Positions 1-27,341 of a DNA stretch of 27,341 bases are shown here, one piece after another. This stretch comes from Candidatus Zixiibacteriota bacterium (lineage in GTDB: Bacteria > Zixibacteria > MSB-5A5 > GN15 > PGXB01). The translations under genes were made by a program, and so were the position numbers. Every line of letters begins with the position of its first letter. Position 1 is the first letter of the stretch. Under the pieces are notes generated by a model. It saw only the letters and a program-made list of their open reading frames with translations. It was not told the DNA's origin and made no database searches. The stretch spans positions 1,959,812 to 1,987,152 of the forward strand of contig LS998015.1 in the NCBI GenBank assembly GCA_900498245.1, in the 5' to 3' direction.

Positions 1-1241
1 TTGTTCTTAATAGTTCGAAGCGTTTTGAAGGGTCCGGTGATGACGGTATCGTTTTCCGCTATGCCGGAAACTGCTTCGATATTTTTCTGATCGGCGATTC
101 CGGTTTCAATCGGCACGAAAACCGCCTTGCCGCCCTTCGCGAGAAAGACCCCTTTCACTTCCTTATCCTTCTCGGAACCGGCGACCTTCTTGATGCTGTC
201 CGTGGTGGCGTTGGCGGCCGCCTGCAAGCCTTCCTTGGGGGTCGGCGAACTGGAAATGGAATCGGGCGAGCGCATCACAATCGCGCCATAGGGGACGGTC
301 AGGACGCTGTCGCGGGTATTGGTGGTAATATCGACCGTGGCCGACATTCCCGGTCGGACATTGGCGTTTTCCTCTTTGAACAGCACCTTGACCTTAAAAT
401 TGGTCGATTGATCGGTGGAGCCGAGATTGCTCTGCACCGCCGTGTTGCCGATTTCGACCACTTCACCCGGGAAAGTCGAATCGGGAAAGGCGTCGATTTC
501 AATCTTGGCCGGCTGTCCCATTTTGATACGGATAATTTCCGTCTCATCGACATCGACCTCGGCCTCGAAGGCCGCCAGGTTGGATATCGTCATCAGCGTC
601 TTGCCCTGCGTGAATGAGGTCTGCGCCTGCGCCACTTCCCCGACTTCGGCGTCAACAAAGGTGACGACACCGTTCATCGGCGCCCGGATATTCGTCTTGG
701 CCAGATTGTCGAGCGATTTTTCGTAAATCGCCTTGGCCTGATTGGTCTGGCTGGTCATGGCGTCAAAACTGTACTTGCTGTTGAGATAAGCATACTCGGC
801 GTTCTTATAGGCCGTTTCGGATGTCAATTTCTTGGCATATAACTGCTTCTGACGATTATACTCCTCTTCCGCCTGCTGGAACGAAGATTTCATGGCTTCG
901 GTGCGGGCCTCGGTTTCATTATATGAAAATTGCGCCTGTTCCATGTCTTTCTGCAATTGCACCGTGTCAAGTTGTATCAGGAGCTGACCGCTGGTGACAT
1001 CGTCCCCTTCCTTGACCGGTATGGCAATAATTTTGGCGTTGACTTCCGAAGTGATATTGACCCGGGTTTTGGGCTGGATATAACCCGAGGCCGAAACCTC
1101 CTCGACTATATTCTTCCGGCCGACCGGTTCGGCCTGGACCGAGACGGTCTTTTTTCGACTGCTGATGAGATTGACTACTACTATTATTGCCAGGACCAAA
1201 ACAGCGCCGCCTATTAGCAGCGTTTTTCTTTTAATTTTCAT
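1..1241 (-). CDS. HlyD/MacA-type efflux periplasmic adaptor (3' end cut)
   Basis: Membrane-fusion adaptor that would join an inner-membrane transporter to the TolC-like protein encoded just upstream. The reading frame is open from ATG at 1241 to the window edge, giving 413 codons with the C-terminus missing. The start MKIKRKTLLIGGAVLVLAIIV is a single N-terminal membrane anchor at about residues 7-25. A lipoyl/barrel-sandwich half follows (SASGYIQPKTRVNITSEV, then GDDVTSGQLLIQLD), then a long charged alpha-hairpin rich in Q, E and K, the second lipoyl half (NIRAPMNGVVTFVDAEVGE) and a beta-barrel domain ending in VRPGMSATVDI. It lies 32 bases behind the TolC gene on the same strand. The missing downstream neighbour is probably an ABC (MacB-like) or RND transporter, but this is inference. 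Family assignment is firm; the substrate is unknown. Confidence 0.9.
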   Translation of the reverse strand, partial: MKIKRKTLLIGGAVLVLAIIVVVNLISSRKKTVSVQAEPVGRKNIVEEVSASGYIQPKTRVNITSEVNAKIIAIPVKEGDDVTSGQLLIQLDTVQLQKDMEQAQFSYNETEARTEAMKSSFQQAEEEYNRQKQLYAKKLTSETAYKNAEYAYLNSKYSFDAMTSQTNQAKAIYEKSLDNLAKTNIRAPMNGVVTFVDAEVGEVAQAQTSFTQGKTLMTISNLAAFEAEVDVDETEIIRIKMGQPAKIEIDAFPDSTFPGEVVEIGNTAVQSNLGSTDQSTNFKVKVLFKEENANVRPGMSATVDITTNTRDSVLTVPYGAIVMRSPDSISSSPTPKEGLQAAANATTDSIKKVAGSEKDKEVKGVFLAKGGKAVFVPIETGIADQKNIEAVSGIAENDTVITGPFKTLRTIKN

Positions 1242-1273
1242 ATGATGAATCCTCGTTTCCCGCTCAAAGGCCG

Positions 1274-2584
1274 TTACTTCACTCCCATGGCGTTTTCAAG
1301 ATTGGCTATCGCCAGATTATAATCGAATTCCGCCTGCGTTTTATTATTCTGGGCGGTAATTAAATTCACTTGGGCATCGAGCATATCCAGAATGGTGGCC
1401 GCTCCCAGATTGTATTTCTCCTGCACCAGGGCCAGATCCTCGGTGGCCGCGCTTTCGTTGTCCTGCGCCAATTGCAGCGCCTGACGGGAACGGGTGATTT
1501 CCAGATATGCTTTCTTCACCTGAAAAGCGACATTATTCTGGGCGTAGAAATAGTCCGCCTTGGCATTGTTCAAGTTGGCCTTGGAACGGGCCATCGATGC
1601 TTCCCGCTGAAAATTGTTGAAGATGCTGAAATTGATCGACGTCCGCAGACTCCACTGGGCGTCTTCCTTCTTCAGGTCATTCACCCGCGACCAGGTATTG
1701 GCGGTATAGCTCCGGCCTACCGAAAAAGTAATCGACGGCAAATACTGCCCGCGGGTCGAGCGAAGGTCGTACTTGGCGGCTTTCAGATTGCTTTTCGAGG
1801 CCAAAAGCGCCGGCTGATTTTCGAGAGCATATTTGAGCGACGACTCTTCGGTATCGGTAAACTCGCGCTGTTTGAAGTCAGGGGAGAATTCCACATTGGA
1901 ATTGACATCGACCCCGATCAGATAGGCCAGATTGGCCCGGGTCGTCTGAATCGAATTCTCGGCGTCCAGAAGAGACAATTTATCGTTGCCGTACTGCACC
2001 TGCGCCTTGAGAACGTCGGATTTCGACGCCGAGCCGACCTCGAATTTGGAGTTGGCCAGTTTGTACTGCTCCTCGCCCCGCTTGACCGCTTCATCCCCGT
2101 TGGTCTTGGCGCGCAAAGCGGCCAGATAGGCATAATAGGTCGTTTTGACCGTCAGGATCAGACTCTGGCGACTTTGCTCGGCCAGAAATTCGTAATAACT
2201 CTTATCCGCCTTCGAGCCGAGATAGTTGAAAATATTCTGCCCGCCGTCGAATAATGTTATCCCCGACGACCCCGAAATGCTGTATTGCTTGAGAACGCCG
2301 TCGGAATGATAAGTCTGATTATTGATCACATAATCGCCCGGCTCGGAACGGTTTTCGTTCCGCGACGCCCCCACCGACAGGGAGGGAAGAAAACTGCCGA
2401 AGGCCTGCCAGACCGTTCCTTTGGCGACCTTGACCTGGTTCTGGGCCCGAATGACATCCGGATAATTTTTCAGCGCCAGCCGGATGCAGTCATCGAGAGT
2501 CAGAACCTCCGCCGAAACGGTTGAAGCGGCCAGAAGGACGGTTATGAGTACAAGTAAAAATTTGGGGATGCGCGATAACATCAA
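1274..2584 (-). CDS. TolC-family outer-membrane efflux protein
   Basis: Outer-membrane channel of a tripartite efflux or type I export system. The 436-residue length is normal for the family. A signal peptide covers about residues 1-25 (hydrophobic LLVLITVLLAA, then STVSA before EVLTLDDCI). Two internally repeated OEP halves follow, each with long heptad-like helices; the second half carries the typical ending with YNLGAATILDMLDAQVNLITAQNNKTQAEFD split over its last helices and a closing LENAMG. Phrases such as YYAYLAALRAK and KAYLEITRSRQALQLAQ are typical of TolC coiled coils. It sits between the YIP1 gene (15 bases upstream) and the adaptor gene (32 bases downstream) on one strand, so the three are probably one operon. 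Substrate cannot be told from the sequence. Confidence 0.93.
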   Translation of the reverse strand: MMLSRIPKFLLVLITVLLAASTVSAEVLTLDDCIRLALKNYPDVIRAQNQVKVAKGTVWQAFGSFLPSLSVGASRNENRSEPGDYVINNQTYHSDGVLKQYSISGSSGITLFDGGQNIFNYLGSKADKSYYEFLAEQSRQSLILTVKTTYYAYLAALRAKTNGDEAVKRGEEQYKLANSKFEVGSASKSDVLKAQVQYGNDKLSLLDAENSIQTTRANLAYLIGVDVNSNVEFSPDFKQREFTDTEESSLKYALENQPALLASKSNLKAAKYDLRSTRGQYLPSITFSVGRSYTANTWSRVNDLKKEDAQWSLRTSINFSIFNNFQREASMARSKANLNNAKADYFYAQNNVAFQVKKAYLEITRSRQALQLAQDNESAATEDLALVQEKYNLGAATILDMLDAQVNLITAQNNKTQAEFDYNLAIANLENAMGVK

Positions 2585-2599
2585 TAATCTCCTTATATT

Positions 2600-3364
2600 T
2601 TAATAAACAATAGTTCCGCCGACAAACATGTTCGCCGCTGAAACCAGCAAGATAAATACGACCCATATGCCGAATAATACGTAACCGAATCGTTTTGGTT
2701 TCATCTTGTAAACGATTCCGCAACCAATCGCCGTGACGGCGATCCGCCAGATGGAAAAGATATCCACCTGACGAAACAGGTAGAACAGAAAAGAGCCGTC
2801 ATCGACCGGCTTCAGGAGTCCCAATCCCGTATAAACAAACATTGTATCTTTTAGTATCATCATCAGGCCCCGCACCAGATCCCCAAGAAGACCGATGAGT
2901 GAAGCATACAGGACCACATTCATTAAAATCCAGAATCCGGCCTTTCCCCCGAACATGAAATTACCTGTCATGAATCCGACCCCGGCGATTATTACGGAAA
3001 TGATGAAAGGTATGCCGATAAACAGGAACGGATAATACCATTTAAACGGATTGGCCATCGCTTCCTGGAAACCCTGATCGATTCGGGCCTTGATTTTGGC
3101 ATATTGCTCAGCGCCCATTTGATCCCGGTATTTTTCAATATTCTTCATCGTCATCGGATAAATTTCTTTGGTGTAAATGGGCCGGGTCAAATGCCCGATA
3201 AGTCCGCCCAGCACGGCGACTATGATAAGCGGCAGGAGCCAATCGATTTTGCCGGTCAGAGACGGAAACAATGCTGACGGCTTGTAAAAGACCATCAGGA
3301 TTCTGCTGATAGCCGAGGGTCTTGCGACCGGGGCGTTTTCGACAGCGTTAACGTTCATCTCCAT
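2600..3364 (-). CDS. YIP1-family integral membrane protein
   Basis: Protein of 254 residues with a short cytoplasmic N-terminus, then about five hydrophobic segments (near residues 44-62, 115-135, 140-160, 195-215 and 230-250). The N-terminal piece SRILMVFYKPSALFPSLTGKIDWLLPLIIVA resembles the entry to Yip1-domain proteins found beside efflux genes in FCB bacteria. The start at 3364 has a GGGAG ribosome-binding site about nine bases upstream. It is the first gene of the apparent YIP1-TolC-adaptor operon. The biochemical role of bacterial YIP1-like proteins is not established; accessory function in the transport operon is my inference from position. A different small multi-pass family is the main alternative. 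Confidence 0.7.
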   Translation of the reverse strand: MEMNVNAVENAPVARPSAISRILMVFYKPSALFPSLTGKIDWLLPLIIVAVLGGLIGHLTRPIYTKEIYPMTMKNIEKYRDQMGAEQYAKIKARIDQGFQEAMANPFKWYYPFLFIGIPFIISVIIAGVGFMTGNFMFGGKAGFWILMNVVLYASLIGLLGDLVRGLMMILKDTMFVYTGLGLLKPVDDGSFLFYLFRQVDIFSIWRIAVTAIGCGIVYKMKPKRFGYVLFGIWVVFILLVSAANMFVGGTIVY

Positions 3365-3550
3365 GGCTTTCTCTCCCTTATTTTTTCCATGTTTCGCTTA
3401 CACTTCAATTTGAGTCAGTTTAAGTTATGAAATTTGGCCGCGAAATCAATAGAAATAGAAACGATTCATTGTATCAAAAGTTGTCAATTTTTCCGCTTTT
3501 TGGCAAATTACACGGACAAAAATATCTACCTGTTTTACTCCAATTAACAA

Positions 3551-3578
3551 AAAAGGGCCGAGAAATCTCGGCCCTTTT
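3551..3578 (-). terminator. Rho-independent terminator after the 3599-5164 lipoprotein gene
   Basis: Twelve-base perfect stem AAAAGGGCCGAG / CTCGGCCCTTTT around a four-base loop, 20 bases past the stop codon. The A-run on one side and T-run on the other let it work in both directions. It also insulates the efflux operon on its left. Confidence 0.9.
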
Positions 3579-3598
3579 GTCAAAATTGATTTTCCAAA

Positions 3599-5164
3599 TT
3601 ATTGTCGTATCAAATCCACGTGCACTGCCGGGAAACCGGCCGTGTTGCCATTTACAGCACTGGACCAGTTGGTCAATGGAAATTGGAGATATATATCATA
3701 AATGATCATATTTAAATCCTTGACCACTGAAGCGGCACTGTATGATGGAAGGCGACCCTGCGAAGTGAATATAATCAGCGGGAAATTCGTCGAGTCGCTA
3801 CTAAAATTATCCGGTTCCAGACTCACAAATACTGTCCCCGATTGGGCATTGCGATTAGCTGAATCGGCAAGATAGACACCTCTCGGCCCCAAACCGGACG
3901 GAAGATTGTCCAAGAAATCCTCACCGGGATACCGCGGGACGCGGCGGTTTTGCGAATAGGGATTTCCATCATCGGGTCTAAGGAAATTTGTGAAAGTTCC
4001 CGTCGTAAGCATTCCTGAGGCGGTTGGATTGATCACATAATCGACTGTGGCATTGTTCCAGGAAGGTCTGGTTAATTTCGGGAAATTTGATGTACCCGGG
4101 ATGCTCGGCGAGACGACCCAACCCTTATAGTGCCATCCTGTCCCTTCCAAGTTTAAGGCCTGAACGTAATCGGCGGTAGAGTCAAACGGACCAAGGAACA
4201 AATCGAAAGTATCTCTCCGCAGAATGGTATCGACCATGAGGGTCAATTGATAAGTCTGAAAAGGAGCCAGAGCAAGATTTATTATCGAATCTGGGCGTCC
4301 GACCTCTCTGATAGTATCGGTATAAAACGCCGTGTCCAATGAATCGACATTTAGATGATGAAAAATAGAATCACATTTTCTTCCTATATGAACTATAGTA
4401 TCCAGAACCAATCTTCCGTCAGGAAGACGATAATTGAAATTCGTATCCGGCCTTTCATTAGTTATCGCAAAGGCAACTAATTTGTCCCGCCACTCTTGAA
4501 TATTGGTGGTGTCGATTCTGATAATCGTAGTGTGAGTGTCGTCCCAGACAGTATCTATTTCCAGTGGAATCCTAGTGCCCCTGGTATCAATAAACTGCCT
4601 GAAATTGGTGGTATCACTCCATACCAATTCCTTAAATTCCATTGCCGTGAACCAGAGTCCGCTGGCCTGACGAGTGTATGAATTGCCATCGGTCGGCGAG
4701 GTCACACAATACTCCGGTGCCGCCAGCCAGAAGTCTCTCGGGAAGATCATTTTCATCGGGCGCACCGAGGGATCGACAAGCGTATCGGCCAGCATCACCG
4801 AACCCATCACGCTCGGCTGAGGATCGGGATTGCTCTCCACGCTGATAATCAGACTCTTGCCCTGAAGAGCGTCGAAATTGACTTCCCAGAGCGAATCGCG
4901 CGTATTTCCCGCGGCATCATAAAACCGATATAACCTGCTGTCCCAACCGAATTTTCCCAGCGATATCACATCATCGTTACTTTTCTTCAACCAGAGTTCA
5001 TAAATCAATCCTTGAGGGAGGGTCGGCAGACGCTCCGGTCTCAATATCAGTTTGGTGGTCGAAACCGGCGAGAGAACGTCGTCGGGCTGTGTGCATCCTG
5101 CCAAGAGGGCTAATAAGGCGGCTGATAAGGCGATGAATAACAAGCGATTAAAGCGCCTGTACAT
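3599..5164 (-). CDS. Predicted lipoprotein of unknown function
   Basis: I do not recognise a specific family. The 521-residue product starts with a lipoprotein signal: a basic start (MYRRFNR), a hydrophobic run, and the lipobox LLAGC with the acylated cysteine at residue 24. The mature protein is rich in T, D, N, P and W, with no clear transmembrane segments, and reads as beta-rich extracytoplasmic material. The stretch LPQGLIYELWLKKSNDDVISLGKF near residues 50-75 resembles beta domains that summarise a quantity with WL-K repeats, but I would not name a domain from it. The start has a GAGGAGG ribosome-binding site nine bases upstream and a consensus promoter; a strong terminator follows. It is therefore a single-gene transcription unit. 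Periplasmic or surface location is inferred from the lipobox. Confidence 0.85.
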   Translation of the reverse strand: MYRRFNRLLFIALSAALLALLAGCTQPDDVLSPVSTTKLILRPERLPTLPQGLIYELWLKKSNDDVISLGKFGWDSRLYRFYDAAGNTRDSLWEVNFDALQGKSLIISVESNPDPQPSVMGSVMLADTLVDPSVRPMKMIFPRDFWLAAPEYCVTSPTDGNSYTRQASGLWFTAMEFKELVWSDTTNFRQFIDTRGTRIPLEIDTVWDDTHTTIIRIDTTNIQEWRDKLVAFAITNERPDTNFNYRLPDGRLVLDTIVHIGRKCDSIFHHLNVDSLDTAFYTDTIREVGRPDSIINLALAPFQTYQLTLMVDTILRRDTFDLFLGPFDSTADYVQALNLEGTGWHYKGWVVSPSIPGTSNFPKLTRPSWNNATVDYVINPTASGMLTTGTFTNFLRPDDGNPYSQNRRVPRYPGEDFLDNLPSGLGPRGVYLADSANRNAQSGTVFVSLEPDNFSSDSTNFPLIIFTSQGRLPSYSAASVVKDLNMIIYDIYLQFPLTNWSSAVNGNTAGFPAVHVDLIRQ

Positions 5165-5212
5165 AAGAGTTATTCCTCCTCAATAAAGTCATTATCAAAA
5201 ATACATTAAGCG

Positions 5213-5241
5213 ATTATACCGTAAAGAATTTCGGCTGTCAA
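5213..5241 (-). promoter_or_regulatory. Full-consensus sigma-70 promoter of the lipoprotein gene
   Basis: On the minus strand a perfect TTGACA (5236-5241) and a perfect TATAAT (5213-5218) are separated by 17 bases. The start of transcription would fall near 5206, leaving a leader of about 42 bases with a GAGGAGG ribosome-binding site. Confidence 0.9.
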
Positions 5242-5368
5242 GCCCTTCCTTGAAAAAAACTTTCGGCCCTTACAGCCTGACATTCCTCGGCTCTATCATT
5301 CTAAAGAATTGACGTTTAAGGCCGATAAATTGATTAAAGATTTCCACCGTAAAACGACGGAGCCAAAC

Positions 5369-7444
5369 TTGAAAATTTGTCCCAATTGCAAGGCCGAAAA
5401 TAAATTCGACGGCGCCCAGTTCTGCCGCGACTGCGGAGCCCCGCTGGGAGAATCGGTGGATTCCGCTTCCCCCGCAACGCAAAATGGCCAAAGAGACAAT
5501 GACTTTGTAGTCACTGAAGCGGCTCAATCGCCCGCTCCTTCGATGGTTACGGGCGAAAAGGACCCCTCAAAACCGCCGGAAGACGACCTCGATATCAAGA
5601 GCACGGCCAGTCTTCTCGATGATGATGCCGTCGTCAGCGGCCCGTTACCGGAGAAAAATTCCCAGTTCACGCCTATCGGTGAATCGGCTCCGCCCCCGCC
5701 GCCGGTCAGCGATTATGAAATTTCCGATATGGCGCAGAAGTGCCAAGCCAGAACCGGAGAGGTCCCGGCCAAGGACAATCCCGAATTCAAGAAACTCTCC
5801 GCCGACGAAGTCGCCGCCATCCAGAAAAATCTTTATGGCGCTTCCGCCCCGACCCCGCCCAAGGCGGCCAACGTAAATGCTCCCGTCAACCATACGGCTC
5901 AGGAACCTCCTTCACCCGTCGTACGACCCATAGAGGACCCGGCTCAGATGCCGGGAGTGCAGAAGGCCAACAAGGTGCGCGGCGTGGCCTTCTTCCACGG
6001 CAATTTCATTCAGTTGGTCGGTAACGCCTATCTTCATCCCGGCGACGAGATGGCGATCGGGGATCGCCACTATATGCTTCGCCCGAAAAAAATCAGCCGC
6101 AAAATGGCCATCGGTATTTTCGCCGGTATCCTGGCAGTAGTGCTTATCGTAGTCGGATTGCAGTTAATCGGCCCCACCGTATCGGGCGACGGCGAAATTA
6201 TCGGCATCGTTCTCGATGCCAACCATCAGCCTTATCTGGAAGGGGCTCGCATCAGCATTCCATCGCTGAATAAAACCACCCGTTCCAATGCTCAGGGATT
6301 TTTCCGTTTTGAATTGATTCCGACCGGCACCTATGATGTCGTCTATGAATTGGGTCCGGATATGATGGGACGAAGCAACGCCACTGTCACCTCCGGTCAG
6401 GTCACTCTGACAACCTTCGGTGATTCCAAACCGGTCGTACGCAATACGGAACCGGCCCCGGCCCGGGTCGCCCCGTCTCAGAATAACCGGAACGCGGTCT
6501 CTTCGGCCCCCCAAAGATCCGGATCGGGCACAAGCGCCAACGAGGGCCGTTCCGATGCCGGCTACGGTAATATCAGGTTGCAGGCCGATGTCGCGGACGC
6601 CCGTTTGACGGTTGACGACAAAGTCCTGGGCGCGGGAAACAATACTTACACCCGGATCAAGTCCGGCATGCACAAAATCAAGGTCGATAAGGACGGTTAT
6701 CAGTCTTATTCGGCCGTTATCAATATCGAGTCGAATCAGACCTCGCTCGTGAACGCCGCTCTGAAGCCGAGCGCTACGGCCTCGACCTCCAAGCCCCCCA
6801 GCGCCGATGATTTCTATGCCCGGGGAAATAATTATTTCTCATCCAAGGACTATGCCAAAGCGATCGATGAATATACCCGCGCCATCAATCTGGCGCCCAA
6901 TATGCGTGAGGCCTATGCCAAACGGGCCGAAGCTTGTGTCAAAATCGGCGACAAACTCAAAGCCGTCGATGACTATAATCGTGTCGGGGAAATCTATCGT
7001 TTCGCCAATAATCCCACAAAAGCGATCGAGGCGTTCTCCGCGTCTCTTACCTACGCCCCGGAAAATAAAGTGGCTCTGGTCGGCCGCGGCGGGGCCAGGA
7101 TCGACAACGGCGAATACCGCAGTGCTTTGGCCGATTTCGAAGTGGCCCTGAAGCAGGACGGCAATTTCTACCCGGCCCTGTTCGGAGGCGGTTTGAGCCA
7201 GTTCAAACTCGGTAATAATAAACAGGCCGACAAATATTTCAAGACCGCCTATAAGGTCAATCCCGCCGATCCCTATCTGTATCAGTACATGATGCTGAAC
7301 TACCTGGCGCTGGATGATATCAAAAATTTGAAGAAGGTTTATGCCGAGTACAAGGCGGTGGCGCCGCCGGCGGAACTGGCGGAATTCCGTTCCTCCAGCC
7401 GCTTTGCGCCGATCATGAGACTGGTCGAAGGGGAAACCCGCTGA
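5369..7444 (+). CDS. Zinc-ribbon, carboxypeptidase-regulatory-like, PEGA and TPR membrane protein
   Basis: I place the start at TTG 5369, not at the longest reading-frame start (TTG 5309): it has a GGAG site six bases upstream and gives the usual zinc-ribbon opening (L/M)KICPNC. The 691-residue product has a zinc ribbon with cysteines 4, 7, 19 and 22, then a proline-rich disordered stretch to about 215, a transmembrane helix at about 246-266 (AIGIFAGILAVVLIVVGLQL), a carboxypeptidase-regulatory-like beta sandwich at about 275-345, a PEGA domain at about 400-465 (LTVDDKVLGAG, IKSGMHKIKVDKDGY), and four or so TPR repeats from about 478 to the end. The zinc ribbon would be cytoplasmic and the rest extracytoplasmic. 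A scaffold or envelope-stress role is only a guess. It is followed after two bases by the two-CW gene. Confidence 0.85.
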   Translation: MKICPNCKAENKFDGAQFCRDCGAPLGESVDSASPATQNGQRDNDFVVTEAAQSPAPSMVTGEKDPSKPPEDDLDIKSTASLLDDDAVVSGPLPEKNSQFTPIGESAPPPPPVSDYEISDMAQKCQARTGEVPAKDNPEFKKLSADEVAAIQKNLYGASAPTPPKAANVNAPVNHTAQEPPSPVVRPIEDPAQMPGVQKANKVRGVAFFHGNFIQLVGNAYLHPGDEMAIGDRHYMLRPKKISRKMAIGIFAGILAVVLIVVGLQLIGPTVSGDGEIIGIVLDANHQPYLEGARISIPSLNKTTRSNAQGFFRFELIPTGTYDVVYELGPDMMGRSNATVTSGQVTLTTFGDSKPVVRNTEPAPARVAPSQNNRNAVSSAPQRSGSGTSANEGRSDAGYGNIRLQADVADARLTVDDKVLGAGNNTYTRIKSGMHKIKVDKDGYQSYSAVINIESNQTSLVNAALKPSATASTSKPPSADDFYARGNNYFSSKDYAKAIDEYTRAINLAPNMREAYAKRAEACVKIGDKLKAVDDYNRVGEIYRFANNPTKAIEAFSASLTYAPENKVALVGRGGARIDNGEYRSALADFEVALKQDGNFYPALFGGGLSQFKLGNNKQADKYFKTAYKVNPADPYLYQYMMLNYLALDDIKNLKKVYAEYKAVAPPAELAEFRSSSRFAPIMRLVEGETR

Positions 7445-7446
7445 TT

Positions 7447-7764
7447 ATGACCAAAAAAATCAATTGCTGGGAATTCCGCAATTGCGGTATGGAGCCGGGA
7501 GGAATTTTTTCCCGCCTGCACGGCGAATGCCCGGTGCCCAAAGCACTCAAGTACGACGGCACCAACTGCGGTTCCGGCGCCGGCCGGACCTGCTGGGCGA
7601 TTGCCGCCCGGGAAAAGCAGAAGGGGGCCTTTATCTGCCGCAACAATCGCATTTCCTGCCTGCAGTGCGAATTTTACCTGCGCGTCCAGGGCGAAGAAAA
7701 TAATGGTGCCACCGAGGAGATCGCGGCACCGCCTCCCCTGCGGCATAAAATTGTCGTCTCCTGA
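7447..7764 (+). CDS. Two-CW domain cysteine-rich protein
   Basis: Small protein of 105 residues with eight cysteines (7, 13, 28, 41, 49, 64, 71 and 74) and two Cys-Trp pairs at 7-8 and 49-50, the pattern that names the two-CW family. No signal peptide or membrane segment is present, so it is likely cytoplasmic and may bind a metal or iron-sulfur centre; that binding is inferred from the cysteine spacing. The start lies two bases after the TGA of the zinc-ribbon/TPR gene, so translation is probably coupled. The last 25 residues are low-complexity and variable. The molecular role of the family is unknown to me. Confidence 0.85.
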   Translation: MTKKINCWEFRNCGMEPGGIFSRLHGECPVPKALKYDGTNCGSGAGRTCWAIAAREKQKGAFICRNNRISCLQCEFYLRVQGEENNGATEEIAAPPPLRHKIVVS

Positions 7765-7771
7765 AAATTAG

Positions 7772-7800
7772 AACGCCGCCTTGAGTCGGGCGGCGTTTCC
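7772..7800 (+). terminator. Terminator after the two-CW gene
   Basis: Nine-base perfect stem AACGCCGCC / GGCGGCGTT with an eight-base loop begins seven bases past the stop. The following T-run is interrupted (TTTCCGTTTCT), so it is a moderate rather than strong intrinsic terminator. Confidence 0.75.
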
Positions 7801-7893
7801 GTTTCTATCCCTCAAATTAGCGCTGGTCGAATCGGAATCTTTAATTATATTCCCCCGTAAAAGGAGTATGAGTAGAAGAAAGGAATTTCTTTG

Positions 7894-9771
7894 ATGGTTC
7901 TCGATAAATTTCTGAAAGCGGCAATAATTATAATTATCGGCTTCTCGACGCTCCCCGCCGATACCATTCCCCCATCGCCCCGTTCCTCCGTCCCGGATAT
8001 AACGACCTTCATGAAAATCGGGTCATGCAATTCGCCCGATATCTCTCCCGACGGACGAATATTCTTTATCAGTTCCATGAGTGGAACCCCTCAACTCTAT
8101 GGGCTTCTTGACGGCGGCTGGCCCTATCAGTTGACGACTTTCGACGACGGAATAGATTGGTATGCATTATCTCACGACGGCTCACTGGCGGTGGTCGGAG
8201 TCGCCGCCGGCGGTTCCGAGCAGACCCAGCTTTATCTTGTGAATACTGCCGGGGGAAACATCAGGCAATTGACAAATAAGCCCGACGTTCAGTACGGCGG
8301 CCCGACCTGGCGCAAGGACGGCACCGGATTCTATTTCCGCTCCAACGAGGAAAAGAGCGGCGATTTCCGCCTCTATTTCTACAATCTGACCGACGGGGCC
8401 ACGAGTAAAGTCTGTGACATGGGCGGGACCAATTATATCGCCGGCCTTTCTCCCGATGAGCAATACCTCCTTTTTCAGCACACCTATTCTAACAGCAACA
8501 ATGAACTTTATATGCTGGAACTTAAATCCGGAAAAGCGGAATTATTGACGCCCCATAAGGATGAAGCCTTGTATCTTTCTCCATATATGAAGTCCGACAA
8601 CAGTACCATTTATCTGATCAGCAATGCCAATAAAGAAGGGATATTGAAACGGGCGATTCTCGATGTCCCCTCCAAAAAAGTCTATTTTCTTGATCCCGAT
8701 TCGCACTGGACCATCGATGGGCTGGGGATGTCGGAAAATCGGAAGTATATGTATTGGCTGGCCAATGAAGAGGGGTATTCCAGAATTTATCTGCAGGCGA
8801 TGGAAGGCCCCATTCCTCTTCGCGTTCCCACGATGGAAGGGCTTATTTCTTCGGCCATGGTCAATAATGGAGGCAATATTGTCTTTGCCTTCACCGATCC
8901 GGTCAAAACCCAGGATATCTGGTTCTGGGATTGGCGTAATGCTGATCTTGAAATGAAGACTCACTCTACCTATGCCGGAATCGATCCGGCCACTTTCCTC
9001 CCCCCCCGCCTGATAAAATATAATTCGTATGACAGTCTTGAGATCCCCGCCTTTTTGTATCTTCCCGCGAATTACAAAGGAGGGGCGGTTCCATTTGTCA
9101 TTCACGTGCACGGCGGGCCGGAAAGCCAATTTCGTCCTTATTTCCAGAGAAACTTTCAGTATCTGCTCCAAAGTGGATACGGCCTCCTGGCTCCGAATAT
9201 TCGGGGCTCGTCGGGATACGGGCAGAAATATCAGGGCCTCGACAACTACAAAAATAGGATGAATTCGATTAAGGATATAAAAGCTGGCGTTGATTACCTG
9301 ATTCGGAACGGTTACACTTCGCCCGGCATGATTGGTATTCGGGGCGCCAGTTACGGCGGTTACGCTGTCCTGGCCTCAATCACCGAATACCCCGACCTTT
9401 TTTCGGCCGCGGTGGATGAAGTCGGCATTGCCAATTTCGTAACATTCCTCACCAACACTAAAGATTATCGTCGTCATTTGCGGGAAGCCGAATACGGCCC
9501 TCTAAATGATACCACTTTCCTGAATTCCATCTCCCCCCTTTACAAGGCCGATCGTATCAAGGCCCCGCTTCTGGTTATTCATGGTCTCAACGACCCCCGT
9601 GTCCCGATAAGCGAGGCGCGTCAGATTATCGAAGCGGTCCGCAATAATGGAGGAATTGTCGACAGCCTCATATTTCCCGATGAAGGGCACGGTATCTCCA
9701 AACAGAGCAACAATATTTTGGTCTATCAGAAAATGATACAGTTTTTCGATAAATATTTGAAGAAAGAATAA
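7894..9771 (+). CDS. Secreted S9 (prolyl oligopeptidase/DPP IV type) serine peptidase
   Basis: Serine peptidase that cleaves short peptides, probably in the periplasm. I use ATG 7894, which has AAAGGAA eight bases upstream; the TTG three bases earlier would add one residue. The 625-residue product opens with a hydrophobic signal (FLKAAIIIIIGFSTLPA). The first half is a TolB/WD40-like beta-propeller with repeats of the type ISPDGRIFFIS and LSPDEQYLLFQ. The C-terminal alpha/beta hydrolase begins near residue 385 with HVHGGPESQF. The catalytic triad is visible: serine in GASYGGY (about residue 486), aspartate in HGLNDPRVP (about 567) and histidine in DEGHG (about 599). It is a single-gene unit bounded by terminators. 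Exact substrate preference (prolyl, acylaminoacyl or other) is not decidable here. Confidence 0.95.
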   Translation: MVLDKFLKAAIIIIIGFSTLPADTIPPSPRSSVPDITTFMKIGSCNSPDISPDGRIFFISSMSGTPQLYGLLDGGWPYQLTTFDDGIDWYALSHDGSLAVVGVAAGGSEQTQLYLVNTAGGNIRQLTNKPDVQYGGPTWRKDGTGFYFRSNEEKSGDFRLYFYNLTDGATSKVCDMGGTNYIAGLSPDEQYLLFQHTYSNSNNELYMLELKSGKAELLTPHKDEALYLSPYMKSDNSTIYLISNANKEGILKRAILDVPSKKVYFLDPDSHWTIDGLGMSENRKYMYWLANEEGYSRIYLQAMEGPIPLRVPTMEGLISSAMVNNGGNIVFAFTDPVKTQDIWFWDWRNADLEMKTHSTYAGIDPATFLPPRLIKYNSYDSLEIPAFLYLPANYKGGAVPFVIHVHGGPESQFRPYFQRNFQYLLQSGYGLLAPNIRGSSGYGQKYQGLDNYKNRMNSIKDIKAGVDYLIRNGYTSPGMIGIRGASYGGYAVLASITEYPDLFSAAVDEVGIANFVTFLTNTKDYRRHLREAEYGPLNDTTFLNSISPLYKADRIKAPLLVIHGLNDPRVPISEARQIIEAVRNNGGIVDSLIFPDEGHGISKQSNNILVYQKMIQFFDKYLKKE

Positions 9772-9788
9772 TTGATTTCAGGGCCGAT

Positions 9789-9813
9789 AATCCCGCCTGA
9801 AGCGGGATTTTTT
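9789..9813 (+). terminator. Intrinsic terminator after the S9 peptidase
   Basis: Eight-base perfect stem AATCCCGC / GCGGGATT, five-base loop and a run of six T. It lies 17 bases past the peptidase stop and touches the end of the convergent YjbQ gene. Confidence 0.9.
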
Positions 9814-10225
9814 ATTCCCCGATTATTTTTATAATTACCCGCTTATTTCGGCGGCCGTCGAATTCGGCATAATAGACCTGCTGCCACGGGCCGAAATCGA
9901 GACGCCCCGCCGTCACCGGAATCAGAACCTGGTGACCCACGAGGAGATTCTTGAGATGAGCATCTCCATTAACTTCGCCGGTGCGATGGTGACGATAATC
10001 GACCCCCTCCGGAGCCAATTTCCCCAGCCATTCATCGATATCGGCGATCAAGCCTTCTTCGGCGTCGTTGATATAGACGCCGGCGGTAATATGCATCGCC
10101 GCCACCAGGGCCAGGCCTTCCCTGATACCGCTCTTATCCAGGGCAGTTTCTACCTTTTCGGTGATGTTGATATATTCACGCTTTTTTCGAGTATGAAAAG
10201 TAAGATATTCGGTGTGACTTTTCAT
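9812..10225 (-). CDS. YjbQ/UPF0047 family protein
   Basis: Small single-domain protein of 137 residues, the normal size for the family. Family marks are [16 protein letters not shown] at about 44-59, the [18 protein letters not shown] block around 79-96, the [20 protein letters not shown] block near 105-124 and the ending VIIKIIGE. The conserved histidines and glutamates suggest metal or phosphate binding. Family members have been linked to a weak thiamine-phosphate synthase activity, but the physiological role is unsettled. The start ATG overlaps the stop of the SPOR lipoprotein gene by four bases (ATGA), so the two are translationally coupled. Confidence 0.92.
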
Positions 10226-10797
10226 TTCAGATTTTTATCGATCCAGTAACTGACACCGAATTTGCCGGCCAGTTCTTCACCCATCTGGCGCGCCTCGGCA
10301 ACCGTCCCAAAACTTCCGATCCTGATCCGAAAATGCGGCACTCCCTCCACCTCGACCTCTGAAATATAGGCCTGGTATCCCCGCCCGGTATATTGATTGG
10401 CCACTTTCTCGGCATAACTGCGGCTGGTTGTGGAGCCGATCTGAACCGTATACCCCTCGGTAATTCGGGGCGGCATGGCAGAGGTCGGATGGCTCTCCGG
10501 TTCGGCTTTCTTTTCCGGCTCCGCTGATGAAATTGATGTTTTGGCCGCCGTTTCTGCTTCGGGTATGGCGTCGGGAGTTTTCTCCGGTTCTACCGGCGTT
10601 TCCTGCGCCACAATAGCGGATGAATCCTGCTCTGTTGCGGCCGAAATCTGATTGCTGTCAATCTGGCTAGTTTTGGCCTCGGCCTCCTGCGTTTCCTGGG
10701 CCAGTTGTTTGACCTGCTCCTGGTCCTTTTTGCAGCCCGCTCCCAAAATTAATCCCGTCAGCAATAACGATATAACTATGGATGTTCTGTTTTTCAT
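10222..10797 (-). CDS. SPOR-domain lipoprotein
   Basis: The 191-residue product has a lipoprotein signal with lipobox LGAGC, the acylated cysteine at residue 22. A low-complexity linker rich in E, A, S, Q and P runs to about residue 112. A SPOR domain fills about 113-191: [52 protein letters not shown] domains bind denuded glycan strands of peptidoglycan, often at the division site, so a periplasmic role in cell-wall remodelling or division is expected from the family. AGGGAG lies upstream of the start, and a TTGACA at 10845-10850 on the minus strand could be its -35, though the matching -10 is weak. It is the first gene of a pair with YjbQ. Confidence 0.9.
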
Positions 10798-10897
10798 TTT
10801 ATCTCCCTTGATTTGTTCGGAATAAAGCCCCTTTAACCGTTCTTTGTCAAGTCAAAAGCGACTTCAATTTCCCTAAATTGGCCGTAAAATATATTTA

Positions 10898-10926
10898 TTG
10901 AATTTGAAACCATTATTCCATAAAAT
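10898..10926 (+). promoter_or_regulatory. Likely promoter of the cystathionine beta-synthase-like gene
   Basis: TTGAAT (10898-10903) and TAAAAT (10921-10926) with 17 bases between them. The start of transcription would be near 10933, leaving a short leader that contains the AAGGAAA ribosome-binding site at 10941-10947. Confidence 0.65.
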
Positions 10927-10951
10927 GTTATAAAAAAATGAAGGAAAGATA

Positions 10952-11941
10952 ATGAACTATTCGACATCTGTTCTCGAAATCATTGGCAGGACACCGATGG
11001 TGAAAATCGGCAACGGCCGCGCCGACGGCGGTCCGCTCATGCTGGCCAAATTGGAATTTTTCAACCCCGGCGGCTCTATCAAGGATAGGATGGCCAGTCA
11101 TATTCTGCAGAAAGCCGTGAAGGAAGGAAAATTGAAAAAGGGGGATACTGTCATCGACAACTCTTCCGGCAACACCGGCGTCGCCATGGCCATGGTGGCG
11201 TCGATTCTCGGATTGAAAGCGATTGTTACGGTTCCGGACAAGACCAGCAAGGAAAAGGTCGATTTGATCCGTTCCTACGGCGCCGAAGTAATCGTGACCC
11301 CGTCCGATGTCGATCATGAAGATCCCCGCGGATGTTATATGACCGCCATCAATCTGGCCAAAGAGCACGGCTATTTTCACATGAATCAGTATCATAATCA
11401 GGATAATGTCATGGCCCACTATCTGACAACCGGGCCGGAAATCTGGCAGGATACGGAAGGGAAAGTCACCCATTTCGTGGCCGGAATCGGGACCGGCGGG
11501 ACATTCTCCGGCACCACCCGCTACCTGAAAGAAAAAAAACCGTCGCTCCTGGCCGTAGCGGTCGATCCGGTCGGATCTATTTTCGCCGAATATATCAAGA
11601 CACGGCGTGTCGGACATGCCGAGGCCTATAAAATCGAAGGTATCGGCTCGGATACCGTAACCGAAGCGCTGCATCCCCAACTGGTCGATGATGTGATCAC
11701 CGTGAAGGACGGCGATGCCTTTGAAACCGCCCGCGAATTGGCCCGCCGTGAGGGGATTTCGATCGGCGGTTCGGCCGGCGGCGCGATCTGGGCGGCCCGG
11801 AAGGTGGCGGAAAAACTCACCAAAGATGATGTTGTGGTCGTCATTATTGCCGATTCCGGAACCCGTTACTTAAGCAAATGCTTCAATGATATCTGGATGA
11901 AAGAACAGGGATTTTTGAAGGAGACCCCGGAGGTTTTATAA
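10952..11941 (+). CDS. PLP-dependent cystathionine beta-synthase / cysteine synthase family enzyme
   Basis: Fold-type II PLP enzyme of 329 residues. The Schiff-base lysine is K44 in PGGSIKDRM; the substrate loop is SSGNTG at about 71-76 and the phosphate-binding loop is GTGGT at about 180-184. Details match cystathionine beta-synthase better than CysK: the YHNQDNVMAHYLTTGPEIWQ block, VDPVGSIFAEY, YKIEGIGSDTV, and the end DSGTRYLSKCFNDIWMKEQGFL. It would condense serine (or activated serine) with homocysteine, or with sulfide. No C-terminal CBS-pair regulatory domain is present, as in most short bacterial forms. AAGGAAA precedes the start. The DUF1573 gene starts one base after the stop, so the two are co-transcribed. 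Distinguishing CBS from O-acetylserine sulfhydrylase needs an assay. Confidence 0.9.
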   Translation: MNYSTSVLEIIGRTPMVKIGNGRADGGPLMLAKLEFFNPGGSIKDRMASHILQKAVKEGKLKKGDTVIDNSSGNTGVAMAMVASILGLKAIVTVPDKTSKEKVDLIRSYGAEVIVTPSDVDHEDPRGCYMTAINLAKEHGYFHMNQYHNQDNVMAHYLTTGPEIWQDTEGKVTHFVAGIGTGGTFSGTTRYLKEKKPSLLAVAVDPVGSIFAEYIKTRRVGHAEAYKIEGIGSDTVTEALHPQLVDDVITVKDGDAFETARELARREGISIGGSAGGAIWAARKVAEKLTKDDVVVVIIADSGTRYLSKCFNDIWMKEQGFLKETPEVL

Positions 11942-11942
11942 A

Positions 11943-12638
11943 ATGCGATTATTGGTAAAGACTGCGACAACATTTGCGATTCTGTTTGCTTTTCTGACTG
12001 TGCCCTCTCCGGGCCAATCCCGAGGTCCATCCTTGGCGATCGATTCCCGCTCCTTCGATTTCGGCTCGGTGCCTTCGGACTTCCGCATAATCCACATTTA
12101 TAAAGTGCGGAATACCGGGGATGAAACCCTTCATATTTCCAAATTGGAACCGAATTGCGATTGTACTAGCGCTTCCATCGCCGACACTCTCATTCCTCCG
12201 GGAGGTTCTTCCGATCTCAGGCTGACTTTCGTAACCCGGGATTATTATGGCACTACGAGTAAGAAGTTGGCCATTCGCTCCAATGACGCCCAGAATCCGG
12301 TATTTGAAATCGAGTACCTGGCCAATATCGATTATTTTCACAAATTGCACACGTCCGACCCCAAATATTTGACTTTCCTTCAGGGGCAATTTGATAAGCC
12401 GGTTAAATTGATCAACGGGGCATCGGAATCCATCGGATACACTCTTTATAAAGAACCGGATACCATCTTCACCATTGACAGAGAATCGGGGAAAATAAAT
12501 GCCGATGGCAGCGAAATTCTGAATATTGCGGTGAACAAGAATCTTCGTCCCGGTACATTTTACACCAATTTCACGGTCACCTATGACACCAATCCTCCTC
12601 TTCGTCTGACAATCCCGGTCAAGGTGGTCCGTTTCTAA
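11943..12638 (+). CDS. Secreted DUF1573-domain protein
   Basis: Protein of 231 residues with a signal peptide (about residues 1-26, hydrophobic core ATTFAILFAFLTV) and a DUF1573 domain at about 31-115. The family pattern is clear: IDSRSFDFGSVPSD, YKVRNTGDETLHISKLEPNCDCTSA and IPPGGSSDLRLTF. DUF1573 is an Ig-like/ASH-related fold common in FCB periplasmic and surface proteins. The C-terminal 110 residues look like a second beta-sandwich (ESGKINADGSEILNIAV, LRLTIPVKVVRF). The start follows the upstream stop by one base, so translation is coupled. The reason for pairing with a sulfur amino-acid enzyme is not obvious. Function is otherwise unknown. Confidence 0.85.
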   Translation: MRLLVKTATTFAILFAFLTVPSPGQSRGPSLAIDSRSFDFGSVPSDFRIIHIYKVRNTGDETLHISKLEPNCDCTSASIADTLIPPGGSSDLRLTFVTRDYYGTTSKKLAIRSNDAQNPVFEIEYLANIDYFHKLHTSDPKYLTFLQGQFDKPVKLINGASESIGYTLYKEPDTIFTIDRESGKINADGSEILNIAVNKNLRPGTFYTNFTVTYDTNPPLRLTIPVKVVRF

Positions 12639-12641
12639 AAT

Positions 12642-12656
12642 CGCCGCCGGGCGGCG
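12642..12656 (+). other. Short GC hairpin after the DUF1573 gene
   Basis: CGCCGC / GCGGCG stem with a tiny loop, four bases past the stop. No T-run follows, so it may pause or protect the transcript rather than terminate it. The interval from here to 12756 shows nothing else I can name. Confidence 0.35.
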
Positions 12657-12756
12657 CCACAGAATTTGGAAATTGAATTGTAACGATATTTGTCCGATAT
12701 ACCCTCCGGGCTTTATAAATGCCGATTTCCGCCGATAATTTATTTTATAAAATATC

Positions 12757-12785
12757 TTGACAACGATTCTGAATTTTTTGATAAT
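12757..12785 (+). promoter_or_regulatory. Promoter of the putative small RNA
   Basis: Perfect TTGACA (12757-12762), 17-base spacer and GATAAT (12780-12785, five of six consensus bases). No plus-strand protein gene follows; the transcript would start near 12792 and run straight into a structured, T-terminated segment. Confidence 0.75.
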
Positions 12786-12791
12786 TTGAAT

Positions 12792-12871
12792 CTAACGAGG
12801 GTGACTCTCTGCTGTCCCTGGGTAGTTTCCTAGCCCCCTCTACCCAACCAGAGTAGCACCCTCTTTTATTT
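12792..12871 (+). ncRNA. Putative orphan small RNA (about 80 nt)
   Basis: The segment behind the promoter folds into one long interrupted hairpin. The base stem pairs 12797-12803 with 12857-12863 (GAGGGTG/CACCCTC). After a two-base bulge, 12804-12808 pairs with 12850-12854 (ACTCT/AGAGT). A top stem of seven pairs joins 12819-12825 to 12840-12846 (TGGGTAG/CTACCCA). The 14-base loop 12826-12839 is pyrimidine-rich and ends in a C run. A T-rich tail (TTTTATTT, 12864-12871) follows the base stem directly, as in an intrinsic terminator. No open reading frame of any size fits. It is not 6S RNA, SRP RNA or a riboswitch I know. It faces the 3' end of rtcB, so it could also be antisense to that mRNA's trailer. 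The call rests on promoter, fold and terminator only. Confidence 0.6.
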
Positions 12872-12953
12872 GGATTCCCGAGAATCTTTTGACAGATACT
12901 TATTGAATTTGGAAACGAATTTCCGGAATGACTTGCGGAAAACTTTTCCTTCA

Positions 12954-14408
12954 CTATCCCTTGATATTCAGGACCGGGTGAAAACGGGCCACCTTCTTTG
13001 AAATTCCCGCTTCATCTACGGCTTCGATAACATCATCGATATTTTTATAGGCAAACGCCGCCTCTTCCGCAAGGCCCGGCATATAGCCGGTTTTGACAAT
13101 GATACCGCTCTCTTTCATCCGCTGTTTCACGGCCTCGCCGCGAATGGTTCTCTTTGCCTGCATTCGCGACATCGTCCTTCCCGAGCCGTGCAGAGTTGAT
13201 CCGAACGTCTCTTTATCGGCATATTCGGTCCCGCAGAGCAGGGCCGAGCCGGTTTCCATCGAGCCCCCCACTATCACCGGCTGACCGACATTCTTATATT
13301 TGACCGGAATTTCTTCCTTGCCCGGGCCGAAAGCCCGCGTGGCTCCCTTACGATGGACAATCAGTTCTTCCTTTTTGCCGTCAATCTCATACGATTCAAT
13401 TTTGGCGATATTATGCGCCACATCATAAATCGTCGTGATACCCAACTCGTCGTCGGATTGATTGAATACTTCCCGAAACACTCTTCTGATGCCATAAACG
13501 ATTAACTGCCGGTTGACAAAAGCGGCATTGGCGGCACAAGCCATCGCTTTGAAATAACGCTGTCCTTCATCGGATTGAAACGGCGCCGACATCAGTTCCC
13601 GATCCCGGACCGTCAGTCCGTACTTCTTGGCGCATTTATCGAACACTTCAAGATAATCCGTGGCGATCTGGTGTCCGAATCCCCGCGAACCGCAATGTAT
13701 CGCCACCAGCACTTGATTATCTCGATCGAGACCGAAATGATTGGCGACATCCCTGTCATAAATGTTCTGAGGCGCGGCAATTTCCACTTCTAGATAATGG
13801 TTCCCGGACCCGAGCGTACCCATCTGGTTTATACCCCGCGACACGGCCTTGTCGGAAACCGTTTTATGATCGCCATGATCGATATGACCGTGATTCTCGA
13901 TAAATTCCGTATCATCCGGCGTCGCATAACCATTCTCAAGGCACCAGCCTGCTCCTTTTTCCATAATGTCATTGAATTGAGGGCGGGTTAATTTCAAGAA
14001 ACCGCTGGAACCGACCCCCGATGGAATGGTGCCGAATAATTTGTTCGCCAGAAGTTCCATCTTCGGACGAAGATCCTCGAAAGTGAGATTGGTTCGCAGA
14101 AGGCGCATCCCGCAATTGATATCGAACCCTATTCCGCCGGGTGAGATGACCCCGTCGGAAAGCGAAAATGCCGCCACCCCGCCGATTGGAAATCCGTACC
14201 CCAAATGTCCGTCCGGCATGCAGAAGGCATATCGTCGTATTCCGGGCAGGCAGGCGACATTGGTAATTTGATCGATGACCTTATCGTCCACCGCTTCAAC
14301 TAACTTCTCCGATGATATAATTCTGGCCGGCACGGCCATTCCCGGTTTAAAATCGACCGGGATTTCCCAGACATTGGCGGAAATTTTTATGAACTTATCT
14401 TTTTTCAT
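12954..14408 (-). CDS. rtcB: RNA ligase RtcB
   Basis: GTP- and manganese-dependent ligase that joins 2',3'-cyclic-phosphate (or 3'-phosphate) and 5'-hydroxyl RNA ends, used in tRNA splicing or RNA repair. The 484-residue length is standard. The metal and catalytic residues are all visible: D96 and C99 in GFDINCG, H204 in SGNHYLE, H238 in IHCGSRG, H332 in VAHNIA, and the guanylylated histidine H407 in STLHGSGRTMSRMQA. The numbering is almost the same as in the well-studied archaeal enzyme. No intein is present. The start overlaps the archease stop by four bases (ATGA), so the two proteins are translationally coupled, matching their known partnership. In bacteria the role is more likely RNA repair than intron splicing. 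Confidence 0.97.
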   Translation of the reverse strand: MKKDKFIKISANVWEIPVDFKPGMAVPARIISSEKLVEAVDDKVIDQITNVACLPGIRRYAFCMPDGHLGYGFPIGGVAAFSLSDGVISPGGIGFDINCGMRLLRTNLTFEDLRPKMELLANKLFGTIPSGVGSSGFLKLTRPQFNDIMEKGAGWCLENGYATPDDTEFIENHGHIDHGDHKTVSDKAVSRGINQMGTLGSGNHYLEVEIAAPQNIYDRDVANHFGLDRDNQVLVAIHCGSRGFGHQIATDYLEVFDKCAKKYGLTVRDRELMSAPFQSDEGQRYFKAMACAANAAFVNRQLIVYGIRRVFREVFNQSDDELGITTIYDVAHNIAKIESYEIDGKKEELIVHRKGATRAFGPGKEEIPVKYKNVGQPVIVGGSMETGSALLCGTEYADKETFGSTLHGSGRTMSRMQAKRTIRGEAVKQRMKESGIIVKTGYMPGLAEEAAFAYKNIDDVIEAVDEAGISKKVARFHPVLNIKG

Positions 14409-14830
14409 AAATCGAATACCACCTCTCCCTGCCAGACCTCACCGACCTGTTCCAGACGGAATTTATAATAAGTCACGGCTTTGACATCGGCCTTCAATAT
14501 ATGATGCTGACGATCTATGGTGTCGCCCCTGAGAACCCCTTTCAGGATCGCCTTCTCGGTCTGAAAAATCCTGATTTCGCAACCCCGGAGAAGAAAACTC
14601 TCGGCGTCTTTAAGATATATTATTTCCGACAGCCAGTGCAAATATAATTTCTCGAGCGTCTCGGCCTCCAGGGCGATCGGAATCTGCCGCCTTTCCGATA
14701 ATCCCCCGCTCTCAACCATTATCGATGTCAGCCCGAGGGCCGAATCGACAAATAATTCCGCCAGGTCCCGGCCGGTGGCCGTCAGGCCGATATCGCCGCT
14801 GGTATGAGCATCGGTTAATTTGAACGGCAT
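14405..14830 (-). CDS. Archease, RtcB activator
   Basis: Small protein of 141 residues that speeds RtcB guanylylation and turnover. The N-terminal mark is FKLTDAHTSGDIGLTATG (about 3-20), where the family usually has DHTADVG; the acidic residues here and near the C-terminus (LKADVKAVTYYKF) form the metal site in known archeases. The ending WQGEVVFDL is also typical. Its stop overlaps the rtcB start. The start has AAGGA only two bases upstream, an unusually short spacing, and lies 12 bases behind the T-run of the ferredoxin terminator. Its transcription must therefore come from read-through or from a promoter inside the ferredoxin gene. Confidence 0.92.
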   Translation of the reverse strand: MPFKLTDAHTSGDIGLTATGRDLAELFVDSALGLTSIMVESGGLSERRQIPIALEAETLEKLYLHWLSEIIYLKDAESFLLRGCEIRIFQTEKAILKGVLRGDTIDRQHHILKADVKAVTYYKFRLEQVGEVWQGEVVFDL

Positions 14831-14841
14831 AGTCCTTAAAT

Positions 14842-14869
14842 AAAAAGAGCCGCTCTTGCGAAGCGGCTT
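14842..14869 (-). terminator. Terminator between ferredoxin and archease
   Basis: On the minus strand a seven-base stem AGCCGCT / AGCGGCT (14862-14868 with 14848-14854), extended by a G-T pair, has a seven-base loop and is followed by TTTTT at 14842-14846. It ends the ferredoxin transcript, or attenuates entry into archease-rtcB. Confidence 0.85.
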
Positions 14870-14888
14870 CTTTCGGAATAAAATATAT

Positions 14889-15077
14889 TTACTCGGCTTT
14901 TATGATACATTCGACCGGGCAAACCGCCACGCAGTGGGGACCGCCGTCCTGATCCACGCATTCGTTGCAGGTATCCGCGTTTATTACATAAATATCCCCT
15001 TCGGAAATCGAAGAAGTGGGACATTCCGGCAGGCAGAGCCCGCAGGCGGTGCATTCGTCGGTAATCTTCATGGCCAT
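14889..15077 (-). CDS. 2[4Fe-4S] ferredoxin, YfhL/Alvin type
   Basis: Ferredoxin of 62 residues carrying two [4Fe-4S] clusters. The first motif is CTACGLCLPEC; the second has the longer spacing C-x2-C-x8-C-x3-CP (CNEC, then HCVAVCP), which marks the YfhL/Allochromatium-type ferredoxins with low-potential clusters. A final VECIIKAE closes the fold. No signal peptide, so it is a cytoplasmic electron carrier; its redox partners cannot be named. GGAGG lies nine bases upstream of ATG 15077; the in-frame ATG two codons later is less well placed. It stands alone with its own promoter, and a terminator separates it from archease-rtcB. Confidence 0.95.
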   Translation of the reverse strand: MAMKITDECTACGLCLPECPTSSISEGDIYVINADTCNECVDQDGGPHCVAVCPVECIIKAE

Positions 15078-15126
15078 ATCTATAAACCTCCAATATTAAT
15101 ACGTTGTCTTTCAATCAATGGAGAGG

Positions 15127-15154
15127 AATATAGAAATTTTTCGCCTTTTGTAAA
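15127..15154 (-). promoter_or_regulatory. Likely ferredoxin promoter
   Basis: On the minus strand TTTACA (15149-15154) and TATATT (15127-15132), 16 bases apart, each five of six consensus bases. The leader to the ferredoxin start would be about 40 bases. Confidence 0.6.
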
Positions 15155-15206
15155 GCAAAATTTATGATCCTCCTCATTTTCGCGGATAATCGGCCCCGAA
15201 ATGAAA

Positions 15207-16709
15207 TTATTTGAGGAGAAGAGCCTTTCTGATAATGGCGCAATTGTCTATCTGAATTCGGAAGAAATAAATCCCCGTGGTCGCTGATTGCCCGTCACGA
15301 TCGATCCCGTTCCAGATGATTTTCTTTTCATTCGCGGCCGCCGAACGGCCTTTGAATATTTCCCGCCCGAGAATGTCATAAACCGTATATTGCACCCTTT
15401 TTCCCGCCGGGATGTCAATCAAAAGATTCACCTGCGAATTGAACGGATTCGGGTACGGTTCCCCGACATAAAACTCTCTTGGAACAGCCTCAATGTTCTC
15501 GTCCCTGATATCGGACGGCCGATCTTCCATAATTACGATATGATATATCAGAGCCCGCCTGCCTTGCGATTCGATTATCAGGTCGGTCGTCAAAATAGTA
15601 TCATTGTCGGGAATCTTCACGAGAGCAAACGTCACATCCCTTTCTTCATTTGCATCCAAAGCAAATTCGGGAGACTCAAACCGCAATAGACTGCTGTCAT
15701 ATTTAATGCTCTGAATAACCGGAACCGGGTCATCATTCTTCATCGAAAAAGAGTAGCGATTTTCCGTATCCCGCTGAAAATGTTCCATAAGAATAGCGGG
15801 GCTTACAGTAATGGCCGATTTTTCTTCGGGATCGAGAAATATACTGTCCGATAATACTTCTTCATAGCCGTCAACGGCGGCCACCATGAGATACCCCTTT
15901 TCCGCGATCTGAATTTCCCGGCGGAGGGAGTCACTGCCAAGCCCCTCATAAAGAATAATTGAGGACGAAGGGTTCGATTCCGGGTCAAATATTATTTTAA
16001 ATTCGGGAATAGTACCACCCTGACTCAAATATTTCTCGCCGGGATGATCGGTCCAGTCCAGCAAATTCAAACCGGCCAGATATTGCTCCGGAAGATCCTG
16101 AATCACAAAACCGGGTTCATCCGGGGCGCACAGGAATTGAAGAAAAGAATAATGGGCCCGGCTGACCCCGGCCGCAGGCGCTGTCGGGAAACCACGGAGC
16201 CACTGCATCGCATGCCACACTGAAAAAGAATTTGATATGGTAATGTCCGGGGTTCCCGTGATCACCTGACCGGATAAGGTCGGAGGAGTTAGAAGCGCGA
16301 CCGTATCTTTCCAGAGAATAGTGGTCGGATCGGCCGACATTTCGGTCTGAAGCGCCAAAGCGAGCGGTGTGAATTGGTCCCCGGGATACTGCGGAAATGG
16401 GTCGTTATTCACGATTACCATTCCGGCTTCCGCAACGGCCGCCGGCGGCCGCAGGCGAAATTGCGAAAAAACGGCATATTCCCGGTCGGCCGAGCCGGGA
16501 ACAGCGCAATTGTCCGGCGTCACATCAAGGTCGCCGCGGCGGTATTGATGAAGTCCGGGATAGAACCAATAGACCTCATAACCGCCCTGCGCCGAAGAAT
16601 AAATCACCGGCCCTAACGATTTTTCCAGCGGAAAACCTGCAGAAAACAGCACCGTCCAGACGGCGGCGAATTGAAAAAAGAACTTGAAATTGAATGAACT
16701 TCTATTCAT
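15207..16709 (-). CDS. Secreted protein with type IX-style C-terminal sorting domain
   Basis: Secreted protein of 500 residues. It begins with a signal peptide (about 1-28, core FFFQFAAVWTVLFSAGF). The first 270 residues match no family I recognise and are rich in P, G, Y and W. A beta-rich part follows, with an Ig-like/DUF-type piece near 330-400 (DANEERDVTFALVKI). The last 85 residues are a type A sorting domain of the FlgD-Ig kind: YVGEPYPNPFNSQVNL, YTVYDILGREIF, WNGIDRDGQ, TGIYFFRIQ and RKALLLK. In Bacteroidota such a tail directs export by the type IX system; in other FCB phyla its route is less certain. No enzyme motif is visible in the N-terminal part. Confidence 0.88.
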   Translation of the reverse strand: MNRSSFNFKFFFQFAAVWTVLFSAGFPLEKSLGPVIYSSAQGGYEVYWFYPGLHQYRRGDLDVTPDNCAVPGSADREYAVFSQFRLRPPAAVAEAGMVIVNNDPFPQYPGDQFTPLALALQTEMSADPTTILWKDTVALLTPPTLSGQVITGTPDITISNSFSVWHAMQWLRGFPTAPAAGVSRAHYSFLQFLCAPDEPGFVIQDLPEQYLAGLNLLDWTDHPGEKYLSQGGTIPEFKIIFDPESNPSSSIILYEGLGSDSLRREIQIAEKGYLMVAAVDGYEEVLSDSIFLDPEEKSAITVSPAILMEHFQRDTENRYSFSMKNDDPVPVIQSIKYDSSLLRFESPEFALDANEERDVTFALVKIPDNDTILTTDLIIESQGRRALIYHIVIMEDRPSDIRDENIEAVPREFYVGEPYPNPFNSQVNLLIDIPAGKRVQYTVYDILGREIFKGRSAAANEKKIIWNGIDRDGQSATTGIYFFRIQIDNCAIIRKALLLK

Positions 16710-16781
16710 TACCCGCCCAAAATTTGCCGAACTTCTTTAATTTAACAGGAATCTGAAATTTATCAAGGAAGAAATAAAAAA

Positions 16782-16853
16782 AGGCGGCTTCCGGAATCGA
16801 ACCGGAGAATAGAGGTTTTGCAGACCTCCGCCTTACCGCTTGGCTAAGCCGCC
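16782..16853 (-). tRNA. tRNA-Cys (GCA)
   Basis: Read on the minus strand it folds as a full cloverleaf: seven-pair acceptor stem GGCGGCT/AGCCGCC, anticodon loop CTGCAAA with anticodon GCA, T-arm with GGTTCGATTCC. The discriminator base is U, an identity element for cysteine tRNAs. The 3' CCA is not encoded; a T-rich stretch follows at once and probably ends the transcript. It lies eight bases behind tRNA-Gly. Confidence 0.97.
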
Positions 16854-16856
16854 ATA

Positions 16857-16934
<78 letters not shown>

Positions 16935-16946
16935 CTGCAGGTCATA

Positions 16947-16974
16947 AATATATATACGAAAAAATCTTTGTCAA
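16947..16974 (-). promoter_or_regulatory. Promoter of the tRNA-Gly/tRNA-Cys unit
   Basis: On the minus strand a perfect TTGACA (16969-16974) and TATATT (16947-16952), 16 bases apart. Transcription would begin near 16940, only about six bases before mature tRNA-Gly. The promoter overlaps no gene; it sits just past the glgA stop. Confidence 0.8.
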
Positions 16975-16998
16975 CTTCTTTGCCGTATCGATAATCAA

Positions 16999-18462
16999 TT
17001 ATTTATTCAATACCGCCTCATAGAGTTGGCCGTATTTGCGGGCCGAAGACAACCATGAATAATCCCGGGCCATCCCCGCTTTGACAATCTTATACCACAC
17101 CCGTTTCTTCCGAAACATCGCCGCCGCGCGCTCGACCGCCGTCAGCAAGGCCGGGGGCAAATATTCCTCAAAGACGAAACCGGTCCCCTTTTGCGTCTTT
17201 TCATCGAAATCCTCAACCGTATCGGCCAGCCCGCCGGTCCGGCGCACCAACGGAACCGTCCCGTATTTCAGGCTGTACATCTGGTTGAGCCCGCACGGTT
17301 CATAGCGCGACGGCATCAAAAATATATCGGCCCCGGCTTCAATCAGATGGGCCAGTTTGTTATCGAATTCAAGATACGGCCTGAATTTGTCCGGATATTT
17401 CTTCTGCATCTTCTCGAAAAACTGATGATACTCCCGATCCCCGGTCCCGAGCAGTATAAACTGAATATCCAGCGCCATCATCTCATCCATGATGGCCATA
17501 ATCAGGTCGAATCCCTTTTGATTATCGAGCCGTGAGATCATCCCGAAAAGAGGCGAATCGATCCGAATCGGCAGTCCCGCCTGATGCAGAAGCGCCAGTT
17601 TATTGCTCTTTTTCCCCGAAAGATTAGCCATGAAATAATGATATGGTATCAATTTGTCGTTTCGCGGCGACCAGACCGAATAATCGACGCCGTTCAATAT
17701 CCCGGTTAATTTGGCGGCTTTGTCCCGGAGCACCCCTTCAAGCCCCATACCGTAATCACTGGTGGTCTGAATTTCTTTAGCATAGGTCGGCGAGACGGTT
17801 GTAATATGATCGGCGAAATAGAGGGCCGATTTCAGAAAATTAACCTTACCCCAGTATTCGAACGGCCCGGTCGGATCAAAAAGGGCATTATCCAATCCCG
17901 TCTTCTTAAAAATCTCGGCCGGAAATTGTCCCTGATAGGCAAGATTGTGAATGGTGAAAACCGATTTGGCATCCTTCAGAAGCGGGTCGCCGGCGAAAAC
18001 ATTCTTCAAATAGGCCGGAATCAGAGCGCTCTGCCAGTCATTACAATGTATGATGTCCGCCTTCCAATTCGATTTTCGCAGATACTCCAGGACGGCACGG
18101 CTGAAAAAAATGAACCGCTCGGCATTATCGGGGTAGTCTTTTCCTGTTTTAAGATCAAGATACAGTTCCGCCCGCCCGAAAAAGTGGTCATTTCCGATAA
18201 ATATCACCTCATAGGGCAGTTTGCCGTCTTTGAGTTGGTAAAGTTCGGCTTGATAACGATCCTTGCCTACCGGGATAGTGAGTGATATTTCGGCATTCTT
18301 CTCGCCCTCTTTGACCCGCAGATACCTCGGGAGAATAAGTTTTACATTATGCCCCATAAGGGCTAGAGTCCGGGGAAGAATCCCGGAAACATCGGCCAGA
18401 CCGCCGGTTTTGGCAAAAGGCACCGCCTCCGGCGTAATAAAAGCGATATTTAAATTTTTCAT
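16999..18462 (-). CDS. glgA: Glycogen synthase (GT5)
   Basis: Transfers glucose from ADP-glucose (possibly UDP-glucose) to the end of an alpha-1,4-glucan. The 487-residue length is standard. The donor-site motif KTGGLADV is at 18-25 and the N-terminal start-of-fold IAFITPEAVPFA precedes it. Further GT5 marks are HCNDWQSALIPAYL, FTIHNLAYQGQFP, ILNGVDYSVWSP, ISRLDNQKGFDLI and, near the C-terminus, PSRYEPCGLNQMYSLKYGTVPLVRRTGGLADTV (split across the nucleotide-binding face). No recognisable ribosome-binding site precedes the start, which lies five bases after the galT stop, so translation probably depends on coupling. No glgC or branching enzyme gene is in the window. Confidence 0.96.
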   Translation of the reverse strand: MKNLNIAFITPEAVPFAKTGGLADVSGILPRTLALMGHNVKLILPRYLRVKEGEKNAEISLTIPVGKDRYQAELYQLKDGKLPYEVIFIGNDHFFGRAELYLDLKTGKDYPDNAERFIFFSRAVLEYLRKSNWKADIIHCNDWQSALIPAYLKNVFAGDPLLKDAKSVFTIHNLAYQGQFPAEIFKKTGLDNALFDPTGPFEYWGKVNFLKSALYFADHITTVSPTYAKEIQTTSDYGMGLEGVLRDKAAKLTGILNGVDYSVWSPRNDKLIPYHYFMANLSGKKSNKLALLHQAGLPIRIDSPLFGMISRLDNQKGFDLIMAIMDEMMALDIQFILLGTGDREYHQFFEKMQKKYPDKFRPYLEFDNKLAHLIEAGADIFLMPSRYEPCGLNQMYSLKYGTVPLVRRTGGLADTVEDFDEKTQKGTGFVFEEYLPPALLTAVERAAAMFRKKRVWYKIVKAGMARDYSWLSSARKYGQLYEAVLNK

Positions 18463-18467
18463 AAAAA

Positions 18468-19505
18468 TCAGTGCGGGACCGACACCCCGAACATTCGGTC
18501 GGCCTGCGAACTGTCAATTTCCCGCATAAAGGCCGCGGCGTCCTCCGGCCGGGTCGGATTTATATAAAAACCTGAACCCCACTCAAATCCTGCTACCTTG
18601 GTTAATTTGGGAATAATCTCAATATGCCAGTGATAAACTTCGTCAAATTCCTCCCCCACGGGCGAGGAATGGATAATAAAATTAAAAGGCGGGTTATTTA
18701 GAGCGACTCTCAATCTATTCAGTGTATCTTTAAGGGCGCCTGCAAGATACACATAGACATCGCTGGCCATTTCCGTCCAGTGCGCCATATGCTGTTTGGG
18801 CAGAAGCCAGGTTTCAAACGGGAACCGCGACGCGAATGGCTCAAATGTCAGAAAATCGCCGTAATCGCTGACAATTCTCTCTTTATCCGATAACTCCTGG
18901 CGGATAATATCACAAAAGATACATCTCTCTTTAAATTCATAATATTTCTGGGCCCCGGCGATTTCCTCGGCGACTCTTTTGGGGACAATCGGGGTCGCAA
19001 TCAACTGGCTGTGGCTATGTTCAAGCGATGCTCCTGCCGCCTCCCCGTGATTTTTGAAAATCAAAATGTACTTGAAACGCCGGTCCTTTTGAAGATCCAG
19101 CGATCGCTCGCGGAAGGCCCATAAAACATTCTTGATTTCCTCGGCCGAAAGATCCGCCAAATCCTTGCTATGATAAGGTGTCTCAATAATCACTTCATGG
19201 GCCCCGATACCGTTCATTCGGTCATATATCCCTTTGGGCTCGCGATTCAGCGCTCCCTCGATTCGAAGCGCCGGATACTTATTTGAGATAACCCTCAAAA
19301 ACCAGCCCGGCTTATTCGGCTGGGAGCCGTTTTCCCGATAGGCCAAAATTTCCGGTGGGGTGCTGGATTCATTTCCCGGACAAAAGGGGCACATTTTTGG
19401 TTCTTCTTGCTTCGGAATATTGCCGAAACTGGAGGGGCGCTTGCCTCTGTCGGTGGAGATAATCACCCACCGTCCGATAATTGGGTCCTTGCGAAGTTCA
19501 GGCAT
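18468..19505 (-). CDS. galT: Galactose-1-phosphate uridylyltransferase
   Basis: Leloir-pathway enzyme that exchanges UMP between UDP-glucose and galactose-1-phosphate. Length 345 residues is standard. The zinc ligands C39 and C42 are seen in CPFCPGN, with H112 and H163 as probable partners. The active-site triad is HSHSQ at 163-167, a variant of the usual HPHPQ; H165 would carry the uridylyl group. Other family marks are ISNKYPALRIEG, GAHEVIIETPYH, KNHGEAAGASLEHSHSQ and HWHIEIIPKL. It is the first gene of a pair with glgA. Its start has no ribosome-binding site and lies only 11 bases below a -10 box. A related hexose-1-phosphate nucleotidylyltransferase specificity is possible. Confidence 0.9.
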   Translation of the reverse strand: MPELRKDPIIGRWVIISTDRGKRPSSFGNIPKQEEPKMCPFCPGNESSTPPEILAYRENGSQPNKPGWFLRVISNKYPALRIEGALNREPKGIYDRMNGIGAHEVIIETPYHSKDLADLSAEEIKNVLWAFRERSLDLQKDRRFKYILIFKNHGEAAGASLEHSHSQLIATPIVPKRVAEEIAGAQKYYEFKERCIFCDIIRQELSDKERIVSDYGDFLTFEPFASRFPFETWLLPKQHMAHWTEMASDVYVYLAGALKDTLNRLRVALNNPPFNFIIHSSPVGEEFDEVYHWHIEIIPKLTKVAGFEWGSGFYINPTRPEDAAAFMREIDSSQADRMFGVSVPH

Positions 19506-19516
19506 AGTAGTCTTTA

Positions 19517-19545
19517 ATGTTATCCGATAATCCCCTGACTGTCAA
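19517..19545 (-). promoter_or_regulatory. Promoter of galT-glgA
   Basis: On the minus strand a perfect TTGACA (19540-19545) and TAACAT (19517-19522, five of six), 17 bases apart. The predicted start near 19510 leaves about five bases before the galT ATG. Confidence 0.8.
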
Positions 19546-19550
19546 GGGAT
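19530..19550. promoter_or_regulatory. Palindrome (candidate operator) over the galT -35 box
   Basis: Twenty-one bases, ATCCCCTGAC-T-GTCAAGGGAT, pair at nine of ten positions around the central T (only 19535/19545 mismatch). The right arm covers the -35 hexamer, where a bound repressor would block RNA polymerase. The regulator is not identified. Confidence 0.55.
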
Positions 19551-19644
19551 AGTTGGTTTTTTCTCCATATTCCCATATTTGCGTCCCGTTATGAATATAT
19601 CGGCAGATTGGCCATTGACTGAATTACCCCCTTCGTATTTGCCC

Positions 19645-20931
19645 CTAAAGAGCGCCCGCTTTCGGGCCGAGTTCAAGAAGCCGTTTCTTCATTTCCGGGG
19701 TCAGACTTTTATCTCGGCGGGACATGGTCTTCTCGATTACTTCAAGCGCCTTATCCACCTCATAGGCCGACTTTTTCCCGAGCGCCATCCAGGTGAACGA
19801 CGGTATCTCGCGATCGGTGACAATATGAAGCCCGACCAGATTACAGCATACCCCGACATTCAAGCCGGTATTTAAGAGCGTTCCGATGGCGGTTTTGGTG
19901 AAATCGCCTATAAACGCACCGACTTTCAAAAGCCCGCTGTTCCGCTCCTTCCCCCCTACCGTGACATGAACCGCGGCATAATTATTTTTCAAATCGGAAT
20001 TGGTCGTCATCGCCCCGAAATTGACCCATTCCCCGACATAACTGTGCCCGATGAAACCGGCATGATATTTATTGGTGTAGCCCTGAATTATTGATTCCTC
20101 CAATTCTCCGCCGATCCGGCAGACCGGACCGATTGAACTCCCCGCGATTCTCCCGCCCACCAGGATCGATTCCTTCCCGAGATAAAGCGGCCCGATTACA
20201 TATGTATACGGCTCGATGCGGGCCCGACCGCCGATAAAAATCGGCCCTTTTGACCCGTCGAGCACCGCTCCCGGAAGAATCTCCGCGTCGGATGAAACAT
20301 ATATCCTCTCGGGATTTATAAAATGGACCCCGGGATAGACATCATTGACACTGTGCTCTTTTATCATCAATTCCAATTGTTTTATCCGGAGTTCGATCTG
20401 GGGCCGCAGAAATTCGAAGTCTTCGGCCATGGTACGATCTATATCGGCCACCAAATCCCACAAGAAATTATACAGCCCGACTTCAATCTCAACCAGTTCC
20501 GAACGTTTCTTGATTTCCGCCGCAAACTCACCGAGGTCGCCAATTTTCAAATTTTTCTTTTCCAAGGCGCTCAAATCCCCGATTACTTTGATGGCCACGA
20601 CCGACCCACGGCAGGTCAGATAGACATTCTTCCCCGCCGCCATCAGCGCCGAGGCCAGATCGGTCGAAATTTTGAGCCGTGCGTTGATGAAAATTATTTC
20701 ATCGGTTTGCGCCTCATCAATGGTATTTACCGGATAATCGCACATCTGCCGCGTCAAATCGGCGATCTCCGGTCGGCAAAAGAAATGCGGTTGGTATTCC
20801 GGAAAAGAATCCGAAATTCTTTCATGCAGAAACCTGATGCCCGGCCGTAGCATATGGACCGGCCGCAGATATGTCAGAGGATAGAAATTCTCGTATAATT
20901 CATCTTCGAATATTATTAATTTTCTGGTCAT
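19645..20931 (-). CDS. GlmU-like sugar nucleotidyltransferase family protein
   Basis: Protein of 428 residues in two parts. The N-terminal part (about 4-150) is the NTP_transf_4 type, opening with KLIIFEDELYENFYPLTYLRPVHMLRPG; it lacks the GxGxRL/M signature of classical pyrophosphorylases, as is usual for this family. The C-terminal part (about 200-400) is a left-handed beta-helix with hexapeptide-type turns: IYVSSDAEILPGAVLDGSKGPIFIGGRARIEPYTYVIGPLYLG (two stretches), GEWVNFGAMTTNSDLKNNY and GVCCNLVG. This half resembles GlmU acetyltransferase. The substrate is unknown; an N-acetylhexosamine-1-phosphate is a reasonable guess. It starts 34 bases after the queT stop, on the same strand, so it may be the last gene of the WYL-WYL-queT unit. 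Confidence 0.88.
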   Translation of the reverse strand: MTRKLIIFEDELYENFYPLTYLRPVHMLRPGIRFLHERISDSFPEYQPHFFCRPEIADLTRQMCDYPVNTIDEAQTDEIIFINARLKISTDLASALMAAGKNVYLTCRGSVVAIKVIGDLSALEKKNLKIGDLGEFAAEIKKRSELVEIEVGLYNFLWDLVADIDRTMAEDFEFLRPQIELRIKQLELMIKEHSVNDVYPGVHFINPERIYVSSDAEILPGAVLDGSKGPIFIGGRARIEPYTYVIGPLYLGKESILVGGRIAGSSIGPVCRIGGELEESIIQGYTNKYHAGFIGHSYVGEWVNFGAMTTNSDLKNNYAAVHVTVGGKERNSGLLKVGAFIGDFTKTAIGTLLNTGLNVGVCCNLVGLHIVTDREIPSFTWMALGKKSAYEVDKALEVIEKTMSRRDKSLTPEMKKRLLELGPKAGAL

Positions 20932-20965
20932 AAAATGAACCTTCTATTTAAAAAATACGGCGTCA

Positions 20966-21463
20966 TCAACCCGTAAGACGGATTCTGCCCATCCGCGATC
21001 GCAGGTATAAGAGAAGCGGCAGACCCAGAACATAGCATGAGACAAGTTCCCCCAATCCGATCATCTGAACGACAAAGAAATAAGTCATTCCGGTCATTTG
21101 CGACAAATAGGCCGCCACTCCGAAAGCGTTAAGAAGCACCGGCGGCAGAGGCGCCAGGGAAAGCCCCAGTTTGACCGCTTTGATTCTCCCGCACAAAAGG
21201 GTCAGGTAACCGGCCGCCAGCGTCAGCAATGAGCCGAATACGATATCCTGTACGCCATACCCCCCATATATATTAGCGAGCAGGCAGCCGACAAACAGCC
21301 CGAATGGAGCCGAGCGGATCAGGAATGGCAGGACCGTAAGGGACTCCGCAACCCGGACCTGATACACTCCGAAGCTGATTGGCGCCAGAATTATTGCCAG
21401 AGCCGCATACAGCGCCGCAATGATCCCGGCGTAGGCGATATCACGTGGACCCCATCCCTGCAT
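20966..21463 (-). CDS. QueT-family membrane transporter component
   Basis: Membrane protein with five or six helices that resembles QueT, the S-component thought to import queuosine precursors through an ECF transporter. Marks are the DIAYAGIIAALYAALAIILAPISFGVYQVRVAESLTVLPF region (first two helices with the acidic/VRVAE turn), GLFVGCLLANIYGGYGVQDIVFGSLLTL and the C-terminal ELVSCYVLGLPLLLYL. The longest frame starts at ATG 21556, one base into the stop of the WYL gene, and would add 31 basic, non-family residues. I prefer ATG 21463 (165 residues): it gives the usual QueT opening and lies seven bases below a possible promoter. No preQ1 riboswitch is visible upstream. No ECF A or T components are in the window. 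Confidence 0.78.
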   Translation of the reverse strand: MQGWGPRDIAYAGIIAALYAALAIILAPISFGVYQVRVAESLTVLPFLIRSAPFGLFVGCLLANIYGGYGVQDIVFGSLLTLAAGYLTLLCGRIKAVKLGLSLAPLPPVLLNAFGVAAYLSQMTGMTYFFVVQMIGLGELVSCYVLGLPLLLYLRSRMGRIRLTG

Positions 21464-21470
21464 ATCGTTC

Positions 21471-21499
21471 CAAATAACCGAACTGTCATTTGATGTCAA
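21471..21499 (-). promoter_or_regulatory. Possible internal promoter for queT
   Basis: On the minus strand a perfect TTGACA (21494-21499), 17-base spacer, then a weak TATTTG (21471-21476). Transcription would begin within a base of ATG 21463. The poor -10 keeps confidence low. Confidence 0.35.
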
Positions 21500-21555
21500 C
21501 AAAAATATAACCCTTCCTTTCCGCCGGAAACGACCCCGGAATCGAATCATGCCCA

Positions 21556-22182
21556 TCAGGATTCATCTTCGGGGCCGCTCTGCCTGAGTGAATAAATCCG
21601 CTTCAGGCCGATATTAAAATTTTTTCGGGCCCGGCTGTCGGCAAAATAGAAAGTCCAACGACAGCCCTGAATGCGAAGAGACACGGCCCTGACCCTCTGA
21701 ATCCGGCGCTTACCCAATTTCAATTCGATATCCACCGCTTCCTTACTGAAAAGGGCTCGGAAAAACGACCGGATCACCTCTTCTTCCCGGCGCGTAAACC
21801 GGCATAGGGCCGTCGTGGGATTCATAATCTGCGAATTGAGGCGATCCCGGCTCTTTTCCGGAAGGGCCGAGAGGATTTTGAGTTCGATATTGCGCAACCG
21901 TTCCCTGAGATAACGGGATCGGGACAATACCGTGCTCTGCAGACTGTACCCGAGCAGTTCCTGCTCATCGGGCGTGAAATTCAGCGCCGGCAGCGAGACA
22001 TCCCGCGCCAGATGATACCCGTCATCAAAATAGATAGGAATATTCAGGCCCGATAAGGATAAGAGATCGCGATAGACGGTCCGCGTCGAGACCTCGCACT
22101 CCCGCGCCAATTCTTCGAGCGTGATCCGCTTCTTCACCCGGAAAAGGTTGACAATGAAAAGCAGCCGTTCCGATTTAGTCAT
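21556..22182 (-). CDS. WYL-type HTH regulator, short form
   Basis: DNA-binding regulator of 208 residues. The N-terminal winged helix (about 3-60) is clear: LLFIVNLFRVKKRITLEELARECEVSTRTVYRDLLSLS, then IPIYFDDGYHLA. The middle is helical with FTPDEQELLGYSLQS, as in WYL regulators. The C-terminal sensor part (about 148-200) is short and degenerate: RWTFYFADSRARKNFNIGLKRIYSL has the WYL-like strand but not the usual motif, and the WCX dimerisation extension found in full-length relatives (about 320 residues) is absent. The frame reads through without a visible break, so this is a short form rather than a clear pseudogene. GAAGGAG is well placed but lies in the loop of a hairpin. It shares HTH sequence with its upstream neighbour, suggesting duplication. 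Confidence 0.85.
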   Translation of the reverse strand: MTKSERLLFIVNLFRVKKRITLEELARECEVSTRTVYRDLLSLSGLNIPIYFDDGYHLARDVSLPALNFTPDEQELLGYSLQSTVLSRSRYLRERLRNIELKILSALPEKSRDRLNSQIMNPTTALCRFTRREEEVIRSFFRALFSKEAVDIELKLGKRRIQRVRAVSLRIQGCRWTFYFADSRARKNFNIGLKRIYSLRQSGPEDES

Positions 22183-22213
22183 GCCTGTGACTCCTTCTTG
22201 AAAGCCACAGGCA
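22182..22213 (-). promoter_or_regulatory. Hairpin enclosing the ribosome-binding site of the short WYL gene
   Basis: Perfect eight-base inverted repeat TGCCTGTG (22206-22213 on the minus strand) and CACAGGCA (22182-22189), 16-base loop. The loop contains GAAGGAG, and the last base of the stem is the A of the ATG. It could be an RNA switch on translation, or a DNA operator for the gene's own product. Confidence 0.5.
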
Positions 22214-22256
22214 AGGTAAAACTACCCCCTGTCAAACTCTGTCAGTGAAAATGTGA

Positions 22257-23207
22257 TTATTTGAAATTGGCCAGAATCGCTTCGGCCCTTTTATGAATTT
22301 CGGCGCGAAGTTCCGCCGGGCCGATCACATCGGCCTCCCCGCCGAAACCGAGCAGCCAGCGGCAGATCTCCTCCATCCCCCGCACCGTCACCCGGTAGCG
22401 GACCCGGTTCCCTTTCAACGGTTGAATCACTTCGTTGGGGTGATGCTTTCCCAGAAGAATTATGCGGGCCGCCGTCCCCGAAAAGATGATTTCTACATCG
22501 ATCGGCTCCCCGCTGAATACCCCCCAGCTGTTTTCAAAATATTTGGCCGGATCGATATCTTTGCGCGGCGCGAACTTATGCTCCGTCAGGGTCGCCGCGA
22601 CTATCCGATCGGTCCGAAAGGTCCGCAGGGCCCGGCGCAGATGGCAGTACCCCACAAAATAAAACGCCCTTTCGATAAATATCAGAAAATACGGCTCCAC
22701 ATCCCGATCAATCAATCCGCTCTGAATGGAGTTATATTTCAAATGCACGATACGGTTCTCATTTATGCCCGTCTCCACGGCCGCATAAATCTTCTCCAGC
22801 GCCGGGTTGGACGAGGTCGATTTGATATCTATTTGCGGGGTCGTATGGAGATATTTCTTTTCTTGCATCACCGCCGGCGACAGGCAGGCCTCGATTTTCG
22901 ACCGGATAGATTTGATGGTGTTTCGCCGCACCCCCCCGCGATATAAGGGCGACGATTCCAGGACCGTCTTAAGTGTCAGATACTCGTCGAGATTGAAATT
23001 CAGCGGAGGCAGAAAATTATCCGAGGCAAATTTGTACCCCTTGTCATAAAAGATCGGAATATTCGCCTCCGATAGCGAGAGTATATCCCGATAAATGGTC
23101 CGCTCGGTCACTCCGCACTCGCGGGCGATCATGGCGGCGTTCAGATTCTTCCGGCTCCGCAGTAAATTGAGAACGTACAGAAGTCTGTCATACTTGGCCA
23201 TCCCCAT
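22257..23207 (-). CDS. WYL-domain transcriptional regulator
   Basis: Full-length WYL regulator. The longest frame starts at 23273 and would give 338 residues, but its first 22 residues match no family and cross the promoter and repeats; ATG 23207 (316 residues) or ATG 23201 gives the usual MAKYDRLLYVLNLLR opening. Domains: winged helix at about 4-60 (AAMIARECGVTERTIYRDILSLS), a linker, the WYL sensor at about 150-220 (HLKYNSIQSGLIDRDVEPYFLIF, AFYFVGYCHLRRALRTFRTDRI) and the WCX extension to the end (VDVEIIFSGTAARIILLG, EEICRWLLGFGGEADVIGP). WYL proteins bind nucleic-acid or nucleotide ligands in several studied cases; the ligand here is unknown. It is probably autoregulated, given the repeats over its promoter. 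Confidence 0.9.
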   Translation of the reverse strand: MGMAKYDRLLYVLNLLRSRKNLNAAMIARECGVTERTIYRDILSLSEANIPIFYDKGYKFASDNFLPPLNFNLDEYLTLKTVLESSPLYRGGVRRNTIKSIRSKIEACLSPAVMQEKKYLHTTPQIDIKSTSSNPALEKIYAAVETGINENRIVHLKYNSIQSGLIDRDVEPYFLIFIERAFYFVGYCHLRRALRTFRTDRIVAATLTEHKFAPRKDIDPAKYFENSWGVFSGEPIDVEIIFSGTAARIILLGKHHPNEVIQPLKGNRVRYRVTVRGMEEICRWLLGFGGEADVIGPAELRAEIHKRAEAILANFK

Positions 23208-23294
23208 AACGATATGGTATGAATGTATGACCATTTTGTCAACCGGCTTTTTTTGCCATACAATATGGGGCAATTCCCATACTCGGGGTATGGG
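23204..23294. repeat. Cluster of CCATA/TATGG inverted repeats (candidate operators)
   Basis: Four inverted repeats share one core. CCATA-N4-TATGG is at 23204-23217 and CCATA-N3-TATGG at 23256-23268, the latter inside a longer TTGCC/GGCAA frame. CCCATAC-N5-GTATGGG is at 23276-23294. A fourth, ATGGT-N11-ACCAT, lies at 23214-23234 and overlaps the first. The first and fourth cover the -10 of the WYL promoter, and the other two sit upstream of its -35 towards the divergent plus-strand operon. Confidence 0.6.
23214..23242 (-). promoter_or_regulatory. Promoter of the WYL regulator
   Basis: On the minus strand a perfect TTGACA (23237-23242), 17-base spacer and TACCAT (23214-23219, four of six). The predicted start of transcription, six or seven bases on, falls at ATG 23207, so the mRNA would be leaderless. 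Confidence 0.65.
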
Positions 23295-23417
23295 CCGAAG
23301 CCCCTATGCTTTGGCCTAAGATTATGATAATTCCCGTGTTACCGTCCGCCGAAAATCCGGCATCCCCTTTGCACCAATGAAATCGGAAAATAAAATTTTT
23401 AACTCCTTGGGGGAGAT

Positions 23418-25460
23418 ATGGACGAGAAAAATACCGTTGTCAGACGACGGCCGCCGAAATCGCGCCTGATCGAATCACCTCTATTTATCTACGGACTGAA
23501 ATTCGCCATCGGCTTCGTGGTCGTCCTCATCTTTTTAACCCTGACCCAATGCACCATCAATAAACCGGAATCACCGAGTTGGAGCACCCATTTGACCCTG
23601 CCTCTCGTCAATAAAACCTACGAGATGCCGGAAATTATCCGCCGTATCGATCAGCCGGGATTGTCTCTCGATTCCAGCGGCGACGTCATGTTTACGGTTG
23701 ATAAAGATCTGGATACCGTGCGTGTATCGGACAACCTGTCAACATCCGATATTACAGTCGGAGCCGGCGAGACCCTCGGTGATGTCGCCATCGCGCCGCC
23801 GTCGCCGGACCCGCTGACCGTCGCTCTGGCCGATTACACGACCCTGAACCTCGGCGCCGTGCCACCCGGTTCTTTCGATATCCAGCAGGATTATCCTCCT
23901 GTTGATAATTATTCCTGGGCAACCGTGGCATCCGGAACACTGGCCCTTAACATCGAAAACAATTTCGGGGTCGATCTTGATACCGTCATCGTGCAACTTT
24001 ACGATATTGTCTATTCCCGGATTGTATCAACGAATTTCCTCCCCGCTCCCGGCCTACCGAGCGGCGGAGCCGAGACTCTTCTGGTGGACCTCACCGGTCA
24101 GACCATTTCGAACTCTTTCCGCCTGAATATCCACTGCCATACACCGGGCGGCACCATGCTATCTCTGTCAGACAAGTCAATGACCGCCGGTCTGGCGTTC
24201 AGCGACGGCCTGAATGTCTCCGCGGCGCAAGCGGAGATACCCCAAATCGTGAAAGATTTCTCCCAGAACGTTGTCCTTTCGGAAAATAATACCATAATGA
24301 CGGCTCAGCTTTCGAGCGGCAATCTGGCCCTCGATATCGCCAATCGGACCAATTTAACCAGCCATGTTCAGATAACCCTGCCCGATTTCAATCAGGGCGG
24401 TGTTCCCTACTCAACAAATGTCGCGGTCAACCCGCAAAGCAGCGGCACCGTAAATATAAATCTCGCCGATTATCTTTTCGAGCCGGCCGACCAGACCAGT
24501 CCCCAAAATATCGGTCTGGAGGTTCATGCCATTATTGATTCCACGGCTCCCGGCATGGTAACCGTCAGCCAGACCGACAGCGTCAGTGTTTCGGCCTCGG
24601 TCAGCAATCTTCAATTCCGGACCATGACCGGAATCATCGATTCCACCGAGGCGAGTTTCGACGGTATCCAGACTTCTATAGATTTGCCTAAAGGATTTGA
24701 CTCTCTGCAATTGGTAAGTGCTGTCCTGACGCTGGAAATAGCCAATGCTGTCGATTTCCCGGGCGGTCTGAATATCACTCTGGAGGGTAACAATGGCCGC
24801 ACCCTCAATTTGAGCGGACCGGTTTTGGCCGGCTGTTATGATAATCCAATTGTTTCCGTCATTTCCAATAGCGACCTGGCCTCTTTCCTTAACCCCGTCC
24901 CGTCAGCCATCACCGTTCATGGCTCGGCTTATTTCGGCGATGGCGTCACGGTCGGAACCGTCACCGCGCAGGATTATGTCGCCTCTCATGTTCATATCAG
25001 TTCACCCCTGGAAGCGGTCATTGGTCAGACCACTTTTGACGGCGATATGGAGTCGAATGATGTCAAGCAGGATGATATCGACAAAATCACCGACCATGTG
25101 CTGGAAGCCAATTTCCTCGCCACGATAATCAACCACCTGCCCCTCGGGGTGACGGCCGAAATATATCTCAGCGGCGACTCTTCCACCCTCTATACCGACC
25201 CGCAGTTAGTCATCGGCCCGATTTCTGTCGATGCCGGCGTCACTGGACTTCTTCATACCGTCGACAGCGCCGTCACCAGCGAAAATATTATCGCTCTCGA
25301 CAGCGCCGATATCCAGATCTTGAAAAATCCGGTCATTTACTCCGGACAGGTGATTACTCTGAACGGTACCGACGGTCAGCCGGTCAAGGTTGTCGGCGAT
25401 GATTATGTCACCGCCCGCGGCGTCATTCAGGTGGAATACCACTTCGACGGTAAGTTTTAG
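23418..25460 (+). CDS. Large membrane-anchored, beta-rich surface protein
   Basis: I do not recognise a named family. The 680-residue product has a basic N-terminus (VVRRRPPKSR), a hydrophobic segment at about 26-43 and then a cysteine at 45 (LTLTQC), which could be a lipobox with an unusual Q before the cysteine; otherwise the segment is a signal anchor. Just after it, SPSWSTHLTLPLVNKTYEMPEII is a start I associate with FCB surface lipoproteins. The rest is low in charge, rich in S, T, D, N and V, and reads as repeated beta sandwiches. The start has GGGGGAGAT directly upstream. The barrel protein gene follows nine bases after the stop, with a near-identical GGGGGAGATT site, so the two are co-translated. 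A partnership at the outer membrane is inferred from this. Confidence 0.85.
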   Translation: MDEKNTVVRRRPPKSRLIESPLFIYGLKFAIGFVVVLIFLTLTQCTINKPESPSWSTHLTLPLVNKTYEMPEIIRRIDQPGLSLDSSGDVMFTVDKDLDTVRVSDNLSTSDITVGAGETLGDVAIAPPSPDPLTVALADYTTLNLGAVPPGSFDIQQDYPPVDNYSWATVASGTLALNIENNFGVDLDTVIVQLYDIVYSRIVSTNFLPAPGLPSGGAETLLVDLTGQTISNSFRLNIHCHTPGGTMLSLSDKSMTAGLAFSDGLNVSAAQAEIPQIVKDFSQNVVLSENNTIMTAQLSSGNLALDIANRTNLTSHVQITLPDFNQGGVPYSTNVAVNPQSSGTVNINLADYLFEPADQTSPQNIGLEVHAIIDSTAPGMVTVSQTDSVSVSASVSNLQFRTMTGIIDSTEASFDGIQTSIDLPKGFDSLQLVSAVLTLEIANAVDFPGGLNITLEGNNGRTLNLSGPVLAGCYDNPIVSVISNSDLASFLNPVPSAITVHGSAYFGDGVTVGTVTAQDYVASHVHISSPLEAVIGQTTFDGDMESNDVKQDDIDKITDHVLEANFLATIINHLPLGVTAEIYLSGDSSTLYTDPQLVIGPISVDAGVTGLLHTVDSAVTSENIIALDSADIQILKNPVIYSGQVITLNGTDGQPVKVVGDDYVTARGVIQVEYHFDGKF

Positions 25461-25469
25461 GGGGAGATT

Positions 25470-26765
25470 ATGAACAGCATAATATCATTAAAGCGGATAT
25501 GCCTCCGATTTACGAGGTCTGATATGAAAAGTATGATAACGATTATAGCGGCAATTCTCCTGCTGTTGCCGATCGCCGGAAATACCATGGGCCTGTCTTC
25601 GGCTCGGGCCACCGCCATGGGCGGGGCTTATCTCGGCCTGGCCAAGGGGGTTTATGCCCCATTATATAACCCGGCCAATATAGGATTAACCGAATATCGC
25701 CAATATGGTCTGGAATTGGTCGGTTTCGGCGCTCAGATATCCAACAACAGTTTTACTCTCGATGACTATAATAAATATACCGGGGCTTTTCTGACCGATG
25801 ATGACAAATCGGTGATCCTGGGGAAGATTCCCGCCGAAGGATTAAAAGTTTCCGCCGATGTCGAAGCCGGGGCCATGTCGCTCTCTTTGGGCCACCTCGT
25901 TCTTTCCATAAACGGCACTGCCGCCACCGAAGTTAATCTCGGCAAGGACGCCCTGGAACTGTTTCTGCAGGGAAACGGATTGGATGATACTTTTTCTCTC
26001 GATGGCATGTACAGCGAAGCCATTGCTTATGCCTCGGCCGGCCTATCCTGCGGCATGTCCCTCTATAAATCCGGCACTCGTCAACTGGCTGTCGGGGCCA
26101 CCTATAAGTATATCCGCGGTTTTGCCTATGAAAAGGTCACCGAACTGCATGGCGGTGTCGCCACCCTTGCCACCGGCTTCGAAGGGGAAGGGATCATGGT
26201 CGCACAGACCGCTCAGGGCGGGCACGGATATGCGGTTGACCTCGGCGCTTCCCTCCGGCTGTCCGACAGTTACACCGCCGGCATTGTCTTTCAGAATATC
26301 CTGAGTAACATCACCTGGGATAATAAAACCGAGGAACACGGCTATCGCTTCCAGTTTGACAGTCTTACCGCCGAAAACATGGATGATTCTCTGGTCGTGC
26401 ATGATGATTATTCAATCGATATTCCTTCGTTCCAATCGACTCTCCCGTCGGTCATGAGGGTCGGGCTGGCCAATACCGACGGCAAACTGCTCTGGGGCCT
26501 CGATTGGGAGCAGGGATTCCGCCTCGGCGCGGGCGTCTCGACTAAACCCCGCCTCGCGGCCGGAGCCGAATATCATTTGATCGGCTTCTTCCCGCTTCGC
26601 GCCGGATACTCGGCCGGCGGCGGCAAGGGCTCGGTCGTTTCGGGCGGTTGCGGTCTTGATTTCTCCCTGTTCTATCTGGACCTCGCCGTATCCAACCACA
26701 GCGGTTTGAATTTCAGCGCCAGCAAAGGACTGCACCTGGCCGTTTCCACCGGTTTCAAATTCTAA
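25470..26765 (+). CDS. Outer-membrane beta-barrel protein, PorV/DUF5723-like
   Basis: Predicted outer-membrane barrel. After a signal (core IIAAILLLLPIAG) comes the opening GLSSARATAMGGAYLGLAKGVYAPLYNPANIGL (two stretches of one conserved block), typical of PorV/PorQ/FadL-like and DUF5723 proteins in FCB bacteria. The body alternates hydrophobic and polar residues as amphipathic strands, and the protein ends in an aromatic residue (STGFKF), the usual barrel C-terminus. Two starts are possible: ATG 25470, 431 residues, with AGGGGGAG upstream, and ATG 25524, 413 residues, with GAGG six bases upstream and a cleaner signal peptide. I report the first. It sits between the anchored surface protein and the M6 metalloprotease. 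A role in secretion or surface assembly is inference. Confidence 0.85.
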   Translation: MNSIISLKRICLRFTRSDMKSMITIIAAILLLLPIAGNTMGLSSARATAMGGAYLGLAKGVYAPLYNPANIGLTEYRQYGLELVGFGAQISNNSFTLDDYNKYTGAFLTDDDKSVILGKIPAEGLKVSADVEAGAMSLSLGHLVLSINGTAATEVNLGKDALELFLQGNGLDDTFSLDGMYSEAIAYASAGLSCGMSLYKSGTRQLAVGATYKYIRGFAYEKVTELHGGVATLATGFEGEGIMVAQTAQGGHGYAVDLGASLRLSDSYTAGIVFQNILSNITWDNKTEEHGYRFQFDSLTAENMDDSLVVHDDYSIDIPSFQSTLPSVMRVGLANTDGKLLWGLDWEQGFRLGAGVSTKPRLAAGAEYHLIGFFPLRAGYSAGGGKGSVVSGGCGLDFSLFYLDLAVSNHSGLNFSASKGLHLAVSTGFKF

Positions 26766-26781
26766 GGAAGGAGAAAGTAAA

Positions 26782-27341
26782 ATGAATTCTTATAGAACAA
26801 TAAAAGCAACCGCCGTCACCGTTTCCTTCCTTGCCATACTAACACTATTTGCGGTGGATATTCAGGCCATGCCCCCTAATCCCGATAATTTCGAAAACCT
26901 CCTGAACCAGGGCGGGCAGTTGCCATACTATTTGAGTCATCGGCCCGAACTTTTGACCCGCGGCATAAACTCACCGGCCAAGAGAACGGTGCTGGCCAAA
27001 CTCGGCTCGCCGGCCGTTGCCAGTTTTAATGTTCTGGCCGTGTTAATCAAATTTTCCGATAAGGCTAACTCGGTCGATCCGATTAAATTCGACACCTTGC
27101 TATTTGTCAATAAACAGGGTACTGTCCGCGACTATTATGGAACCGTTTCTTACGGTCAACTCGATCTTGTTACTCTCAATCTCCCCTCCAGTGTCGGCTG
27201 GACCACCGCCCCGCAAACCTATGCTTACTATTGTAACGGCGAGAACGGCATGGGCGCCTATCCCCAAAACACACAGAAATTATGTGAAGATGTGGTCGAT
27301 CTGATCAATCCCATTGTCAATTTCGCCAATTATGATAATGA
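26782..27341 (+). CDS. M6-family secreted metalloprotease (3' end cut)
   Basis: The frame runs from ATG 26782, with AAGGAAGGAGA upstream, to the window edge (186 codons), so only the N-terminal part is seen. A signal peptide covers about residues 1-29 (TVSFLAILTLFAVDIQA). A propeptide-like stretch follows, then the start of the M6 (immune-inhibitor-A-like) domain: LAVLIKFSDKANSVDPIKFDTLLF, VRDYYGTVSYGQLDL and the block SVGWTTAPQTYAYYCNGENGMG (two stretches). The HExxH zinc site would lie beyond the edge and has not been seen, so activity is not shown. It starts 16 bases after the barrel gene and is the third gene of that operon. A C-terminal sorting domain might be expected downstream. Confidence 0.85.
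   Translation, partial: MNSYRTIKATAVTVSFLAILTLFAVDIQAMPPNPDNFENLLNQGGQLPYYLSHRPELLTRGINSPAKRTVLAKLGSPAVASFNVLAVLIKFSDKANSVDPIKFDTLLFVNKQGTVRDYYGTVSYGQLDLVTLNLPSSVGWTTAPQTYAYYCNGENGMGAYPQNTQKLCEDVVDLINPIVNFANYDN

Follow-up and report, generated by a model that had tools for sequence, protein, structure and literature searches.

The gap in front of rtcB in a 27,341-nucleotide stretch of a Candidatus Zixiibacteriota genome (the whole stretch is called the window here) raised the question of whether it carries an independent small RNA gene and, if so, how such an RNA could act. The original prediction described a self-contained, unclassified small RNA gene with a consensus promoter, an 80-base segment folding as an interrupted hairpin and a T-run at its end. 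All these elements were borne out by conservation, by compensatory changes in the stems, and by a promoter and T-run that are conserved as well (Table 1).

Promoter, fold and compensatory changes

The segment 12792-12871 folded as one interrupted hairpin with a predicted energy of -30.0 kcal/mol (z of -4.6), and none of 200 shuffled sequences was as stable. TTGACA-17-GATAAT sites were found four times against 2.1 expected, and a single site of this type is not significant on its own; in 60 of 69 orthologues, however, TTGACA lay no more than 70 bases before the stem, as against 2% of shuffled sequences. The start of transcription was probably at about 12792. In the window sequence the hairpin stem was followed by TTTTATTT, and the hairpin, whose loop exceeds 8 bases, was for that reason absent from the list of a simple terminator scan. 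The further claim that no plus-strand gene exists for several kilobases was correct downstream, where credible genes are concerned, but not upstream, where cysK-DUF1573 forms a plus-strand operon.

Table 1. Features of the predicted small RNA gene, its upstream neighbour and its candidate target (positions in the window).
Feature	Position	Strand	Remarks
cysK-DUF1573 operon	10952..12638	+	Constant upstream neighbour of the main copy
Putative promoter (TTGACA, 17 bases, GATAAT)	12757..12785	+	11/12 consensus matches; sigma-70-type
Predicted small RNA gene	12797-12871	+	Predicted length ~72-80 nt; located in the gap before rtcB
Structured body of the small RNA	12797..12863	+	Fold, conservation and compensatory changes
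Basal stem, 5' side (GAGGGUG)	12797..12803	+	Pairs with 12857-12863 (CACCCUC); 97.4% of cells paired; double changes at 7/7 pairs
Middle stem, 5' side (CUCUCUG)	12805..12811	+	Pairs with 12849-12853 and 12855-12856
5' internal loop (CUGUCCC)	12812..12818	+	Second C-rich patch; at least partly single-stranded
Apical hairpin (UGGGUAG-loop-CUACCCA)	12819..12846	+	Stem 12819-12825/12840-12846; 93.3% of cells paired; double changes at 7/7 pairs
Apical loop (UUUCCUAGCCCCCU)	12826..12839	+	14 bases; the family's fixed element; nearly invariant among 70 main copies
T-run, putative intrinsic terminator tail	12864..12871	+	At least 5 of 8 bases are T in each of 69 orthologues
Candidate target site (GGGGGAGAU-AUG)	23393..23420	+	Start region of the 680-aa protein gene 23418-25460; GGGGGAG ribosome-binding site

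Compensatory changes were analysed in an alignment of 78 diverse copies, which was fitted to the covariance model and takes in one antisense hit (L019, + strand). Changes on both sides were observed at all 21 base pairs, with 232 double-change cells (57 in shuffles, and 43 or fewer in slid controls), and 91% of the cells were paired at the true structure but only 43-55% at slid structures. Despite the fitting and the antisense hit, this signal was far above the slid controls. A MAFFT alignment of the main copies, with double changes at 5 pairs (11 cells vs. 2.3), pointed in the same direction. An independent small RNA gene, with its own predicted promoter, a conserved structure with compensatory changes and a putative intrinsic terminator, is supported by these sequence comparisons, and we regard the gene as almost certainly real.

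Distribution, neighbours and constant loop

A 151-base segment matched 35 of 40 related genomes, and in most of these 35 nothing beyond the RNA was matched. The check suggested with the original prediction (relatives, a covariance model and compensating changes in the stems) gave a positive answer: the first covariance model, made from main copies, and the second one, made from diverse copies, were positive in 108 and 110 of the 132 Candidatus Zixibacteria genomes, respectively, the latter covering 17 of 19 families, with the double changes described above. These models detected no copy in family f19 (seven genomes) or f8 (a single genome), nor in some near-complete genomes of the phylum. The core was 96-100% identical among families f1, f2 and f4 of the order and 90% identical in f7; in the same comparison rtcB DNA was 66-79% identical where a long stretch could be aligned, and the flanking gaps hardly aligned. 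A degenerate 24-base pattern, searched in 84,980 species genomes, gave 70 loci, mostly in Candidatus Zixiibacteriota, and those assigned elsewhere were, where compared, the same contigs as in genomes of the phylum. There was no spread outside the phylum at this pattern level, and viral contigs and plasmids gave zero matches. As far as searched, the RNA family thus appears confined to Candidatus Zixibacteria, as judged outside the phylum by pattern search alone.

Five candidate copies were found in this genome: the window copy and those at 130,756, 150,736 and 2,850,134, found by the models, and a degenerate fifth copy at 141,734. The region G000:C1:139175-150815 (L152-L153) contains three tyrosine recombinase-like genes and possible defence genes together with two of these copies (150736, intact, and 141734, degenerate). 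In some divergent families the RNA gene occurred in tandem pairs with about 200-290 bases between them (L192, L194 and L204). An apparent extra paralogue lineage (L214 and L215, also in G008, G011 and G014) had a variant loop (in L214 of the UCUCCUAUCCCCU type) and was preceded by a TTGACA of its own.

The main copy was located downstream of cysK-DUF1573 in about 60 loci and was syntenic across most of the order and beyond, whereas rtcB was its right neighbour in only about one third of cases. In divergent families the RNA followed a histidine kinase-response regulator operon or faced a PHP-domain gene (domain names as read from the sequence). In one group of paralogues a protein kinase-type gene lay about 200-300 bases downstream (L036, L071, L089, L217 and L222), another paralogue followed a GAF-sigma-54 activator gene (L103), and some had a same-strand gene 100-300 bases downstream. 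A functional link with rtcB was rejected and its adjacency considered incidental, because cysK-DUF1573 is the constant neighbour and the divergent families and paralogues have others; its suggested antisense relation to rtcB read-through is likewise taken as incidental. Elsewhere in the window, two tRNA genes lie side by side on the minus strand (16782-16934).

The apical loop and the apical stem were almost invariant in the alignment of the 70 main copies. A C-run of at least five bases was present in the folded apical loop of 124 of 129 distinct aligned sequences (antisense hit included), and [UC]CC occurred in the 5' internal-loop region of 109 of the 129 distinct copies. Loop changes were mostly C-U transitions, with C5/C6 variation also tolerated; most of them would be harmless to pairing with purines, since C-U transitions keep such pairing. 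Paralogues retained the apical hairpin and swapped the remainder (e.g. GGCAG-loop-CUGCC and UGAGAG-loop-CUCUCA), and their lower stems were wholly different yet complementary. Several family members carry the identical seed, unpaired, on stems that are unrelated to one another, as would be expected of an alpha-r14- or LhrC-like mode of action. At the level of sequence, the comparisons establish a predicted gene, its structure and a family of several copies whose stems are exchangeable and whose loop is fixed, in genomes without recognisable Hfq: the Hfq model PF17209 matched 0 of 132 genomes of the phylum and 5 of 14 control genomes.

Known families and candidate targets

No Rfam 15 family reached its curated gathering threshold at the RNA in the window or in 20 loci with divergent copies, in agreement with the claim that it belongs to no known family, and a permissive Rfam scan gave only chance matches elsewhere in the gap. 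The Rfam 6C model did not match at the gathering score or at E values up to 10, and literature searches for RNAs of this phylum returned no report of this RNA. We consider the small RNA family to be real and new, of a kind already known and probably regulating by antisense pairing through its C-loop.

Three systems resemble it. The 6C/B11 RNAs of Actinobacteria also carry C-run loops; one target, eccB4, carries six consecutive G in the 5' UTR (PMC10470900), and they are described as independent of RNA chaperones in that article and in the title of a paper it cites (Mai et al. 2019). They have two C-rich loops, whereas the Zixibacteria RNA has a single apical C-loop and a C-rich internal loop (two hairpins with C-run loops were not found), lacks an Rfam match, belongs to another phylum and exists in several copies with exchanged stems. 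The alpha-r14 sRNAs (NfeR1 of Sinorhizobium) comprise several members with an ultraconserved unpaired seed and highly different stems, and pair with translation initiation regions (PMC10746234). The fixed unpaired seed, the stems differing in sequence and the several family members are common to both, but the alpha-r14 seed is CCUCCUCCC in three hairpins and that of the Zixibacteria RNA is UAGCCCCCU in one, a sequence that differs from a plain anti-Shine-Dalgarno. LhrC of Listeria is multicopy and Hfq-dispensable, with redundant UCCC motifs in loops and single-stranded stretches, and the mRNA of a surface protein is bound by it at a G-rich ribosome-binding site region (PMC4132741). The Zixibacteria RNA is likewise multicopy, with C-rich motifs in a loop and an at least partly single-stranded patch, but LhrC has two hairpins and five copies, and no sequence relation was found between them (no Rfam match).

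Pairing of the C-rich loop with Shine-Dalgarno sequences, as the original prediction proposed, is at present the best candidate mechanism, on indirect evidence: one strong, conserved candidate site with five G (G5) was seen, and no general enrichment of complements. The complement of the full loop was found only at the RNA's own genes and was at chance level elsewhere; loop duplex energies were not enriched at the ribosome-binding sites of 400 genes, drawn from about 12% of this genome, and AGGGGGCT was not enriched before ATG in 15 genomes. The G5 ribosome-binding site of gene 23418-25460 was present in all 11 family sequences whose start could be read (from ten genomes, two sequences being from G013) and in 31 of 63 sequences order-wide, against a background of 11 of 344 for this genome and 2 of 298 for order-wide loci (0.7-3.2%), all counted with one start-picking rule and slightly different search ranges. 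A binomial figure computed for these counts disregards relatedness and does not serve as a probability. The computed duplex between the loop and the 23418 leader was about -13 to -16 kcal/mol, with 5 or 6 loop bases paired. Three genomes in which no RNA was detected (G024, G050 and G087) nevertheless kept G5 at the orthologue. The gene was picked after its G-run had been seen and its orthologues are not independent, so the site is a lead and not proof; we consider 23418-25460 the first candidate target. Its 680-aa product gave no Pfam match and may be located in the membrane or envelope, as read from a hydrophobic N-terminal segment. A second G5 gene, 25470, was rejected as a target, its G5 being lost beyond the genus.

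Alternative readings and proposed mode of action

By analogy with 6C/B11, LhrC and alpha-r14, we regard as the most likely mode of action, with moderate confidence, an antisense repression in which the loop's C-run works independently of a chaperone. A fixed loop on freely changing stems would fit a protein site equally well, and the RNA might instead bind protein, its loop being a dock for a cold-shock, KH or S1 type protein that it sequesters or directs. We consider this unlikely, if far from negligible: the whole main-copy body is highly conserved and no conserved full-length complement was found, but the loop tolerates the transitions and C-run variation described above, one conserved G5 ribosome-binding site does exist, and a sponge would be expected to offer more than a single loop per RNA. 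CsrB-type RNAs sequester or direct CsrA; a CsrA sponge was rejected because the loop lacks GGA. The conservation would also suit a housekeeping RNA of the phylum, such as a regulator of RNA polymerase or the ribosome replacing 6S RNA, and the Rfam 6S model (RF00013) matched none of 21 genomes, nor the window. This reading is improbable, as the RNA is only about 80 nt long and has no large central bubble of the 6S kind (6S RNA itself was set aside), several divergent copies occur per genome, and it was not found in f19 or in some near-complete genomes.

A hairpin with a T-run downstream of cysK-DUF1573, and paralogues at a short distance upstream of same-strand genes, could also be mere terminators or attenuators of the upstream operon or downstream gene. 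A conserved promoter between operon and hairpin, a fixed loop, conservation far above terminator level and the presence of the RNA in unrelated neighbourhoods make this very improbable. The multicopy state and the two copies within the stretch of recombinase-like genes would be expected of a mobile or attachment-site palindrome spread by recombinases, but the synteny of the main copy, the conserved promoter and T-run, the completely different stems of the copies and the lack of matches in viral contigs and plasmids leave this the least credible reading of all.

Under chaperone-independent antisense repression, the long interrupted hairpin would present the fixed, C-rich apical loop, accompanied in most copies by a C-rich internal loop; the C-run would nucleate pairing with G-tracts at the ribosome-binding sites of a limited number of mRNAs. 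No chaperone would take part, and translation would be blocked. Through paralogues that differ in promoter and neighbours, different signals may reach the same seed. Transcription, pairing, repression and targets are all what we infer for this RNA. Tentatively, and with considerably more doubt, it could be a phylum-defining regulator without Hfq, in which a fixed C-loop is set on exchangeable stems beside two-component systems, Ser/Thr kinases and envelope genes, and signals would converge through the shared seed on mRNAs with G5 sites, or the loop would dock a new RNA-binding protein.

For a non-coding gene, the small RNA is exceptionally conserved within this large, uncultured phylum, and with a fixed loop and exchangeable stems it keeps seed and scaffold very cleanly apart. 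As Hfq is missing too, it would be an independent and directly testable case of chaperone-free regulation by a C-loop, with a candidate target 10.5 kb away.
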